Shown in pieces: positions 1-64,000 of a stretch of 64,000 nucleotides of DNA. The position numbers were made by a program, and so were the translations under genes. Below the pieces are notes generated by a model. It ran no database searches, was not told the origin of the DNA, and saw nothing but the letters and a program-made list of their open reading frames with translations. How positions within the stretch are numbered: position 1 is the first letter of the stretch; each line of letters opens with the position of its first letter. This DNA comes from Streptomyces sp. 1331.2 (GTDB lineage: Bacteria; Actinomycetota; Actinomycetes; Streptomycetales; Streptomycetaceae). The stretch is from contig NZ_OBMJ01000001.1 of the NCBI RefSeq assembly GCF_900199205.1, positions 5,325,001 through 5,389,000 on the forward strand, in the 5' to 3' direction.

Positions 1-431
1 AGCCGCAGCGCGGCCGACAGCACCTTGAACAGGTTCACCGAGGTGGTGTCGCAGACGACCACCTCCGCCGGATCGGCCCCGATCAGCGGCGCGATCCGCC
101 GTCCCAGCCGGTAGGGCTGCTCGAACCAGCCGGCGTCGTTCCAGCTGCGGATCAGCTCCCGGCCCCACTCCTCCTCGACCACCTGGCGCACCCGCTCGGG
201 CGTGCGCACCGGCAGCGCGCCCAGCGAGTTGCCGTCCAGGTAGATCACCCCGTCCGGCAGGGCGAACTCCTTGCGGAACGCCGCCAGCGGATCGACGGCG
301 TCCAGCGCCGCGCACTCCTCGCGCGTGGTCGCGCCCATCCGTGCGCCCGTTCCTGCGCTCATCCCCGTGACCGTCCCTTCGTCCGTTCCCGCGTCCGTTC
401 CCGCGCCCGCCACGTCGTTCCCCTCGTTCAC
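1..431 (-). CDS. kynU: Kynureninase, N-terminal part (runs off the window)
   Basis: PLP-dependent hydrolase that cleaves kynurenine to anthranilate plus alanine in tryptophan breakdown. The visible reading frame contains [18 protein letters not shown], the family N-terminal signature, then [15 protein letters not shown] and the [18 protein letters not shown] block, all typical of kynureninases; the C-terminal two thirds lie outside the window. A GTG at 431 overlaps the kynA stop by four bases (GTGA), which suggests translational coupling. It would add a low-complexity Gly/Thr/Asp-rich leader of 31 residues. ATG codons at 362 and 338 are alternatives, and the conserved part starts just after 338. 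The gene forms an operon with kynA. The family call is firm; the start is uncertain. Confidence 0.88.
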
Positions 432-1258
432 AGCTCGTCCCGGATCGTCCACAGCTCCGGGAAGACGTCCTGCTCGGCCGACTTGCGCAGCCAGGTCAGC
501 CCGCTGGAGCCGCCCGAGCCGGGCTTGCCGCCCATGGTCCGCTTGACCGCGGACAGGTGCCGCTGGCGCCAGCGGGTGACCCGCTCGGCGACGTCCAGCA
601 GGGCCTCGCCGAGCGGCTGCAGCGCGGCGAACTCCGGCTCGGTGTACACCCGCCGCCACGCCGCGGCAACCTCCTCGGACGGGCGGTAGCGCTGCTCCGA
701 CGGCTCCGGGAGCGGGCCCAGGCCGCGCCGCGCCAGCAGTGCCAGCACCTCGTCGTACAGGCCGGGGGAGCGCAGCGCCTCGACCAGCTCCTCGCGCGTC
801 CGCGGCATCCCCTCGTACATCCCCAGCAGCGCGGCGTTCTTGTTGCCGAGCACGAACTCCAGGTGCAGGAAGGCCGCGGACTGGAAGCCGGAGGCCTCGC
901 CGAACAGCGCGCGGAAGGAGTTGAACTCCTGCGGCGTCATGGTGGCCAGCAGGTCCCAGGAGTCGACCAGGACGTCCTGGGCGTGGGTGCCCCGGCGCAG
1001 CGCGGCCAGGGCGGCGGGCAGGTCGTCCTCGCGCAGCGCCTGCCGGGCGAGCGTCCACTCGTGCCGCAGCAGGTCGAAGAGCAGTTCCATCACCTGGGTG
1101 GTGATGATGAACGACAGCTCGGCGGGCTCCTTGCTGCGCGGGTGCTGCAGGTCGTGCAGCTCCTCCAGGCGCACGTACTGGGCGTACGGAGTGCTCCGAC
1201 CCGGCACCCCACCCCGACCGAACGACAGGTTGGGTGTCTCCACCGTGTCGTGCCCCAT
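428..1258 (-). CDS. kynA: Tryptophan 2,3-dioxygenase
   Basis: Haem enzyme that opens the indole ring of L-tryptophan to N-formylkynurenine, the first step of the kynurenine pathway. The 276-residue product has the expected length. It carries [20 protein letters not shown], the [19 protein letters not shown] helix that builds the haem and substrate pocket, and the [11 protein letters not shown]-like segment near the middle. The start was chosen at ATG 1258 because AGGAGG lies eight bases upstream; an open frame continues upstream but is unlike the family. kynU follows with overlapping stop and start codons, and an Lrp-type regulator is divergently transcribed, so tryptophan-linked control is likely but inferred. 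Confidence 0.93.
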
Positions 1259-1424
1259 CCCGATGCCTCCTGATCCGTCCGGGCCCCGTCGCCCGCTCCG
1301 GTGAACCAGACGGACTGCCTGATTCCACCGGGGTGCCCATTGTGCGGCGGTGGAGCCCCCCGCTTGAATGGTCGACGGGCACCGCAACCGCCCGTGGAGC
1401 TGTCGTTCGCGAGGCGTTCGGCCG

Positions 1425-1439
1425 ATTCGCTTTACGAAT
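1425..1439. promoter_or_regulatory. ATTCG-N5-CGAAT inverted repeat, possible Lrp operator
   Basis: A perfect 5-bp inverted repeat (ATTCG, spacer CTTTA, CGAAT) lies in the least GC-rich part of the kynA/lrp intergenic region, 37 bases before the lrp start. Lrp/AsnC regulators bind short imperfect palindromes of this size, so autoregulation or kynA control is plausible. This is position and symmetry only. Confidence 0.3.
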
Positions 1440-1475
1440 GGAAAACCCTTGATCCCGACCACCCGGGGAGTCGCC

Positions 1476-1910
1476 ATGGACGCCGTCGACCGCCGCCTGC
1501 TGGCCGAGCTGCAGGCCGACGCCCGGCTCTCGTACAACGAACTCTCCCGCCGGGTGAGCCTGTCCGCACCCGCGGTGGCCGAACGGGTCCGCCGGCTGGA
1601 GGCCGAGGGCGTGATCAGCGGCTACCACGCCCACGTGGACCCCACCCGGTCCGGGCTGCCGATCACCGCGCTGGTGCAGATCCAGTGCTACGGCCCGCGC
1701 TGCGTACTGCGCGACCCGGAGGTGGCGACCTGGCCGGAGGTGCTCCAGCTGCACCGGGTCACCGGCGGTGCCTGCTGCGTGCTGCTGGTCGCGGTGGCGA
1801 CGATGGCCGAGTTCGAGGCGCTGTGCGACCGGCTCGGCGGCTACGGCCAGCCGGCCAGCTCGATGATCCTCTCCAGCCCGGTGCCGTGGCGGCCGCTCGC
1901 GCCGCGCTGA
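1476..1910 (+). CDS. Lrp/AsnC family transcriptional regulator
   Basis: Small feast/famine-type regulator of 144 residues, the usual length is about 150. Residues 1-60 form the AsnC helix-turn-helix ([20 protein letters not shown], then [20 protein letters not shown]). The rest is a RAM ligand-binding domain (ITALVQIQC through [13 protein letters not shown]). The start is ATG 1476 after a GGGGAG ribosome site; the longer upstream frame is not conserved in character. It is divergent from kynA-kynU across about 217 bases, the arrangement expected for a regulator of kynurenine-pathway genes that senses tryptophan or a product of it. The target is inferred. Confidence 0.9.
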
Positions 1911-1970
1911 CCCGCGGGTGGGGGCGGTGGCGGTGGCGGCCGGTGGTCCTGACGTCGGCCTTGATGTTGG

Positions 1971-1990
1971 CCTTGACGTTGACGTCAAGG
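1971..1990. promoter_or_regulatory. MerR-type inverted repeat upstream of the flavin reductase
   Basis: CCTTGACGTTGACGTCAAGG has 9-bp perfect arms around a 2-bp centre, a geometry typical of MerR-family operators lying between -35 and -10 elements. Two overlapping TTGACG boxes (1973 and 1979) could act as -35. Its right arm runs into AAGGAG, the probable ribosome site of the gene at 2006, so it could also form an RNA hairpin. No MerR gene is present in the window. Confidence 0.4.
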
Positions 1991-2005
1991 AGTAGGTTCC
2001 TCGGC

Positions 2006-2545
2006 ATGTCGAACGAGTGCCACATCCTGCTGCTGCCGGGGAGCCTGCGGGCCGGCTCCGCCAACGAGACGGTGCTGCGCACCGCGGCCGTCGTGGCCGC
2101 CGCCACCCCGGGCCTGCGGACCACGTACTACACCGGGCTGGCCGGGCTGCCGCACTTCAACCCCGACCACGACACCGACCCGCTGCCGGAGCCGGTGGTC
2201 GCCCTGCGGGCCGCGATCGAGGCGGCCGACGCGCTGCTGGTCTGCACCCCCGAGTACGCCGGAACGCTGCCCGGCTCGTTCAAGAACCTGCTGGACTGGA
2301 CGGTCGGCGGGGTCGAGATCTCGGACAAGCCCACCGCCTGGATCAACGCCGCCGGGCCGGGCCGCGGCGGCGGCGCCGAGGCGACCCTGCGCACCGTCCT
2401 CGGCTACACCGGCGCGGCGGTGGTGGACGCGGCCTGCGTGCGGATCCCGCTGGAGCGCGGGGCGGTCGGCCCGGACGGGCTGGTCGCCGACCCGCTGGTG
2501 CGCGAGCGGATCGGCGCGGTGCTGGCCGAGCTGGCCGCCGCCTGA
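2006..2545 (+). CDS. NADPH-dependent FMN reductase family protein
   Basis: Flavodoxin-like cytoplasmic oxidoreductase of 179 residues. It opens with [21 protein letters not shown], the FMN phosphate-binding loop of the NADPH-dependent FMN reductase family (ChrR/YieF/azoreductase group). The middle has [19 protein letters not shown], the conserved PEYNxSxPGxLKNxxDW-like block that contacts flavin. It probably reduces quinones, azo compounds or free FMN with NAD(P)H; the natural substrate cannot be told from sequence. ATG 2006 fixes the start where homology begins. A strong inverted repeat directly upstream suggests dedicated control. It converges on marC. Confidence 0.87.
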
Positions 2546-2609
2546 CGGCCGGTGGGTCGGCGGGCCAGGTGGGTCGGGTGGGTCGGGCGGGCCGGGCGCT
2601 TCGGGCGGG

Positions 2610-3242
2610 TCAGTGCGCCGCGGGCAGGTGCACCCCGAGCCCGGCCAGGCCGGCCAGGACCAGCTCCACGCCGACCGCCGCCAGCAGCAGCCCGAGCAGC
2701 CGGGACAGCACCTCCAGCGAGGTGCGGTGGGTGCGCTGCATGATCGGCGCGAGCAGGGCCACGCAGAAGTAGTTGATCACCGTCACGGAGACGTACGCCC
2801 CGGCGACGGTGGCCTTCCAGGCCCAGTCGTCCCGCAGGAGCGAGGCGACCAGGACGGCGCTCACCGCGAGCGGGCTGGCGATGTACGGCAGCAGCAGCTC
2901 GCGGATGCCGTCGACCAACGGGTTCGGCAGGTGCTCGTCGTCCTCGTCCGCGCCCCCGAGGTGCACGCCGAAGACCAGCGCGACCGCGTACACGAAGAAG
3001 ATCAGCCCGCCCGCGAGCTGCAGCGACTGGTCGCTGATGTGGAAGAGCGTGCTGACCTCGTCCGCCGAGAAGCCGAGCACCAGGCCGATCACCGCCGAGA
3101 TGGCCGTGCTCCACGCCGCCAGCCGCCGCAGCTCCCGGGTGCTGCGGGTGGGGGCCAGCCGGGCGAAGGCCAGCAGCGTCTTCGGCGGGCCGACCACGGC
3201 GAAGAAGGTGATGAACGCGCTGCTCAGGTTGAAGACGAACAT
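2610..3242 (-). CDS. MarC family integral membrane protein
   Basis: Predicted six-helix inner-membrane protein of the MarC/UPF0056 family (210 residues, family about 200-220). The first segment has NLSSAFITFFAVVGPPKTLLAF, matching the family N-terminal pattern FFxxxNPP with GPP here, and hydrophobic segments follow across the rest. An acidic GGADEDDEHLPNP loop sits between the halves. The family was once linked to multiple antibiotic resistance, but its function is unresolved. ATG 3242 has no clear Shine-Dalgarno sequence; CATGCT six bases before it resembles a -10 box, so a leaderless transcript is possible. It lies on its own between two plus-strand genes. Confidence 0.82.
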   Translation of the reverse strand: MFVFNLSSAFITFFAVVGPPKTLLAFARLAPTRSTRELRRLAAWSTAISAVIGLVLGFSADEVSTLFHISDQSLQLAGGLIFFVYAVALVFGVHLGGADEDDEHLPNPLVDGIRELLLPYIASPLAVSAVLVASLLRDDWAWKATVAGAYVSVTVINYFCVALLAPIMQRTHRTSLEVLSRLLGLLLAAVGVELVLAGLAGLGVHLPAAH

Positions 3243-3474
3243 GGGCCAAGCATGACCGCGGCGCCGGTGGCGGCCGGGCCGCCACGCCCCGCGGCCGGGC
3301 GTGGCGTGGTCTCCCCGGTGCGCCCGTGGACCCCGTTCGGCGGGGCATTCCCGGCTGTCTGCGGATTCGCCCGGATGGCGGGCTCCGGCTCGAACGGGTG
3401 CGCGCCCTCGGGTGCCATGGAGACAGGACTGCCACCGGGCAGCGACCACTCCGCCGCGGAAACGAGGATGCGAC

Positions 3475-4035
3475 ATGTGCCTGAACCGTAAGGACCTGGG
3501 CCTGTTGGCCCTGCGCAGCGCGGTCGGCGGGGTGCTGATCGCGCACGGCACCCAGAAGCTGTTCGGCTGGTTCGGGGGCGGCGGCCTGGATGCCACCACC
3601 CAGGCGATGGACCACATGGGCTTCCACCCGGCCCGGCAGAGCGCGATCGCAGCCGGTGTCGGCGAGGCGGGCGGCGGCGCGCTGCTGGTGGCCGGGCTGG
3701 CCACGCCCGCGGCCGGGGCGGTGGTGGCCGGGACGATGGCGGGCGCGGTGGCGGTGCACGCCCCGGCCGGCTTCTTCGCGATGTCCGGCGGCTACGAGTA
3801 CCCGGCCTTCCTCGGCGCGGCCGGGCTGGCGATCGGCCTGGCCGGGCCCGGGCGGTACTCGCTGGACCACCTGACCGGCCATGTCTTCGACCGGTCGTGG
3901 GTCGGCCTGCTGTCCTTCGTGGGGAGCGCGGCGGCGGCGTACGGCGTGGTGGCGCGGCGCCGGCACCTGGTGCGGCTGCGCGAGGAGCGGGCCGCCGTGG
4001 AGGCGGACGAGCAGGAGGGCTCGGGGCTGTCCTGA
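3475..4035 (+). CDS. DoxX family membrane protein
   Basis: Membrane protein of 186 residues with four hydrophobic helices. It begins with LGLLALRSAVGGVLIAHGTQKLFGWFGG, the DoxX signature (R...G..F..HG..KLFGWF). GGYEYPAFLGAAGLAIGLAGPGRYSLD near residue 120 is also typical of the family, which is related to the quinol-oxidase subunit of thiosulfate oxidation and to stress-related oxidoreductase complexes. The C-terminal tail is charged and cytoplasmic. ATG 3475 begins the conserved block. No partner enzyme is adjacent, so the redox role is not established here. Confidence 0.85.
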   Translation: MCLNRKDLGLLALRSAVGGVLIAHGTQKLFGWFGGGGLDATTQAMDHMGFHPARQSAIAAGVGEAGGGALLVAGLATPAAGAVVAGTMAGAVAVHAPAGFFAMSGGYEYPAFLGAAGLAIGLAGPGRYSLDHLTGHVFDRSWVGLLSFVGSAAAAYGVVARRRHLVRLREERAAVEADEQEGSGLS

Positions 4036-4140
4036 GCGCAGCACCGAGGGGGCCCGCTCACCCGGAGGCAGCAGCCCTGCTGGCGGCCGCCCCCGGGCCC
4101 GCGGAGGGTGGGCGGGAGGCGTGCCGGGCAGCCCGGCGCC

Positions 4141-4176
4141 GACCGGAAACGCCGACCGGAAACGCCGACCGTGAAC
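4141..4176 (+). repeat. 13-bp tandem repeat before the lipoprotein gene
   Basis: GACCGGAAACGCC occurs twice head to tail, followed by the diverged copy GACCGTGAACG, ending about 11 bases before the lipoprotein start. It lies in the 5' leader of that gene and could affect its expression; no function is known. Confidence 0.6.
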
Positions 4177-4186
4177 GAGGGATCGC

Positions 4187-4822
4187 ATGGACCGCCAGCC
4201 GCTCACCCGGGCCACCCCCCGGACCCCGTCGAGAGTTACCGCGCAGGACCTGGGCGCGCCGCCGCTGCGCGGTCAACGGCAGCCTGTAGCACGGGTGTTG
4301 GTCGCATCGGTGGCCGGTGCGGTGCTCGGTGCGGCGGTGCTGGCGGGCTGTTCTTCGGGCAAGAGCGCGAGCAGTGTGGCCTCCGAGGCGGCGTCCGCGG
4401 CGGCGAAGGGCGCGAGCGCCGCCGCCTCGGCCGCCTCCGCGCTGGCCTCGGTGGCCGGCGGGGCGTCCTCGGCGATCGCCTCGGTGGAGGCGCAGGCCTC
4501 GGCGGCGGTGTCGGCGGCCTCCTCGGCCGTGGCCGGGATCAAGGGTGGGCTGGACGCGAAGGCCGACGTCACCGCCGGGCCGGTGACCACCGGCGTGGAC
4601 GGCAAGGCGCAGGTGCAGTTGACCGTCACCAACCACGGCCAGCAGTCGTACCGGTACGTGATCCAGCTGAACTTCACCGACGAGTCGGGCAAGGTGCTCG
4701 ACGCGACCGCGGTGACCGTCCAGGACGTGGCCGCCGGGCAGAGCGCCCAGGCCACCGCGCGGAGCAACCGGGAACTCTCCGGCACGGTCAAGGTCGAGGT
4801 CGCCAACGCCATCCGCTACTGA
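4187..4822 (+). CDS. Ala/Ser-rich lipoprotein with a C-terminal FxLYD-like domain
   Basis: A 211-residue exported protein. Around residues 35-56 a hydrophobic stretch ends in the lipobox VLAGCSS, so the cysteine is likely lipidated and the protein tethered outside the membrane. Residues about 57-125 are almost pure Ala/Ser/Gly, probably a helical or wall-spanning spacer. The last 85 residues form a beta-rich domain (QVQLTVTNHGQQSYRYVIQL, then FTDESGKVLDATAVTV) like the FxLYD-type domains found on actinobacterial surface lipoproteins. The start lies about 35 residues upstream of the signal core, which is long; an internal start is possible. No enzymatic motif is visible. Confidence 0.75.
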   Translation: MDRQPLTRATPRTPSRVTAQDLGAPPLRGQRQPVARVLVASVAGAVLGAAVLAGCSSGKSASSVASEAASAAAKGASAAASAASALASVAGGASSAIASVEAQASAAVSAASSAVAGIKGGLDAKADVTAGPVTTGVDGKAQVQLTVTNHGQQSYRYVIQLNFTDESGKVLDATAVTVQDVAAGQSAQATARSNRELSGTVKVEVANAIRY

Positions 4823-4936
4823 GGCGCAGCCACCGGGGAGCGGGGCGCAGCTCGGCGGGGGCCTTGGCGCGGGCGTCGAGCGGGGGCGTCGAGCGGGGTC
4901 GAACCTTAAGCGGGACTCAAGGCCCAACGGGACCCC

Positions 4937-4968
4937 TTGACGGGCGAGTTGGTCTAGTCCATTTTTAT
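4937..4968 (+). promoter_or_regulatory. Chitinase promoter with a DasR (dre)-like site
   Basis: TGGTCTAGTCCA at 4950-4961 is a near-perfect palindrome that closely resembles the dre sequence bound by DasR, the GntR-family repressor of chitin and N-acetylglucosamine genes in Streptomyces, and the direct-repeat elements of known chitinase promoters. TTGACG at 4937-4942 can serve as -35, and the AT-rich CATTTTTATT just downstream as -10, placing the operator inside the promoter. The remainder of the 345-base gap holds no gene. Confidence 0.75.
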
Positions 4969-5167
4969 TGCCCAGGTGCAGGGAGCCCCTGAACCGGCGT
5001 CAACGGCCTCGTGCCGCGGGCGCCGGTTCGGCACATCCCGGTGTCCGTCATGGCCTGATCCCGCTCGATTCCCCACCCTTTCCTGTCATGTCCCGGTCGT
5101 CCGGCCCCACCCCGGACGCACACCCCCGGGCCGACCGGAATCCCCCACAACCAGGAGTCATGCACCC

Positions 5168-6979
<1,812 letters not shown>

Positions 6980-7030
6980 CACCCCGCAGCACCGGAGGCC
7001 CGACGGCCCCTCGCACCACCTGATGTCATG

Positions 7031-7070
7031 AGTCCGGCCCGCCGGGGGGAGTCCCCCGGCGGGCCGGACT
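7031..7070. terminator. Perfect 18-bp hairpin after the chitinase gene
   Basis: AGTCCGGCCCGCCGGGGG pairs perfectly with its complement across a 4-base loop, followed by a short T run (GTTTT). It sits between the converging chitinase and marR genes and probably terminates both. Confidence 0.85.
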
Positions 7071-7136
7071 CGACCGTTTTCCGGGCCTGTTCGGCCCGAG
7101 GCCCCGAGGCTCCGAGGCCTCGAAAGCCCCGCGCCG

Positions 7137-7697
7137 CTAGCCCAGGTCGGTGGTGCGTGCGGGGGTGTCGGGGCGGCTCTCCTCGATCCGGCGCAGCATC
7201 CGGGCCAGCAGGCCGGAGAGTGCGGTGCGCTCCTCGCCGGTGATGTCCTGGAGCAGCCCCTCCTCGAAGACGGCCGCCATCCGCATCGATTCGAGCCACT
7301 TGTCGCGGCCGGTCTCGGTCAGCTCGATGATCACCCGCACCCGGTTGGACTCGTCCCGATCCCGGGTGACGAGGCCGTCGGCCACCATCCGGTCGATCCG
7401 GTGCGTCATCGCCGCCGGGGTGAGCCCGAGCCGCTTGGCCAGCTCGCCCGGCCCCAGCCGGTAGGGGCTGCCGGCGACCACCAGGGCCTTGAGCACCTCC
7501 CACTCGGCGGAGGTGATTCCGAGCACAGTCAGCTGCCGGTCGTACGCCACGCCCATCCGTCGGGAGACCCGGTTGAGGGTCTGCACGATGGTCTCCACCT
7601 GGGGGTCCACGGTGGGGAATTCCCGCTGGTAGAGGGCCACCTGCTCGGCGATGCCGAACTCCAGGGGGGTGGCCGGCACGGGCTTGTCCGTAGTCAT
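7137..7697 (-). CDS. MarR family transcriptional regulator
   Basis: Winged-helix regulator of 186 residues. The N-terminal helix holds LYQREFPTVDPQVETIVQTL. The DNA-binding core is LGITSAEWEVLKALVVAG, PGELAKRLGLTPAAMTHRID and the wing DGLVTRDRDESNRVRVII, all MarR features. ATG 7697 starts the protein; a GTG at 7724 with a purine-rich upstream segment is an alternative. It is divergent from an MFS efflux gene across a 165-base region with tandem 15-bp repeats, the classical MarR-repressor/efflux-pump layout, so control of that pump and of itself is expected. Confidence 0.9.
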   Translation of the reverse strand: MTTDKPVPATPLEFGIAEQVALYQREFPTVDPQVETIVQTLNRVSRRMGVAYDRQLTVLGITSAEWEVLKALVVAGSPYRLGPGELAKRLGLTPAAMTHRIDRMVADGLVTRDRDESNRVRVIIELTETGRDKWLESMRMAAVFEEGLLQDITGEERTALSGLLARMLRRIEESRPDTPARTTDLG

Positions 7698-7783
7698 GCG
7701 GACCAGTGTCGCACGAGGGTGCACGCCTTAAGCCTTTGACTCCGCACTCTTCCGGTGCTAAGACTTTATCTCGTCAAACTTTA

Positions 7784-7843
7784 GCTCTGAAATCTTCTGG
7801 ACTTAAGAGTGTGGGTCTCAAGAGTGTGAGGCTCAAGACTGTC
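7784..7843. repeat. 15-bp tandem repeats in the marR/MFS divergent promoter
   Basis: Three clear units (7799-7813, 7814-7828, 7829-7843) share CTYAAGASTGT, and a more diverged unit precedes them. The segment is unusually AT-rich for this genome and lies directly upstream of the MFS gene. Such iteration is consistent with a multi-site operator for the divergent MarR protein, but this is inferred from position. Confidence 0.6.
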
Positions 7844-7862
7844 CAGTCGAAACCAGGAAGGG

Positions 7863-9176
7863 ATGTGCACGGTGACCGGCACGGTGAAGCAGCAGAGGCA
7901 GCAGCGACGCGGGGCGGGCGGCCCGCTGCGCCGCGTCCAGATCGGCAACGCGCTCAGCGCGTTCGGCAGCGGGTTCACGATGCCGTACATGTTCGTGTAC
8001 GTGGACCAGGTGCGCGGGCTGGGTTCGCTGGCGGCCGGGATGGTCTTCACCGTCTTCGCGCTGGCGGCCCTCGCCGTCCTCCCGTTCACCGGGCGCGGCA
8101 TCGACAGGTACGGCCCCCGCCCGGTGCTGCTGGCCGGCGCGGCGCTCGCCGCCACCGGCGCGTTCGCCTTCGGTCACGCCACCGGCACCCCGGCCCTGCT
8201 GGTCTCCTCCTTCCTGTTCGGTGCGGGTGTCACCACCTGCCAGCCGGCGCTCGCCACGATGATCGTCCGCTGCTCCACGGCGGCGACCCGCTCGCACGCC
8301 TTCGCGCTGCAGTTCACCCTGGTCAACCTGGGCATGGGCATCGGTGCGCTGGTCGGCGGGCAGATCGTGGACGTCTCCGACCCGGCCAGCCTGACCAGGC
8401 TGTTCACCATCGAGGCGGCGACCTTCCTCGGCCTGGCCCTGGTCACCGGCACCGCCCGGATGCCCAAGGTCGTGCTGACCGCCGTCCACGGCAGGAGCGA
8501 CGGCCCGACCGGCCTGCGCGCGCTGGTCGCCGACAAGGCGATGCTGCGGCTCTGCCTGCTCGCCGGGCTGATCTTCTTCACCTGCTACGGCCAGTTCGAG
8601 TCCGGCGTCGCGGCCTTCGCCACCGACACCGTCGGCACCGCCCCCTCCACCCTGGGCTTCGCGATCGGCGCCAACGCGCTCACCATCGTGGTCCTGCAGA
8701 TGTTCATGGTGCGGATCACCGCGCGCCGCCGCCGCACCACCGCGATGGCCGCGGCCGGCCTGGTCTGGCTCGGCGCCTGGGCGATGGCCCTGCTGGCCGG
8801 CCTGATCCGGACCGAGACCATGGCCGCCACGGTCGCCATCGTCTCGATCTACGCCCTGTTCGGCGTCGGCGAGTCGCTGCTCGCCCCCACCATGGGCCCG
8901 ATGGTCGCCGACCTCGCCCCGGCCCGGCTGCTCGGCACCTACAACGCCGGGTACGCCCTGGTGAAGCAGATCGCGATCGCGGTCGGCCCGGCCGTCGGCG
9001 TGCTGCTGGTCGGCTCCGGCACCTGGCCGCTCTACCTGGCGGCGATGGCCGGCTCCACGCTGCTGGTCGTCACCCTGGCGCTGCGGCTGCGCCGGCACCT
9101 CACGCCGGAGCAGGACAACGCCGCACCGGCCGTGGTCCACGCCGTCCCGGTCCGCGAGCTGCAGACCGCCGCGTAG
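7863..9176 (+). CDS. MFS transporter, probable drug efflux
   Basis: Twelve-helix major facilitator of 437 residues. After a basic N-terminus, helix 1 (IGNALSAFGSGFTMPYMFVY) and the loop 2-3 segment GRGIDRYGPRPVLLAG match the MFS motif A of the MDR type. Other helices include TLVNLGMGIGALVGGQIVD. It is likely a proton-coupled exporter of small molecules; substrate unknown. ATG 7863 follows AGGAAGGG closely, and the GTG three codons later is an alternative. Divergent marR and tandem repeats upstream suggest inducible expression. A perfect hairpin terminates the gene. Confidence 0.85.
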   Translation: MCTVTGTVKQQRQQRRGAGGPLRRVQIGNALSAFGSGFTMPYMFVYVDQVRGLGSLAAGMVFTVFALAALAVLPFTGRGIDRYGPRPVLLAGAALAATGAFAFGHATGTPALLVSSFLFGAGVTTCQPALATMIVRCSTAATRSHAFALQFTLVNLGMGIGALVGGQIVDVSDPASLTRLFTIEAATFLGLALVTGTARMPKVVLTAVHGRSDGPTGLRALVADKAMLRLCLLAGLIFFTCYGQFESGVAAFATDTVGTAPSTLGFAIGANALTIVVLQMFMVRITARRRRTTAMAAAGLVWLGAWAMALLAGLIRTETMAATVAIVSIYALFGVGESLLAPTMGPMVADLAPARLLGTYNAGYALVKQIAIAVGPAVGVLLVGSGTWPLYLAAMAGSTLLVVTLALRLRRHLTPEQDNAAPAVVHAVPVRELQTAA

Positions 9177-9247
9177 CAGACCGCCCCGTGGCGGAGGGGC
9201 GAGCAGCCGAAGGGCACACGGCCGAAGCGCACGTACGAGCGTTCGGA

Positions 9248-9282
9248 ACGGGCGCCGACCAGGTCACCTGGTCGGCGCCCGT
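9248..9282. terminator. Long perfect hairpin downstream of the MFS gene
   Basis: ACGGGCGCCGACCAGGT and its exact complement flank a single central base, giving a 16-bp stem with a 3-base loop, 72 bases after the MFS stop. No T run follows, as is common for actinomycete terminators. Confidence 0.75.
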
Positions 9283-9391
9283 CGCGCTTGGCTTCGCGAG
9301 CACCGCCACATAGTGTCAGTGGCTGTTGACCGCCCGGATCCGGCCGCACCGGCCGGCCCGGGCAGCGAGCAGACAGGCGATTCGGCAGGCT

Positions 9392-11005
9392 ATGACGCAA
9401 GCGGCGCTCACGCACCCCCCGGCGGCCCCGACCCCCGCCGCCCCCGCACCGGCCCCCCGCGGCGGCCTGGTCCGCTGGGCGGCCGACCGCTCCGGCTGGC
9501 TCGGGCCGATCGGCGTCGCGCTCTTCGCCGGCCTGCTGCGGTTCTGGCACCTCGGCTACCCCAACGCCTTCGTCTTCGACGAGACGTACTACCCCAAGGA
9601 CGCCTGGTCGCTGCTGCAGCAGGGCTACGAGGGCTCCTGGCCCGACCACGCCAACGCCGACATCCTGGCCGTCCCGCAGGCCGTCCCGCTCGGCTCCGCC
9701 CCCGAGTTCATCGCGCACCCGCCACTCGGCAAATGGGTGATGGCGATCGGCGAGCAGCTGTTCGGCCTGCATCCCTTCGGCTGGCGGTTCATGACCGCCC
9801 TGCTCGGCACCTTCACCGTGCTGATGCTGGCCCGGATCGGCCGCCGCCTCTTCGGCTCCACGCTGGTCGGCTGCACCGCCGCGCTGCTGATGTCGGTGGA
9901 CGGCCTGCAGCTGGTGATGAGCCGGATCGGCCTGCTCGACGGCATCCAGATGTTCTTCGTGCTCGCCGCCTTCGGCAGCCTGCTGATCGACCGCGACCAC
10001 GCCCGCGCCCGGCTGGCGCAGGCGATGGACGGCGACCGCGTACGGCTCGGCGCGCGCCCCTGGCGGATCGCCGCCGGGGTGTTCCTCGGCGCCGCCTGCG
10101 CGGTCAAGTGGAACGGCGCGCCGATCCTCGCCGCCTTCGGCGTCCTCACCGTCCTGTGGGACCAGTCCGGCCGCCGTGCGGCCGGCGCCCGCCACCCCTG
10201 GCGCTCCATGCTGCGCCGGGACGCCGTCCCCGCCTTCCTCGCGATGGCCGGCTCCGCCCTGGTGGTGTACGTCGGCGCCTGGGGCGGCTGGCTGGCCAGC
10301 GGCGGGGTCGGTGACGGCGGGTACGACCGGCACTGGGCCGACGGCCGCGCCGGGCTCTGCCCGGACAGCTTCCTCGGCATCCCGCTGCCGCAGGTGTCGA
10401 TGAGCTGGGTGCCCGCGGCGCTGCGCAGCCTGTGGCACTACCACTCGCAGATGTACGACTTCAACACCGGCCTGAGCACCCCGCACACCTACCAGTCCAA
10501 CCCCTTCGCCTGGCTGGTCGACGGCCGCCCGGTCTCCATGTACTGGGAACAGGTCCCCGAGGGGGCGCGCGGCTGCACCTCCTCCGGCGGCTGCTCGGCG
10601 CAGATCCTCGGCCTGGGCACCCCGTTCCTGTGGTGGGCGGCCTGCTTCGCGCTGGCCTACCTGCTGTGGCGCTGGTTCTTCCGGCGGGACTGGCGCTCCG
10701 GTGCGGTGCTCTGCGCGGTGGCCGGGATCTACCTGCCCTGGTTCCGCTACCAGGAACGGACGATCTTCTCCTTCTACATGGTCGTGCTGGTGCCGTTCCT
10801 GTGCCTGGCCGTCGCCCAGATGCTGGGCGCGATGGTCGGCCCGCCCGGCTGCAGCCCCCGGCGCCGCCGGATCGGCGCGATCGGGGCCGGGGCCGTCGTG
10901 CTGGCGATCGTCGGGTGCTTCGCCTTCTTCTATCCGCTGTACACGGCGGAGGTGATCCCGATGTCGTCCTGGCAGGACCGGATGTGGTTCACCAGCTGGA
11001 TCTGA
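9392..11005 (+). CDS. pmt: Dolichyl-phosphate-mannose--protein mannosyltransferase (GT39)
   Basis: Polytopic GT39 glycosyltransferase of about 537 residues that transfers mannose from polyprenyl-phosphomannose to Ser/Thr of exported proteins during Sec translocation. The first extracytoplasmic loop has VFDETYYPKDAW with the catalytic Asp-Glu pair at residues 63-64. Later blocks include AVKWNGAPIL, a hallmark segment, and SNPFAWLVDGRPVSMYWE in the C-terminal half, plus about eleven hydrophobic helices. The start at ATG 9392 is chosen because the protein becomes Pro/Ala-rich and then matches the family; no clear ribosome site is present and a TTG at 9326 is possible. The stop overlaps the next gene's start (TGATG), suggesting translational coupling. 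Confidence 0.93.
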   Translation: MTQAALTHPPAAPTPAAPAPAPRGGLVRWAADRSGWLGPIGVALFAGLLRFWHLGYPNAFVFDETYYPKDAWSLLQQGYEGSWPDHANADILAVPQAVPLGSAPEFIAHPPLGKWVMAIGEQLFGLHPFGWRFMTALLGTFTVLMLARIGRRLFGSTLVGCTAALLMSVDGLQLVMSRIGLLDGIQMFFVLAAFGSLLIDRDHARARLAQAMDGDRVRLGARPWRIAAGVFLGAACAVKWNGAPILAAFGVLTVLWDQSGRRAAGARHPWRSMLRRDAVPAFLAMAGSALVVYVGAWGGWLASGGVGDGGYDRHWADGRAGLCPDSFLGIPLPQVSMSWVPAALRSLWHYHSQMYDFNTGLSTPHTYQSNPFAWLVDGRPVSMYWEQVPEGARGCTSSGGCSAQILGLGTPFLWWAACFALAYLLWRWFFRRDWRSGAVLCAVAGIYLPWFRYQERTIFSFYMVVLVPFLCLAVAQMLGAMVGPPGCSPRRRRIGAIGAGAVVLAIVGCFAFFYPLYTAEVIPMSSWQDRMWFTSWI

Positions 11006-11790
11006 TGGCGCCAGGGCCCGCCCTGGCGGCCTCCGGCGGTCAGCTGCTGCCGGTCACCCCGGTGCTCGGGGTGGTCACCGCCGTCCTGCTGGTGGCCGCC
11101 GTCGCCGTCGCCGGGCGGGGCCTGCTCGGCCACGGGCACGCGGTGCTGCGGGCCGGGCTGCGGGCCGTGGTGCAGCTGGCCGGGGTCGCCGCGGTGATCA
11201 CCTGGGTGGTCGGCTCGCTCTGGTGGTCGGCGCTGTTCGTGCTGGTGATGTTCGTCGTCGCGGTGCGCACCGCCGGGCGGCGGATGACCCCCGGGCCCGG
11301 CTGGGTCTGGGCGGCCGCCCCGATCGGCGCCGGGGTGCTGCCGGTGCTGGCCCTGCTGCTGGGCGTCGGACTGCTGCCGCCGAAGGGGCTGTCCGTCATC
11401 CCGGTCGCGGGCATCCTGATCGGCGGCGCGCTCACCGCGACCTCGCTGGCCGGCCGGCGCGCCCTGGACGAGCTGCGGCAGCGGCGCGGCGAGGTGGAGG
11501 CGGCGCTGGCGCTCGGCTTCGAGGAGCGCGAGGCGCGGCTGGAGATCTGCCGTACGGCCGCGGCGACCTCGCTGGTCCCGGCGCTGGACCAGACCCGGAC
11601 GGTCGGCCTGGTCACCCTGCCCGGGGCCTTCGTCGGGATGCTGCTCGGCGGGGCCTCGCCCGTCCAGGCGGGGGCGGTGCAGCTGTTCGTGCTGGTCGGG
11701 TTGCTGGCGGTGGAATCGGTGGCGATCGTGGTGGTGCTGGAACTGGTCGGCCGGGGCCGGGTGACCGCGGGTGCGGTGGGCGAGGGCTGA
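11005..11790 (+). CDS. FetB/UPF0014-type ABC transporter permease
   Basis: Integral membrane protein of 261 residues with about seven hydrophobic helices. It carries RAGLRAVVQLAGVAAVITW, the UPF0014 (FetB/YbbM) N-terminal block, the cytoplasmic loop ALALGFEEREARLEICRTAA, which contacts the ATPase, and TVGLVTLPGAFVGMLLGGASP. In E. coli FetB works with FetA in iron homeostasis under oxidative stress. No ATP-binding partner lies nearby, so the ATPase is elsewhere or the protein acts differently. ATG 11005 shares a base with the pmt stop, so the two genes are translated together; no published link between them is known to me. Confidence 0.8.
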   Translation: MAPGPALAASGGQLLPVTPVLGVVTAVLLVAAVAVAGRGLLGHGHAVLRAGLRAVVQLAGVAAVITWVVGSLWWSALFVLVMFVVAVRTAGRRMTPGPGWVWAAAPIGAGVLPVLALLLGVGLLPPKGLSVIPVAGILIGGALTATSLAGRRALDELRQRRGEVEAALALGFEEREARLEICRTAAATSLVPALDQTRTVGLVTLPGAFVGMLLGGASPVQAGAVQLFVLVGLLAVESVAIVVVLELVGRGRVTAGAVGEG

Positions 11791-11867
11791 GGGCTGCGGG
11801 CTCCGGGGCTTCGGTCGAGGGCTGCGGGCTCCGGGGCAGTCGGCGGGGTCGGGTACCCTTGGGGGCG

Positions 11868-12010
11868 TTGAAGGGGAGTAGCCCTCCACCGGACCGTCGA
11901 CATACTGGCCCCCAGGGGCCCGGCGCCCGGGGCACCGCTCGAAGAGCGTTGCCGGCGAGACCTTCGGCCGCAGTGCTGTGACCATGACCAGTGCTGTCGG
12001 GCCGAAGCGT
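11868..12010 (+). promoter_or_regulatory. yybP-ykoY manganese riboswitch
   Basis: The leader contains GAAGGGGAGTAGCC, then GTCGACATACTGG, and later GCCGGCGAGACCTTCGGCC, the conserved islands of the yybP-ykoY class, with GGCCGAAGCGTCC closing the last helix. Variable stems (around 11905-11935 and 11970-11998) lie between. It ends about 50 bases before a TMEM165/GDT1-type exporter, the standard target. Binding of Mn2+ is known to switch such leaders on. The exact 3' boundary is approximate. Confidence 0.9.
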
Positions 12011-12060
12011 CCCCTGACGGAGCTGCGGAGGCCGGGCAGCCCGACCGAGGAACCCTTCTG

Positions 12061-12645
12061 ATGAGTTTGACCGTCGCCGCGTTGACCTTCGGCATCATCT
12101 TCCTGGCCGAACTGCCGGACAAGACCGCGCTGGCCAGTCTGGTGCTGGGCACCAAGTACCGGGCGAGCTACGTCTTCGCGGGCATCGCCGCCGCCTTCGC
12201 CCTCCAGGTGGGCATCGCACTGGTCGCCGGGCACCTGCTCTCGCTGCTCCCGCACCGCTGGGTGGAGGGCGTCACCGGCCTGCTCTTCCTGGCCGGCGCC
12301 GCGATGCTGCTGTTCCACGGCGGCGGGGACGAGGACGAGCACGCCGCCAAGGAGCCGTCCTCGAACAGCTTCTGGAAGGTGGCCGGGGCCAGCTTCGTGG
12401 TCGTCGCGATCGCCGAGTTCGGCGACCTGACCCAGATCATGACCGCCAACCTGGCCGCCAAGTACGCCGATCCGCTGGCCGTCGGCATCGGCTCCTGGCT
12501 GGCGCTCTGCGCGGTCGGCGGGGTGGCCATCGTGGGCGGCCAGAAGCTGCTCAAGTACGTGCCGATGAAGCTGATCATCCGGGTGGCGGCGGCGATCATG
12601 GTGGTGCTGGCGGGCGTCAGCATCTTCGGGGCGATCACCGGCTGA
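12061..12645 (+). CDS. TMEM165/GDT1 family manganese/calcium exporter
   Basis: Membrane cation exchanger of 194 residues. It has the two family signatures that form the ion path: FLAELPDKTALAS in helix 1 (the usual central Gly is Pro here) and IAEFGDLTQIMTA in the second half, giving two related three-helix repeats. A short acidic/His loop (GGGDEDEHAAK) separates them. It most likely exports Mn2+, in agreement with the manganese riboswitch in its leader. ATG 12061 is fixed by the start of helix 1; the upstream sequence CGAGGAACCC provides a ribosome site. It stands alone and converges on the peptidoglycan-binding gene. Confidence 0.92.
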   Translation: MSLTVAALTFGIIFLAELPDKTALASLVLGTKYRASYVFAGIAAAFALQVGIALVAGHLLSLLPHRWVEGVTGLLFLAGAAMLLFHGGGDEDEHAAKEPSSNSFWKVAGASFVVVAIAEFGDLTQIMTANLAAKYADPLAVGIGSWLALCAVGGVAIVGGQKLLKYVPMKLIIRVAAAIMVVLAGVSIFGAITG

Positions 12646-12705
12646 CGGGCGGGGCGCCGCCCGTCAGCGGGTCCGGGGGTGGCCGGGGTCCCGGTCCGGG
12701 GCCGG

Positions 12706-13857
12706 TCAGCAGCCCGGGTCGGCGGCGAGGACGGCCTGGGTCTTGGGGCCGTAGACGCCGTCCTCGCCCTTGATCCGGTTCTCCTTCTGGTAGCTGCTGA
12801 GCACCGACCGGGTCCAGTAGTCGAAGGTGCCGGTGACGATCGACTTGTCGACGAATCCGCACTCGGCGACGTACAGGCGCTGCTGCAGGTCCTTGACGTC
12901 CGGACCGTTCATCCCGAGCTGCAGCACGCGGGCGGTGGTCGTCGGCGTCGGGGTGGGCGTCGGGGTCGGGGTGGGGGTCGGCGTCGGCGTCTGGACCGGG
13001 GTGGGCGTCGGCGTCGCGGTGGGGGTCGGCGTCGGCGTGGCCGTCTTCGTCGGTGTCGGCTTGCGGGTGGGCGTCGCGGTCGGGCTCGGTGCCTCGGAGG
13101 TCGGGGCCGCCGTGGTCACGGCGGGCGCCACGGTCGGATCCACCGGCGCGGGCGCCAGGGTGGTGGTCGGCAGCGGCAGCGCCTGCTTGGCGTCCGGCCC
13201 GGCGGAGGGCGTCACCGCGTACGCGACGCCGATGGTGAGCGCCACCAGCGCGGCGCCCACCCCCGCGAGCAGGCCCTTGCGCTGGGCGAGCGGGTTCCTC
13301 GCGGCCTGCTCGGCGGCCCGGCGCGCGGCCCGGCCGCCGGCCTCCGGTTCGAGTCCGGCGTCGAGCCCGGGTCCGAAGCCGGAGGCGGCCGGGGCGTTGG
13401 CGAAGGGGAAGAACCCGAGCTCGTCGTCCTGCCGTTCCCCTTGCCCGTGCCCTCCCTCGTGCCCGTGCCCGGTGGGCGGCACCGGCGGCAGCACGGTGGT
13501 GGCGTAGGCGTCGGCGTCCGGCCCCAGCGGGGCGCGCCCCGTCGGGACGGGCGGCAGCACGGTGGTGGCGTACGCGTCCGCGTCCGGCCCCAGCTGAGGG
13601 GTGACCGGCCCGGCGGGCGCGCCCGGCTGCCCCGGGGCGACCGGGGGCAGCACCGTGGTCGCGAACGGGTCCACGACCGGGCCGTCCGCCGACAGCTCCT
13701 CGGCCACCTGGTCGGCGGTCTGCGGGACGTACGGGCGGACCAGCGGCGGGCCCTCGGCATGGGGGAGGACGGCGGTCTCGGTGAGGCTCGGATCCGGGAC
13801 GCAGCCGCACCCGGTTGAGCGTGCGGTGCCGCACGTCGGGCAGTGCTGGTCCGGCAT
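12706..13857 (-). CDS. Membrane-anchored peptidoglycan-binding protein with zinc-ribbon N-terminus
   Basis: A 383-residue protein of modular build. Residues 4-17 hold a small Cys motif (CPTCGTARSTGCGC) that looks like a zinc ribbon. A cytoplasmic disordered part contains three copies of ATTVLPPV. One membrane helix (LLAGVGAALVALTIGVAYAV, about residue 212) is followed by a long Pro-Thr spacer (TPTPTP repeats). The last 75 residues are a PF01471-type peptidoglycan-binding domain (LQLGMNGPDVKDLQQRLY, then DGVYGPKTQAVL). AGGAGG nine bases before ATG 13857 sets the start. It likely senses or anchors to the cell wall; no catalytic domain is visible. The PT tract is repetitive at DNA level. Confidence 0.82.
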   Translation of the reverse strand: MPDQHCPTCGTARSTGCGCVPDPSLTETAVLPHAEGPPLVRPYVPQTADQVAEELSADGPVVDPFATTVLPPVAPGQPGAPAGPVTPQLGPDADAYATTVLPPVPTGRAPLGPDADAYATTVLPPVPPTGHGHEGGHGQGERQDDELGFFPFANAPAASGFGPGLDAGLEPEAGGRAARRAAEQAARNPLAQRKGLLAGVGAALVALTIGVAYAVTPSAGPDAKQALPLPTTTLAPAPVDPTVAPAVTTAAPTSEAPSPTATPTRKPTPTKTATPTPTPTATPTPTPVQTPTPTPTPTPTPTPTPTTTARVLQLGMNGPDVKDLQQRLYVAECGFVDKSIVTGTFDYWTRSVLSSYQKENRIKGEDGVYGPKTQAVLAADPGC

Positions 13858-14090
13858 CGGCCGGTCCTCCTCGATTTCGCGTCGGTCTCGCGGGCGGTCT
13901 TGCGGGTGATCCTGCGGCGGTCTTGCGGGGTCGCCCGCGCTTCGGGGCGGGGCCCGGGCCGCACGATCGCGCCTGATTATGCAGGACGGCCCGGAGGGGG
14001 GACAGGGGCGTCCGGTCCCGGGCGGGGGTGTTGTGGCGGTTGATGCCGGTTGGCCCCTCCGAGAACGGTCCGCAGGCCCCGGACGTCCCC

Positions 14091-14153
14091 GCTGCTGACG
14101 TTGCCTCTGGCGCTGCTGCTGAGGTCGCCTCTGACGCAGCTGCTGACGTTCGG
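14091..14153. repeat. 24-bp tandem repeat in a divergent intergenic region
   Basis: Units starting GCTGCTGASGTYGCCTCTG begin at 14091 and 14115, and a half unit begins at 14139, so the period is 24 bp. It lies in the 440-base gap between the divergent peptidoglycan-binding gene and the MFS gene. The rest of that gap holds a second short repeat (GCGGTCTTGCGGG near 13896 and 13917) and no gene that I can support. Confidence 0.6.
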
Positions 14154-14297
14154 CTACGTTCGGCTCAATCCGGCGGAACAAATCGGGGTGAATCTGCCAG
14201 CATGGTGAGCTGGGAGTGATCATCCGCCCGGACCCGCCAGCCGGAGCCGCGACCCTCCGGACCCGCCCCTTGCCCCCCGAGATCCTCTGGAGACGCC

Positions 14298-16370
14298 ATG
14301 ACGGATCCGCTCGCCGCGTCCGACCGGAGCCCGGCGGGCGAGCCCGGTCCGCCGGCCGCAGCCGTCCCCAACCTGTGGGTGCCGATCAGCGCCCTGCTGC
14401 TGGCGATGCTGCTCGCGGCCCTCGACCAGACCATCGTCTCCACCGCGCTGCCCACCATCGTCAGCGACCTCGGCGGCCTCGACCACCTCTCCTGGGTGGT
14501 CACCGCCTACCTGCTGGCCTCCACGGCCGCGACGCCGCTCTGGGGCAAGCTCGGCGACATGTACGGCCGGAAGCGGTTCTTCCAGGCCTCCATCGTGATC
14601 TTCCTGATCGGCTCGGTGCTGTGCGGAATCGCCCAGAACATGGGCGAGTTGATCGCCTTCCGGGCACTGCAGGGCCTGGGCGGCGGCGGGCTGATGGTGC
14701 TCTCCCAGGCGATCGTCGGCGACCTCGTCCCGCCCCGGGACCGCGGCCGCTACCAGGGCCTGTTCGGCGCGGTGTTCGGCGTCACCAGCGTGCTCGGGCC
14801 GCTGCTCGGCGGGCTGTTCGTCGACCACCTCAGCTGGCGCTGGGTCTTCTACGTCAACCTGCCGGTCGGCGTCGTCGCCCTGCTGGTGATCGCGGCAGTG
14901 CTGCACGGGACGGAGGTGCGGCGCGAGCACCGGATCGACTACCTCGGCACCGCCCTGATCGCCGCGGTCGCCACCTGCCTGGTGCTGATGACCTCGCTCG
15001 GCGGCACCACCTGGGCCTGGAGCTCCTGGCAGATCGTCGGCCTCGGCGTGCTCGGGCTGGTGCTGCTGCTCGCCTTCGTCCTGGTCGAACGCACCGCCGC
15101 GGAGCCCGTCCTGCCGCTGCGCCTGTTCCGCTCGCGGACCTTCAGCCTGGTCGCGGTGATCTCCTTCGTGATCGGCTTCGCGATGTTCGGCGCACTCACC
15201 TACCTGCCGACCTTCCTCCAGGTGGTCATGCAGGTCTCGCCGACCATGTCCGGCATCCACATGCTGCCGATGGTGCTCGGCATGCTGCTCACCTCGATCG
15301 GTTCCGGCCAGATCGTCGCCCGCACCGGCCACTACCGCGTCTTCCCGATCGCCGGGACGGCGGTGACGACCGTCGGACTGCTGCTGCTCTCCCGGCTGGA
15401 CGAGCACAGCAGCACCGCCGAGACGAGCTGCTACTTCCTGGTCTTCGGCCTCGGGCTGGGCCTGGTGATGCAGGTGCTGGTGCTGATCGTGCAGAACTCG
15501 GTCGGCTACCAGGACCTCGGCGTGGCCACCGCGGGTGCCACCTTCTTCCGCTCCATCGGGGCCGCCTTCGGCGTCTCCATCTTCGGGACGATCTTCGCGA
15601 GCGGGCTGCGGGACCGGCTCGCCGACGCCCTGGCGGGGGTGCCGCTGCCGCCCGGCTTCCAGCCCGACGCCATCACCTCCGACCCGCGGGTCATCTCCCG
15701 GCTGCCGGCCGCCGTCCAGGCCGGCGTCTACCACGCCTACGCCGAGTCGATCACCCGCGTCTTCCTCTACGCGGTGCCCGTCGCCGTGGTCGCCTTCGTC
15801 CTGTCGCTCTTCCTGCGCGAGCAGAAACTGCGCTCCACCGTGACCGCGCCGGACCTGAGCGAGTCCATCGGACTCAACCCGGTCGAGCGCAGCTCCCTGG
15901 ACGAGATCGCCCGCGCACTCTCGGTGCTGAGCACCCGCGATGCCCGGCGCGACCTCTTCCGGCGGATCACCGCCACCGCCGGCCTCGACCTGCTGCCCGC
16001 CTCCAGCTGGCTGCTGCTGCAGATGCACCAGCACGGCTCGGTCGAGCCGGCGGAGCTGGCCGAGCGACGGATCGTCCCGATCGCCGTCATCGAGCAAGCC
16101 GTCCGGGAGGTGGAGAGCCGGGGACTGGCCGCGCGCACCGGCGGGCTGCCGCTGCGGCTCACCGAACCGGGGGAGGAGGCGGCGCTCCGGCTGGTCGCCG
16201 CCCGGCGCACCCAACTCGCAGACCTGCTGGGCGACTGGGACGAGAAGCAGTACGCCGATCTCGCCGAACTGCTCACCAGGCTCAGCTCCACCCTGTGCGC
16301 CGACCGGAGGGACCGGCCCGACCCGGTCGGACCGGAGCCGCCGTACCGGAGCGAGGGGCGGTCGTTCTGA
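14298..16370 (+). CDS. DHA2-type MFS multidrug transporter fused to a C-terminal winged-helix domain
   Basis: A 690-residue protein. Residues 25-520 are a 14-helix EmrB/QacA transporter: LDQTIVSTALPTIVSDLGGL (motif D1), GKLGDMYGRKRFF (motif A) and VFGVTSVLGPLLGGLFVD (motif C of drug/H+ antiporters). After the last helix comes a soluble region of about 150 residues that resembles a MarR-type winged helix (LLPASSWLLLQMHQHGSVEP, then EQAVREVESRGLAARTGGLP and LTEPGEEAALRLV). Such fusions occur in streptomycetes. The domain may sense ligand, dimerise or bind DNA at the membrane; this is unknown. ATG 14298 follows TCTGGAG. Confidence 0.88.
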   Translation: MTDPLAASDRSPAGEPGPPAAAVPNLWVPISALLLAMLLAALDQTIVSTALPTIVSDLGGLDHLSWVVTAYLLASTAATPLWGKLGDMYGRKRFFQASIVIFLIGSVLCGIAQNMGELIAFRALQGLGGGGLMVLSQAIVGDLVPPRDRGRYQGLFGAVFGVTSVLGPLLGGLFVDHLSWRWVFYVNLPVGVVALLVIAAVLHGTEVRREHRIDYLGTALIAAVATCLVLMTSLGGTTWAWSSWQIVGLGVLGLVLLLAFVLVERTAAEPVLPLRLFRSRTFSLVAVISFVIGFAMFGALTYLPTFLQVVMQVSPTMSGIHMLPMVLGMLLTSIGSGQIVARTGHYRVFPIAGTAVTTVGLLLLSRLDEHSSTAETSCYFLVFGLGLGLVMQVLVLIVQNSVGYQDLGVATAGATFFRSIGAAFGVSIFGTIFASGLRDRLADALAGVPLPPGFQPDAITSDPRVISRLPAAVQAGVYHAYAESITRVFLYAVPVAVVAFVLSLFLREQKLRSTVTAPDLSESIGLNPVERSSLDEIARALSVLSTRDARRDLFRRITATAGLDLLPASSWLLLQMHQHGSVEPAELAERRIVPIAVIEQAVREVESRGLAARTGGLPLRLTEPGEEAALRLVAARRTQLADLLGDWDEKQYADLAELLTRLSSTLCADRRDRPDPVGPEPPYRSEGRSF

Positions 16371-16460
16371 CCGTCCCCAAGTGGCGTATCAGTGAGGCGC
16401 ATCGGCGTATCGTCGCGATATCACCAGGTCGCTGGGCAGCTCGGGAAGGAAAGGTGCGGC

Positions 16461-16937
16461 ATGCCACTCGAAATCGAGCGCAAGTTCCTGCTGACCGCCT
16501 TCACGCCGCCGGAGACGGCGGTGCGGCGACGGATCGAGCAGGGCTACATCGCGATCAAGGACGACGGGACGGAGGTGCGGCTGCGGCGGATCGGCGACAG
16601 CTGCGTCCTCGGCGTCAAACGCGCCACGGCGGGGGCCGCACCCGTCCGCGTCGAGGTGGAACGCGAGCTCGGGGAGCGGGAGTTCGACGAGCTCTGGCCG
16701 GCCACGGCCGGCGCCCGGCTGGTCAAGGACCGGTACACCGTCGAGTCGGCCGGCGTCACCGTCGATGTCGACGTTTACCGGGGCGAGTTGGCCGGACTGC
16801 TCACCGCCGAGGTCGAGTTCGGCTCGGAGGAGGCGGCGGAGGCCTTCACCCCGCCGGACTGGTTCGGCGCCGAGATCACCGGAGTCCCGGCGTACAAGAA
16901 CCAGAACCTCGCCGTCCGAGGCCTCCCCGAGTCCTGA
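16461..16937 (+). CDS. CYTH domain protein (triphosphate tunnel metalloenzyme)
   Basis: A 158-residue soluble protein with the diagnostic EIERKFL motif at residues 4-10 (ExExK) that coordinates metal and triphosphate. Alternating charged strands follow (EVRLRRIGDSCVLGVKR, VRVEVERELGE, VDVDVYRGELAGLLTAEVEF), giving the eight-stranded tunnel. Members hydrolyse inorganic triphosphate, thiamine triphosphate or make cAMP; the actinobacterial versions are usually triphosphatases of unknown physiological substrate. ATG 16461 follows AAGGAAAGG. It converges on a marR gene 31 bases away. Confidence 0.9.
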   Translation: MPLEIERKFLLTAFTPPETAVRRRIEQGYIAIKDDGTEVRLRRIGDSCVLGVKRATAGAAPVRVEVERELGEREFDELWPATAGARLVKDRYTVESAGVTVDVDVYRGELAGLLTAEVEFGSEEAAEAFTPPDWFGAEITGVPAYKNQNLAVRGLPES

Positions 16938-16968
16938 CGCTGCCACGGCAGTTGCGCGCTCCCGGGTC

Positions 16969-17469
16969 TCAGGGCGCGCCGAACCAGCGGGGCGTGTCGA
17001 GGCGGAACGGGTCGCCGGGGGCGAGCCGGCGCAGCCCGTCCTCCACCTGGCGCAGCTGCTCCTCGCCGAGGGCCGCCGACCACTCGGCGCGCAGCTCGTC
17101 GAAGATCCGCGCCGAGCGGACCAGGCAGTCCACGCCCCGGTCGGTGAGCCGGACCACCTTGCGGCGCGCGTCGGCCGGGTCGCTGCCGCGCTCGACGTAG
17201 CCGAGCTGCTCCAGGCTCTCGACGGTTTTGCCGGCCGCCTGCTTGGAGACGCCGAGTCGGCGGCCGAGTTCGACGGCAGTGGTGCCCTGCGGCCCGATCG
17301 CCTGGAAGACGAAGCCGTGCATCGGGCGCAGGTCGGGGTGGCCTTCGCGGGCGATGCGCTCGTGCAGTTCGTCGATGATCGTCCGGAAGGCGAGCAGCAG
17401 GCGCAGCGGCAGCTCGAAGCCCGGCGGGGCGGGTTCGGTGGATTCGCTTGACACGATAGACAACCTCAT
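16969..17469 (-). CDS. MarR family transcriptional regulator
   Basis: Winged-helix regulator of about 166 residues: RPMHGFVFQAIGPQGTTAVE, LGRRLGVSKQAAGKTVESLE (recognition helix) and the wing GSDPADARRKVVRLTDRG are clear. The start is uncertain: ATG 17469 is used, GTG 17454 and ATG 17490 are alternatives, and none has a good ribosome site. The start region itself overlaps two 21-bp repeats shared with the divergent cupin promoter, so the protein probably represses both genes. Its C-terminal tail (GDPFRLDTPRWFGAP) is short. Confidence 0.86.
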   Translation of the reverse strand: MRLSIVSSESTEPAPPGFELPLRLLLAFRTIIDELHERIAREGHPDLRPMHGFVFQAIGPQGTTAVELGRRLGVSKQAAGKTVESLEQLGYVERGSDPADARRKVVRLTDRGVDCLVRSARIFDELRAEWSAALGEEQLRQVEDGLRRLAPGDPFRLDTPRWFGAP

Positions 17470-17491
17470 TGACCATATAGACAACTTCATT
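17450..17491. promoter_or_regulatory. Two 21-bp direct repeats between marR and the cupin gene
   Basis: GACACGATAGACAACCTCATT and GACCATATAGACAACTTCATT-like units follow each other exactly, with a partial third GTCCAT. A 21-bp period places equivalent bases on one DNA face, as expected for two adjacent repressor dimers. TTGACC and AT-rich TATAG elements inside could be promoter parts. Likely the operator of the divergent MarR regulator; this is inferred. Confidence 0.55.
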
Positions 17492-17516
17492 GTCCATCTT
17501 AGGGGGTTCCTTCGCC

Positions 17517-17927
17517 ATGCCCGTGATCCACCGATCCGAAGCCCGCCGCACCGAGACCCCGAACGCCGTCATGACCACCCTCGGCTCGCCCACCCAGGGC
17601 ACCACCACCCTGGCGATGTGGCAGGTCGAGATGCGGCCGCACGCCCAGGGGCCGCTGCACGCCATGGACGCCGAACAGATCTGGACCCTCCTCACCGGCT
17701 CCGCCACCGTCGCCCTCGCCGGCGAGACCCTCGCCCTCTCCGCCGGCGACACCCTCGTCCTCCCCGCCGACGCCGCCCGACGCATCGCCACCACCGAAGG
17801 CTTCACCGCCGTCGTCGCCTCCACCTCCCCCTCCCACGCCTACAACCCCGACGCCCGCACCCCCGAGGACGCCTGCACCCTCGCCCCCCGCGACGCCCAG
17901 CGCCTCCTCCCGCCGTGGATCGGCTGA
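17517..17927 (+). CDS. Cupin domain protein
   Basis: Small beta-barrel protein of 136 residues. The cupin motif 1 region is degenerate: HAQGPLHAMDAEQIWTLLTG holds two histidines and a glutamate that could bind a metal, and AGDTLVLPADAARRI corresponds to motif 2. The first strand is TLAMWQVEMRPHAQG. It could bind a small ligand or act as a simple dioxygenase or isomerase; no activity can be assigned. ATG 17517 is preceded by AGGGGG. The divergent MarR gene and shared repeats suggest it is an inducible detoxification or sensing gene. Confidence 0.82.
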   Translation: MPVIHRSEARRTETPNAVMTTLGSPTQGTTTLAMWQVEMRPHAQGPLHAMDAEQIWTLLTGSATVALAGETLALSAGDTLVLPADAARRIATTEGFTAVVASTSPSHAYNPDARTPEDACTLAPRDAQRLLPPWIG

Positions 17928-18015
17928 ACCCGCCGGCGTGAGGTGTAGGACACTGCTGACAATGACCGAGCCGACGGCCCGCACGCGGACCCCGGCGAAA
18001 TCGACAAGGAGCGGC

Positions 18016-18342
18016 ATGTCCGTCGTCAAGATCAACGTACTGACGGTCCCGGCCGAGCAGCGCGAGGTGCTGGAGCAGCGCTTCGCCTCCCGCGCCGGCG
18101 CGGTGGAGAACTCGGACGGCTTCGAGTGGTTCGAACTCCTCCGCCCGGTCGAGGGCACCGACCAGTACCTGGTCTACACCCGTTGGCGCAGCGAGGAGGA
18201 CTTCAAGGCCTGGATGGAGGGCCCGATGAAGTCGGCCCACCAGAACGGCGGCGACGGCGAGGCGCCCAAGCGCCCGGCTGCCTCCGGCTCCACCCTCTGG
18301 TCCTTCGAGGTCGTCCAGTCGGCCGGCCCCAAGAACGCCTAG
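18016..18342 (+). CDS. MhuD-type haem-degrading monooxygenase
   Basis: ABM-fold protein of 108 residues, the same length as mycobacterial MhuD. It starts SVVKINVLTVP and keeps the MhuD haem-pocket residues at identical positions: Asn7, Arg26, Trp66 and His75 (the axial ligand, in MKSAHQNG). VENSDGFEWFELLRPVEG is also close to the mycobacterial sequence. It likely cleaves haem and frees iron, giving a mycobilin-like product. ATG 18016 follows AAGGAG at good spacing; an in-frame ATG at 17962 is disfavoured. No haem uptake gene is adjacent. A perfect 30-bp palindrome terminates it. Confidence 0.9.
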   Translation: MSVVKINVLTVPAEQREVLEQRFASRAGAVENSDGFEWFELLRPVEGTDQYLVYTRWRSEEDFKAWMEGPMKSAHQNGGDGEAPKRPAASGSTLWSFEVVQSAGPKNA

Positions 18343-18373
18343 ATTGCCTCGCTGTTGCTTCTTCTCGTGCTTC

Positions 18374-18403
18374 GGGCCCTCCCCTGACGTCAGGGGAGGG
18401 CCC
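18374..18403. terminator. Perfect 30-bp palindrome after the mhuD-like gene
   Basis: GGGCCCTCCCCTGAC and its exact complement are adjacent, so a stem of about 13 bp with a 4-base loop forms 31 bases after the stop codon. It is followed by GTTGTG rather than a T run. Confidence 0.8.
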
Positions 18404-18541
18404 GTTGTGAGGGGTGTGCCTCGGTGGGCGGGCCAGGCGCCCGGCCCGGAACGGCCGCAAGGCCGCATGCCCGGCCGGGGGCGGGTGGGGCCGCCCGGCG
18501 GCGCGGATGCGCCGCCGCTTGAGTAAGTGAAGGGGAGTTGC

Positions 18542-18578
18542 GACAGCCCCCACGCCCTGCCCGGACGCGGGGGCTGTC
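18542..18578. terminator. Hairpin at the end of the lipoprotein operon
   Basis: GACAGCCCCC pairs with GGGGGCTGTC across a 17-base loop that can itself pair. On the minus strand it follows the lipoprotein stop at 18590 by about 11 bases. Between the two hairpins (18410-18540) only GC-rich inverted repeats are seen and no gene. Confidence 0.7.
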
Positions 18579-18589
18579 CCTTTCGGTGG

Positions 18590-19132
18590 CTATGACGTGC
18601 TCGTCGGCGAGACCGACGCGGGCGGGGGCAACAGGCAGGGAGTGATGATGCCGAGGTACATACGATCTCCGCTGCCCGAGGTCTCCGCCGTGGCGGTGTA
18701 CCGGCTGTTGGGGTGGACGGCGTCGACGAGCGCATCGGGCTTGCCGTCCACGAACTCGCGATAGCCCTCCACCGTCAGGCCCTCGCCCACCAACATGTCG
18801 CGGACCTTTCTGACCGCTTCCGGATGCTGGGCGCGCGGCACCGAACTCTTCACGCTGTACATCAGGATGTACCGGTCATCAGTCGCGGTTTCCCCGTTCC
18901 TGCCAGTACACGGAGTGAAGAGTGCGTCGACGGTCGTGGGATCGATCTCGATCCCGGCGGTCCGGGCCATGTGCTCGGTTATCTGTTGCGCCCAGGTCTG
19001 GGCGTCAGCCTTGGACTTCACGGGTGGTGTGTCATTCCTGTCGGTCGGAGTGGATGAGCACGCGCCGAGCATCGCGACCAGGAGCGCAGTGCAGGCAAGG
19101 CGCCTGGAAAGCCGGGTAGGGGTCGCGGTCAT
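18590..19132 (-). CDS. Lipoprotein of unknown function
   Basis: A 180-residue exported protein. Residues 1-25 form a lipoprotein signal (LACTALLVAMLGACSS), with the lipidated Cys at about 25. The mature part has DAQTWAQQITEHMARTAGIE and two cysteines that could form a disulfide (FTPCTGRNGE and ITPCLLP). No known domain is recognised beyond resemblance to actinobacterial lipoproteins found after WXG100/DUF1023 genes. It is the last gene of the operon, 51 bases after the hydrolase frame. Its role may be in surface signalling or immunity linked to the secreted neighbour; inferred. Confidence 0.78.
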   Translation of the reverse strand: MTATPTRLSRRLACTALLVAMLGACSSTPTDRNDTPPVKSKADAQTWAQQITEHMARTAGIEIDPTTVDALFTPCTGRNGETATDDRYILMYSVKSSVPRAQHPEAVRKVRDMLVGEGLTVEGYREFVDGKPDALVDAVHPNSRYTATAETSGSGDRMYLGIITPCLLPPPASVSPTSTS

Positions 19133-19183
19133 GACGCTCCTGAGGATGGTGCGGATCGACTGTTCGGTGGACTGGTGACAGGG

Positions 19184-20220
19184 TCAGCGCGGGTAGCGGG
19201 GGGCGAGCGTCGGCGGGCGGCCGGCGATGATCCGCCCCTGATTTTGGAGGCTTTCACTTGCGCCTCCAGGGCCGAAGTCCCAGTAGCCGCCGTGTCCGCT
19301 GGTGTCGATCTGGATGCGCTGGGCGTCGAAGTCCCTGTACTGGGGGCCATCGCCGAGAACGGTGCCGGTGAAGGTCTGGATGAAGTCGTCCTTGGCCGTG
19401 CCGACCCAGACGTGCTTCGGGTCGACGTTGAGCTGCCACGCGCCTTCCACCCCCATGCCGGGGCTGCCGAGCGCGAGGATGTCGTTGGCATTCGCCCCGC
19501 CGGCGTCGCGTGCGGCCACCCCGACGACGTAGCTGCCGTAGCTGTGCCCCATCAGGGTCAGGTGTGAGCAGACGCCGTTGTCGCCCTCGGCCACCCGCAG
19601 GCCCTTGGTGAAGTTGCGCAGCAGCGGTGCCCCGGCGTCCCCGCGGTCGGACTGGGCCACGGAGCCGTCCAGCCAGTTGGGTGTCTCGTAGCCAAGCCAC
19701 GAGACGACGGCGACATTCTCGTCGCCGGCTTTGTCCTCGGCCGCCTTCTGGAGGCGGCGGATGTGGTCCATCTGCCCCGGTACCCCGGCGAACACGGTCC
19801 CGGTGCCCGGTACGAAGACCGCCGTGTGCTGCGCCTTGGGTCGTTGGCCTCTCCCTTGCCTACGGGCGGGATGCTGACGACACCGTCGGCAGACACATTC
19901 AGGCCGGCATCCACCGAGCGCTTCACGGCATTGGTGAGGTTGGTCTGCGCCTGGTAGATCCGGTCGGCGACGGTGTTGAGCACCAGGGCCGCAGTGTCCG
20001 CCTCCATCTTGACGATGTTCAGCTGCTGCTCCGTCTTCGCCATGTACGAGAGCGCAGCCTTCGCATCGTCCCCCTCCCAGTTGCCGGCCAGCGGTCCGTT
20101 GACCTGGCTACGATGCCGCTGGCCGATGCTTTCCGCCGTGTGACCCAGGGCCGTCCAGGCCTTCGCCGCGTCATGAAGTCCGTGCGGGTCGAACTTCACC
20201 AGGAGTTCGTAGAGGCTCAC
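19184..20220 (-). pseudogene. DUF1023 alpha/beta hydrolase with WXG100-like N-terminus, split by a frameshift
   Basis: Two frames together make one expected protein. The first (from GTG 20220) gives a helical WXG100-like domain (FDPHGLHDAAKAWTALGHTA, then GPLAGNWEGDDAKAALSYM) and ends its sensible sequence at GEANDP around 19830. The second begins at that point with AQHTAVFVPGTGTVFAGVPG and continues as a DUF1023 hydrolase with nucleophile motif LMGHSYGSYV and WLGYETPNWLD, ending at 19184. One missing base near CCCAAGGCG would join them as DPKAQH. The start overlaps the upstream gene's stop (GTGA). It could be a true pseudogene, a sequencing error in a short A run, or rarely a frameshifting site. 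Confidence 0.72.
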
Positions 20221-20543
20221 TTGCCCCCCTGCGGTGCGACGGCCCACGCACCGGCGATCGCGCGGTCTTTGTGCTCATGGGCCGTGGCGTTGGCGTTCAG
20301 GTTGGCCGCGGTGTCCGCGAGGCGCTGATGCAGGTCGCCGAGCGGCTTGGACCAGCCGGTGCCCAACTGGCTGAGCCCGCCGGCGATCGACCAGCCGGCG
20401 AGCTGGCCGGAGACGGTCTCGCTGGTGTTCACCGCGTTCTGAACGGGAGGGCCAAGCTCCTCACCCAGACTCTTGGCGATACCTGCGGAGGCCCGCAGAT
20501 CGGTTGGTTGTATAGCGACCTTGCGGGTGGCGTTGTCACCCAC
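20217..20543 (-). CDS. WXG100-like helical protein
   Basis: Small all-helical protein of 108 residues, first in a three-gene operon. It contains VSGQLAGWSIAGGLSQLGTGW, which resembles the WXG turn between two long helices, then DLHQRLADTAANLNANATAH. This fits the ESAT-6/WXG100-like proteins that pair with DUF1023 hydrolases in streptomycetes and may be type VII secretion substrates or chaperones. GTG 20543 follows GGGGAGAAG at good spacing. The stop overlaps the start of the hydrolase frame by four bases. No type VII ATPase is present in the window. Confidence 0.75.
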   Translation of the reverse strand: MGDNATRKVAIQPTDLRASAGIAKSLGEELGPPVQNAVNTSETVSGQLAGWSIAGGLSQLGTGWSKPLGDLHQRLADTAANLNANATAHEHKDRAIAGAWAVAPQGGK

Positions 20544-20640
20544 TGTCTTCTCCCCCCACCCAGGCGTTCGATACGCGTATCTGTGTTCCGCGGAACGTTA
20601 ACTGAGTCCCGCACGCTACGTATCCGTCAAGATACTCAGA

Positions 20641-21084
20641 TCATATGGACAGCTGGCGGGCTGCCTTCGGCTGTCCAGCGGCGCGCTTGGGCTTGGTGAC
20701 GTCGATGCCGAAAGTCAGGCCGGTGGTGTCAGCGCCGATCCGGATCTCTTCGAGGATCAGGGGGAGGCTGAAGGTCGGTCGTAGGTGACGCGGTGGATGG
20801 CCAGCAGGACGGCGGCCTCGGACAGGCGAGGTGCCTCCCGCTCGTCGGGCTGGGGGACGCCGGCGCTGACCCGCTCGCGCCAGGCCACATCGTGCTCTGC
20901 CGCGGCCGGCGTTGCGTAGGCGTCGACCGGTGCCACACCGGGCTCCTTCGCCGACGGGGTGTCGGCTTCCGGCTGCCGGCTCCTCGGGCCCTGGGCGATG
21001 ATGGCGGCCCGTGCACCGGCGACGTGGGGACGGGTGCCGCAGCACGAGCTGGTCGACCTCTTCTCGACGCTTGCGGACGAGTAG
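20641..21084. other. Possible gene remnants, no intact gene
   Basis: No complete gene is supported in this stretch. On the minus strand a protein-like sequence LSEAAVLLAIHRVTYDRP (near 20780-20835) runs into a stop, and another frame then gives LILEEIRIGADTTGLTFGID and a basic C-terminus ending at 20641, as if one gene were broken by a frameshift. On the plus strand a short tail RVPQHELVDLFSTLADE ends at 21084. These look like ends of decayed genes beside the WXG100 operon. The parent families are not recognised. Confidence 0.35.
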
Positions 21085-21111
21085 GCGCCGCGGAAGCCCG
21101 GTGCAGCGCGG

Positions 21112-21996
21112 TCAGGGGGTGGCGGCGTGGAGGGCCTGGTGGAGGGCGGGGGTGGGGGTGCGGTCGGCGCGCCAGACGAGGCGGAGGTGGAGGGGTGGGG
21201 GCGGGGGTGTGAGGGGGAGGCGGACGAGGGTGCCGGTGGTGAGTCGGTCGTGGACGGCGGCGTCGGGGAGGAGGGCGAGGCCGAGGCCCTGTTCGGCGCA
21301 GGCGCGGGTGACGGGGATGCCGCCGGTGGGGACGCGGGCGAGGTGGTGGCCGAGGAGGCGTTCGCCGGCGAGGTGGAAGGAGCAGGCGGGGGTGTTCACC
21401 AGGAGGCGCTGGCCGGTGAGGTCCTCGGGGGTGAGGGTGGTGGCGCGGGCGAGCGGGTGGGTGGGGGCGGCGACCAGGGCGAGCGGGACGTCCTGCAGGT
21501 CGAGGTGGTCGAGCGGGGCGGGTGGCAGGGAGAAGCCGAGCCCGCCGAGCGGGCCGGCGGCGTCGAGGATGAGTGCCGCCTCCAGGGCCCCGGCGGCGAC
21601 GCCGTCGAGCAGGCCGTCCCGGGTGGTGCCGGTGTGCAGGGATATCTCCAGGTCGGGCCGCCGTTCGGCGAGGCGGGCCAGGACGGTGGGCAGGTGGGTG
21701 GCGGCGATGGTGTCCAGGGCGCCCAGGCGCAGCCGGGCGCGGGCGGCGACGACCTCGCGCCGGGCCTGTTCGGCCTGGTCGAGCAGCCGCCGGGACCACG
21801 GCCGCAGCCGTTCGCCGGCCGGGGTGAGGGCGAGGCCGCGCGGGGCCCGGTCGAAGAGTTCGGTGCCGAGGCCGTGTTCGAGGGTGCGGATCTGCTCGGT
21901 GACGGAGGACGGGGCGAGCCCGAGTGCCGCGGCCGCGGCGGTGACGGAGCGGTGGGCGACGACGGCCTCGAAGACGCGCAACTGACGTAGTTCCAC
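21112..21996 (-). CDS. LysR family transcriptional regulator
   Basis: A 294-residue LysR-type regulator. Residues 1-60 form the winged helix-turn-helix (MELRQLRVFEAVVAHRSVTA, LGLAPSSVTEQIRTLEHGLG, then ELFDRAPRGLALTPAGERL). The remainder is the effector domain (RLRLGALDTIAATHLPTVLA, ACSFHLAGERLL, GIPVTRACAEQGLGLALLPD). Start at ATG 21996 is where the domain begins. No divergent target gene is adjacent: the next gene on either side is on the same strand or far away, so the regulon cannot be named. Confidence 0.92.
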   Translation of the reverse strand: MELRQLRVFEAVVAHRSVTAAAAALGLAPSSVTEQIRTLEHGLGTELFDRAPRGLALTPAGERLRPWSRRLLDQAEQARREVVAARARLRLGALDTIAATHLPTVLARLAERRPDLEISLHTGTTRDGLLDGVAAGALEAALILDAAGPLGGLGFSLPPAPLDHLDLQDVPLALVAAPTHPLARATTLTPEDLTGQRLLVNTPACSFHLAGERLLGHHLARVPTGGIPVTRACAEQGLGLALLPDAAVHDRLTTGTLVRLPLTPPPPPLHLRLVWRADRTPTPALHQALHAATP

Positions 21997-22120
21997 TGGT
22001 TCCCCCGAACGCCCTGGCTCCCGGTGCTGCGGGACAGCGTACGGGGGCGTGCGCGCGGTCGTACTGGGGTGCGGACATTCCGAACGGCGCGAGGGTCGGG
22101 GAGCGGGGGCGTGAACCGGG

Positions 22121-22516
22121 TCAGGTGAGCGGCGTGAGGAAGATCCACACGTGCCCGAACGGGTCGCGCAGCATCGACTGCCGGGCGCCGTAGAACATGT
22201 CCGCCGGGGCCGAGAGCAGTTCGGCGCCCGCGGCCGCGGCCCGGTCCGTCAGCCCGTCCACGTCCGGGACGTACACGTGCAGGGCGACGGACGGGCCGCC
22301 GGTGCCGGGCGGTGCGAAGGGCGCGTCGGCGTCACCGAGCATCAGGGTGGCGCCGTGGACCTTGATCTCGGCGTGCATGATCCGCCCGTCCTCGCCCGCG
22401 AGCCGCATGTGCTCGGTCGCGCCGAAGGCGGTGGTGTAGAAGGCGATGGCCTCGGCGGCGCCGTCGACCATGATGTGCGGGAGGACGGTGCGCTGGTGGT
22501 GCTCGGGAATCTCCAT
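22121..22516 (-). CDS. VOC (glyoxalase/bleomycin-resistance) family protein
   Basis: Vicinal-oxygen-chelate fold protein of 131 residues of the PhnB-like branch: VLPHIMVDGAAEAIAFYTTA, FGATEHMRLAGEDGRIMHAE, IKVHGATLMLGDADA and the C-terminal MLRDPFGHVWIFLTPL. The repeated beta-alpha-beta-beta-beta units and the FGHxW ending are characteristic. It may bind a metal through His and Glu residues, but catalytic activity is not assured in this branch. ATG 22516 starts the conserved region. Confidence 0.88.
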   Translation of the reverse strand: MEIPEHHQRTVLPHIMVDGAAEAIAFYTTAFGATEHMRLAGEDGRIMHAEIKVHGATLMLGDADAPFAPPGTGGPSVALHVYVPDVDGLTDRAAAAGAELLSAPADMFYGARQSMLRDPFGHVWIFLTPLT

Positions 22517-22634
22517 GTGGATCAAGGTAGGCCGCTGTCGGTCGGTCAGGGATCGGGCCAGGGGCGCAGCCGGTCCTACACCGCTGGGCGGAGGACCGGC
22601 GGACGAGCAGGGCGCGCAACGGCGCACGGCGCAA

Positions 22635-22679
22635 CGGTGTGGGACGAATCGGTGTGGGACGAACCGGTGCAGGACGAAC
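22635..22679. repeat. Three 15-bp tandem repeats
   Basis: CGGTGTGGGACGAAT, CGGTGTGGGACGAAC and CGGTGCAGGACGAAC follow each other exactly between the end of the ECF transporter operon and the VOC gene. They may be a small minisatellite; no binding protein is known. Confidence 0.75.
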
Positions 22680-22694
22680 CGGAGGCGTGGCGGT

Positions 22695-23528
22695 TCAGCC
22701 CTCCGGCGGGCGGAAGGTCACCGGGGAGTGGAAGGCGGCGCGGCGGGTGGCGCGGCGCAGGGCGCGCAGGACGGGGGTGCCGAGGGTGAGGCACAGGACG
22801 ACGGTGAGTGCGGCCCGGGGGAGGTCCCAGCCCAGGGACGTGGTCAGGCAGTAGGCGGCGAAGCGGACCAGGTTGGCGCCCACCGGATCGCCAGGGACGA
22901 AGGAGATGGAGCCGGCCAGGCCGCCGATGTACGGCCAGCCCTGCAGGTTCATGATCGTCCCGTACAGCACGGCCGAGACGGCGCCGTACCCCGCCAGCAG
23001 CAGCAGTTCGCGGCGGCCGCGCAGGTTGGCGGAGCCCGGCAGCAGGCCCGCGCCGAGGCAGACCCAGCCCATCGCGAGCATCTGGAACGGCAGCCACGGC
23101 CCGACGCCGCCGGTGAGCAGGGCCGAGGCGAACATCGACAACGAGCCCAGGACGAAGCCGAATCCGGGGCCGAGGACGCGGCCGGACAGGACCATGAGGA
23201 AGAACATCGGCTCCAGGCCGGCCGTCCCGGCGCCCAGCGGGCGCAGGGCGGCACCGGCCGCGGCCAGGACGCCCAGCAGCGCGACGGACTTGGCGTCGAG
23301 CCCCGGCGCGCCGCCGCCCGCCTCCCGTCCTTCGGAGATCTGCGCGATGACGACGGCGAGCAGCAGCGGCAGCAGCAGGGCGAACAGCCAGGGCGCGTCC
23401 GTGGAGTGGCCGACCAGCGCCGACCCGGTGGAGGCGAGCAGCGGCCAGCCGAAGGCGGCGACGCCGACGAGCGAGACGAGGGCCAGGGCCGCGGCGGAGC
23501 GGCGGCCGAGCGGGACCGGGTGGCTCAT
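22695..23528 (-). CDS. ECF transporter substrate-binding (S) component
   Basis: Integral membrane protein of 277 residues with about seven helices. The segment GLEPMFFLMVLSGRVLGPGF and PWLPFQMLAMGWVCLGAGLL resemble S components of energy-coupling factor transporters, which bind a vitamin or metal and dock on the T subunit. The substrate cannot be read from the sequence; cobalamin, its precursors or cobalt/nickel are the main options. ATG 23528 overlaps the ATPase stop by four bases. It is the last of five genes in the operon. Confidence 0.82.
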   Translation of the reverse strand: MSHPVPLGRRSAAALALVSLVGVAAFGWPLLASTGSALVGHSTDAPWLFALLLPLLLAVVIAQISEGREAGGGAPGLDAKSVALLGVLAAAGAALRPLGAGTAGLEPMFFLMVLSGRVLGPGFGFVLGSLSMFASALLTGGVGPWLPFQMLAMGWVCLGAGLLPGSANLRGRRELLLLAGYGAVSAVLYGTIMNLQGWPYIGGLAGSISFVPGDPVGANLVRFAAYCLTTSLGWDLPRAALTVVLCLTLGTPVLRALRRATRRAAFHSPVTFRPPEG

Positions 23529-25186
23529 GCGCCCAGCGCCTCCGACCCCAGCGCCTCCGACCCCGGCGCCTCCGCGCCCGGAACCTCCGCGCCCAGCGCC
23601 TCCGCGACCTGCCCCACGGTGAGCCACGGCCCCGGCGCCAGGACCTTGGCGACCTGCGGGGCGAAGGCGGGGGAGGAGACCACGACCTCGGCGGTCGGCC
23701 CGTCCGCGACGATCTCGCCCTCGGCCAGGATCACCGTGCGGTGGGCGAGTTCGGCGGCCAGCTCGACGTCGTGCGTGGCCAGCAGGACGGAGTGCCCCTC
23801 GGCGGCGAGGCCGCGCAGGACCTCCACCAGCCGGGCCTTGGCGGCGTAGTCCAGGCCGCGGGTCGGCTCGTCCAGGAGCAGCAGCGGGGGCCGGGCGGTG
23901 AGCACGACGGCGAGGGCGAGGGTGAGGCGCTGGCCTTCGGAGAGGTCGCGCGGGTGGGCGGTGTCGGCGATGCCGGGCAGCAGGCGTTCGACCAGGGCGC
24001 GGCAGGTGCCGGCGGCGGCGCCCGCGTCGGTGTCCGCCGCCGCGCACTCGGCGGCGACCGATTCGCCGTACAGCAGGTCGCGCGGGTCCTGCGGGACGAG
24101 GCCGACCTGGCGGATCAGCTCGGCGGGGCGGGTGCGGTGCGGGGTGCGGCCGCCGACCCGGACGGTGCCGGAGGCGGGGGCGTGCAGGCCGACCAGGCTG
24201 CCCAGCAGGGTGGACTTGCCCGCGCCGTTGCGGCCCATCAGGGCGGTGATCTCGCCGGCGTGGAGGGCGAGGTCGACTCCGCGCAGGGCCTGGACGGGGC
24301 CGCGGCGGACGGCGAGGCGGTCGGTGACGGTGACGGGTTCCCCCCGTCGCGGGGGTACGGCGGCGGGCGTGCGCCCGTCCAGGTCGGAGCGCAGCGGCGC
24401 CGCCTTGCGGCGTGCATCGCGCACCGACAGCGGCAGCGGCCGCCAGCCCGCGAGCCGGCCGAGGCCGACGACGGGCGGGTGCACCGGGGAGTGCGCCATC
24501 AGCTCGGCCGGCTCGCCGAGGACCGGGGGCGCGCCCGGGGTCAGCAGCAGCACCTGGTCGGCGTACTGGACGACCCGCTCCAGCCGGTGCTCGGCCATCA
24601 GCACGGTGGTGCCGAGGTCGTGCACCAGCCGCTGGAGGACGGCCAGCACCTCCTCGGCCGCACCCGGGTCGAGGGCCGAGGTGGGCTCGTCCAGGACCAG
24701 GACGCGCGGGTGCACGGTGAGCACCGAGCCGATCGCGACGCGCTGTTGCTGCCCGCCGGAGAGCGAGCCCAGCGCGCGGTCGCGCAGGTCGGCGAGGCCG
24801 AGCAGGTCCAGGGTCTCCTCGACCCGGCGGCGCATGACGTCGCCGGGCAGGCCCAACGACTCCATGCCGTAGGCGAGTTCGTCCTCCACCGTGTCGGTGA
24901 CGAAGTGCGCGAGCGGGTCCTGCCCCACGGTGCCGACCAGGTCGGCGAGTTCGCGCGGCCGGTGCTCGCGGGTGTCCCGGCCGCCGACGGTGACCCGGCC
25001 GTGCAGCACCCCGCCGGTGAAGTGCGGCACCAGGCCGCTGACCGTCCCCAGCAGGGTGGACTTGCCGGAGCCCGACGGGCCCACCAGCAGGCAGAGTTCA
25101 CCCTCGGGGACGGTGAGGTCGACCCCGCTCAGGGCGGGTGCGGCGGTGCCCTCGTACCGGACGGAGACCTGCTCGAAGGTGATCAC
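23525..25186 (-). CDS. ECF transporter ATPase, two ABC domains in one chain
   Basis: Fused EcfA-EcfA' energising subunit of 553 residues. Domain 1 has Walker A GPSGSGKSTLLG, signature LSGGQQQRVAIG and Walker B VLVLDEPTSALD. Domain 2 has Walker A GRNGAGKSTLLG, a modified signature LSEGQRLTLAL and Walker B LLLLDEPTRGLD. It powers uptake by the T and S components encoded on either side. GTG 25186 overlaps the EcfT stop, and the stop overlaps the S-component start, so the three are tightly coupled. The C-terminal extension is rich in Glu-Ala repeats (EALGSEALG). Confidence 0.93.
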   Translation of the reverse strand: MITFEQVSVRYEGTAAPALSGVDLTVPEGELCLLVGPSGSGKSTLLGTVSGLVPHFTGGVLHGRVTVGGRDTREHRPRELADLVGTVGQDPLAHFVTDTVEDELAYGMESLGLPGDVMRRRVEETLDLLGLADLRDRALGSLSGGQQQRVAIGSVLTVHPRVLVLDEPTSALDPGAAEEVLAVLQRLVHDLGTTVLMAEHRLERVVQYADQVLLLTPGAPPVLGEPAELMAHSPVHPPVVGLGRLAGWRPLPLSVRDARRKAAPLRSDLDGRTPAAVPPRRGEPVTVTDRLAVRRGPVQALRGVDLALHAGEITALMGRNGAGKSTLLGSLVGLHAPASGTVRVGGRTPHRTRPAELIRQVGLVPQDPRDLLYGESVAAECAAADTDAGAAAGTCRALVERLLPGIADTAHPRDLSEGQRLTLALAVVLTARPPLLLLDEPTRGLDYAAKARLVEVLRGLAAEGHSVLLATHDVELAAELAHRTVILAEGEIVADGPTAEVVVSSPAFAPQVAKVLAPGPWLTVGQVAEALGAEVPGAEAPGSEALGSEALGA

Positions 25187-26289
25187 GATGCCCTCCGGGG
25201 CGGGGTCGGGGCGGCGAACGCCGGTACCAGGCCGAGCAGTACGGTCAGCACGGCGGCCAGCGGCAGCGCGGGGACGGTCGGCGGGACGACGGTGGGGGCG
25301 AAGGCGGCCGGGTCCTGCGCAGCCAGGTAGGTGGTGAGGGCGGCCACCACGGCCCCGGACCCGGCGGTCAGCCACTCCGGAAGCGCCCAAGGGTCGGGAC
25401 GGTAGCGCGATCTGACGGATCGTCGGCTGCCGAGCAACAGCCCGGCGGAGGCCGCGGCCAGGCCGAGCAGCAGGACGGGCAGCGCCCAGCCGGTGCCGCC
25501 CGCGGTGAGCAGTCCGTACGCGGCCAGGCAGACCCCGAGTAGCCCGGCCAGGGTGAGCGCGGCCGTCGCCCGGGCGAGCCGGCGCGGGACGTCGGCGGTA
25601 CGGCCGAAGCCGCGGGTGTCCATCGCCGCGGCCAGTGCGACCGAGCGCTCCAAGGCGCCCTCCAGCACCGGCAGTCCGACGCTCAGCACGGCGGCGACGC
25701 CCCGGTCCGTACGGCCGCGCAGGCGCCGCGCGGCGCGCAGCCGGCGGACGTCGGCGACCAGGTTCGGCGCGAAGGTCATCGCCACCACCACCGCCACGCC
25801 CGCCTCGTAGAGCGCCCCGGGCAGGGTGCGCAGCAGCCGGGCCGGACTGGCCAGGGAGTTGGCGGCGCCGACGCAGACCAACAGGGTCGCCAGCCGCAGC
25901 CCGTCGTACAGCGCGGCGAGCAGGCCCTCGGCGGTGACCCGGCCGCCGAGCCGCACGCCCTGAGCCCAGGTGGGCAGCGGCAGTTCGGGCAGCGTGAACA
26001 GCACGTGGGTGCCGGGGATCGGCGAGCCGAGGAAGACGGCGAACACCAGCCGGATGCCGAGCACCAGCAGCCCCAGCCGCAGGAACGCCCCGTACGACCG
26101 GGACCAGGGCGCGTCGCCGCGCCGGGCTGCGACCACGTATCCGGCGACGGCGGCGAGCAGCAGCAGGACCGCCGGGTTGGTGGTGCGGGTCGCCGCCGCG
26201 CCCAGCCCGAGCGCCCACAACCACCAGGCCCCGGGGTGCAGTTGGCGGGGACCGGTGGGTGGTCGGGTGCTGCGGGGGGTGCTGCTCAC
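25183..26289 (-). CDS. ECF transporter transmembrane (T) component
   Basis: EcfT/CbiQ-type scaffold protein of 368 residues, longer than usual (about 260) because of extra C-terminal helices (from about residue 265 on). The coupling helix region ADVRRLRAARRLRGRTDRGV carries the Ala-Arg-Arg motifs that contact the ATPase pair, and SVALAAAMDTRGFGR is the conserved CbiQ C-terminal motif. GTG 26289 follows CAGGAAAG. It connects the S subunit with the fused ATPase in one membrane complex. Confidence 0.9.
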   Translation of the reverse strand: MSSTPRSTRPPTGPRQLHPGAWWLWALGLGAAATRTTNPAVLLLLAAVAGYVVAARRGDAPWSRSYGAFLRLGLLVLGIRLVFAVFLGSPIPGTHVLFTLPELPLPTWAQGVRLGGRVTAEGLLAALYDGLRLATLLVCVGAANSLASPARLLRTLPGALYEAGVAVVVAMTFAPNLVADVRRLRAARRLRGRTDRGVAAVLSVGLPVLEGALERSVALAAAMDTRGFGRTADVPRRLARATAALTLAGLLGVCLAAYGLLTAGGTGWALPVLLLGLAAASAGLLLGSRRSVRSRYRPDPWALPEWLTAGSGAVVAALTTYLAAQDPAAFAPTVVPPTVPALPLAAVLTVLLGLVPAFAAPTPPRRAS

Positions 26290-26324
26290 GGGGTCTTTCC
26301 TGGAGGGGGTTCAGTCGGGCGGGG

Positions 26325-27005
26325 TCAGGGGTGACGGCGGCGGCGCGCCTGCCAGACGGCGCCCCCGGCGAGGACGGCGACCAGCGCGCCCCCGGCGATC
26401 GGGCCGATGTCCGGGCCGCCGCTCCCGGCCTTCGGGGCGTCCGGCCGGGCGGCGCCCGCCGCGCCGACCTGGTCGGCGCAGCCCGCCTTCGGGTACCCGG
26501 CGATGGCGCAGAGCAGGCCGTTGGTGTCGTACCGCAGCGGCGGGGCGACGGCGGCCAGCACCTCGGCCGAGGTGGCCCGGGGCGTGACGGCGGCACACGC
26601 GGTCCGCGGCTCGGGGACCTCGGCGGAGGAGGAAACCCCCGTGTCCCCGGCGGTGCCGAAGTCCAGCACCACGGCCACCCGCTTCTGCCCCTCCTGCGCG
26701 GGCGTCCCCGCGCAGATGTCCGCGAAGCTCCCGGCCGTGCGCGGCTTCGCGGCGTCCTGCCCCCCGTCCGGGCTCACCGCGAACCGCCAGCCGTCCACGG
26801 CCCCGTCCTGCGGCACCGCGACCGCGGGCCCCTGCTGCTGGTACGCCCAGCCGCCGCCGTCCGCGCCGCGCCAGAACGACCAGTACCGGTACCCGGCGGC
26901 CTCCGCGGGCGAGGCGGCCGCGGCGAGGACCAGCAGGGCGCCGAGCAGGGTGGCGAGCAGCGCGGCGGGAGAGGCCCCTGAGGTGCGGGCGGCGTGCGGG
27001 CGCAT
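26325..27005 (-). CDS. Membrane-anchored surface protein, SCO2322-like
   Basis: Exported protein of 226 residues with a signal peptide (about 1-36, ending SPAEAAG) and a C-terminal membrane helix followed by a basic stop (AGGALVAVLAGGAVWQARRRR). The ectodomain begins GYRYWSFWRGADGGGWAYQQ, with many aromatic residues, and contains four Cys (ICAGT, RTACAAV, LLCAIAGYPKAGCAD) that may pair. It sits between the surface barrel protein and the transporter subunits, sharing a base with the upstream stop. The position suggests a ligand-handling role for the ECF transporter. The family resemblance to a streptomycete conserved protein is from memory and moderate. Confidence 0.72.
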   Translation of the reverse strand: MRPHAARTSGASPAALLATLLGALLVLAAAASPAEAAGYRYWSFWRGADGGGWAYQQQGPAVAVPQDGAVDGWRFAVSPDGGQDAAKPRTAGSFADICAGTPAQEGQKRVAVVLDFGTAGDTGVSSSAEVPEPRTACAAVTPRATSAEVLAAVAPPLRYDTNGLLCAIAGYPKAGCADQVGAAGAARPDAPKAGSGGPDIGPIAGGALVAVLAGGAVWQARRRRHP

Positions 27006-28252
27006 CAGAGCTTCGGGTTGCGCTTGCGCTGGAGGCTGAGGAGCAGGCCGCCGCCGATGCCGATGAGGAGGCCGACGCCGATGAGCCAGTACTGGCTGAT
27101 GCTGTCGGTCTTCTTCTTCGCCGGGGTGGCGTGGTCCGAGGTGGTGGTGGCCTTGGGGGTGGGGCCGAGCGCGGTGAGCTTGCCGGTGAGTTCGGCGGTG
27201 TCGCGGTGGGCGGCCTCGGAGACCAGGAGCAGGGTGGCGGTGGCGCCGGCGTCGCTGCCGTCCTTGGTCCAGGCGGCTTCCTGCTGGTCCAGCCAGTCGA
27301 CGGCGCCGGCGGCCTGGTCGTGGTGGCCGCTCTGGCTGAGGGCGAGGGCGGCCCAGGCGGTGGCGGTGTAGTCGGGGCTGGGGGCGGCGCCCGGGGTGGT
27401 GAGGGTGAGGTGGTCGCCGCCGCCGGTGAGCTGGGCGCTCAGGTAGGCGCCGACGGCCTCACCGGCCTCGGCGTGCGGGACGGTGGCGGGCGCGGAGCCG
27501 TCGGCGCAGGCGAGCGGCTTGGGCTCGGTGTCGGCGCGCACCGAGCCGGCGACCGGCAGGTGGCCGCCAGCCGCGGCGAGCGCGGCCTGGGCGCTGGCCA
27601 GGGTGTTGGGGGCGAGGGCGCCGGTGGCGGCGTCCGGCTGGTAGGCGAAGGCGCCGCGCTGGTCGGCGGGGGCGGCGCAGCCGAGCTGGAAGCGGGCGAG
27701 GCCGTCGAAGGCGTTCTTCCCGGCGGCGCCGCCGCTGCCGGCCTTGGCGACGCTCGCCGGGTCGGTCCGGGCGGCGAACAGGGCGCTGACGGCGAGGCCG
27801 GTGGAGTTGGCGTCGCCCGGGTTGCCCGGGTTGTAGGCCCAGCTGCCGTCGGCGTTCTGGTTGGCCTTGAGCCAGGCGACGCCCTTGTCGACGGCCGGCT
27901 GGTGCCCGCCGAGGGCGATCAGGGCCTGGACGGCGACGGCGGTGGCGTTGCTGTCCTCGGACTTGGGATCGCAGCCGGCGCCGGCCGCGCGGTAGGAGGG
28001 CCAGCCGCCGTCCTCGCACTGCTGGCCGGTGAGCCAGCCGACCGCCGAGTCGGCGGGGGTGACCTTGGCGGCGGTGAGCGCGGTGAGGGCCAGGGCCTGG
28101 CGCCACACGCCGTCGTACGTCGGGTCGCTCTTGCCGTACAGGCCGTCCGGGACGGCGGGCGGGGACACGTCGGCGAGGGCCGGTCCGGCGGCGATGCCGG
28201 TGAGCAGCGCGGCGGACAGGGCGGCGGCGCCCAGGCGGGCGGCGGTCAGCAT
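27005..28252 (-). CDS. Surface-anchored alpha/alpha-barrel protein (prenyltransferase/squalene-oxidase-type repeats)
   Basis: A 415-residue exported protein: signal peptide 1-28 (ending GPALADV), an ectodomain of helical-hairpin repeats, then a C-terminal membrane helix (QYWLIGVGLLIGIGGGLLLS) and basic tail. Repeats such as AVGWLTGQQCEDGGWPSY, GVAWLKANQNADGSWAYNPG and AVDWLDQQEAAWTKDG match the squalene-oxidase/prenyltransferase barrel pattern, but catalytic residues of cyclases are not seen. Transcobalamin and intrinsic factor use the same barrel for vitamin B12 binding. As first gene of an ECF transporter operon it is likely an extracellular ligand receptor; this is inference. Confidence 0.8.
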   Translation of the reverse strand: MLTAARLGAAALSAALLTGIAAGPALADVSPPAVPDGLYGKSDPTYDGVWRQALALTALTAAKVTPADSAVGWLTGQQCEDGGWPSYRAAGAGCDPKSEDSNATAVAVQALIALGGHQPAVDKGVAWLKANQNADGSWAYNPGNPGDANSTGLAVSALFAARTDPASVAKAGSGGAAGKNAFDGLARFQLGCAAPADQRGAFAYQPDAATGALAPNTLASAQAALAAAGGHLPVAGSVRADTEPKPLACADGSAPATVPHAEAGEAVGAYLSAQLTGGGDHLTLTTPGAAPSPDYTATAWAALALSQSGHHDQAAGAVDWLDQQEAAWTKDGSDAGATATLLLVSEAAHRDTAELTGKLTALGPTPKATTTSDHATPAKKKTDSISQYWLIGVGLLIGIGGGLLLSLQRKRNPKL

Positions 28253-28323
28253 GGTGCGGGTGTGCCTTTCGGTGAGCGGAGGAGGCCCGGGCGGGGCCGT
28301 TCCGTGGTCCTCGACGGTGCCGG

Positions 28324-28384
28324 GCGAGCGGACCGGGCCGGCCGCCCGTCGACTCTAGCCGCCGGGGCGGCCCGGTCCGCTCGC
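28324..28384 (-). terminator. 16-bp hairpin between tetR and the ECF operon
   Basis: GCGAGCGGACCGGGCC pairs exactly with GGCCCGGTCCGCTCGC across a 29-base loop that also pairs in part. It lies downstream of the tetR stop and upstream of the barrel-protein gene on the same strand, so it probably ends the tetR transcript. Confidence 0.65.
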
Positions 28385-28390
28385 GCGGGC

Positions 28391-28404
28391 AGGAACAGGT
28401 TCCA
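28391..28404. promoter_or_regulatory. KstR-like palindrome
   Basis: On the minus strand TGGAACCTGTTCCT fits the pattern TnnAACnnGTTnnA of KstR operators except for the last base. It lies between the tetR stop and the ECF operon, where the adjacent KstR-like protein could bind. The hexamer symmetry GGAAC-N2-GTTCC is exact; binding is unproven. Confidence 0.35.
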
Positions 28405-28440
28405 GTCAGCGGTCCGGTCAGGGTCCGGGCGTCGGCCCGG

Positions 28441-29106
28441 TCAGGGCAGGGTGAGCAGCCGGGCCGCGGTGTGCAGGTCGGCCCGGACCTCGGCGATCGA
28501 GGCGCGTCCGGAGAGCCAGGCGACGAGCGCCGAGTGCCAGGTGTGCTCGATGACCCGCACCGCCGCGCGCTGGCTCTCGCTGGGCGGGCCGGACTGGCCG
28601 ATCGCGTCCAGGATGAGCTGCCCGGTGGCGGCGCTGACCTCGTCCACCTCGGCCCCGACCGAGCGGTCCGCGAAGGACAGCGCCCGGACCATCGCCTCGG
28701 CCAGCAACGGCTCGCGCTGCAGCCCGTGGAACGCCCGGGTGAGGGTGTCGGCGACCCGCAGCGCGGGCTCCGCGTCGGTCGGCGGGTGGCGCCGGATGTG
28801 CTCGTGCAGGCCCTGCAGCTGTTCCAGCATCACCGCGACGAGCAGGTGCACCTTGGACGGGAAGTACCGGTAGAGCGTGCCGAGCGCGACCTGCGCGCTC
28901 TCCGCGACCTCCCGCATCTGCACCGCCTCGTACCCGCCCCGCGAGGCCAGCGCGGTGGCCGCCCGCAGGATCCGCCGCCGGCGTTCGGCCTGGCGCGCGG
29001 TCAGCGGCAGCTCGGCGGCCCGGGGCAGGACGGGGCTCGGGGTGAGGGGTTCGGTCGTCGACGGCAAGGGTGCTCCCGGGCGGGCGAGAGTGGCGGCGTG
29101 CTCCAC
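28441..29106 (-). CDS. TetR family regulator, KstR-like
   Basis: A 221-residue TetR-fold repressor. After a disordered Pro-rich leader of about 35 residues the DNA-binding domain is clear: LTARQAERRRRILRAATALA, GYEAVQMREVAESAQVALGT and LYRYFPSKVHLLVAVM. This segment and the C-terminal IEHTWHSALVAWLSGR resemble mycobacterial KstR, the regulator of sterol catabolism, but no steroid gene is in the window. GTG 29106 is the first available start; the conserved part begins later. It is divergent from the glycosyltransferase operon and upstream of the ECF operon, so either may be its target. Confidence 0.88.
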   Translation of the reverse strand: MEHAATLARPGAPLPSTTEPLTPSPVLPRAAELPLTARQAERRRRILRAATALASRGGYEAVQMREVAESAQVALGTLYRYFPSKVHLLVAVMLEQLQGLHEHIRRHPPTDAEPALRVADTLTRAFHGLQREPLLAEAMVRALSFADRSVGAEVDEVSAATGQLILDAIGQSGPPSESQRAAVRVIEHTWHSALVAWLSGRASIAEVRADLHTAARLLTLP

Positions 29107-29343
29107 GAGATCGGCAGGGTCGGTGGGATCGGTGCAGGCAACGGACAGGACCGGTCGGCCGGTCGGGCGTGGCGGGAATCACCAACCCTGGCAGCCGAGG
29201 TAAAGCTACGGGCCGGTATCTTCGAGGTCTCTCATTGTTCACGTGGTCGACGGCGTGTTCCAGGGCCACTGAAACCTGATCTACTTTAGCGACCGGCAGC
29301 ACCGACCGGCAGTGAAGATCGCAGCTAGAGAAGAGGGCCCAGG

Positions 29344-30654
29344 ATGACCGCGCAGCCGCTGCGGATTGCCCTGCTGTCGTACCGGGGGGACCCCTTCTGC
29401 GGTGGTCAGGGCGTCTACGTACGGCACCTCTCCCGCGAACTGGCCAGGCTCGGCCACCACGTGGACGTGATCGGCGCGCAGCCCTTCCCGGTGCTGGACG
29501 AGGTCGAAGGACCCGGCTCGGTGCGCCTGGTCGAGCTGCCCAGCCTGGACCTCTACCGCGCCGACGACCCCTTCCGCACCCCCGCCCGCAGCGAGTTCCG
29601 CGGCCCGGTGGACGTGCTGGAGTTCGCCACCATGCGCACCGGCGGCTTCCCCGAGCCGCTGACCTTCTCGCTGCGCGCCCGGCAGTACCTGGCCGCGCAC
29701 AAGGGCCGCTACGACGTCGTGCACGACAACCAGACCCTCGGCTACGGCCTGCTGGGCCTGGCCCGGCACGGATTCCCGCTGGTCACCACGATCCACCACC
29801 CGATCACCGTGGACCGGCAGCTGGAGCTGGACGCCGCCGGCACCCGGCTCAAGCGGCTCTCGCTGCGCCGCTGGTACGCCTTCACCCGGATGCAGCGGCG
29901 GGTCGCCGCGCGGCTGGACCACGTGATCACCGTCTCCGGCACCTCGCAGCGCGAGATCGCCGAGCACCTGGGGGCGGCGCCCGGCGCGATCTCGGTGGTG
30001 CCGATCGGCGCCGACACCCGGCTCTGGTCGCCCTCCGAGGAGATCGCCCGGGTGCCCGGCCGGATCGTCACCACCTCCAGCGCGGACGTCCCGCTGAAGG
30101 GCCTGGTCTTCCTGGTGGAGGCGCTCGCCAAGGTCCGCACCGAGCGGGACGCCCACCTGGTGGTGGTCGGCAAGCCGCAGAAGGAGGACGGGCCGGTGGC
30201 CGAGGCGGTGCGCCGCTTCGGGCTGGCGGAGCACATCGAGTTCCGCAGCGGTCTGACCGACCGGGAGCTGGTCGACCTCTACCGCTCGGCCGAGGTGGCC
30301 TGCGTCCCGTCGCTGTACGAGGGCTTCTCGCTGCCCGCCGCCGAGGCGATGGCCACCGGCACCCCGCTGGTCGCCACCACCGGCGGGGCGATCCCCGAGG
30401 TGGCCGGGCCGGACGGGGAGACCTGTGTGGCCGTGCCGCCGGGGGAGGCGGACATGCTGGCCGCCGCGCTCGGCCGGCTGCTGGACGACCCGCAGCTGCG
30501 CGCCGAGCTGGGCGCGGCCGGCCGGGAGCGGGTGCTGGCCCGGTTCACCTGGGAGCGGGCCGCCGAGCTGACCGCCGAGGCGTACCGTGCGGCGATCGCC
30601 ACCGGCGTTGGCGCCCGGGCCCGCTCGGGGCCGGGCTGGCGGTACGTGGCCTGA
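29344..30654 (+). CDS. Family 4 glycosyltransferase
   Basis: GT-B fold enzyme of 436 residues, cytoplasmic or membrane-associated. The N-terminal domain has YRGDPFCGGQGVYVRHLSRE, the glycine-rich acceptor loop. The C-terminal donor domain has VVPIGADTRLWSP, the PLKGLVFLVEAL segment and CVPSLYEGFSLPAAEAMATG with the E-x7-E nucleotide-sugar motif. It is likely retaining, transferring a hexose to a lipid or polysaccharide acceptor. It heads an operon with a methyltransferase and an alpha-barrel protein, a set that suggests synthesis of a modified glycan or glycolipid. ATG 29344 follows AGAGAAGAGGG. Confidence 0.9.
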   Translation: MTAQPLRIALLSYRGDPFCGGQGVYVRHLSRELARLGHHVDVIGAQPFPVLDEVEGPGSVRLVELPSLDLYRADDPFRTPARSEFRGPVDVLEFATMRTGGFPEPLTFSLRARQYLAAHKGRYDVVHDNQTLGYGLLGLARHGFPLVTTIHHPITVDRQLELDAAGTRLKRLSLRRWYAFTRMQRRVAARLDHVITVSGTSQREIAEHLGAAPGAISVVPIGADTRLWSPSEEIARVPGRIVTTSSADVPLKGLVFLVEALAKVRTERDAHLVVVGKPQKEDGPVAEAVRRFGLAEHIEFRSGLTDRELVDLYRSAEVACVPSLYEGFSLPAAEAMATGTPLVATTGGAIPEVAGPDGETCVAVPPGEADMLAAALGRLLDDPQLRAELGAAGRERVLARFTWERAAELTAEAYRAAIATGVGARARSGPGWRYVA

Positions 30655-30793
30655 ACCGGGGCCCGGCCCCGGGTGGGCCGGTGCGGCCCGGGTCGGTCGG
30701 TGCGGATTCGCCGCCCGAGGCGGCGTGCACAGGCCGACGATGCGTGACGAAGCGTCAAGAACGCTTGGTAGCAATAGGAATGGGAGTCCTGCA

Positions 30794-31528
30794 GTGCTGA
30801 CCGTCGATTTCTCGCGGTTCCCGCTCGCCCCCGGCGACCGGGTGCTCGACCTGGGCTGCGGCGGGGGCCGGCACGCGTTCGAGTGCTACCGCCGCGGCGC
30901 CAATGTGATCGCCCTCGACCAGAACGCCGAGGAGATCGCCGAGGTCACGAAGTGGTTCGCGGCGATGGAGCAGGCCGGTGAGGCCCCCGAGGGCGCGTCG
31001 GCGGTCGCGATGGAGGGCAACGCGCTGGCGCTGCCGTTCGAGGACGAGTACTTCGACAAGATCATCATCTCCGAGGTGATGGAGCACATCCCCGACGACA
31101 AGGGCGTGCTCAACGAGATGTTCCGCGTCCTCAAGCCGGGCGGCCTGCTCGCCGTCACCGTGCCGCGCTGGCTCCCGGAGAAGATCTGCTGGGCGCTGTC
31201 CGACGAGTACCACGAGGTCGAGGGCGGCCACATCCGCATCTACCGGGGCGACGAACTGCTCGGCAAGCTCAAGGACGCCGGCCTGGAGCCGTACGGCACC
31301 CACCACGCGCACGCGCTCCACTCGCCGTACTGGTGGATCAAGTGCGCGGTCGGCGTGAACAACGACAAGGCGCTGCCGGTCAAGGCCTACCACCAGCTGC
31401 TGGTCTGGGACATCGTCGGCACCCCGGTGATCAGCACCCTCACCAAGGCCGCAGAGAAGGCGCTCAACCCGGTCATCGGCAAGAGCTTCGTCGCCTACGC
31501 CTCCAAGCCGCGGCGGGCGGGCGCATGA
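30794..31528 (+). CDS. Class I SAM-dependent methyltransferase
   Basis: Rossmann-fold methyltransferase of 244 residues. Motif I is RVLDLGCGGGRHAFECYRRG, the acidic post-II residue is in VIALDQNAEE, and YFDKIIISEVMEHIPDDKGV is motif IV. After the core, the segment HALHSPYWWIKCAVGVNNDK is an aromatic insertion that could bind a lipid or sugar acceptor. GTG 30794 follows GGGAG. The stop overlaps the next start (ATGA). It probably methylates the product of the glycosyltransferase upstream, by context. Confidence 0.9.
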   Translation: MLTVDFSRFPLAPGDRVLDLGCGGGRHAFECYRRGANVIALDQNAEEIAEVTKWFAAMEQAGEAPEGASAVAMEGNALALPFEDEYFDKIIISEVMEHIPDDKGVLNEMFRVLKPGGLLAVTVPRWLPEKICWALSDEYHEVEGGHIRIYRGDELLGKLKDAGLEPYGTHHAHALHSPYWWIKCAVGVNNDKALPVKAYHQLLVWDIVGTPVISTLTKAAEKALNPVIGKSFVAYASKPRRAGA

Positions 31529-32586
31529 CCGCCGCCGTCCCCGAGGTGCTGCTGCTCGACGGGGTGCTCGACGCCGAGCAGGCCGCCGACACCGTGCGCA
31601 GCATCCTCGCCGAGCAGCGCCCCGACGGCGCCATACCCTGGTTCGCCGGCCACCACCTGGACCCGTGGGACCACACCGAGGCCGCGATGGCCCTCGACAC
31701 GGCCGGCGAGCACGCCGCCGCCGAGGCCGCCTACCGCTGGCTCGCCGCCCACCAGAACCCGGACGGCTCCTGGTACGCCGCGTACACCGACGGCGTGGTC
31801 ACCGACCGGGCCAAGGAGAGCAACTTCTGCGCCTACGTGGCGGTCGGGGTCTGGCACCACCACCTCAGCACCGGTGACGACGCCTTCCTGGAGTGGATCT
31901 GGCCGGTCGTCCGGCGCGCCCTGGACTTCATCACCGCCCTGCGGCTGCCCGGCGGTCCGATCGCCTGGCGGGTCGACGAGGACGGCACCGCCACCGAGGA
32001 GGCGCTGCTCACCGGCTCGTCCAGCATCCTGCACGCACTGCGCTGCGGCCTGGCCATCGCCGACTACCTGGAGGAGCCGCAGCCCGACTGGGAGCTCGCG
32101 GCCGGCCGGCTGGGGCACGCCGTCGCCCACCACCCGGAGCGGTTCCTGGACAAGGACCGCTACTCGATGGACTGGTACTACCCGGTGCTCGGCACCGGCC
32201 TGCGCGGCGACGCGGCGCTGGCCCGGATCGAGCGGGACTGGGAGCGCTTCGTCGTCCCCGGCCTCGGCGTGCGCTGCGTCAGCGACCGCCCGTGGGTGAC
32301 CGGCGGCGAGAGCGCCGAACTGGCCCTGGCGCTCTGGGCGATCGGCCAGTCCGACCGCGCGGTGGACATCCTGCGCTGGATCCAGAAGCACCTGCGGCAC
32401 GAGGACGGCTCGTACTGGACCGGGTACGTCTTCGAGGACGACGCGATCTGGCCGGAGGAGCGCACCACCTGGACGGCCGGGGCGCTGCTGCTCGCCGTGG
32501 CCGCGCTCGGCGGGGATCCGGCGACGGTCGCGGTCTTCGGCGGGGAGCAGCTGCCTGTCGGACTGGTGGTCCAGGACTGCTGCTGA
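31525..32586 (+). CDS. Alpha/alpha-barrel protein related to prenyltransferases/glycoside hydrolases
   Basis: A cytoplasmic 353-residue helical-repeat protein with no signal peptide. Repeats such as AYRWLAAHQNPDGSWYAAYT and ILRWIQKHLRHEDGSYWTGY give the six-hairpin barrel shared by squalene cyclase-type enzymes and several glycosidases. Acidic residues DPWDHTEAAMAL, KESNFCAYVAV and SMDWYYPVLGTGL line what would be the central cavity. It is translationally coupled (ATGA) to the methyltransferase and probably acts on the same glycan or isoprenoid intermediate. The precise reaction is not known. Confidence 0.75.
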   Translation: MTAAVPEVLLLDGVLDAEQAADTVRSILAEQRPDGAIPWFAGHHLDPWDHTEAAMALDTAGEHAAAEAAYRWLAAHQNPDGSWYAAYTDGVVTDRAKESNFCAYVAVGVWHHHLSTGDDAFLEWIWPVVRRALDFITALRLPGGPIAWRVDEDGTATEEALLTGSSSILHALRCGLAIADYLEEPQPDWELAAGRLGHAVAHHPERFLDKDRYSMDWYYPVLGTGLRGDAALARIERDWERFVVPGLGVRCVSDRPWVTGGESAELALALWAIGQSDRAVDILRWIQKHLRHEDGSYWTGYVFEDDAIWPEERTTWTAGALLLAVAALGGDPATVAVFGGEQLPVGLVVQDCC

Positions 32587-32638
32587 CAGCGGTCGCGGGT
32601 ACGGCGAGCCGGCACGTGCGGCGAGGCGGAACCCACGG

Positions 32639-32679
32639 CGAAGGGGCGGGACCGGAGAGAATCCGGTCCCGCCCCTTCG
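32639..32679. terminator. Perfect 18-bp bidirectional hairpin
   Basis: CGAAGGGGCGGGACCGGA pairs exactly with its complement around a GAGAA loop. It lies between the converging barrel-protein gene and the minus-strand membrane-protein gene that ends at 32696. Confidence 0.85.
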
Positions 32680-32695
32680 TCCTGCCTGCGGTGCG

Positions 32696-33604
32696 TCAGC
32701 CGCGCTGGATGCCCTGGGTGTCGGCCAGCACGCCCTGGGTGCCGTCCGGCAGCTGCGCGACCAGCGCGGTGCCGCGCTGCTCGACGGCCAGGTACCAGGT
32801 GCCGGGCACGACCTCGCCGATCGGGGCGCCGGCCGGGTTGTCCTTCGGGGCCAGCTGGCGCGGGGCCGGGACGGCGAACCAGAACGGCTGGAAGTCCGCC
32901 GCCGGGGCGGGCTGCTGTGCGACCGGGGCGGCCGGCTGCGGGGCCGGGACACCGGCGTCCTGCGGCTGACCGGCCTGGGCCGGCTGACCGGGCTGCGGCT
33001 GGCCGGCGGCCGGGTAGCCGTAGCCGCCCTGGGCGCCGAACGCCGGGTCGTGACCCTGGGCCGGGTAGCCGTACTGGCCGGGCTGACCGGGGGCGCCCGG
33101 CTGGCCGGCGCCCGGGTAGCCGCCCTGGTACGGGACGGCCGGGCGGTCGGAGACCAGCGGCGCCTTCAGCGCGGGCACCAGCGGGCCGGCCGCGGCCGCA
33201 CCGGCGAGCACGATCAGCGAGATCAGGCCGAGCCAGGCGCCGAAGCCGTGGCTGATGCCGGCGCCGTCGTAGCCGCCGCCCAGCGCCCAGATCGAGGTCC
33301 ACAGCGCGGCGACCGCGAAGGCGATGCCCCACTGGTCCAGCCGCAGGCCGAGCACCTGGCGGTTGGTCGCGGCCTGGCCCTGGAAGCGCTGCACCAGGAT
33401 CAGCACCGCGGCAGCGATGCCCAGCAGGTAGATCGAGGGCAGGATGGGGAACAGCTGGGTGCTCCACGCGTTCTGCGAGGCGTCGGGCCCGCAGTACCTA
33501 CCGGCACAGCTCACGGTCCAGTAGGGCAGGAAGGAGGCGATGAAGAGCAGGACGGCCGCGCCTGCGACGGCGGCGTCTCCCCTGGTGAGAGCGCGCAGAT
33601 TCAC
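32696..33604 (-). CDS. Four-helix membrane protein with Pro/Gly/Gln-rich tail
   Basis: A 302-residue protein. Residues 10-150 contain four hydrophobic helices (VAGAAVLLFIASFLPYWTV, LPSIYLLGIAAAVLILVQRF, QWGIAFAVAALWTSIWALGG, AWLGLISLIVLAGAAAAGPL) as in small DUF5336-like actinobacterial proteins. Then comes about 100 residues of low-complexity repeats (YPGAGQPGAPGQPGQYGYPA), and a small folded C-terminal part (VVPGTWYLAVEQRGTALVAQ). GTG 33604 follows GAGGGGAA. The tail resembles intrinsically disordered membrane-associated segments. Function unknown. Confidence 0.8.
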   Translation of the reverse strand: MNLRALTRGDAAVAGAAVLLFIASFLPYWTVSCAGRYCGPDASQNAWSTQLFPILPSIYLLGIAAAVLILVQRFQGQAATNRQVLGLRLDQWGIAFAVAALWTSIWALGGGYDGAGISHGFGAWLGLISLIVLAGAAAAGPLVPALKAPLVSDRPAVPYQGGYPGAGQPGAPGQPGQYGYPAQGHDPAFGAQGGYGYPAAGQPQPGQPAQAGQPQDAGVPAPQPAAPVAQQPAPAADFQPFWFAVPAPRQLAPKDNPAGAPIGEVVPGTWYLAVEQRGTALVAQLPDGTQGVLADTQGIQRG

Positions 33605-33820
33605 TAACGTTCCCCTCGTTGACGTGTCGTGGACGGTGGTTCGTGCGGTCGGGCTGACCGGCCGAAACTCCCGAACGGACCAGAAGCCTAGGGCCAACCG
33701 TCCTGCCGGCGCACGGCGGGACCGGGAACGGGGCGAAGTCGTTGCAAACCACGCGGGCCGGGCGTAGTGCCCTCCGCCGGGGCGTGCGGCCCAACTTCCG
33801 TACTGGGTCCCCGAGATCTT

Positions 33821-34819
33821 CTATTGGGTCGTCAGGAACGCGGTCAGCGCGTCGGCGATCCCCTGGGCCGCCAGCTGGCGCCACTGAGGGTCCGTCATCC
33901 GCTTCGCGTCCGTCGAGTTGCGCATGTTACCGCACTCGATGAACACCTTGGGGACGCCGGAGAGGTTGAGGCCGCCCAGGTCGGAGCGGGTGTCCAGGCC
34001 CTGGTTCGCGATGTAGTCCGCGTACGGCTCGCCGGTCACGGTGTGGAAGTGGTCGCGCAGCAGCAGGCCGAGCCGGTGCGAGGGTTCGACGATCGCGGAG
34101 TTGTCCGCCTTCCCGGCCACCACCTTGGCGGGCATGATCACGTGGAACCCGCTGCCGCTGCCCGGGCCGCCGTCCCCGTGCACCGAGACCGCGACGTCGG
34201 CGTGCGCGTCGGCGCCGGCCTTGGCGCGTTCGTCGATGCACGGACCCCAGGGGCGGTCGCCGTCCTGCACCAGCACCACGTGGGCGCCCCGGGCGGCCAG
34301 GATGGCGCGGGCCCGGCGGGAGACGTCCAGGGTGAACTCGGCCTCGGTGTAGCCGGCGTTGGTCTCCGTCCCCGTGGTGTCGCACTCCTTGCGGGCGTTG
34401 CCGATGTCCACCTGACGGTTGATCTCGGCGGGGTGTGCGACGTTGCCGGGGTTGTGGCCGGGGTCGAGGACGACGGTACGGCCGGCGAGGCCGGTCGCCG
34501 CGGGGGCGGTGGTGGGGCCGGAAGCGGTGGTCGGGTCGGCCGGGGCGGGGGTGGCGGTCGGGGCGTCGGCGGTCGGGGTGCCGCCGGTGGGCGGCGGGGC
34601 GACGGGCGGGGTGAGCGGCGTCGCGGCCGGGTCGGCGGTGCCCGCCGGGGCGGTGGCGGTGGCGGAGGCCGTGGCGGCCGTGGCGCCCGCCGGGCCGGAG
34701 TCGTCGAGGGCCCGCCAGCCGAGCCAGCCCGCCGTGCAGAGCGGAACGACCGCGGCCACCACCGTGGTGACGCGCAGCAGGGCGGAGCGGCGGGGCGGTC
34801 GGGAGGTGGTTCCGGTCAC
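33821..34819 (-). CDS. N-acetylmuramoyl-L-alanine amidase (Amidase_3)
   Basis: Zinc-dependent cell-wall hydrolase of 332 residues. An N-terminal membrane helix (VTTVVAAVVPLCTAGWLGW) anchors or exports it, a Thr/Ala/Pro-rich linker follows to about residue 108, then the Amidase_3 domain. Zinc ligands are visible in order: VVLDPGHNPG, the Glu of GYTEAEFTLD, the His of VAVSVHGDGG, and the catalytic Glu of VFIECGNMRN. It cleaves the bond between muramic acid and the stem peptide. GTG 34819 starts seven bases after the upstream gene's stop, so both are probably one operon. Confidence 0.92.
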   Translation of the reverse strand: MTGTTSRPPRRSALLRVTTVVAAVVPLCTAGWLGWRALDDSGPAGATAATASATATAPAGTADPAATPLTPPVAPPPTGGTPTADAPTATPAPADPTTASGPTTAPAATGLAGRTVVLDPGHNPGNVAHPAEINRQVDIGNARKECDTTGTETNAGYTEAEFTLDVSRRARAILAARGAHVVLVQDGDRPWGPCIDERAKAGADAHADVAVSVHGDGGPGSGSGFHVIMPAKVVAGKADNSAIVEPSHRLGLLLRDHFHTVTGEPYADYIANQGLDTRSDLGGLNLSGVPKVFIECGNMRNSTDAKRMTDPQWRQLAAQGIADALTAFLTTQ

Positions 34820-34826
34820 GGGCTGG

Positions 34827-36101
34827 TCAGATCCTGTCCTGGGTCCGCGGGGTCAGGCCGTAGCTGTTCGCGATCGGGTTCCACTTGGTCATGAAGTCCG
34901 TCTTCGCCTGCGTGGCCTGCGGGTTGAGCTCGTCCGCGTGCTTCTTGTCCTGGGTGGTCGGGGCCTTGCCGGAGCAGCCCTGGGCGGCGACGGCGCGCGC
35001 CCAGCTCGCGTACGCCTTGTCGATGTCGGCGGACAACTGCCAGGCCGACTTCAGCGAGTTCACCGCGTCCGTGCCGCCCGGCACGTCCGTCACGCTCAGC
35101 TTGGCGAGCTTGGTCAGCAGTGCGGCCCGCTGGGTGGCACCGCTGTCGAACACCTGCGCCGCGCCCTCGATGTCCGCCTTCGACGGGCAGCTGCTCACCT
35201 TCGCGACGGCGTTGCCGATCGGGGCCTTGGCGCTCTCGCCCTCGCTGAGCAGGCCGTCCAGCGCCTGCGCCTGGGCCTGTGCGTTGGGCCCGGCGCCGGT
35301 CGCGGTCGGGGACGGCGCCGCGGTGGGCGAGGCCGGGGCACCCGAGGCGGCGTCCGTACCGGTGGGGGCAGTGGCGGGCGGCGGATTGCCGGCGCCGGTG
35401 GCGGGCGCGGTCGTGGGGGCGGGTGCGGCCTGGGCGCCCTTGTCGCCGTCGCCCCGGGCGGCGAACAGCAGGCCGCCGCCGATCGCCAGCACCAGCAGCA
35501 GGGCGAAGCCGATCAGCAGCGGCGTCCGGCGGTTGGCCGGGCGGTCGTCGTCCTCGTCGTCCTGGTAGGCGGTCGGGTAGTCGGCGGGGTAGCCGGTCGG
35601 GTAGCCGGGCTGGGCGCCGTACGGGGGCTGCGGCGGGGCGGCGGGGGGCTGGAGGGGGTAGCCGTGGTCCTGCTGCTCCGGGGCTCGGTACGGGGGGGCC
35701 GGGGGCTGGGCGGGTTGGTACGAGGGGGCCTGCTGCGCGGTCGCGTGGGCGGGGAACGGCGAGGCCGCGGGAGGGCCGGTCGGGGGCTGCGGGGCGGCGG
35801 CGCGGGGGAACGGGGCGGTCGGCGGGTCGTAGCCGGGCGCGGTGGCCAGGTACGGGCGGGCGCCCAGCGGCGGGCCCTGGTCGCCGACGGCGCCGGGCCC
35901 GGGCGGCGGAGCGACCGGGCCGGGGCGGGGATCGGCGGGGGCGGGGGACTGCGGGGCGACGGGCGGCTGCGGCGCCGCGGCCGCCGCCTCCGGGGCGGGA
36001 CCGGCGCCGGCCGGGTGCTGCGGGCCGCGCACCCAGCCGCCGGCGCCGCCGCGCGCCGTGGGATCCCAGACCGCCGGAGCGGTGTTCTGCTGGTCGGTCA
36101 T
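34827..36101 (-). CDS. Single-pass membrane protein with Pro-rich cytoplasmic domain
   Basis: A 424-residue protein. Residues 1-190 are Pro/Ala/Gly/Gln-rich and disordered, with acidic YQDDEDDDRPANRRT just before one membrane helix (PLLIGFALLLVLAIGGGLLF). The outer part has a Thr/Ala/Pro linker and a helical domain of about 140 residues (DIEGAAQVFDSGATQRAALL, then DIDKAYASWARAVAAQGCSG) with two Cys. No named domain is recognised. It precedes the amidase by seven bases and could regulate or localise it. ATG 36101 was chosen over upstream starts because MTDQQN begins the protein-like composition. Confidence 0.75.
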   Translation of the reverse strand: MTDQQNTAPAVWDPTARGGAGGWVRGPQHPAGAGPAPEAAAAAPQPPVAPQSPAPADPRPGPVAPPPGPGAVGDQGPPLGARPYLATAPGYDPPTAPFPRAAAPQPPTGPPAASPFPAHATAQQAPSYQPAQPPAPPYRAPEQQDHGYPLQPPAAPPQPPYGAQPGYPTGYPADYPTAYQDDEDDDRPANRRTPLLIGFALLLVLAIGGGLLFAARGDGDKGAQAAPAPTTAPATGAGNPPPATAPTGTDAASGAPASPTAAPSPTATGAGPNAQAQAQALDGLLSEGESAKAPIGNAVAKVSSCPSKADIEGAAQVFDSGATQRAALLTKLAKLSVTDVPGGTDAVNSLKSAWQLSADIDKAYASWARAVAAQGCSGKAPTTQDKKHADELNPQATQAKTDFMTKWNPIANSYGLTPRTQDRI

Positions 36102-36258
36102 GTCGCTGCTGGCCCCCACCGTCCGCCGATGCTCTGCCTGGTGCTGCGCGGCCACCGTACCGTTCGACCCCCCGCCCTGGCACGACGTCGGGACATCGGT
36201 GCGGGGCCCGTGGGGTGGCTCGGCGGATTCGTCCGAGGTCAGGTCCGGGCGCCGGGTG

Positions 36259-37053
<795 letters not shown>

Positions 37054-37138
37054 CTACTCCGGCCGTGCCGGGAATGCCAGAATCGGCCGTCCGAGGATCC
37101 ATCCACCGCGTCACCCGATGCACCCAGGGAGCAGCCAG

Positions 37139-38221
37139 ATGCGCGCAGCCGTCCTGCACAAGACCGGACAGGACACCCTCGACGTCCGGGAGGACGTGAC
37201 CGCGGTCGGCTTCGGGAAGGGCACCGTCCGGGTCCGGATGCGGGCCGCCAGCCTGTGCCACTCCGACCTCTCCGCGATGAGCGGCGTCCTCCCGCAGCCG
37301 GCGCCGTTCGTGCCCGGGCACGAGGGCGCCGGGGACGTGCTGGAGGTCGGCGAGGACGTGACCGGCCTCGCCGTCGGCGACCGCGTGGTGCTCTGCTGGA
37401 TGGCCCCGTGCGGCCTCTGCGACCACTGCCGGCGGGACCGCGGGCACCTGTGCATCGCCAGCCTGCGCCGGCTCGGTGCCCCGGGCTTCCGGATCGAGGA
37501 GGGCGGTCTGACCGCCTCCGGCTTCTACGGCACCGGCGCCTTCGCCGAGGAGGTCGTGGTCTCCGCCGACGCCGTCATCAAGGTGCCCGCCGACCTGCCG
37601 TACGAGGCCGCCGCGCTGATCGGCTGCGGGGTGACCACCGGGGTGGGCGCCGCGGTGAACACCGCCAGGGTCGAGCCGGGGGCCTCCGTCGCGGTGATCG
37701 GCGCGGGCGGCGTCGGCGTGGCCACCGTCCAGGGCGCCCGGGTCTGCGGCGCCGGCCGGATCACCGTCGTCGACCCGGTCGCCTCGCGCCGCGAGCGCGC
37801 CCTCACCTTCGGCGCCACCGAGGCCATTGCCCCCGAGGAGCTGAAGGCCGTCGCCAAGAAGGTGCCCGGCGGCGGCTTCGACTACGTCTTCGAGGCGGTC
37901 GGCCGCGCGGCCACCGTCCGGGCCGGCTACGACGCGGCCCGGCGCGGCGGCGCGGTGGTCGTCATCGGCGCGGGCGCCCAGGACGACCTCGCGCAGTTCA
38001 CCATGGGCGAGCTGTTCTTCAACGAGAAGCGCCTGCTGCCCTCGCTCTACGGCGGGGCGACGGTGGGGCGCACCGTCGCCCTGGTGGTGGACCTCTGGCG
38101 GGCCGGGCGGATCGACCTCGACGGCATGGTCACCCACCGGGTGGGGCTGGCGGACGTCAACGAGGCGATCGCGCAGATGCGCAGCGGCGAGGCGCTGCGG
38201 ACCGTGGTGACGATGGACTGA
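37139..38221 (+). CDS. Zinc-dependent alcohol dehydrogenase (MDR family)
   Basis: Medium-chain dehydrogenase of 360 residues. Catalytic zinc ligands are in ASLCHSDLSAM and FVPGHEGAGDV; the structural zinc lobe is APCGLCDHCRRDRGHLC with four Cys. The nucleotide site is VAVIGAGGVGVATVQGARVC followed by an acidic strand end (ITVVDPVASRRE), so NAD(H) is expected. IGCGVTTGVGAAVNTARVEP is typical of class III/NDMA-type enzymes. It oxidises an alcohol or reduces an aldehyde; substrate unknown. AGGGAG eight bases before ATG 37139 fixes the start. A hairpin terminator follows. Confidence 0.9.
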   Translation: MRAAVLHKTGQDTLDVREDVTAVGFGKGTVRVRMRAASLCHSDLSAMSGVLPQPAPFVPGHEGAGDVLEVGEDVTGLAVGDRVVLCWMAPCGLCDHCRRDRGHLCIASLRRLGAPGFRIEEGGLTASGFYGTGAFAEEVVVSADAVIKVPADLPYEAAALIGCGVTTGVGAAVNTARVEPGASVAVIGAGGVGVATVQGARVCGAGRITVVDPVASRRERALTFGATEAIAPEELKAVAKKVPGGGFDYVFEAVGRAATVRAGYDAARRGGAVVVIGAGAQDDLAQFTMGELFFNEKRLLPSLYGGATVGRTVALVVDLWRAGRIDLDGMVTHRVGLADVNEAIAQMRSGEALRTVVTMD

Positions 38222-38290
38222 CGGCGGGCCGAGGGCTCTCGGGTTGCTCCTGATGCGCCGTCGAGTGTGCTGACGAGTGCGCCGACGAGC

Positions 38291-38331
38291 GAGGGCCCGC
38301 CGGGGAGCGCTGCTCCCCTCGGCGGGCCCTC
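38291..38331. terminator. Hairpin between the dehydrogenase gene and the lanthipeptide cluster
   Basis: GAGGGCCCGCCG at 38291 pairs with CGGCGGGCCCTC at 38320, and GGGGAGC/GCTCCCC extends the stem to a 3-base loop with one bulge. It can serve the converging transcripts on both strands. Confidence 0.8.
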
Positions 38332-38405
38332 TGCGTGCTGCTGCTGCCGGTCGCGAGCCGCGGGTGGCCTCGCGTGCCGGGGGTTCGCGGGTTCGCGGGT
38401 GCGGG

Positions 38406-38576
38406 TCAGCCCTGCGACCCGGCCGCGCGGTGGCGGCCGTGCGCGTCGGACTTCGAGCTGTCGTCGGCGGCGGACCGGCCGCGGTGACGGCCGTGCGCGC
38501 TGTCATCGGCCGTCTTCTCGTCGGCGTCGGTCCCGTTGACCGCGGGTCCGGTGATGTCGGTGAGGGTGTCGGACAT
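38406..38576 (-). CDS. 56-residue peptide with repeated HGRHR motifs, possible RiPP-associated peptide
   Basis: A short, very hydrophilic protein of 56 residues, acidic in the first half (GTDADEKTADDS) and basic in two repeats, AHGRHRGR and AHGRHRAAG, separated by an Asp/Ser-rich spacer. It has no Cys, no signal peptide and no hydrophobic segment. ATG 38576 is preceded by CGGAAG. It lies 184 bases after the last transporter gene of the lanthipeptide operon and in the same direction, with a TAGGAT element in the gap that could be its own -10. Similar small His/Arg-repeat peptides occur in streptomycetes in my recollection, but no function is known to me. Confidence 0.6.
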   Translation of the reverse strand: MSDTLTDITGPAVNGTDADEKTADDSAHGRHRGRSAADDSSKSDAHGRHRAAGSQG

Positions 38577-38760
38577 GAGAAATCGTCTTCCGTGCGGAGG
38601 GTGCTGGTCATCGGCGCCCGCCCGGCGCCGGAGGCACACGGCCGGGTCCCCGATCGAGCGCTCGGTACGCGCTTCGAGGGTCCGTCTTCGGGCCTGGCCG
38701 GTGATCGCGGCCCGTGCCCCGGCCACCATAACGGCCGCGGCGGACGAGATCCTATCGAGA

Positions 38761-40614
38761 TCACGACGCGAGCCCGGCGCCGGTCCGGGGCGCGGAACCG
38801 AGCCAGTGGCCGACCAGCTCGCGGTAGAGCGGGGACAGCACCTGCAGATCGCCGTGCCGGGCCAGCAGCCCGTGCCCGCCGTCCAGCAGCAGCACCCGGT
38901 CCGCCCGCAGCGCGGAACTGATGCGGTGTGCCACGACCACCAGCGTCCCCGGCCGGGCGGCGAAGGCCCGCTCGACCCGCTCCTCGGCGGCCGGGTCCAG
39001 GTGGCAGGTCGCCTCGTCCAGCACGACGACCGGGGCGGGGGACAGGTACGTCCGTACCAGCGCCAGCAACTGGCGCTCACCTGACGAGAGTTCACCCGAA
39101 TCGCCCAGGGCCGCCGCCAGGACGGCGGTCGGCCCGCCCAACCGCGCCACCAACTCCTCCGCGCCCAGCAGCGCCACCGCCGCGGCGAGCCGGGCGTCGT
39201 CGGTGTCCGGGGCGAGCCAGAGCAGGTTGTCCCGTACCGAGCCAGGGAACACGTACGCCTCCTGCGGCACCAGCGCCACCAGCCGGGCCGGCTCCGGCCG
39301 TACCCCGCCGACCGTCACCCGCCCCGCCGTCGGCTCCAGCACCCCGGCCAGCAGTGCGGCGAGCGTCGACTTCCCCGCCCCGCTCGGGCCCACCACCGCC
39401 ACGTGCTCGCCGGGCCGGAGGCTCGCGTCGAGGCCCGCCAGGACGGGTACGGCCCCGCCGCCGTGCCCGAACCGGACGCCCGTCAGCCGCACCTCGGCCG
39501 CCGTGTCCCCGGGTGGGGCCGAGCTGCCGGCGCGGGCCGGAACCGGGACGGCGGGAGCGGCCGTGGTGGTGGCCAGGCGGTCGAGGACGACGGCGAGGTC
39601 GAGCAGCCAGCCGCCGACCGTGCCGGCCAGGGTCCGGACGGCCGGGTCGAGTTGTTGGACGAGGTAGGTGGCGACGCCGAGCAGTTCGCCCGGGGTCAGG
39701 GCGTGCCGGGCGAGCAGCCACGGTGCCGCCGCGAGGACGGCCAGCACGGGCAGCCGTCCGCCGACGGCGACGACGAGGGCCCGCAGGGCGGAGGCCCGGC
39801 CGAGTGCCCGGGAGGCGGCGGCGCTCTCCCGGGCAGCCGCGGTCAGCGCCCGGGCCACCTCGTCCGCGGTGCCGGTGGCCTGGACGTCGCGCAGCCCGTG
39901 CAGCGCCCGGCCGGCCTCGGCGGCGAGCCGTTCCTCGGCCAGGACGACGGCCCGCCGCCGCGCCACCAGCGGGCGCAGCAGCCGGGCGAAGAGCAGCCCG
40001 GCGGCCGACAGCGGCAGCAGCACCAGGGGCAGGACGGCGGGTGCGAGCAGCGTCAGGCCGATCAGGGCGGCGACCAGGGTGACCCCGACCCCACGCAGGG
40101 TGCGCAGCAGCGTCGCGGTCAACTGCCGTACGGCTTCGACCTGTTCGGTGAGGCGGGCGAGCTCGGCCGGATCCGCCGACGGGCGGTGGAGCGCACTGCG
40201 GACCACCCGTTCGACCAGGGCGTCCCGCAGCGGCTCCACCACCCCGGCGAGGTGCGGGAACCCGGCGCGCGTCGCGTACGCCCGTACGGCCATGGCCGCG
40301 CCGAACCCGCCCAGCCAGGCCACCCCGACGCCGGGTCGGCCGAGGAGGAAACCCTGGTCGACGGCGGCCGAGACGAACAGCCCGGACACCAGCGGCGGCA
40401 GCGCCTCCACCCCGGACCAGGCGAGCAGCCGCAACAGCGGGCCCCGGGTGGCCGTCAACTGTGGCTGCAGCAGCTGCCATCCGGGCGCGGAGCCGAGCGC
40501 GGAGCCGAGCGCGGAGCCGAGCGCGGAGCCGAGCGCGGGACGTCGGCCCGGTCGACGTCCCGCGCGGAGTGATCGGGCGGGGTGGTCGGTGCGCAGGGGC
40601 GGTGTGGGGTGCAT
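38761..40614 (-). CDS. ABC transporter, fused membrane and ATPase domains (lanthipeptide export)
   Basis: A 617-residue half-transporter. The N-terminus carries four ALGS repeats encoded by a perfect 12-bp DNA repeat. Six membrane helices follow (residues about 55-330), then the ATPase: Walker A GPSGAGKSTLAALL, Q-loop VALVPQEAYVFPG, a modified signature LSSGERQLLAL and Walker B VVVLDEATCHLD, then the switch His in VVAHRISSAL. With the next gene it should form a heterodimer like RamA/RamB of other lanthipeptide systems. ATG 40614 lacks an obvious ribosome site. The operon order puts it after the precursor gene. Confidence 0.88.
   Translation of the reverse strand: MHPTPPLRTDHPARSLRAGRRPGRRPALGSALGSALGSALGSAPGWQLLQPQLTATRGPLLRLLAWSGVEALPPLVSGLFVSAAVDQGFLLGRPGVGVAWLGGFGAAMAVRAYATRAGFPHLAGVVEPLRDALVERVVRSALHRPSADPAELARLTEQVEAVRQLTATLLRTLRGVGVTLVAALIGLTLLAPAVLPLVLLPLSAAGLLFARLLRPLVARRRAVVLAEERLAAEAGRALHGLRDVQATGTADEVARALTAAARESAAASRALGRASALRALVVAVGGRLPVLAVLAAAPWLLARHALTPGELLGVATYLVQQLDPAVRTLAGTVGGWLLDLAVVLDRLATTTAAPAVPVPARAGSSAPPGDTAAEVRLTGVRFGHGGGAVPVLAGLDASLRPGEHVAVVGPSGAGKSTLAALLAGVLEPTAGRVTVGGVRPEPARLVALVPQEAYVFPGSVRDNLLWLAPDTDDARLAAAVALLGAEELVARLGGPTAVLAAALGDSGELSSGERQLLALVRTYLSPAPVVVLDEATCHLDPAAEERVERAFAARPGTLVVVAHRISSALRADRVLLLDGGHGLLARHGDLQVLSPLYRELVGHWLGSAPRTGAGLAS
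40489..40536. repeat. Four perfect 12-bp repeats inside the ABC transporter gene
   Basis: GGAGCCGAGCGC occurs four times without any change, encoding four ALGS units near the protein N-terminus. Perfect identity suggests recent slippage expansion, so copy number may differ among strains. Confidence 0.9.
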
Positions 40615-40712
40615 GGGAGGTCGGATCCGCGGGCTTTCTGTGAGGGGCGGGCGCGGGAGTCTGTGCAGGAAGTCGGCCCGGCCGACTTCCCGTGCGGGCC
40701 GTCAGCGGGCCG

Positions 40713-42368
40713 TCAGCGGGCCGCCGCCTGGAGGGCGCTGTCCGCGAGGGTGGCGCGGTAGTCGGGATCGGCGAGGAGCACGGCATGCGGGGCCAGGGCA
40801 CGCAGCCGGCCGGCGTCGAGCCAGGCGACCAGGTCGGCGCGCGCGGCGACGGCGGCGCGGTGGGCGACCACCAGGCGGGTACGGCCGTGGGTGGCCTGGT
40901 CGAGGGCCTGGCTGACCTGGTACTCGGTGGCCAGGTCCAGGCCCGAGGTGGCGTCGTCCAGGACGACCACCCGGGTGCGCCGCGCCAGCAGCCGGGCGAG
41001 CCCGAGGCGCTGCAACTCGCCGCCGGAGAGGCGGAGTTCGTCGAGCGGGGTGTCCCATCCGTGCGGCAGCCGGCGCAGCAGCCCGTCGGTGCGGGCGGCC
41101 GCCGCCTCGGCCGGTCCCGCGCCCGCCAGGGCGTCGCGGACGGTACGGCCGACCAGCTCGGGCCGGGCGAAGGCGTAGCCGACCGCCTGCTGCAGCTCGG
41201 ACGGCGCCAGCGCGCCCACCGGGACGCCGTCGATCAGCACGGTCCCTTCGTCGGCGTCGCGCAGCCGCCCGGGCAGCGCGGCCAGCAGGGACTTGCCGGA
41301 GCCGGAGCGCCCGACCAGGGCGAGCGTCCGGCCGCCGGGAACGGTGAGGTCGAGCGGGCCGAGCAGTACCCGGTCGCCGTCGCGCACCACCACGCCGCGC
41401 AGCTCGACCTCCCCACTGCCGGCCCCTGGCAGCGCCTGCGTACCGCAGGGCGCCGGCGCCAGCGCCAGCAGCTCGTCCACCCGGGCCTGCCCGGTCCGCG
41501 CGTGCGCCACCCCGACCAGCGCCTCGACCTGCTCGAACAGCCCCGCGCCCAGCGCCGCCCAGCCGGCCGCCGCCGCGAGCGCGCCGGGGGCGAGGGCGCC
41601 GCCCGCGAGCAGGAAGCCGGCGGTGGTGAGCACCGCCACCTCGACCAGGGCGATCAGCAGGGTCGCCTGCCAGGCGGTGCGCCGCTGCGCCGCCCAGAGC
41701 GCGCGGCCGGCCGCCGAGAGCTCCGGCAGCGGCGCCAACACCCTTGCAGCCTCGCGCTGTTCGGCATCCGCCGCGTGGATGCTGCGCAGCCCGGTGAGGG
41801 CGCCGCTCAGCCGGGCGGCGAGTGCGGCCTGGACCTCCTGGTAGCGGGCGAACACCGGCCCGGCCTGCCGCAGGAAGAGCCGGATCAGCACCACACCGGG
41901 CACCACGCCCGCGAAGAAGGCGAGCGCCAGCCACGGCGAGAGCACCCCGAGCCCGACGATCGCGCCGACCGAGGTGAGCAGCGCGGTGGCGGCGCCCAGG
42001 ACGGCGGGCAGCCACCCGCCCGCGTCGCCGGCCGAGCCCAGCAGCCGGGCGGCGAGGTCGCCGGGAGGGGGTCCGCCGCGCAGCCGGCCGCCGGGCCCCA
42101 GAGCGAGCAGATGGCGGACGAGGCGTCCGCGCAGGGCGGCGGTGGCCTCGGCGGAGCAGGCCGGTCCGGCCGCGGCGGCGGTGGCATGGGCGGCGGCCGC
42201 CGCGCCCAGGAGGAGGGCGAGCAGCAGGAGCGCGCCGGGCCCGGACCGCCGGCCGAGGGCGGCGTCGACGGCCCCGGCGAGCACGGCGGGCAGCGCGAGG
42301 GCGGTGGCGGCCTCGACCGGCAGGGCGATGCCGAGCGCGAGGGTCCAGCCGGTGGGGCGGCAGGGCAA
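40713..42368 (-). CDS. ABC transporter, fused membrane and ATPase domains (partner subunit)
   Basis: A 551-residue half-transporter. Membrane helices lie in the first 290 residues. The ATPase part has Walker A GRSGSGKSLLAALP, a Q-loop without the usual Gln (VGYAFARPELVGR), signature LSGGELQRLGLA and Walker B VVVLDDATSGLD, in which the catalytic Glu is replaced by Asp. Such asymmetry is common in heterodimeric exporters, where one site is inactive; its partner gene keeps Glu. The start is a TTG at 42368 with GGGAG seven bases upstream; no ATG is nearby. It probably exports the lanthipeptide. Confidence 0.86.
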   Translation of the reverse strand: MPCRPTGWTLALGIALPVEAATALALPAVLAGAVDAALGRRSGPGALLLLALLLGAAAAAHATAAAAGPACSAEATAALRGRLVRHLLALGPGGRLRGGPPPGDLAARLLGSAGDAGGWLPAVLGAATALLTSVGAIVGLGVLSPWLALAFFAGVVPGVVLIRLFLRQAGPVFARYQEVQAALAARLSGALTGLRSIHAADAEQREAARVLAPLPELSAAGRALWAAQRRTAWQATLLIALVEVAVLTTAGFLLAGGALAPGALAAAAGWAALGAGLFEQVEALVGVAHARTGQARVDELLALAPAPCGTQALPGAGSGEVELRGVVVRDGDRVLLGPLDLTVPGGRTLALVGRSGSGKSLLAALPGRLRDADEGTVLIDGVPVGALAPSELQQAVGYAFARPELVGRTVRDALAGAGPAEAAAARTDGLLRRLPHGWDTPLDELRLSGGELQRLGLARLLARRTRVVVLDDATSGLDLATEYQVSQALDQATHGRTRLVVAHRAAVAARADLVAWLDAGRLRALAPHAVLLADPDYRATLADSALQAAAR

Positions 42369-42424
42369 CGGCGGGCTCCCGTCGAAGAGTCGGAGGAAAA
42401 GGAGGGAAGACGGGTGCCGCCCCC

Positions 42425-42440
42425 GCCTGTCCGGACAGGC
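42425..42440. terminator. Palindrome between precursor and transporter genes, possible attenuator
   Basis: GCCTGTCCGGACAGGC is a perfect 16-bp palindrome lying 53 bases after the precursor stop and before the first transporter gene. In lanthipeptide operons a partial terminator at this site often keeps precursor mRNA in excess. Confidence 0.45.
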
Positions 42441-42493
42441 AGGGACGGCACCCGGTGGCTACCGCCCGATCAGCGGTCGGCCGAGCCGGTGGC

Positions 42494-42637
42494 TCAGCTG
42501 ACGGTGAAGAGCAGGCAGGTCAGGATGAGACAGGTGTACTGGCAGCCGTTGCCGTGGCCGGTCAGCTCGACGGACTCGGTCTCCGGCAGGTTCTGCAGCG
42601 CCGCGAGGTCGGTCTCGAAGTCCACCATGTTCTCCAT
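42494..42637 (-). CDS. Lanthipeptide precursor peptide (class IV-like)
   Basis: A 47-residue peptide. The leader has FETDLAALQNLPETES, which matches the hydrophobic-LQ and LPE(T) motif of class III/IV leaders and is close to the venezuelin leader type. After SVELTG comes a Gly-His-rich junction (GHGNG) and a hydrophobic core, GCQYTCLILTCLLFTVS, with three Cys, three Thr and one Ser; Thr-to-Cys rings are possible (TCLILTC). GGAGGA seven bases before ATG 42637 is one of the strongest ribosome sites in the window, as expected for a precursor. The ring pattern and cleavage site are not determinable here. Confidence 0.88.
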   Translation of the reverse strand: MENMVDFETDLAALQNLPETESVELTGHGNGCQYTCLILTCLLFTVS

Positions 42638-42779
42638 GAGTGTTTCCTCCCCTTGAAGGTGCCGCCCGCAGCGATCTGCGTGCGGGCATCGGGTGTTGCC
42701 CCCCCGGGCGGCCTCCATCCACCGCGCCGGGGGTGTGCCCGGGCCTCGACGGGCCCGGGAGTCTGGGGTGCGGGCGGGC

Positions 42780-44795
42780 TCAGCCCGGCCGGCCGGTCCG
42801 CAGGAAGGCGGCCAGCAGTTCGTGCAGCACGGCGCCGCCCTCCTCGGCGAGCACCTCGTGCCCGGAGCCGGCCGCCTCGACGTACCGGAAGTCGGCGCCC
42901 TCGACCCGCCCGATCCGCAGCAACTCGTGCCGCAGGGAGCGGGATTGGCTCACCGGAACGACCTCGTCCCGGTTGCCGTGCACCATCAGCAGCGGCGCGG
43001 TCAGCCGGTGCGCCAGCTGCAGGACGTCGCGCGGTCCGCGGGCGTCGGTGATCGGCTCGCCGGCGCCCAGCCGGGTGGTCAACGCCCGTACGGGGGGCGC
43101 CGCTTCGGCCAGCAGGCGGGCGCCGGACAGGAACGGTGCGACGACGGCGCAGCGGGCGACCTGCCCGGCGGGCGCGTGCGCGGCCGCCAGCAGGGCCAGG
43201 AACGCGCCGTAGCTGACCCCGAACAGTGCGGGCGGCTCCAGGCCGAGCGCCGCGCGCTGGCCCGCGATGCCGTCCAGCAGGTACAGCACGTCGTCGAGGT
43301 CGGGCCCGCCCCAGGCGCCCCGGATGGCCATCGCGTGCGGCACCCCGTAGCCCGTCGAGCCGCGCTGGTTGGGGGCGACCACGGCCAGGCCCTCGGCGGC
43401 CATCCGCTGCAGCGCCGGGTCGAACTCCAGCCGCCAGGCGTCCGCCGGGCCGCCGTGCAGCGCCAGCACCAGGTGCGGGCTGCTCAGCCAGGCGTCCCCG
43501 CCGTACACCACGGCCTCCAACGGGCCTGCCGGGCCCGCCAGTTCGAGGCTCTGCGCGGGGAACCAGCGGCCGCCGTCCCCGGGCGGGGTGCTGCCGTCCA
43601 GCCGCCAACCGGCGGGCGGGGTCCGTACGGTGCGCACCCCGCCGGGCTGCCAGGGCAGCACGGTGTCCCGCCAGGGCCCGGGCAACCCGGAGCCCAGCGG
43701 CGCGAGTTGGAGCGGCAGCGGCATCGGGACGGTACCGGCGGGCAGCGGGCCGTGGGCCAGCAGGGCGTCCACGTCCAGGGTGGCCAGCGCCGCCGGGTGG
43801 TCGGGCGAGGAGTACGGCATCCGCAGCCCCGCCCCGTCCCAGTGGCCGACCGCGCCGAGCCGCCCGGGCGGCACCGGCAGCGGGTCCAACCGTCCGGCGG
43901 ACGGCTGCCACTGGGCGAGCGCCGAGCCGGCGCCGTGGTCGATCTGCACCGCGACCCGGGGGCCGTCCGCCCCCGCCCCGCGCCGCAGCGCGACCGGCCG
44001 CAGGACCATGCCCGCGACGTGCAGGCACTCCGGGAACCGCAGCGGCTCGCCGCCGCCGAGGACGCCCCAGCCGAGCCGGTCGGTGCCGGGCGCGTCGCTG
44101 CGCACCATCGCGAACCGGCTGTCCGGGTCGAACAGCACCAGGCGGTCGTTGCTGCGCTCGCCGATCTCCAGCAGCGGGGTGGCGGCACCGGTGCGCAGGT
44201 CCAGCACCACGCTGCGCACCAGGCCGGCGTGGACCCGGTCCAGTGCGAGCAGCGCGCCCGCGTGGTCCAGCCAGACGCCGCCGCCGTGCAACCCCGGGAG
44301 TTCGGCGACCTGTTCGGGGGCGCTGCCGTCGGTGCGCACCAGCCAGGCGGTGGTCGCCGGGCGGGTGTCGGTGCCGAGGGCGAGCGCCACCGGCGTCCGC
44401 GGGCCGGCGCCCGCCGGGACCGGGAGCGGCACCAGGCGCAGCCCGGCCATCCGGAGCGAGGCCAGGGGCTCCTCTGCGGCACCGTACGAACCGCCCTCGC
44501 CGTGTTCGCCGCAGGAGAGGCGGACCAGGTCGTGCCGTTCGCCGTCGTGCCGGCAGACCAGCACCGAACCGTCCGGCAGCGCGACCAGTTGCGAGCGCAG
44601 GCTCTCCGAACGGTTGCCGGACAGCGGCAGCGCGAGCGGCACGGCCGGGGTGCCGTCCGGTGGCAGGCGCCAACTCTCCGCGTACCAGCCGCTGTCGGCG
44701 GAGGAGGCGAGGCAGGCGGCATGGCTGCCGTCGGGGGCGAAGGTGAAGCTCAGTCGGCGCAGGGCCTGGGTCATGGTCCGGGTGGCCACGTTCAT
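42780..44795 (-). CDS. S9 family (prolyl-oligopeptidase-type) peptidase, likely leader protease
   Basis: Cytoplasmic serine peptidase of 671 residues without signal sequence. The first 420 residues show beta-propeller repeats, the last 250 are an alpha/beta hydrolase: VLALHGGPADAWR (oxyanion region), nucleophile elbow LFGVSYGAFLALLA with Ser528, Asp610 in VHGNRDEVVPV and His646 in AGSGHEVLAEEG. Prolyl-oligopeptidases remove leaders in class III clusters (FlaP in Kribbella), so leader processing of the adjacent precursor is likely. The start overlaps the synthetase stop (ATGA), giving coupled translation. Confidence 0.87.
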   Translation of the reverse strand: MNVATRTMTQALRRLSFTFAPDGSHAACLASSADSGWYAESWRLPPDGTPAVPLALPLSGNRSESLRSQLVALPDGSVLVCRHDGERHDLVRLSCGEHGEGGSYGAAEEPLASLRMAGLRLVPLPVPAGAGPRTPVALALGTDTRPATTAWLVRTDGSAPEQVAELPGLHGGGVWLDHAGALLALDRVHAGLVRSVVLDLRTGAATPLLEIGERSNDRLVLFDPDSRFAMVRSDAPGTDRLGWGVLGGGEPLRFPECLHVAGMVLRPVALRRGAGADGPRVAVQIDHGAGSALAQWQPSAGRLDPLPVPPGRLGAVGHWDGAGLRMPYSSPDHPAALATLDVDALLAHGPLPAGTVPMPLPLQLAPLGSGLPGPWRDTVLPWQPGGVRTVRTPPAGWRLDGSTPPGDGGRWFPAQSLELAGPAGPLEAVVYGGDAWLSSPHLVLALHGGPADAWRLEFDPALQRMAAEGLAVVAPNQRGSTGYGVPHAMAIRGAWGGPDLDDVLYLLDGIAGQRAALGLEPPALFGVSYGAFLALLAAAHAPAGQVARCAVVAPFLSGARLLAEAAPPVRALTTRLGAGEPITDARGPRDVLQLAHRLTAPLLMVHGNRDEVVPVSQSRSLRHELLRIGRVEGADFRYVEAAGSGHEVLAEEGGAVLHELLAAFLRTGRPG

Positions 44796-47773
44796 GCTCC
44801 ACTCACCCCGCCGCTGCCGGAGGGGAGTCGGCGTACGGTGGGCGGCACCGGGTCCAGCCAGAGCCGGGGGCCGCCGTCACGCAGCCGTAGCAGGAAGGCC
44901 AACGGGCCTGCCGTGCCGGTGCCGTAGGCGGGGGCGCAGCCCGTACCGGTCTCGTCGGGGAGCACCAGGAGGCCGTCGCGCCGGGCCGTCCGGGTGGCGA
45001 TGAGGGCGGCCGACTGCTCGGCGGCGCAGCGGAATTCGGGCTCTCCGGTGGCCTCGGCGAGGTCCAGCAGGTACTCGCCGTCGCCGGCCAGTCCGTGGCA
45101 GGCGCTCACCCCGCCGTGCCAGCGGGCGGCGGACACGGCACGTCCGGCGGCGCGGGCCAGGTCGAGGGTGTCGGCGTCGCCGGTGGCCCGCCAGAGCCGC
45201 AGCAGGAAGCTGCCCGCGCCGGAGGAGCCGCTGCACCAGTGGGAGAGCCGGATGTGGGCCGGGTCGTTCGCGCTCTGCGGCCACCAGGCGCGCTCGCGAC
45301 CGTCGTCCCAGCGGACGGTCGCGGCGAGGGTGTGCCCGGCCGCGACGGCGCCGGCCAGCAGGGCCTGGTCGCCGGTGGCCTCGGCGGCGGCCAGCAGGAA
45401 GGCGCCCACACCGGCCACGCCGTGGGCGAAGCCGAGGTGGGTGATCCCGGCGAGCGCGGAGTCGAAGTCCAGGGGCACCGGCCAGACCGTTCCGTACGGT
45501 TCGTGGCGGGCGGCGGCGAGCAGGGCGCGGGCGGCGTGGGCGGCGCGGTCCAGGAAGTCCTGGCTCCCGGCCGCGGCACCGGTGAAACCCCCGGCGGTGA
45601 AGCCTCCGGTGGTGAAGTCATCTGCGGTGAAGTCATGTGCGGCGAAGCGGAGTTGGGTGAATCCGGCGCCGGCCGCGCCGTGGCAGACGTCGGGGTTGGG
45701 CCACTCGACGGCGATCCGACGGGCGAGTGCGGCGGCCCGAACGGCCAGCTCGGGGTCGTCCAAGGCCCGGGCGGCGTCCAGGAGCGCCCAGGCGGTGCCG
45801 GACCGTCCGAAGTGCAGGCCGGGCAGCACCACCGGCTCGACGGCGATGCGCCGCTCGATCCAGTCTGCGGCCGTCCGCGCCGTCCGCACGGCCTCCTCCC
45901 GTATCCCGTCCGGCAGCCGCCCGCCCGCAACGGCCCGGGCCAGCACGGCCAGCACCCCGGCGGCGCCGTGCTGCACATTGCACGGATCGGTGCGTTCCCC
46001 GGCGGGCACCACGGGCCAGAGCCGGTCCCGCCGCTCCGGGGTGGCGGTGGCGGCGAGGTGGCGCAGGCCGTCGTGCAGCAGCCGGTCGAGCGGCGGGGCG
46101 TCCTCGTCGCCGGCGCGAGCGGTGCCGCTGTCCGTGCCCCGCCGGGCGGGCGCGTGCCACAGCGGTGTGACGACGGCGGCACCCCGCCCCGGTGCCACAC
46201 CGGCCCTGTCCGGCTCGCCCGCGCCCAGCGCCTCCCGGACCCGCCCGATCCCCCACCGCTGCTCCGGCTCCTCGGCCCGCAGCCCGAGGATCGCCGGCGC
46301 CAGCCGCCGCGCCGTCGCCCCCGTCCGCGCCGCGAGGGCGAGCCAGCGGCCGAGGCGTTCGGCGACCGGCCGGGCCTGCGGGAGGTCGTCCGGCAGGAGC
46401 GGGTCGTGCCCGGTGGCCAGGAGGAAGAGCAGGCCGCCGAGGGCGTACAGGTCGACGGCCGGGTCGGCGACGCAGCTGCCCGTGCCGGCGAGCCGGCCGG
46501 GCCCGTGTTCGGGCGCGCGGTAGCCGGGGGTGCCGGCCGATCCGGCGGCGCGGCCGGTCTCGGCGGCGAGTTCGAGGTCGACCAGCCGCAGAGTGCCGTC
46601 GGGGCGGACCATGACGTTGCCGGGGGAGAGGTCGCGCAGGACCAGCCCCTGGGCGTGCACTCGCTCGACCAGGTCGAGCAGGGCGTGCGCGAGCGGTCCG
46701 GCTTCGGCCCAGTCGACGTCGGGGCTGCCGTCGCGCCGCAGCCGGGCGGCGACCCAGCTGCCCAGCGGCTGTCCGGCGATTCGTTCCTGCACCAGGAAGA
46801 CGGAGTCGTCCTGCTCGATCAGGTCGACGGCGCGCGGCGCCAGGTCCTGCCCGGCCAGGCGGTCGAGCAGCGCGGCCTCGTGCCGCAGCGCGTCGCGGGC
46901 GTCGGTGCCCGCGCGGTCGACCTCGATGTGTGCGCGCGCCTGCTTGACCACGACCTCGGCGCCGCTGGACGTCTCCCGCCCGAGGAACACCCCGCCCTTG
47001 GCGCCGTGTCGCACGGCGGCGGTGACCGCGTACCGCCCGGCCAGCAGCACCCCGCTGCTGGCCTTGCGCCCGCCGCCGGCCTTGCGGTCACCGCCCCCGG
47101 CGGTCTCCGCGCGCAGCGGATCCCGCACCCACGCCGGCGCCCGGTACGACCCGCCGCGGACGTCCTCCGCCCGCTCCCCGCCCGGCCCGCGCAGCACCGA
47201 CCGGTACTCCCCGTCGTTGCCCAGCTTCGCCGGCAGCGCGAACGCGCCGTACCGGTAGTGCACCCGGCTCCCGGGCCGGTACGGCTGGTCGGAGAGCACC
47301 ACCGGCCCCGGCAGCCCGGCGGTGGCCCGGTCGAGCCCGGCCGCCAGCCGCTGGAACTGCGCGTCGTCCGCCGGGTAGACGGTGATGAACTTGCCCGCCG
47401 AACCACGGTCGCTGTTCCGGGAGTTGAGCTCCCGCAGCCGTTCCGGCCCGGCGGCGAACTTGAAGCTGCACGGATCCTCGGCGAGCTCCCGGACGACCGC
47501 CGCGAGCACCTGCTCGCCGACCACCGAGGCCGCGCTCACGTGCAGCTTCCACCCCTGCTCCGGCAGTTCCACCGAAGGCCGGGACGAGGACGCGGACGGC
47601 CTGGCCGTGCACCAGAAGCCACCGACGGTGACCTCCCAGCCACCGTCGCCTCCCCGGCCCCCGGTACCGGCCAGCGCCGCCCGCGTCGTCTCCGGCCACG
47701 AACCGGCCGCACCCGGCCCGCGCCCCACCGATCCCCTGTCCCCGGCCGTACGCGGTGATGTGCCCGCCCTCAT
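44792..47773 (-). CDS. Lanthipeptide synthetase, LanL/LanKC type (lyase-kinase-cyclase)
   Basis: A three-domain enzyme of about 993 residues. The lyase domain starts WKLHVSAASVVGEQVLAAVV and includes RGSAGKFITVYPADD and GSRVHYRYGAFALP. The kinase domain has GGVFLGRETSSGAEVVVKQA, catalytic VLRDLSPGNVMV and metal-binding LRLVDLELA. The cyclase domain keeps all three LanC zinc ligands: the Cys of SHWCSGSSGAG (about residue 847) and Cys-His of SACHGLAGDGE (about 892). Intact zinc ligands point to class IV (LanL), since class III cyclases lack them. It phosphorylates, eliminates and cyclises the precursor at 42494. Start ATG 47773 was preferred because GAAGGG abuts the alternative ATG 47785. Confidence 0.92.
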   Translation of the reverse strand: MRAGTSPRTAGDRGSVGRGPGAAGSWPETTRAALAGTGGRGGDGGWEVTVGGFWCTARPSASSSRPSVELPEQGWKLHVSAASVVGEQVLAAVVRELAEDPCSFKFAAGPERLRELNSRNSDRGSAGKFITVYPADDAQFQRLAAGLDRATAGLPGPVVLSDQPYRPGSRVHYRYGAFALPAKLGNDGEYRSVLRGPGGERAEDVRGGSYRAPAWVRDPLRAETAGGGDRKAGGGRKASSGVLLAGRYAVTAAVRHGAKGGVFLGRETSSGAEVVVKQARAHIEVDRAGTDARDALRHEAALLDRLAGQDLAPRAVDLIEQDDSVFLVQERIAGQPLGSWVAARLRRDGSPDVDWAEAGPLAHALLDLVERVHAQGLVLRDLSPGNVMVRPDGTLRLVDLELAAETGRAAGSAGTPGYRAPEHGPGRLAGTGSCVADPAVDLYALGGLLFLLATGHDPLLPDDLPQARPVAERLGRWLALAARTGATARRLAPAILGLRAEEPEQRWGIGRVREALGAGEPDRAGVAPGRGAAVVTPLWHAPARRGTDSGTARAGDEDAPPLDRLLHDGLRHLAATATPERRDRLWPVVPAGERTDPCNVQHGAAGVLAVLARAVAGGRLPDGIREEAVRTARTAADWIERRIAVEPVVLPGLHFGRSGTAWALLDAARALDDPELAVRAAALARRIAVEWPNPDVCHGAAGAGFTQLRFAAHDFTADDFTTGGFTAGGFTGAAAGSQDFLDRAAHAARALLAAARHEPYGTVWPVPLDFDSALAGITHLGFAHGVAGVGAFLLAAAEATGDQALLAGAVAAGHTLAATVRWDDGRERAWWPQSANDPAHIRLSHWCSGSSGAGSFLLRLWRATGDADTLDLARAAGRAVSAARWHGGVSACHGLAGDGEYLLDLAEATGEPEFRCAAEQSAALIATRTARRDGLLVLPDETGTGCAPAYGTGTAGPLAFLLRLRDGGPRLWLDPVPPTVRRLPSGSGGVSGA

Positions 47774-48270
47774 TCGCCGCCACATCCCTTCGTCTCGGCC
47801 GCCGCCACCCGCGGGTGCCGCACTGCTCCGGCACCCGGGGCGTACGGCCCGGCCTGATCGGTGTCCTTGTGCGACCCCGGCTCGGGGCTCGCGCTCCCGG
47901 CTCGGGGCTCGCGCTCCCGGATCGGGGCTACTGACGGGGCAACTCCCGTTCGCAGAGCTGAAGTTAGTTTCGAGAAAACCGACGCCTCAACGCAGAGCCG
48001 GTCACTTCACTCGTAAGGGTGATCAGGATGCGGTTTCGCATCCGGACGGGGGCCGCGGTGTGAGCAGAGCGCGCCGGGCGTGCGGGGGCGCACGGCCCGC
48101 GCGGGCCCGGGCGGGCGCTCCTCGCCGACCCCGCGCCGCAGGTTGACGCGCATCCGTACGCCGACGGCACCCCCGTCCGAACCCGCGCCCGCAGCCGCCG
48201 GAGCCGCCGGAACGCCGGGCCCCGAACGGCCGAGGCCCGACCGCCCCCGCGCGCACGGTAGTCTCGACAG
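47774..48270. other. Intergenic region between the lanthipeptide operon and nif3
   Basis: About 500 bases with no supportable gene. It should hold the promoters of the two divergent transcription units. It contains the 20-bp repeats at 47881, an AT-richer stretch (AAGTTAGTTTCGAGAAAA near 47960) that may be the lanthipeptide promoter, a GGATGCG/CGCATCC hairpin at 48026-48043, and TAGTCT at 48259 six bases before the nif3 GTG. Confidence 0.5.
47881..47940. repeat. 20-bp tandem repeat upstream of the lanthipeptide synthetase
   Basis: CTCGGGGCTCGCGCTCCCGG occurs at 47881 and again unchanged at 47901; a third, decayed copy (ATCGGGGCTACTGACGGGGC) follows. Near two helical turns in period and located in the promoter region of the cluster, it could be a regulator site. 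Confidence 0.75.
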
Positions 48271-49107
48271 GTGCCGAAACTGTCCGACGTCATCACCGCG
48301 CTCGAAGAGGTCTACCCCCCGCAGTGGGCGGAGTCCTGGGACGCCGTCGGCCTGGTCTGCGGAGACCCTCAGGCCGAGGTCAACCGCGTGCTCTTCGCCG
48401 TCGACCCCGTCCAGGCGGTCGTCGACGAGGCCGTGGAGTGGGGCGCCGACCTGGTCGTCACCCACCACCCCCTCTACCTGCGCGGCACCACCAGCGTCGC
48501 CGCCACCACCTTCAAGGGGCGGGTGGTGCACTCGCTGATCACCAACGGCATCGCCCTGCACGTCGCCCACACCAACGCCGACCACGCCGACCCCGGCGTC
48601 TCGGACGCGCTCGCCGAGGCCGTCGGCCTGCGGGTGACCGGTCCGCTGGTGCCGGACCCGACCGACCCGCTGGGCCGCCGCGGCGCCGGCCGGATCGGCC
48701 TGCTGGAGCCCCCGCTGACCCTGTCCGCGTTCGCCGCGCAGGTCGCGAAGGGCCTGCCCGCCACCGCCGCCGGCGTCCGCGTCGCGGGCGACCCGACCCG
48801 GCTGGTCAGCCGGGTCGCGGTGTGCGGCGGCTCGGGCGACAGCCTCTTCGCCGAGGTCCGGGCGGCCGGCGTGGACGCCTACGTGACCGCCGACCTGCGC
48901 CACCACCCGGCCTCAGAGGCCGCCGAGGCGGCGCCCGTCGCGCTGATCGACGCCGCCCACTGGGCCACCGAGTGGCCCTGGCTCACCCTGGCCGAGCGGG
49001 CCCTGCAGTCCGCCGCGGACAAGCGCGGCTGGGCCGTGGAGACCAAGGTCTCCCACCGGGTCACCGACCCGTGGACCGCGCACGCCCCCATGTCCTTCAC
49101 CGCCTGA
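48271..49107 (+). CDS. Nif3-like dinuclear metal centre protein
   Basis: A 278-residue NIF3/DUF34 protein that forms a toroidal hexamer with a two-metal site. Ligand segments are visible: LVVTHHPLYLRG, HVAHTNADHADPGVSDALAE, and near the C-terminus LIDAAHWATEWPWL. WDAVGLVCGDPQAEV at the N-terminus is also conserved. GTP cyclohydrolase-like and nucleotide-related activities have been proposed, but the role is open. GTG 48271 follows a TAGTCT -10-like box by exactly six bases, so the mRNA is probably leaderless. It heads an operon with the zinc-ribbon and RNase H genes. Confidence 0.92.
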   Translation: MPKLSDVITALEEVYPPQWAESWDAVGLVCGDPQAEVNRVLFAVDPVQAVVDEAVEWGADLVVTHHPLYLRGTTSVAATTFKGRVVHSLITNGIALHVAHTNADHADPGVSDALAEAVGLRVTGPLVPDPTDPLGRRGAGRIGLLEPPLTLSAFAAQVAKGLPATAAGVRVAGDPTRLVSRVAVCGGSGDSLFAEVRAAGVDAYVTADLRHHPASEAAEAAPVALIDAAHWATEWPWLTLAERALQSAADKRGWAVETKVSHRVTDPWTAHAPMSFTA

Positions 49108-49130
49108 CCCGATTCACAGGAGCTCTCCGC

Positions 49131-49874
49131 TTGAACGCCGCGCCCGCCGACCAGATCCGCCTGCTCGACCTCCAGGCCATCGACTCGAAGCTCGACCAGC
49201 TGGCCCACCGGCGCCGGAGCCTGCCCGAGCACGCCGAGATCGACAAGGCCACCGCCGACCACACCGCGCTCAAGGACCTCGTCGTCGCCGCCGAGGCCCA
49301 GAAGGGCGACACCGCCCGCGAGCTGACCAAGGCCGAGCAGGACGTCGAGCAGGTCCGCGCCCGCGCGGCCCGCAACCAGCAGCGCCTGGACTCCGGCGCG
49401 ATCACCTCGCCGAGGGACCTGGAGAACCTCCAGCACGAGATCGGCTCGCTCGCCAAGCGCCAGGGCGACCTGGAGGAGGTCGTGCTGGAGATCATGGAGC
49501 GCCAGGAGAGCGCCAAGAGCCGGGTCGAGGAGCTGTCCGCCCGCCTGGAGCACTCCACCGTCGTCCTCACCGAGGCCGAGGGCCGCCGCGACGCCGCCTT
49601 CGCCGAGATCGACGCCGAGGCCGACAAGGTCAAGCGCGACCGCGAGACCATCGCCGCCGTCATCCCGGCCGACCTGCTGAAGGTCTACACCAAGCTGCGC
49701 GAGACCCAGGGCGGCGTCGGCGCGGCCCGCCTCTACCAGCGCCGCTGCGAGGGCTGCCGCACCGAGTTCTCGATCACCGAGCTGAACGCCATCAAGGCCG
49801 AGCCGGCCGACAAGGTCGTCCGCTGCGAGAACTGCTCGCGGATCCTGGTCCGCACCGCCGACTCGGGCGTCTGA
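49131..49874 (+). CDS. Coiled-coil protein with C4 zinc ribbon (CT398/DUF164-like)
   Basis: A 247-residue protein. Residues 8-185 are a long antiparallel coiled coil (heptads through LTKAEQDVEQVRARAARNQQ and LENLQHEIGSLAKRQGDLEE). The C-terminal zinc ribbon is RRCEGCRTEF ... VRCENCSRIL with two CxxC pairs. The family binds RNA or nucleic acids by proposal; its function is not settled. The start is TTG 49131 with AGGAG eight bases upstream. It lies 23 bases after nif3 and four before the RNase H gene, an order conserved in streptomycetes, so all three likely share one transcript. Confidence 0.9.
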   Translation: MNAAPADQIRLLDLQAIDSKLDQLAHRRRSLPEHAEIDKATADHTALKDLVVAAEAQKGDTARELTKAEQDVEQVRARAARNQQRLDSGAITSPRDLENLQHEIGSLAKRQGDLEEVVLEIMERQESAKSRVEELSARLEHSTVVLTEAEGRRDAAFAEIDAEADKVKRDRETIAAVIPADLLKVYTKLRETQGGVGAARLYQRRCEGCRTEFSITELNAIKAEPADKVVRCENCSRILVRTADSGV

Positions 49875-49878
49875 TCCG

Positions 49879-51036
49879 GTGGCGGCGCGCTTCATCGTCG
49901 AGGCGGACGGCGGGTCCCGGGGCAACCCGGGGCCGGCCGGCTACGGCGCGGTGGTCCGCGACGGGGACACCGGGCAGATCGTCGCCGAAGCCGCCGAGTT
50001 CATCGGCCACGCCACCAACAACGTGGCCGAGTACAAGGGCCTGATCGCCGGCCTCAAAGCGGCCCGGGAGCTCGACCCGGACGCCTCGGTGGACGTCCGG
50101 ATGGACTCCAAGCTGGTCGTCGAGCAGATGTCCGGGCGCTGGAAGATCAAGCACCCCGACATGCAGCCGCTCGCCGCCGAGGCCCGCGCCGTCCTCCCGC
50201 GCGGCCGGGTCACGTACACCTGGATCCCGCGCGAGCGGAACAAGGACGCGGACCGGCTGGCCAACGAGGCGATGGACGCCGGCAAGGCCGGCCGCCAGTG
50301 GGAGCCCCGGAAGCCCGCCGCCTTGGCAGCCTCCTCCGCTGACGCCGTCGCGGACGAGCCGCCGCTGGAGACCGCCACCCCCAAGGCCGGCTGGGCCGCC
50401 CCGGCCGACCTCGGCACCCCGACCACCTTCGTCCTGCTGCGCCACGGCGAGACCCCGCTCACCCCGGAGAAGCGTTTCTCCGGCAGCGGCGGCAGCGACC
50501 CGGAGCTCTCCGACAAGGGCCGCTGGCAGGCCGAGCGGGCCGCCGAGGCGCTTGCCGCGCGCGGCAGCATCCAGGCCGTCGTCGCCTCCCCGATGCGCCG
50601 CACCCGGCAGACCGCCGAGACCGTCGCCGCCAGGCTCGGCCTGGAGGTCCGCTACGAGGACGGGCTGCGCGAGGTCGACTTCGGCGACTGGGAGGGCCTG
50701 ACCTTCGCCGAGGTGCGGGAGCGCTACCCGGACGACCTGTCGGCCTGGCTCGGCTCCGCCAAGGCCAAGCCGACCGGCAGCGCCGAAAGCTTCACCACCC
50801 TCACCCACCGGGCGGGCGTCGCCCGGGACAAGATCATCGCCCGGTACGCGGGGAAGACCGTGCTGGTGGTCTCGCACGTCAGCCCGATCAAGACCCTGGT
50901 CCGGCTGGCGATCGGCGCCCCGCCGGACTCGATGTACCGGATGGAGCTGAGCGCCGCCTCGATCTGCGCCGTCCAGTACTACGCGGACGGCAACGCCTCG
51001 CTGCGGCTGCTCAACGACACCTCGCACCTGCGCTGA
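49879..51036 (+). CDS. Bifunctional RNase HI / acid phosphatase
   Basis: A 385-residue fusion. Residues 1-135 are RNase HI with the four acidic metal ligands: Asp10 (VEADGGSRGNPG), Glu51 (NNVAEYKGLIAG), Asp76 (VRMDSKLVVEQM) and an Asp in RNKDADRLANEA. After an Ala-rich linker, residues about 180-385 are a histidine phosphatase with the catalytic VLLRHGETPLTPE, the Glu region GLREVDFGDWEGLTFAE, and second His in VLVVSHVSPIKTL. The related mycobacterial Rv2228c has RNase H and alpha-ribazole phosphatase activity, so cobalamin synthesis may be involved. GTG 49879 follows the previous stop by four bases. Confidence 0.94.
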   Translation: MAARFIVEADGGSRGNPGPAGYGAVVRDGDTGQIVAEAAEFIGHATNNVAEYKGLIAGLKAARELDPDASVDVRMDSKLVVEQMSGRWKIKHPDMQPLAAEARAVLPRGRVTYTWIPRERNKDADRLANEAMDAGKAGRQWEPRKPAALAASSADAVADEPPLETATPKAGWAAPADLGTPTTFVLLRHGETPLTPEKRFSGSGGSDPELSDKGRWQAERAAEALAARGSIQAVVASPMRRTRQTAETVAARLGLEVRYEDGLREVDFGDWEGLTFAEVRERYPDDLSAWLGSAKAKPTGSAESFTTLTHRAGVARDKIIARYAGKTVLVVSHVSPIKTLVRLAIGAPPDSMYRMELSAASICAVQYYADGNASLRLLNDTSHLR

Positions 51037-51054
51037 CCCGGCCGGGGCAGCCGG

Positions 51055-51840
51055 TCAGTGCACCTCGGTGACCACCACGTCCAGCTGCCACGGCTTGCGC
51101 GCGGTGCCCTCCGCCGCCAGCTCCACCCGGTGGCCCAGCTCCAGCAGCGCGTCCATCAGCTCGCCGGGCGTCTTGGGCTCGGCCCCCGCGACCAGCAGGT
51201 CCCGCACCAGCCGCCCCTTCGTCGCCTTGTTGAAGTGGCTGACGACGGTGCGCTTGCCGTTGCGCTCCTGCAGCACCCGGACGGTCGCCGTACGGGAGGC
51301 CACCTCGCCGGCTGGCTTCCACGCCGCCGCGTACGCGGAACTGCGCAGGTCCAGCACCAGGCCGTCGGCCACCTCCGGCAGCACGGAGGCCGTCGCCCCG
51401 CGCCAGTACGTCCCCAGTGCCCCAAGGCCGGGCAGCTTCACGCCCATCGAGCAGCGGTAGGACGGGATCCGGTCGGAGATCCGCACGGCGCCCCAGAGGC
51501 CGGAGAAGACCAGCAGCGAGCGCTCGGCCCGGTCGTACGCGGCAGGGTCCAGGGTGGCCAGCCCGAGGTTGTCGAACAGCACCCCGGTGTACACCTCGCC
51601 CGCCGGGCGGGCGCCCGCCGTCCGCAGGCCGGCGTTCTTGGCGATCTCCCCGCGCAGCCCGGGGGAGAGGCCCAGCACCTCGGCGGCGGCGTCCTCGTCG
51701 CCCCGGCAGAGCCCGACCAGCGCGTCCAGCACCGCCCCGCGGGCCGCCGTCAGCCCGGGCAGCGACAGCCCGTCCAGCTCCACCGGCCCGCCGTCCCCGG
51801 ACCCGGCCTTGCCCTCCGAGGGCGGCAACAGCACCAGCAC
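51055..51840 (-). CDS. yaaA: Peroxide stress protein YaaA family (DUF328)
   Basis: A 261-residue protein starting LVLLPPSEGKAG, the family's N-terminal signature, with VFSGLWGAVRISDRIPSYRC, LPGLGALGTYWRGA and VVSHFNKATKGRLVRDLL, all typical. E. coli YaaA binds DNA and lowers free iron under peroxide stress. GTG 51840 starts the protein. It converges on the RNase H gene, with only 18 bases between stops, and lies ten bases after a DUF3995 gene on the same strand. Confidence 0.9.
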   Translation of the reverse strand: MLVLLPPSEGKAGSGDGGPVELDGLSLPGLTAARGAVLDALVGLCRGDEDAAAEVLGLSPGLRGEIAKNAGLRTAGARPAGEVYTGVLFDNLGLATLDPAAYDRAERSLLVFSGLWGAVRISDRIPSYRCSMGVKLPGLGALGTYWRGATASVLPEVADGLVLDLRSSAYAAAWKPAGEVASRTATVRVLQERNGKRTVVSHFNKATKGRLVRDLLVAGAEPKTPGELMDALLELGHRVELAAEGTARKPWQLDVVVTEVH

Positions 51841-51850
51841 AGCGGACTCC

Positions 51851-52303
51851 TCAACAATTTGTGGCGGACGAACCCCGCCACCCTACTGCGGCCGCACCCA
51901 CCCCCAGGGCCACGCACAGGGGCGAGTAGTACCGGACGTTCAGCCGCCGGAACCGGTCCGACCGCTCGGACAACTGCCCGAACAGCACCGGCCCGCCGAC
52001 CCCGCGCGCCAGCAGCACCCCGGCCACCGCCCGCACCCCGGCCCGCCGCACCCGCTCCGGCCCCACCGCCGGCAGCACCCCGGCCTCCGCCCCGACCAGG
52101 TACGCGGCCGTCCCCAACAGCCCCGCCACCGCGACGCACGCCGCCGCCGGCGGCACCCCCTCCCCGGCCCCCACCACGGTGTCCGCGAACTCCTCCGGCG
52201 TCCGCAACGGCCACGGCGTCACCGCCCACACCGCGTGCAGCGCTCCCATCGCCGCCAGCGCCCCCGCGACCACGTCCCCGGTCGCCCGCACCACACCGCT
52301 CAT
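51851..52303 (-). CDS. DUF3995 membrane protein
   Basis: A 150-residue protein with four hydrophobic segments (VVAGALAAMGALHAVWAVTP, PPAAACVAVAGLLGTAAYLV, VRAVAGVLLARGVGGPVLFG, YYSPLCVALGVGAAAVGWRG). HAVWA near the start and RFRRLNVRYYSPLC near the end are the DUF3995 pattern. ATG 52303 follows GAGGGG at eight bases; two upstream in-frame starts exist. Function unknown. Probably co-transcribed with yaaA. Confidence 0.83.
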   Translation of the reverse strand: MSGVVRATGDVVAGALAAMGALHAVWAVTPWPLRTPEEFADTVVGAGEGVPPAAACVAVAGLLGTAAYLVGAEAGVLPAVGPERVRRAGVRAVAGVLLARGVGGPVLFGQLSERSDRFRRLNVRYYSPLCVALGVGAAAVGWRGSSATNC

Positions 52304-52330
52304 CGCTCGCATCCCCTCACCCGACTCCAC

Positions 52331-52711
52331 GTGCCCCCACCGTACGAGTCCTCACACCCGGCGCCGCGGCCCACCACCCCGGCGCCCGATCCGGTGGGAA
52401 CCGACCTCGGCGGCCTGCTCTCGGCCATCGCCCGCCCCCGGGCGAGCCTGTTCGGCGGCGACGCCTACCCGGACCTGTGGTCCAAGGCGGCGGCCCTCGG
52501 TCAGAGCCTGGCCCGCAACCACCCGCTGATCGACCGCAACAAGCGCACCGCCTTCGAGGCGATGCTGCTGTTCCTGGACTACAACGGCGAGCCGTACGCC
52601 GACCCGCACCCGGACGACGCCGTGGCGTTCATGCTGCGGCTGGCCACCGGTGGGTACGACGACGCGGTCGCACTCGCTGCGAAGGATCTGAGGTCGCTGC
52701 TCGGGCGCTGA
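52331..52711 (+). CDS. Doc/Fic-fold protein, short and without a visible antitoxin
   Basis: A 126-residue protein. From residue 26 it follows the Doc toxin pattern: DLGGLLSAIARPRASLFGGD, AYPDLWSKAAALGQSLARNH, then the Fic motif HPLIDRNKRTAFEAMLLFLD and YADPHPDDAVAFMLRLATGG. The Fic core reads H-P-L-I-D-R-N-K-R: Leu replaces the usual Phe, and Arg stands where many homologues have Gly or Ala. The first 25 residues are Pro-rich and do not form the normal first helix, so the N-terminus may be replaced. No Phd-like antitoxin gene precedes it. Doc kinases phosphorylate EF-Tu; activity here is uncertain. Confidence 0.72.
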   Translation: MPPPYESSHPAPRPTTPAPDPVGTDLGGLLSAIARPRASLFGGDAYPDLWSKAAALGQSLARNHPLIDRNKRTAFEAMLLFLDYNGEPYADPHPDDAVAFMLRLATGGYDDAVALAAKDLRSLLGR

Positions 52712-52793
52712 TCCCCGCCCGGGCGCCGGGGCCCACGGCGCGTCCGGCGGGGGCCTCCGTCCGGAATCACCCGATTCGCCCTACGCTGCCTCC

Positions 52794-54257
52794 ATGCCTC
52801 GCCGAAAACTGCGCGTCAAGGCCGCCGACTCCGCCCGGATCAACACCGAGCTGACCGAACTCCGCACCCGCCTGGAGATCCACACCGAGTGGCCGGAGGC
52901 CGTGCTCGCCGAGGCGGAGGAGGCGGCCGAGCGTCCCCGGCTGCCCGAGCACGACGCCACCGACCTTCCGCTGTTCACCGTCGACCCGCCCGGCTCGCGC
53001 GACCTCGACCAGGCCATGCACCTCACCCACCGCGCCGGCGGCGGCTACCGGGTGTACTACGCGATCGCCGACGTCGCCGCCTTCGTCCGCCCCGGCGGGG
53101 CGATCGACACCGAGGCCCGCCGCCGCGTCGAGACCCTCTACTTCCCGGACCACCGCGTCCCGCTGCACCCCACCCGGATCTCCGAGGACGCCGCCAGCCT
53201 GCTCCCCGGCGAGCCCAGGCCCGCCCTGCTCTGGCAGCTGGACCTGGACGCCGACGGCGCCGTCGTCCTCGCCGACCTGCGCCGCGCCCTGGTCCGCTCC
53301 CACCGCCGCCTGGACTACCTCGCCGTCCAGCGCGCGGTCGAGCTGGGCGGCGCCGACGAGCAGCTCGCCCTGCTCGCCACCGTCGGCCGGCTGCGCGAGG
53401 AGCAGGAGCGCGCCCGTGGCGGGATCAGCCTGCCGGTGCCCGAGCAGGAGGTCGAGGAGACCCTGCACGGCTACGTCCTCGGCTACCGCGCGCCGAACCC
53501 CGCCGACGGCTGGAACGCCCAGATCTCCCTGCTCACCGGCATGGCCGCGGCCGAACTGATGCTGGACGCGGGGGTCGGCCTGCTGCGCACCCTGCCCGCC
53601 GCGCCCGCCGGCGCGTACGAGCGGCTGCGCCGGATCGCCGCCGCCCTGGACGTGGAGTGGCCACAGGCGCTCCCGTACCCGGAGCTGATCCGCTCCCTGG
53701 ACCCGGACGTCCCGCTGAACGCCGCCTTCCTCAACGCCTGCACGGGCCTGCTGCGCGGGGCCGGCTACCACGCCTTCGACGAGTCCCGCGGCCTGCCCGC
53801 GCCCGCCGAGCCGGACCACGCGGCCCTGGCCGCCCCGTACGCGCACTGCACCGCCCCGCTGCGCCGGCTCGGCGACCGCTTCGCGCAGGAGGTGTGCGCG
53901 GCGGTGGCGGCGGGGGAGGACGTGCCGGACTGGGCACGGGAGGCGCTGCCGGCCGTTCCGGCGCTGATGGCGCGCGGGGACCGCCGCGCGGGGGAGGTCG
54001 AGCGCGCCTGCGTTGACCTGGTGGAGGCGGAGCTGCTGGCGGGCCGGGAGGGCGAGGACTTCTCCGCGGTGGTCATCGACGTGGACGAGAAGCGGCCCGC
54101 CGCCGGCACCGTGCAGCTGCGCGACCCGGCCGTCCGGGCCCGCTGCGAGGCGAAGGCCGACGGCGAGGCGGGCCGGCTGCCGCTCGGCCGGGTGATCGAC
54201 GTCCGGCTGACGACGGCCGACCCGGCCACCCGGACCGTCCGCTTCGCGGCCGTGTAG
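52794..54257 (+). CDS. RNB-domain ribonuclease (RNase II/R family)
   Basis: A 487-residue exoribonuclease-like protein. The catalytic acidic cluster is FTVDPPGSRDLDQAMHL (Asp64, Asp70, Asp72). YYAIADVAAFVRPGGAID, LYFPDHRVPLHPTRISEDAA and, near the C-terminus, YAHCTAPLRRLGDRF match the RNB domain. It lacks the cold-shock and S1 domains of full RNase R, as do the shorter actinobacterial enzymes. It should degrade RNA 3' to 5'. ATG 52794 is six bases after TACGCT, a -10-like box, so the mRNA may be leaderless. No ribosome site is present. Confidence 0.92.
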   Translation: MPRRKLRVKAADSARINTELTELRTRLEIHTEWPEAVLAEAEEAAERPRLPEHDATDLPLFTVDPPGSRDLDQAMHLTHRAGGGYRVYYAIADVAAFVRPGGAIDTEARRRVETLYFPDHRVPLHPTRISEDAASLLPGEPRPALLWQLDLDADGAVVLADLRRALVRSHRRLDYLAVQRAVELGGADEQLALLATVGRLREEQERARGGISLPVPEQEVEETLHGYVLGYRAPNPADGWNAQISLLTGMAAAELMLDAGVGLLRTLPAAPAGAYERLRRIAAALDVEWPQALPYPELIRSLDPDVPLNAAFLNACTGLLRGAGYHAFDESRGLPAPAEPDHAALAAPYAHCTAPLRRLGDRFAQEVCAAVAAGEDVPDWAREALPAVPALMARGDRRAGEVERACVDLVEAELLAGREGEDFSAVVIDVDEKRPAAGTVQLRDPAVRARCEAKADGEAGRLPLGRVIDVRLTTADPATRTVRFAAV

Positions 54258-54326
54258 CGGGCGGCGCGCCACCCGTACGGTCCGTCCGGTCTCCCCGGCC
54301 GCGGCGCGCGGTGGGAAGATCGGTCC

Positions 54327-55829
54327 GTGCCCGAAGCCCTGCCCCCCACCGCCGCGCCCGAGCTCGCGCCCGGGCGCCGCCGCCGGCTGCTGGTCCTCGC
54401 GATCTGCTGCCTGAGCCTGTTCATCGTCGGCCTCGACAACACCGTGGTGAACATCGCCCTGCCCGCGATCCAGCGGGACCTGGACGCTCCGGCGTCCGGG
54501 CTGCAGTGGATCATCGACGCCTACACCCTGGTGCTGGCCTCGCTGTTGATGCTGTTCGGCTCGGTGGCGGACCGGTTCGGCCGCCGCCGGGTGTTCCAGA
54601 CCGGGCTGGTGTGCTTCGCGCTGGGCTCGCTGCTGTGCAGTCTGGCGCCGAGCCTGGAGTGGCTGGTGGCGTTCCGGGCGCTGCAGGCGGTGGGCGGTTC
54701 GATGCTCAACCCGGTGGCGATGTCGATCATCGCCAACACCTTCACCGACCCGAAGGAGCGGGCCCGGGCGATCGGCGTCTGGGGCGGAGTGGTCGGCATC
54801 TCGATGGCGCTCGGCCCGCTGCTCGGCGGCTTCCTGGTGGACGGCGCGGGCTGGCCGTCGATCTTCCTGATCAACGTCCCGGTGGCGCTGGCCGCGATCC
54901 TGCTGACCGCCCGCTTCGTCCCGGAGTCCCGCGCGCCCCGGCCGCGCCGGCTGGACCCGGTGGGGCAGCTGCTGATGGTCGTGCTGCTCGGCTGCGGCAC
55001 CGCCGCGATCATCGAGGGCCCGGCCAACGGCTGGACCTCCCCGCTGATCCTCACCCTCGCCGCGACCGCGCTGGCCGCGCTGGCCGCCTTCCCGCTCTGG
55101 GAGCGGCGGGTGGCGGAGCCGCTGGTGGACCCGCGGTTCTTCGCCAGTGCGCCGTTCACCGGGGCCACCGTCACCGCGGTCTGCGCCTTCGCCGCGCTCG
55201 GCGGCTTCCTCTTCCTCAACACCCTCTACCTGCAGGACGTCCGGCACTACGGCCCGGTCGAGGCCGGCCTGTGGACGCTGCCGATGGCCGGGATGATGCT
55301 GGTCTGCGCACCGCTGTCCGGACGGATCGTCGGCAGCCGGGGCCCACGCCTTCCGCTGGTCGCGGCCGGGCTGGGCCTCGCCGCGAGCGGGCTGCTGCTG
55401 ACCCGTCTCACTGCCGACTCCCCGTCGGGGCTGCTGCTGGTCGCGTACGCGCTGTTCGGCTTCGGCTTCGGCATGGTCAACGCGCCGATCACCAACGCCG
55501 CCGTCTCGGGGATGCCGCGCGCCCAGGCGGGCGTGGCAGCCGCGGTCGCCTCGACCAGCCGTCAGGTCGGCCAGTCGCTGGGCGTGGCGGTGATCGGCAC
55601 GGTCGTCACCTCGGCCGTGGTCGGCCCGCTCGCGGTCGGCTTCGCCCCGGCCAGCCACGCCGGCTGGTGGATCGTGGTCGGCCTCGGCAGCGCGATCCTC
55701 GTCCTGGGCCTGGTCGTCACCACCGCCTGGGCGGGCGGGACGGCCGCCCGGGTCGCCGCCCGCCTCGGCGGTGAGCCGGTGGCCGTCCGGTCCGGTGTAC
55801 GGGAGGCACCGCCCGAGCGGCTACGATGA
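54327..55829 (+). CDS. MFS transporter, DHA2 (EmrB/QacA) family
   Basis: A 500-residue, 14-helix drug/proton antiporter. LFIVGLDNTVVNIALPAIQR is the DHA2 motif D1; GSVADRFGRRRVFQTGLVCF is motif A; GGVVGISMALGPLLGGFLVD is motif C. It likely exports hydrophobic compounds; substrate not predictable. GTG 54327 has no ribosome site but lies six bases after GAAGAT, again suggesting a leaderless message. It ends 11 bases before the RNase P RNA. Confidence 0.9.
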   Translation: MPEALPPTAAPELAPGRRRRLLVLAICCLSLFIVGLDNTVVNIALPAIQRDLDAPASGLQWIIDAYTLVLASLLMLFGSVADRFGRRRVFQTGLVCFALGSLLCSLAPSLEWLVAFRALQAVGGSMLNPVAMSIIANTFTDPKERARAIGVWGGVVGISMALGPLLGGFLVDGAGWPSIFLINVPVALAAILLTARFVPESRAPRPRRLDPVGQLLMVVLLGCGTAAIIEGPANGWTSPLILTLAATALAALAAFPLWERRVAEPLVDPRFFASAPFTGATVTAVCAFAALGGFLFLNTLYLQDVRHYGPVEAGLWTLPMAGMMLVCAPLSGRIVGSRGPRLPLVAAGLGLAASGLLLTRLTADSPSGLLLVAYALFGFGFGMVNAPITNAAVSGMPRAQAGVAAAVASTSRQVGQSLGVAVIGTVVTSAVVGPLAVGFAPASHAGWWIVVGLGSAILVLGLVVTTAWAGGTAARVAARLGGEPVAVRSGVREAPPERLR

Positions 55830-55839
55830 CCACTACGGC

Positions 55840-56240
55840 GGAAGAGCCGGCCGGGCGGTCGCGACGGGTCACCAGACCCGCCGAGGAACGTCCGGGCTCC
55901 ACAGAGCAGGGTGGTGGGTAACGCCCACCCGGGGTGACCCGCGGGACAGTGCCACAGAAAACAGACCGCCCACCGCTTTTGGTGGTGGGTAAGGGTGAAA
56001 CGGTGGTGTAAGAGACCACCAGCGACCGGGGTGACCCGGCCGGCTAGGTAAACCCCACCTGGAGCAAGGTCAAGATCGGTGCCTTCGGGCGCCGTGCGCG
56101 AGTGTTCGAGGGCTGCTCGCCCGAGCTCGCGGGTAGACCGCACGAGGCTGTCGGCAACGGCAGCCCTAGATGGATGGCCGTCTCCCCGGGCCGCGCAAGC
56201 GACCCGGGTGACAGAACCCGGCGTATAGGTCGACTCTTCC
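55840..56240 (+). ncRNA. rnpB: RNase P RNA, bacterial type A
   Basis: Catalytic RNA that matures tRNA 5' ends. Conserved blocks are present in order: GAGGAACGTCCGGGCTCCAC (P4/CR-I side), GCAGGGTGGTGGGTAACGCC, GGACAGTGCCACAGAAAACA (CR-II/III), GGGTAAGGGTGAAACGGTG, TAAACCCCACCTGGAGCAAG, and ACAGAACCCGGCGTATAGG (CR-V) near the 3' end. GGAAGAG at the 5' end pairs with CTCTTCC at the 3' end to form P1. Ends are set by this helix and are accurate to a few bases. A strong terminator follows. Confidence 0.97.
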
Positions 56241-56254
56241 GTCGCCGGTTTGAG

Positions 56255-56296
56255 AAGGGCCCCCTGATCTGCAACTTCGCAGGTCAGGGGGCCTTT
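56255..56296 (+). terminator. Rho-independent terminator of rnpB
   Basis: GGCCCCCTGATCTGC pairs with GCAGGTCAGGGGGCC (one T/G wobble) around a short loop, followed by TTTTC. It is one of the few hairpins here with a real T run. Confidence 0.92.
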
Positions 56297-56433
56297 TCAT
56301 GTCTCGAAGAGCTGTAACCGCTTGCTGACTCTTCGTGCCTGTTGCGGCCTGTTCCTGGGTGTGCTGTGGCGATCGTGTGGCGGTGAGAACGGTCGAAGCA
56401 GCTGTCCAGGAGTCCCCGGTAGCCTCGTTGCGG

Positions 56434-57696
56434 CTAGCCGGCCAGCGCCTCCCCGAGCAGCGCGTACGGCCGACCGGTGAGCTGGCGATGCAGCGTCTCG
56501 GTGCGGGATCGGATCAGGCCCTCACGGTAGGCGGCCGGCAGCCGCCCCCACACCCCGGACGCCATCTCGGCAGCACCGGTCGGGTCGCCGTCGACGCGCA
56601 GGCATGCGGCGGTGTCCACTGCCAGCAGGGCTCGCGCCATTACCGACGGAGAGTCCGTGAGCGCCAGGGCGTCCTCCTGCGCCTGGTAGGCGCTGCCCGT
56701 GTCGCCCAGCAGCGTGTACGCCTGCGACAGGTGCACGAGGTGCTTCTGCTCGGGGTAGCCGAACCAGGTGTCGGCCGCCTCGGCGCCGTCCAGGCGCTCC
56801 GCCAGATTCCGCGTGTCGTCCACCGCCCGCCGGGCCCCTTCGAAGTCGCCGGAGGCTGCCAGAGCCCGCGCGGTGACGGCCGCAGCGAGTGCTCCGGCCG
56901 CCGTCGGGCCGCTCCCCGCCTCCCGCCGGGCCTGCTCGGCGATCCGAGCGGCCGCGCCAGGAGCGCCGTAGTTGAGCGGGACCATGGCGTGCCGGGCCAG
57001 CACCCACGCGATCATCCGCTGATCACCGGACTCCCGCGCGGCCTGCTCGGCGGTGGCGAACCAGCGGTAGGCGTCGCGCTGGTCACCGCGGTCGTGCTGG
57101 ACGATGGCCACCAAGCCCGCGATGCCTGCCGCCGTCCGGGCGAGGTCCGCACGGGTGCGCGCCGGGTGAGGTCGGTTCAGCACCTCTCCCAGCAGATCGA
57201 GATCACCCATCATCTCGGCCAGCACCGCCTCCGGTGCCCGGCCACGGTAGCCGCCCCGGTGCCGCTCGAACGCCGACTCCAGGTAGGCGAGATCACCCTC
57301 TCCGGATGGCCTGAGCGCTGCGGTGATCCCCTCGTGGGCCTGTGCGATGCCGGGCAGCGCGACGAGGCCGGTGGCTGCTCCTATCCCTGCTCCGATGAAC
57401 TTCCGCCTGTCCACGCTGTTGCCCTTCGTGCTGCGCTCACTCCGGTACCGCCGGGAGGCGGCGGCGGCCTCGGCCACCTGGCCCACGGTCAGACCGTAGG
57501 CGTCGGCGATCCCCTGGTACGAGGGTTTCTGCGGAATTCGCTTCTCGGTTTCCCACCGCTTGATGGTCTCCCAATCGCACCACTCGCCACTTGCGGCGGC
57601 GACTAACTCTGCCTGCTCGGCGCGTGTCTTCTTCGGGTACGCCTCGCGGATCTCCCGCAGCAGTCGGCCGATCCCGTCCGGGCTGACACCGCTCAC
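56434..57696 (-). CDS. XRE-type helix-turn-helix regulator with TPR-like sensor domain
   Basis: A 420-residue regulator. Residues 1-75 form an XRE-like helix-turn-helix (TRAEQAELVAAASGEWCDWE, IKRWETEKRIPQKPSYQGIA). A short stretch DRRKFIGAGIGAATGLVALP resembles a twin-arginine-like signal but is internal, a feature common in this streptomycete family. Residues about 150-420 are helical repeats (ARTAAGIAGLVAIVQHDRGD, then SQAYTLLGDTGSAYQAQEDA), likely a peptide- or protein-binding TPR array. GTG 57696 follows GAGAGG. It is divergent from the HATPase-radical SAM operon and probably regulates it. Confidence 0.86.
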   Translation of the reverse strand: MSGVSPDGIGRLLREIREAYPKKTRAEQAELVAAASGEWCDWETIKRWETEKRIPQKPSYQGIADAYGLTVGQVAEAAAASRRYRSERSTKGNSVDRRKFIGAGIGAATGLVALPGIAQAHEGITAALRPSGEGDLAYLESAFERHRGGYRGRAPEAVLAEMMGDLDLLGEVLNRPHPARTRADLARTAAGIAGLVAIVQHDRGDQRDAYRWFATAEQAARESGDQRMIAWVLARHAMVPLNYGAPGAAARIAEQARREAGSGPTAAGALAAAVTARALAASGDFEGARRAVDDTRNLAERLDGAEAADTWFGYPEQKHLVHLSQAYTLLGDTGSAYQAQEDALALTDSPSVMARALLAVDTAACLRVDGDPTGAAEMASGVWGRLPAAYREGLIRSRTETLHRQLTGRPYALLGEALAG

Positions 57697-57900
57697 AAGT
57701 GGCCTCTCGATCGAAGCTGACAGCGCATCAATTCTGGCCCCGTTGGCGGACCCCTGCTGGAAAATGCACCCCTTCGTGGCCCCTCTCCTGCGGCATGCCC
57801 GCGCCGTTCAATAACTAACAGCCGCCCGGCGGGAGGAATCACCGATCCCCCTCGGCTCCATGGAGGAGCGCCGGGCGGCCCCTGACCACCGGAGGCCGCC

Positions 57901-58365
57901 GTGACGACGAGGATGACGCTGCTGCGCACGAAGCACGGCCCGACCCAGGCCGGCACCGCCTTGGTGGCCACCGCACTTGACGTGCCCGCCATGCAGCGCC
58001 GCCGCTGCATGCGGCACATGCCCTGCGCCCCCGAGTCGGCGAGGAGTGCCCGACACCTGGTCCAGGAGAAGCTGACCGATTGGGGCCGTCTCGATCTGCT
58101 GGAAGATGCTCGGCTGATCGTCTCGGAACTGGTCGGCAACGCAGCCCGGCATACCGGTTGCACCCGGCTGTGTGTCGCACTCGGCCTGGACGGTGACCGG
58201 CTTCGACTGGCGGTCCGCGATTCGTCACGCACCCTGCCCGCGGTCATCAAGACCGGGGTCACCGAGACGTCCGGGCGCGGCATGGGCCTCGTCGACAGCA
58301 TCGCCAACCGCTGGGGCGTCGACGAAGCCCCGTTCGGCAAATGGGTTTGGGCCGAGATCGGTTGA
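57901..58365 (+). CDS. HATPase_c-type ATP-binding protein (anti-sigma-factor kinase-like)
   Basis: A 154-residue GHKL ATPase of the RsbW-like group so abundant in streptomycetes. The N box is VSELVGNAARHTGC, the G1 box LRLAVRDSSRTLP, and the G2-like GRGMGLVDSIANRWG follows. Asn and Gly residues for ATP binding are intact. Such proteins bind anti-sigma partners or accompany XRE regulators in developmental and RiPP-related loci. GTG 57901 follows GGAGG at five bases. It lies 78 bases upstream of the radical SAM gene in the same direction. Confidence 0.86.
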   Translation: MTTRMTLLRTKHGPTQAGTALVATALDVPAMQRRRCMRHMPCAPESARSARHLVQEKLTDWGRLDLLEDARLIVSELVGNAARHTGCTRLCVALGLDGDRLRLAVRDSSRTLPAVIKTGVTETSGRGMGLVDSIANRWGVDEAPFGKWVWAEIG

Positions 58366-58443
58366 CCCCACCAAACGCACTGCGGCAGGTGGGCCAGCAC
58401 GGCATCACATCGACCGAATACCGCTCAGATAAGGAGGGAACAC

Positions 58444-59562
58444 GTGCATGACCTGATCGCCAGCCCGTTCCTGGACGAATACCTCTTGGTGCGCCCCGGT
58501 GGCCGGGGTGGTCTCCGGCTCCCGCAGGCCGACTACGAGGAGCTGCGCGCCCACAACCCCGCTCAGGCAGCTCCCTCGTGGCTCGCGGACGCCGTGCGCG
58601 CCCAGTGGGCCGACCTGGACGTGACCGGTCGTCCTGCGGGTGACGTCCTGCTGGTCCGGCAGCCCTCCACGTGGGGCTACTCGCGAGCCAGCTGGGAGAT
58701 CAACCTCGGCTGCAACTACACGTGCAAGCACTGCTATCTCGGGCTCAAGGTCAACTCGGGCATGCCGCTCACGGACAAGCTCACCTGCCTGGGCATCATG
58801 GCCGAGGCCGGCGTCCTCTGGCTCCAGATCACCGGGGGCGAGCCCACCGTGGACCGGGACTTCATGCCTTCGTATCGCCGCGCGTTCGAGCTGGGCATGA
58901 TGATCACCGTCTCCACCAACGCCTCGTTGCTGTGGCGGGAGAACCTGCTGGAGATGTTCCGCGAGTGCCCGCCCTACCGGGTCACGGTGTCGATGTACGG
59001 GGCGAACAAGGCCAGCTACGACGAGCTGACCCAGCGGCAGGGCGCCTGGGACCTGTTCATCCAGGGCATGAACGCCGGCCGCCGGGCCAAGCTGCCGCTG
59101 CGGATGAGCATCATCGTCACCGAGGACAACGCCGCCGAGGAACAGGCGATGATCGACCTGTGTGAAGGCTGGGGGCTGGAGTACAACGTCTTCACCAACA
59201 TGACTCCGACGATCTACGGCGGGGCGGAGTCGCTGACCGCGCAGTCCAAGGAGCACCTGCGGATGCGCAAGCCGTTCGGCGGCTGCAACGCCGGACACAC
59301 CTTCTTCCACACCGACCCACACGGGCTGGTGTCCATCTGCAAGATCGGCCGTGACGACCAGATCAGTCTCCCCACCGAGGGGATCAACGGCCTCGCCCGG
59401 CTCGGCGCCATCGCCGACCGCCTCATGCTTCGCACCGGTGGATGCTCCGGCTGCCAGCTCTCCGGCGCGTGCACCGTCTGCCGGCCGCTGGCCAAGCACT
59501 ACCAGGAGGCGAAGGCACCACTCGCAAGTTACTGCCAGCACGGGATCAAGAAAGCAGGGTGA
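58444..59562 (+). CDS. Radical SAM/SPASM peptide-modifying enzyme
   Basis: A 372-residue iron-sulfur enzyme. The 4Fe-4S/SAM motif CNYTCKHC is at residues 90-97, and the SAM-binding GGEP at 131-134. The C-terminal third has a SPASM-like set of Cys: GGCNAGHTFF, VSICKIGRDD, GGCSGCQLSGACTVC and SYCQHG, able to hold one or two auxiliary clusters. Residues 1-70 (FLDEYLLVRPGGRGGLRLPQ) look like a small peptide-recognition domain. GTG 58444 follows AAGGAGGG. The next gene, one base after the stop, encodes a short Cys-containing peptide, so this is most likely its maturase forming a thioether, carbon-carbon or similar crosslink. Confidence 0.9.
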   Translation: MHDLIASPFLDEYLLVRPGGRGGLRLPQADYEELRAHNPAQAAPSWLADAVRAQWADLDVTGRPAGDVLLVRQPSTWGYSRASWEINLGCNYTCKHCYLGLKVNSGMPLTDKLTCLGIMAEAGVLWLQITGGEPTVDRDFMPSYRRAFELGMMITVSTNASLLWRENLLEMFRECPPYRVTVSMYGANKASYDELTQRQGAWDLFIQGMNAGRRAKLPLRMSIIVTEDNAAEEQAMIDLCEGWGLEYNVFTNMTPTIYGGAESLTAQSKEHLRMRKPFGGCNAGHTFFHTDPHGLVSICKIGRDDQISLPTEGINGLARLGAIADRLMLRTGGCSGCQLSGACTVCRPLAKHYQEAKAPLASYCQHGIKKAG

Positions 59563-59563
59563 C

Positions 59564-59761
59564 ATGACCGCTGTAGCTGTCGAACTCTCCCCGAGGCGTC
59601 CGCTCCCGGACGACGGCCCGGCCCAGCGCCTGCCGTACCTCACGCGGCCGATCGCGGCCCCGACCCCGCCCGTCACCGAGATCATCGCCGTCGGCGACCT
59701 GGACGACGTCATGGACAGCGTGAAGTGCTCGTGCAACGCGGGCGACGACAACCCCCACTGA
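59564..59761 (+). CDS. Putative RiPP precursor peptide for the radical SAM enzyme
   Basis: A 65-residue peptide coded directly after the radical SAM gene, with one base between them. The first half is Pro/Arg-rich (SPRRPLPDDGPAQRLPYLTR), then comes PPVTEIIAVGDLDDVMDSV, a helix-forming leader-like part, and the C-terminus KCSCNAGDDNPH with a CxC pair and acidic/amide residues. Two Cys next to the end, with Ser, Asn and Asp as neighbours, fit a target for crosslink formation. The length and position are those of RiPP precursors. I do not recognise the family with certainty. A terminator 34 bases downstream ends the unit. Confidence 0.78.
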   Translation: MTAVAVELSPRRPLPDDGPAQRLPYLTRPIAAPTPPVTEIIAVGDLDDVMDSVKCSCNAGDDNPH

Positions 59762-59794
59762 ACCACCCGCTGATCGCACCTGATCAGTAGTGCG

Positions 59795-59825
59795 CAGGCC
59801 CCGGCGCTCTCCGCGTCGGGGCCTG
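59795..59825 (+). terminator. Hairpin after the peptide gene
   Basis: CAGGCCCCG pairs with CGGGGCCTG around a loop that includes GCG/CGC pairing. It separates the radical SAM/peptide unit from the GNAT gene, which has its own -10-like box at 59846. Confidence 0.7.
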
Positions 59826-59857
59826 AGCCGTGCGGGGCTGGCGAGTAGGGTGCGGGT

Positions 59858-60703
59858 ATGGATCTGCGCTGGGACTTGCTGCGCCCCGTGATGTGCGTCC
59901 CGTATTTTCCGACGCTCGGGCCGCTCCATCCCGAAGCTGTTTCCGCTGAGCTTCTGGCCGAGGTGTTCGCCGTCGCCGGTACCGGAGAATTCCTGCCACA
60001 CGACAAGGACCGGCGGTGGTCCGACCACAAGGACGAGCATGTCCTGCTGGACGCCGTCGTTCAGGACCAGGCCCGCACGCTGATCCCCACCATCACCGGT
60101 CGCGGCATCCTGCGCGTCCATCTCTACGGCGCCCGCGAGCACCGGCAGGAGGCCGAGGAACTGGCCGCCAAGCTCGCCGCCGGGCGCGACGCATCCAAAG
60201 CCCGTGTGGTGTGGTTCCAGGACACCGCCGCCCCAGTGGCCGCCTCTACCCGCGTGCAGCTCCGTACCTTCGACCAGGACGCACCAGCCGTCGAGGGAAT
60301 CGATGCCCTCGACCAACAGCCCGAAGCCATCCGGACCACCTTCCCCGAGTTCGCCGAGAAGCTGGCCGGCGAGGGCTTCGTGTTCCTGCACTCCCGGATC
60401 GACAGCGTCGGCCCCGTGCTGGTCGCCGTCCAGGACGAGCGCGTAGTAGGCGCAATCGGCCCCATGGAGACCATGGCCGACCCCAACGGCAGGCGACGAC
60501 TCCTCCCGCAGTACTTCGGTGTTCTGCCGGAATACCGCAGCCTCGGCCTCGGGCGGCTCCTGTGGCGCGCGGCGATGCACTGGGGCAAGGCGCACGGCGC
60601 CGACTACCAGCTCTTGCAGACAGCTGCCGGGGGCGCATCCGACCGGCTGTGCCAGAGCGAGGGCCTGGCCGACCTCGGATTCGTCTGCACCACCACCGTC
60701 TGA
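59858..60703 (+). CDS. GNAT family acetyltransferase with an extra N-terminal domain
   Basis: A 281-residue protein. Residues about 145-281 form a GNAT fold: LVAVQDERVVGAIGPMETMA, then LLPQYFGVLPEYRSLGLGRL with the acetyl-CoA loop (R-S-L-G-L-G), and WRAAMHWGKAHGADYQLLQT. The first 130 residues (DLLRPVMCVPYFPTLGPLHP, DAVVQDQARTLIPTITGRGI) are not recognised and contain DKDRRWSDHKDEH. It follows the radical SAM-peptide pair, so acetylation of the peptide product, self-resistance, or an independent role are all possible. TAGGGT lies exactly six bases before ATG 59858, suggesting a leaderless mRNA. Confidence 0.85.
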   Translation: MDLRWDLLRPVMCVPYFPTLGPLHPEAVSAELLAEVFAVAGTGEFLPHDKDRRWSDHKDEHVLLDAVVQDQARTLIPTITGRGILRVHLYGAREHRQEAEELAAKLAAGRDASKARVVWFQDTAAPVAASTRVQLRTFDQDAPAVEGIDALDQQPEAIRTTFPEFAEKLAGEGFVFLHSRIDSVGPVLVAVQDERVVGAIGPMETMADPNGRRRLLPQYFGVLPEYRSLGLGRLLWRAAMHWGKAHGADYQLLQTAAGGASDRLCQSEGLADLGFVCTTTV

Positions 60704-60869
60704 CGAGAGCCTCACGACGGTCGAGGAGCCGCTGAAGAGGCCAAGTGAGCGGCGGTCGCCGAAGGTGTGGCGATTGCGTGGCGATCGGACCGCCGGGAAC
60801 GACGTTTCCGCAGGTCGCTGCCGGTGCGGAGACTGTTCCCGGCGTACAGGCCGACTCTTCCGCCCCCTC

Positions 60870-60889
60870 CCCGCCCGTGTCCGGGCGGG
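60870..60889. terminator. Short hairpin between converging genes
   Basis: CCCGCCCG pairs with CGGGCGGG around a 4-base loop, between the GNAT gene and the minus-strand zinc protein that ends at 60901. Confidence 0.65.
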
Positions 60890-60900
60890 CCGTGCACCCG

Positions 60901-61158
60901 CTATGCGGGGTGCGCGCCGACGGCGTCGCGGATCTGCTCGCCGAGGCCGCCGTTGATCCGGGCGCAGTTGGCGCAGCAGAAGAACATCCCGGCCACTTCG
61001 ACGCCGTGGCCCACGATGCGGACGGAGCACTGCTCGCAGCGCGGCGCGAGCTTCTCCATCGCGCACTCGAAGCTGTCGAAGGTGTAGGTGTCGCCGGTGA
61101 CCGTCTTGATCTCGAAGGCCAGCCAGTAGTCGTTGCCGCAGGTGACGCAGATGGCCAT
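60901..61158 (-). CDS. Small Cys-rich metal-binding protein
   Basis: An 85-residue protein with eight Cys and several His: CVTC at residues 4-7, FECAME, CEQC, then GMFFCCANCA, plus VGHGVEVAG. The pattern suggests two zinc sites. It is otherwise like small actinobacterial zinc-ribbon proteins of unknown role. AAGGAG nine bases before ATG 61158 supports the start. Confidence 0.8.
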   Translation of the reverse strand: MAICVTCGNDYWLAFEIKTVTGDTYTFDSFECAMEKLAPRCEQCSVRIVGHGVEVAGMFFCCANCARINGGLGEQIRDAVGAHPA

Positions 61159-61260
61159 GGCGGCCGTCTCCTTCCAGTGGGGCCGCCCTCGACGGGGCGG
61201 CTGCTCCCAGTGTCGAAGGCCCGGTCGGCGGCGGCCACCCGGCGGGACTGTTCAGACCCG

Positions 61261-61653
61261 CTACCGCCGGGAGAGTTCCTCCAGGGCGCGGACGGCGCGT
61301 TCGGCGTCGTCGGCGGTGACGAACAGGTGGTCGTGGTGGAAGCCGGCCACCACGTTGCAGCTGATCCCCTCCTCGGCGAGCCGCCCGGCCACGGCCGCGG
61401 TCAGCCCGACGGCCTCCAGTGCCGAGTGGATCTGCAGGGTGATCCAGGCCGCCACGTACTCGTAGCGCAGCCCGAGCGCGTCCGCCTCCTCCTGGGCGAC
61501 CACCACCGTCACCCCCTCCGGCTCGGCGACCGTCACCACCGGCCGCATGCCGGCGGGCACCTTCGCGGGGAGCGTGCAGTACACGTACCGCCCCGGGTTG
61601 AGCAGCGGGCGCATCCCGCGCAGCAGCGTCGCAAGGTCTCGTTCTCCGGCCAT
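61261..61653 (-). CDS. ACT domain-containing protein
   Basis: A 130-residue protein with two ACT-like halves: YVYCTLPAKVPAGMRPVVTV and, more clearly, AAWITLQIHSALEAVGLTAA followed by LAEEGISCNVVAGFHHDHLF. This double arrangement matches stand-alone ACT proteins (DUF2000/CASTOR-like) that may sense amino acids. ATG 61653 starts the homology; TACGGT seven bases upstream could be a -10 for a leaderless mRNA. Confidence 0.87.
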   Translation of the reverse strand: MAGERDLATLLRGMRPLLNPGRYVYCTLPAKVPAGMRPVVTVAEPEGVTVVVAQEEADALGLRYEYVAAWITLQIHSALEAVGLTAAVAGRLAEEGISCNVVAGFHHDHLFVTADDAERAVRALEELSRR

Positions 61654-61761
61654 GCCCGCCACCGTAGCGGCTGGACGGGCCGGCTGGTGAAGCCTGAGGA
61701 ACCGTGTCGGGGGCCGGCGGTGGCGGGTCGGCGGTGTGTCGGCGAACCGTTGACGAGCGAC

Positions 61762-61799
61762 AGTCACCGATATATCGTCGAACTATCGAGACAGTGACT
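61762..61799. promoter_or_regulatory. PadR promoter with nested inverted repeats
   Basis: AGTCAC at 61762 and GTGACT at 61794 form outer arms, and CGATATATCG at 61768-61777 is a perfect inner palindrome. TTGACG at 61750 may be a -35. It lies about 50-80 bases before the padR start and is one of the most AT-rich places here. Autoregulation by the PadR protein is likely. Confidence 0.6.
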
Positions 61800-61845
61800 C
61801 GACTGTTTCGGAGAAGGGTTCGTCAGAACACAGGAGGTGGGCGCC

Positions 61846-62520
61846 ATGCGCTCAGGAATGCGATTTCGCGGAGAGGGCCCCGGCGGCGGTCGCCGGCGCG
61901 GGCCGGGGCCGGAGTTCGGGGGGATGCCCGGGGAGGGCTTCGAGGGCCGGGAGGCGTTCGGCGGGTTCGGCCCGCCGTTCGGCGGCGGCGGCCCCGGCCG
62001 GCCGATGGGCGGCCCGTTCGGGCACGGCTTCGGCGGGTACGGCGGTCGGCGTGGTGGCCCGCACGGGCGGCGCGGCGGCCGGGCCCGGCGCGGTGACGTC
62101 CGCGCCTCGCTGCTGGCGCTGCTCAAGGAGCGGCCGATGCACGGCTACGAGATGATCGCCGAGATCGGCGAGCGGACCGGCGGGGCCTGGCGGCCCAGTC
62201 CGGGCTCGATCTACCCCAACCTCCAGCTGCTGGAGGAGGAGGGCCTGATCACCGCGGAGGAGGTCGGTGGCAAGCGGCTGGTCTCGCTCACCGAGGCGGG
62301 CCGGGCCGAGGCCGAGGCCGGGCCGGCGGAGCCGTGGGCCGAGGCCGGCCGGGAGGTCGACTGGGAGGCCGTCCAGGAGGTCGGCCAGGCGCTCGCCGCG
62401 GTCGACCAGGCGATCCGGCAGGTCATGGCGACCGGCACCGAGGCGCAGCGCGCCAAGGGCCTGACCGTACTGACCGAGGCCCGCAAGAAGCTGTACCTCA
62501 TCCTCGCCGGGGATGACTGA
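61846..62520 (+). CDS. PadR family transcriptional regulator with Gly/Phe-rich N-terminus
   Basis: A 224-residue regulator. The first 80 residues are Gly/Arg/Phe/Pro-rich and disordered (FGGFGPPFGGGGPGRPMGGP). The winged helix is VRASLLALLKERPMHGYEMI, SPGSIYPNLQLLEEEGLITA and KRLVSLTEAGRAEAE, with the classic PadR HGYE and PSxGSIYP motifs. A C-terminal helix (VGQALAAVDQAIRQVMATGT) gives dimerisation. ATG 61846 lies nine bases after AGGAGG. No efflux target is adjacent; the palindromic promoter suggests self-control. Confidence 0.92.
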   Translation: MRSGMRFRGEGPGGGRRRGPGPEFGGMPGEGFEGREAFGGFGPPFGGGGPGRPMGGPFGHGFGGYGGRRGGPHGRRGGRARRGDVRASLLALLKERPMHGYEMIAEIGERTGGAWRPSPGSIYPNLQLLEEEGLITAEEVGGKRLVSLTEAGRAEAEAGPAEPWAEAGREVDWEAVQEVGQALAAVDQAIRQVMATGTEAQRAKGLTVLTEARKKLYLILAGDD

Positions 62521-62583
62521 CCGGCCCGGGGGGACCGGCCGGCGCGGAGGGAGCGCCACCGGCACGACGGGCGGTGCCGCTGC

Positions 62584-62781
62584 TCAGGGGCGGACCAGGA
62601 ACAGCGCCACGCTGACGAGCAGCAGCACCGCCCAGCCGAACCAGAGCCAGCCGTCGGGCCCGATGACCACGCTGTAGAGGCAGACCACCAGCAGCAGCAC
62701 CCCGGTGACCGCGGCGACCTGCCGGTTGTGGTGGGCGACCGCCCGGGAGCGGTCCCTCGGGTGCCGTACCGTCCTCGCCAT
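62584..62781 (-). CDS. Small two-helix membrane protein
   Basis: A 65-residue protein: a basic N-terminus (ARTVRHPRDRSRAVAHHNRQ) and two hydrophobic helices (VAAVTGVLLLVVCLYSVVIG and WLWFGWAVLLLVSVALFLV). GGGAGG six bases before ATG 62781 supports translation. No family recognised. Confidence 0.7.
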   Translation of the reverse strand: MARTVRHPRDRSRAVAHHNRQVAAVTGVLLLVVCLYSVVIGPDGWLWFGWAVLLLVSVALFLVRP

Positions 62782-62825
62782 GCCGACCTCCCGGGGGGAG
62801 CGCGGAGGAAGGAGGCGGACGGCCG

Positions 62826-63056
62826 TCAGGCGGAGGCCTTGGCGGAGGCCGCCTCGTCGTACTCGTAGCGCCAGAACCAGCTCAGGCCCCGTACCTGCTT
62901 GGCCCGGACGTACACCAGTGTGCGCGCGGGGGCCTCGCCGTGCGCGGGGACCGGGACCTTGTACTTCTTGGGCACGCCGAGCATCGGCCCCAGCGGGATG
63001 GGAAGGATCCGCCCGTCCAGGGGGCCGCCGACGAATTCGGTGTCCGCGCTCTTCAT
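62826..63056 (-). CDS. Hypothetical 76-residue protein
   Basis: A small soluble protein with TEFVGGPLDGRILPIPLGPM and ARTLVYVRAKQVRGLSWFWR, probably a compact beta domain; many actinomycetes have a protein of this type starting with a GGPLDG motif. It lies 44 bases upstream of the small membrane protein on the same strand. ATG 63056 follows GGAGGTGAG. Confidence 0.7.
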   Translation of the reverse strand: MKSADTEFVGGPLDGRILPIPLGPMLGVPKKYKVPVPAHGEAPARTLVYVRAKQVRGLSWFWRYEYDEAASAKASA

Positions 63057-63520
63057 CCCTCCAGGGTCTCACCTCCGCGGGGGTGGCCCGGGGTGACCGG
63101 GAACACCCCCGGTGGGAGGGGGAACGGGAGGCCTGGTGAGGGCCGCGTGCCGGGAGTGTGCCCGGGGTGCGCAGGGAAGTGTGACCGGAGAGGCACCGCC
63201 CCCGGTCATCCGGAGGCCCCGCGCACCCCTATCCTTTCCTGTACGCCCTCGGGGTTCACCCGGGTCAGCGGGCCCCGTACGGGCCGGGCGAGGCGCGGAT
63301 CCGCGTGCCCTCCGGCCGACTTGGCGCGGACAGCGTGCTGCCGCGACTGCGTACCGTGACCCGGGCGTCGGCCGTCCGGTGACCCCGGGCCACGGCCGAC
63401 AGGGCGCGGACGGCAGGGCCGAGCACCCCGGGAAGCAGCGGGGGGCGCCGTGCGTTGCGTCGGAGTGGTACGTCGAACGCTGTGTCGCACCAGGCACGGC
63501 AGTTGCGCGGAAGGGGCCCG
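63057..63520. other. Intergenic region, no gene supported
   Basis: About 460 bases between divergent genes. Open frames here have no protein-like character. A small AT-richer spot (CCCCTATCCTTTCCTGTACG near 63226) resembles a promoter on the minus strand (AGGATAGGGG). No repeats or RNA motif were recognised. Confidence 0.45.
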
Positions 63521-64000
63521 ATGGAAGCCGGCGGCAGGTGGACGACCTGGTGGCAGAAGCGTGATCGTCAGCGGGCCCGGGCGGGGGGCCCGGAGGGACC
63601 GGCCGAAGGGCTGGACCAGCTGCTCGGCGCCGCGCGCGCCGGATTCCCGCTCGCCCCGGCCGCACACCCGGCCGGCTACCGCTGTTCCTGTGACCGGGTG
63701 GCCTGTCCGGCCCCGGCCCAGCACCCGGTCTCCTTCGCCTGGCAGACCCAGGCCACCACCGACGCCGAGCAGCTCTCCCGCTGGCTCGCCCGCGACCCGC
63801 AGGCCAACTTCATCACCGCCACCGGCCGGGTGCACGACGTGCTGGACGTCCCGGCGGAGGCCGGACGGCTGGCGCTGGAGCGGCTGACCGCGCTGGGCGT
63901 CGGCGGCCCGGTCGCCGCCGTCGGCGAGGACCGCTACCTGTTCTTCACCGCCACCCGCGGCACCCCGCAGGACGAGGACGAGTGGTGGCCGAGCGCGCTC
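63521..64000 (+). CDS. Bifunctional DNA primase/polymerase family protein, N-terminal part
   Basis: The frame is open to the window end (160 codons visible). After a basic start (WTTWWQKRDRQRARAGGPEG) the sequence follows the prim-pol N-terminal domain found in streptomycetes: LLGAARAGFPLAPAAHPAGY, then a Cys-containing insertion CSCDRVACPAPAQHPVSFAW, and SRWLARDPQANFITATGRVH DVLDVP-like blocks. The usual DxD metal ligands would read D(V)LD here: HDVLDVP keeps two Asp. GGAAGGGG before ATG 63521 fixes the start. In streptomycetes such chromosomal genes are widespread and not necessarily from mobile elements. Confidence 0.78.
   Translation, partial: MEAGGRWTTWWQKRDRQRARAGGPEGPAEGLDQLLGAARAGFPLAPAAHPAGYRCSCDRVACPAPAQHPVSFAWQTQATTDAEQLSRWLARDPQANFITATGRVHDVLDVPAEAGRLALERLTALGVGGPVAAVGEDRYLFFTATRGTPQDEDEWWPSAL

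Follow-up and report, generated by a model that had tools for sequence, protein, structure and literature searches.

The window analysed here, a stretch of 64,000 nucleotides from Streptomyces sp. 1331.2, contains a compact group of genes that the original prediction described as a small RiPP pathway, with control genes, a radical SAM maturase, its substrate and a possible tailoring enzyme, located beside rnpB (55843–56241). All the parts that were named are present, and the closeness of rnpB to the gene pair looks incidental. The gene of a 420-residue regulator of the predicted XRE/TPR type is transcribed divergently (56434–57696, minus strand); it belongs to the NsdA family of TPR regulators (NF053720, 136.1 bits for a cut-off of 75) and gave no match in the Pfam search. 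The plus strand carries the gene of a 154-residue HATPase_c protein, a possible regulator, at 57901–58365 (PF13581, 31.7 bits, Pfam cut-off 27.4), followed by the radical SAM/SPASM enzyme (58444–59562; 372 residues, GTG start). A 65-residue precursor peptide is encoded one base after the stop codon of the enzyme gene (59564–59761, plus strand). It is composed of a variable leader and a conserved tail, CSCNAGDDNPH (59726–59758, plus strand), which is the putative core, and it ends with KCSCNAGDDNPH. A GNAT-fold acetyltransferase gene (59858–60703, plus strand; 281 residues) completes the group.

The CNYTCKHC motif that had pointed to a radical SAM enzyme corresponds to C90, C94 and C97 (CX3CX2C), which are invariant in the 36 aligned enzymes, and the core scores 45.9 bits against PF04055 (Pfam cut-off 29.5). 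The anticipated SPASM-like cysteine set is also found (C281-x12-G-x4-C299, C334-x2-C337-x5-C343-x2-C346, C364). Its members occur in 36 of 36 rows, with the exception of C334 (35 of 36), and the last spacing is x2, the seven-cysteine SPASM pattern having x3. Radical_SAM was the only Pfam match, with no hit to an RRE or PqqD family, but the predicted secondary structure of the amino-terminus (strands 4–9, 12–16 and 23–25, helices 28–36 and 45–54) suggests that residues ~1–60 may form an RRE-like domain. A structure search ranked RiPP maturases at the top: SkfB (Z 21.5, rmsd 5.2 over 300 residues) and then SuiB (Z 21.3, rmsd 5.5 over 325 residues). These align from residues 3 and 1 of the enzyme, respectively, but most structural matches start at ~76. 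The amino-terminal domain is weakly tested by this comparison, and confidence in the model is low for its SPASM part.

None of the NCBIfam matches listed (25 of 41 families) reached its cut-off. The best among them is AhbD (67.7 bits, cut-off 500), which speaks against membership of a characterised non-peptide family. Membership of the AhbD, NirJ, MoaA or mycofactocin families was rejected because the scores are far under the cut-offs; the MftC profile (TIGR03962) gives 48.3 bits for a cut-off of 265, although it matches all 36 enzyme rows. The enzyme does not belong to the known sactipeptide maturase families either (StsB, 43.3 bits against 625; SkfB, 33.3 against 300). Its nearest profiles are AhbD and NirJ2 and, among solved structures, BlsE (2.9e-18). 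AhbD, NirJ2 and BlsE are decarboxylating or propionate-removing enzymes; their matches, like those of MftC, all fall on the shared radical SAM core (residues ~83–260).

Enzyme and peptide are paired with great regularity. The window and 80 relatives (81 loci, each up to 13 kb) were read in six frames, and in 78 loci the tail pattern has exactly one match, always directly downstream of the enzyme gene and nowhere else in those loci. This regularity goes beyond chance. Peptides lacking an enzyme are rare. Of the 92 peptide places counted in 394 genomes of the family, 86 come immediately after an enzyme gene. Among the six that have no intact one, five adjoin a GNAT or kinase belonging to the system, an enzyme fragment being kept in two of the five, and the sixth has a degenerate tail and neither enzyme, GNAT nor kinase nearby. 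Conversely, four of the ten enzyme places without a peptide match carry divergent tails recognised by eye (PGCSDDNPYR twice, PGCNDDNPYR and LGCGNDNPF; genomes G673 and G472 were left out of this reading). A phylum-wide draw of 396 genomes gave seven pairs out of seven, all in the family of the window. The system is present in about a fifth of the family genomes (80 of 394), with many broken copies, and this radical SAM/SPASM family was found here only in Actinobacteria. Alignments A1–A4 have 37, 36, 28 and 20 rows, and the enzyme tree includes 69 of 79 enzymes after near-copies were dropped.

Mean pairwise identity in 35 two-cysteine peptides is 0.754 in the tail and 0.371 in the leader; this points to selection on the tail, which is nearly constant in several actinobacterial families. 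Its consensus is CxCx3[D/E][D/S][N/Q]P[H/Y/F], or a one-cysteine form GC..DNP[Y/F]. The invariance of the proline and of the aromatic residue is partly circular because the search pattern imposed both. The cysteines of the carboxy-terminal segment are conserved as foreseen, 68 of the 73 distinct peptides having two and the other five one. In all two-cysteine peptides the cysteine at −9 faces an aspartate at −5 (glutamate twice), forming a CX3[D/E] motif. The five one-cysteine peptides are all CX1D; with four more found by eye, the one-cysteine tails are CX1D or CX2D, not CX3D, and one locus (L100) has asparagine at −5. Some tails extend beyond the tyrosine (PYN, PYR). The peptide ORF overlaps or closely trails the enzyme stop codon, with an ATGA overlap in 41 of 78 cases. 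A chance ORF was rejected on the basis of the single peptide found directly behind the enzyme in nearly every locus and peptide place; the wider proposal that the small ORF arose by chance or encodes a small protein partner rather than a substrate of the enzyme is very improbable in view of the tail conservation, the near-perfect pairing and the tight or overlapping arrangement of the two ORFs. The core of the original prediction, a RiPP maturase with its precursor, is supported by the scarcity of orphan peptides, the conserved cysteines and the lack, among the matches listed, of a characterised non-peptide family for the enzyme.

The third gene is more variable. In the window it is the two-domain GNAT that had been expected: PF00583 matches residues 176–250 (30.3 bits, Pfam cut-off 20.7), a second GNAT-like half is amino-terminal and the fold predicted for the full protein is similar to that of tandem GNATs. 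The R-x-x-G-x-G type acetyl-CoA site (R227, G230, G232, R233) is invariant in 28 rows, and in the PDB the GNAT profile has a single match by sequence, the tabtoxin resistance acetyltransferase (E 0.004). A GNAT occupies this position in 53 of the 81 loci and an APH-fold kinase in 28, the two coexisting in L049 (a weak kinase match of 56 residues in L015 was left out of the count), and the third gene adjoins the peptide in 80 loci. PF01636 matches 10 of 20 kinase rows with E values of 0.01 or less, although the first of them scores below the gathering threshold (18.8 of 23.2). The residues read as catalytic (H160, D162, N167 and D178) are invariant in all 20. GNAT and kinase were exchanged at least three times on the enzyme tree. 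The tails of kinase loci end in PY without exception (28 of 28); a tail could be read in 51 GNAT loci and ends in PH (43), PF (5) or PY (3), L049 being counted on both sides. Presence or absence of the tyrosine changed at least four times on the tree. Only two independent pairs lie on supported branches, so that the association of tyrosine with kinase cannot reach significance; it is not independent of descent and was not taken as proof.

A strong hairpin (CAGGCCCCGGCG-CTCTC-CGCGTCGGGGCCTG region, 59795–59825, plus strand) separates the peptide and GNAT genes. The terminator proposed at this place is borne out as far as the hairpin is concerned but its T-run is absent, for which reason a consensus scan, which returned nothing of use on promoters or terminators, did not list it. 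It is probably a transcript end or a processing barrier. Of the 80 loci that have a third gene, 58 were given hairpin z-scores, with medians of −3.48 for 38 GNAT loci and −3.32 for 20 kinase loci; the window (−2.2) and some other loci are weaker (L004, −1.2; L010, −0.2). Covariation was not taken as proof of the structure: five of nine predicted pairs have two-sided changes, but the alignment is rough and gives a covariation term of no more than −0.6 in size. The hairpin is followed by a −10-like hexamer (TAGGGT, 59846–59851, plus strand; TANNNT scan) that ends 6 nt upstream of the start codon of the GNAT gene. TANNNT at leaderless spacing is found in 48 of 49 GNAT loci, against a mean of 0.8 (maximum 4) in shuffled sequences, and in none of the 28 kinase loci (L001, L002, L016 and L022 were left out of the 53 GNAT loci; near-copies were counted). 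We infer that this box is a leaderless promoter from which the GNAT gene would be transcribed separately. GNAT copies also exist at 19 of 51 places without a peptide, a count that takes in 36 peptide places out of 92, from the genomes that have a GNAT nearby; in three orphan-GNAT genomes (G731, G511 and G463) the peptides, omitted or far, are 20 kb or more away. The −10-like box is kept in 10 of the 13 solitary GNATs that were read. With a −10-like box of its own and copies that stand alone, the GNAT gene is probably not a tailoring gene co-transcribed with the pair, which weakens the possible tailoring role given to it at first. Solitary GNATs could also act on an unrelated substrate.

The proposed control by an XRE regulator and a HATPase holds for the presence of the two genes, but neither is a fixed component. 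Of the 81 loci, 29 have a HATPase like that of the window no more than 1.4 kb upstream; this gene is optional. The regulator family of the window occurs in only four, although the kind of regulator is common: 33 of 44 divergent upstream ORFs that were scanned match HTH_31 and TPR families recur, the regulators forming several unrelated clusters. Crude gene clustering of the loci revealed no conserved exporter or protease beside the genes, and no dedicated user enzyme for a cofactor or signal recurs near them.

The explanation we favour, at a little under even probability, is a RiPP pathway in which the enzyme modifies the tail and the third gene provides self-protection. The predicted RRE-like domain would bind the leader and the radical SAM centre, together with the SPASM clusters, would oxidise the conserved tail. 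The link most likely joins the thiol of C57 (−9) to the carboxylate-bearing D61 (−5), four residues on, whereas C55 may engage in a second link or something else. Our best guess for the chemistry is a putative cysteine-to-aspartate/glutamate thioether because all 68 two-cysteine peptides carry the CX3[D/E] motif of PapB, an enzyme that also accepts spacers of zero to six residues (PMC9413430). The leader would be cut off by a protease encoded outside the locus, given that neither a protease nor an exporter gene is a recurrent neighbour of the pair. The bioactive product might then be capped or inactivated by the GNAT or, elsewhere, by the APH-fold kinase. These would be self-protection or inactivation genes, as suggested by the mutual replacement of acetyltransferase and kinase and by the GNATs that stand alone. 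It is possible, if doubtful, that an active RiPP is guarded by interchangeable acetyltransferases and kinases, as for aminoglycosides, and that the solitary GNATs of strains without the pathway are resistance genes, either remnants from neighbouring strains or defences against them. The lack of a conserved exporter or protease, unusual for an antibiotic, counts against this explanation as a whole, as do the CX1D and CX2D tails and the asparagine at −5 of L100. The missing RRE or PqqD sequence match, the weakly tested amino-terminus, the low-confidence SPASM model and a possible unrelated substrate of the GNAT weigh in the same direction.

Another SPASM reaction on the tail is quite possible: oxidative decarboxylation (as by MftC, AhbD and BlsE), a sactionine or a link involving the proline-aromatic end. 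It would fit the nearest profiles and structures of the enzyme, except that their matches cover only the radical SAM core common to such enzymes, and the PYN and PYR tails argue against decarboxylation of a carboxy-terminal aromatic residue. Rather unlikely is the same pathway with a tailoring third gene, where the GNAT would acetylate the trimmed peptide and the kinase phosphorylate it, most simply at the carboxy-terminal tyrosine. The near-constant adjacency of that gene to the peptide, the PY ends of the kinase loci and the invariant kinase residues speak for such a role; the tie of the tyrosine/kinase link to descent and the autonomy of GNATs, in location and in their −10-like box, speak against it. 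A further reading is a RiPP of cofactor or signal type: the tail would give rise to a pheromone or to a small molecule inside the cell, and the divergent XRE/TPR regulators would sense it. The near-constancy of the tail across actinobacterial families, the recurrence of HTH_31 and TPR proteins and the control of streptococcal radical SAM RiPPs by Rgg/SHP regulators, which belong to the RRNPP group (PMC13361665), are in line with this idea, which we nonetheless consider improbable given the patchy and often broken occurrence of the system, the unrelated regulators and the lack of a recurring user enzyme.

Among the closest known systems, SkfB (sporulation killing factor) and SuiB (streptide) match the structure best, over almost the full length of the chain; they share 15–16% identity with the enzyme over aligned residues and have different precursors. 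Mycofactocin (MftC/MftA) is likewise actinobacterial with a near-constant carboxy-terminal core, and the last residue of MftA is aromatic; our system departs from it in the low enzyme score, in having no separate MftB-type gene, in the tail cysteines and in the PYN/PYR variants. A GNAT or kinase beside an operon for a bioactive product recalls, by analogy only, microcin C, whose self-immunity involves the MccE acetyltransferase, and the AAC and APH enzymes that modify antibiotics. The PapB/PapA system of freyrasin-type ranthipeptides shares a SPASM radical SAM enzyme, a small precursor and a CX3[D/E] core (PMC9413430), with six motifs in PapA for one per tail here; the CxC, the DDNP-aromatic end, the actinobacterial host and the GNAT or kinase gene set our system apart, and its linkage is putative. 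Streptococcal RaS-RiPPs under Rgg/SHP control also combine a radical SAM enzyme and a very small peptide next to a regulator of the XRE/TPR type (PMC13361665), but in another phylum and with other cores; in our system the regulators vary.

Among openly licensed PMC papers we found none on the tail motif, none joining radical SAM, aminoglycoside phosphotransferase and RiPP, and no title devoted to this family; genome-mining atlases in subscription journals may list the cluster. The gene pair looks like a modified-peptide family unnamed in the databases searched. The GNAT or kinase as third gene, the hairpin, the −10-like box of the GNAT and the peptide-less GNATs are additions made by this analysis. 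The RiPP family is sharply defined and testable, with enzyme, substrate and tail in hand, and the 80 named-record loci and further genomes offer natural variants (two or one cysteine; histidine, tyrosine or phenylalanine; GNAT or kinase). Should the product prove bioactive, this would be a rare case of a RiPP whose self-protection works by modification; should the tail instead turn into a cofactor or signal, the short list with PQQ and mycofactocin would gain a member.

The radical SAM/SPASM gene of the window (58444-59562, + strand) is followed after one base by the peptide gene of 65 codons (59564-59761, +) and preceded by a HATPase gene (57901-58365, +). An NsdA-family regulator gene (56434-57696, − strand) is divergent and adjoined on its far side by rnpB (55843-56241). 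A GC-rich hairpin without a T-run (59795-59825, +) separates the peptide gene from a GNAT acetyltransferase gene (59858-60703, +), which is preceded by a −10-like TAGGGT box (59846-59851, +). The enzyme is the only one of its kind in this genome, the other three matches reaching E values of only 8.9e-8 to 2.7e-4. When 84,980 species genomes were scanned, 121 relatives were found and 80 of them (50-97% identical) kept, making 81 loci with the window. They belong to Streptomyces, Kitasatospora, Actinacidiphila, Amycolatopsis, Glycomyces, Catenulispora, Microtetraspora, Actinomadura, Frankia, Nocardiopsis and Catellatospora, and one record is named Saccharothrix. Six-frame reading found a single match to the tail pattern in 78 of the 81 loci, always directly behind the enzyme gene; the three without one are L013, which reaches its contig end, L016, whose peptide region is lost, and L046, whose tail is out of frame. 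The enzyme gene is broken in two tail-positive loci, L006 (stop) and L047 (frame break).

Across 394 Streptomycetaceae genomes, the enzyme profile identified 96 places, fragments included, spread over 80 genomes; for the peptide profile the figures are 92 places and 78 genomes, with 86 of these places at most 400 bases behind an enzyme. Three of the six other peptide places adjoin a GNAT (L093, L094, L098) and two an APH-fold kinase (L095, L096), an enzyme fragment being still present at L095 and L098; the sixth (L097) has a degenerate tail and no enzyme, GNAT or kinase alongside. Ten enzyme places lack a peptide match: on reading, L099, L100, L102 and L103 carry divergent tails, while L101 stops at a contig end. 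No GNAT or kinase was found within the 3.5 kb read at L100 (tail LGCGNDNPF). Enzyme and peptide are paired at 7/7 places in 396 Actinomycetota genomes, all within Streptomycetaceae and in genomes also present in the family sample. The maturase-precursor pair of the original prediction is borne out by these counts, and it is very probable that the two are an enzyme-substrate RiPP pair. Broken copies of either gene are many (L006, L016, L046, L047 and several fragments in the family genomes), hinting at frequent loss or at a cost of carrying the pathway.

Among 73 distinct peptides the last residue (−1) is His in 38, Tyr in 30 and Phe in 5, and Pro occupies −2, but the search pattern dictated this Pro and the residue set at −1, so their constancy is partly built in. 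Position −3 is N, Q, V or A; −4 is D in 71 and S in two; −5 is D in 71 and E in two, the S and G also permitted there by the pattern never being found. Cys is present at −9 in 68 peptides and at −11 in 68. The five one-Cys peptides carry GCGDDNPYN, and four further one-Cys tails were found by eye (GCSDDNPYR twice, GCNDDNPYR, GCGNDNPF). Mean identity in 35 two-Cys rows is 0.754 for the tail versus 0.371 for the rest, so the last 11 residues are core-like and the remainder leader-like, with a D-[L/I/M/V]-D motif that is loosely conserved. Conservation of the last residues beside the same enzyme, proposed earlier as a check, is thus found. In the enzyme, C90, C94, C97, C281, C299, C337, C343, C346 and C364 are present in 36/36 aligned rows and C334 in 35/36; the remaining three Cys are variable. 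No NCBIfam family among those shown reaches its cut-off for the window enzyme (best AhbD, 67.7 of 500). The nearest solved structures by sequence profile are BlsE (2.9e-18) and SkfB (6.8e-15), and fold comparison ranks SkfB and SuiB at the top, the SPASM part of the model being of low confidence. The predicted strand-strand-strand-helix-helix N-terminus (residues 4-54) would fit an RRE; Pfam gave no RRE match for it and the fold comparison itself warns that it tests the N-terminal match poorly.

The gene behind the peptide codes for a GNAT in 53/81 loci and for an APH-fold kinase in 28/81. Both are found in L049 of Amycolatopsis (7380-9076 of that locus) and neither in L013, because its contig ends. 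A quickly built tree of 69 enzymes needs at least three changes of this trait. The tail ends in PY in 28/28 kinase loci and, where readable in GNAT loci, in PH (43), PF (5) or PY (3, including L049); the Tyr/kinase link cannot be called significant since only two independent pairs lie on supported branches. Counting near-copies, a TANNNT box ends 4-8 bases before the GNAT start codon in 48/49 loci (expected 0.8, maximum 4 in 200 shuffles) and a ribosome-site-like tetramer precedes it in 1/49; the kinase loci, counted likewise, have the box in 0/28 and the tetramer in 19/28. Such a box, 6-7 bases ahead of the GNAT start codon, with almost no ribosome site is the leaderless layout of actinobacterial promoters, from which we infer that the GNAT message is leaderless, a layout kept across genera. 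A GC-rich hairpin of varying sequence, likewise lacking a T-run, lies between peptide and third gene in all 58 loci examined (z < −2 in 32/38 GNAT and 18/20 kinase loci). Together with the GNAT's own −10-like box, it indicates that peptide and GNAT are probably on separate messages, setting the GNAT apart from the biosynthetic pair.

The GNAT profile found 51 places in 47 of the family genomes, 32 adjoining a peptide and 19 not. At the 13 peptide-less places that were read (L104-L116), no peptide match with E ≤ 0.01 was obtained. An enzyme fragment survives at L105 and L115, and one reading frame of L106 still holds a tail-like remnant. The −10-like box is present at 10 of these 13, and three GNATs (L107, L115, L116) are incomplete. 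At L111-L114 the GNAT is solitary, and the sequence read around it shows nothing of enzyme or peptide. A solitary GNAT may have an unrelated substrate; a copy that persists unaccompanied, under a promoter of its own, is more in keeping with protection against the product than with a biosynthetic step. Upstream, a similar HATPase lies on the same strand within 1.4 kb in 29/81 loci, two being fragments, and HATPase_c was matched in 17/35 upstream ORFs scanned. HTH_31 was matched in 33/44 divergent ORFs of at least 220 aa (rough gene calling, 80 loci), but these split into several clusters, so control of the XRE type is widespread while the regulator families differ. Of the control genes first proposed (XRE, HATPase), neither is fixed across the loci. 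A NUDIX-like gene, named by reading its sequence, occurs ~2.4-2.9 kb upstream of the enzyme in L024, L054, L056 and others (cluster c3, 22 loci).

The most likely reaction of the enzyme is a bond between a Cys of the tail and an acidic side chain. All 68 two-Cys peptides contain CX3[D/E], including those with D→E or with the next D→S (L064, L069, L070). According to PMC9413430, PapB links Cys to the acidic residue of CX3[D/E], the motif likewise found in the two-Cys tails here, and accepts 0-6 spacers; one-Cys tails are thus no bar to such a link. The enzyme may instead form a sactionine, decarboxylate the tail or close an end-linked ring. The main lines of the mechanism that starts from the Cys-acidic link, thioether formation with self-protection, have at best a little under an even chance of being right, and every step together a lower one. 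As far as the searched databases and openly licensed literature show, the pair represents a radical SAM/SPASM RiPP family that is yet to be described.
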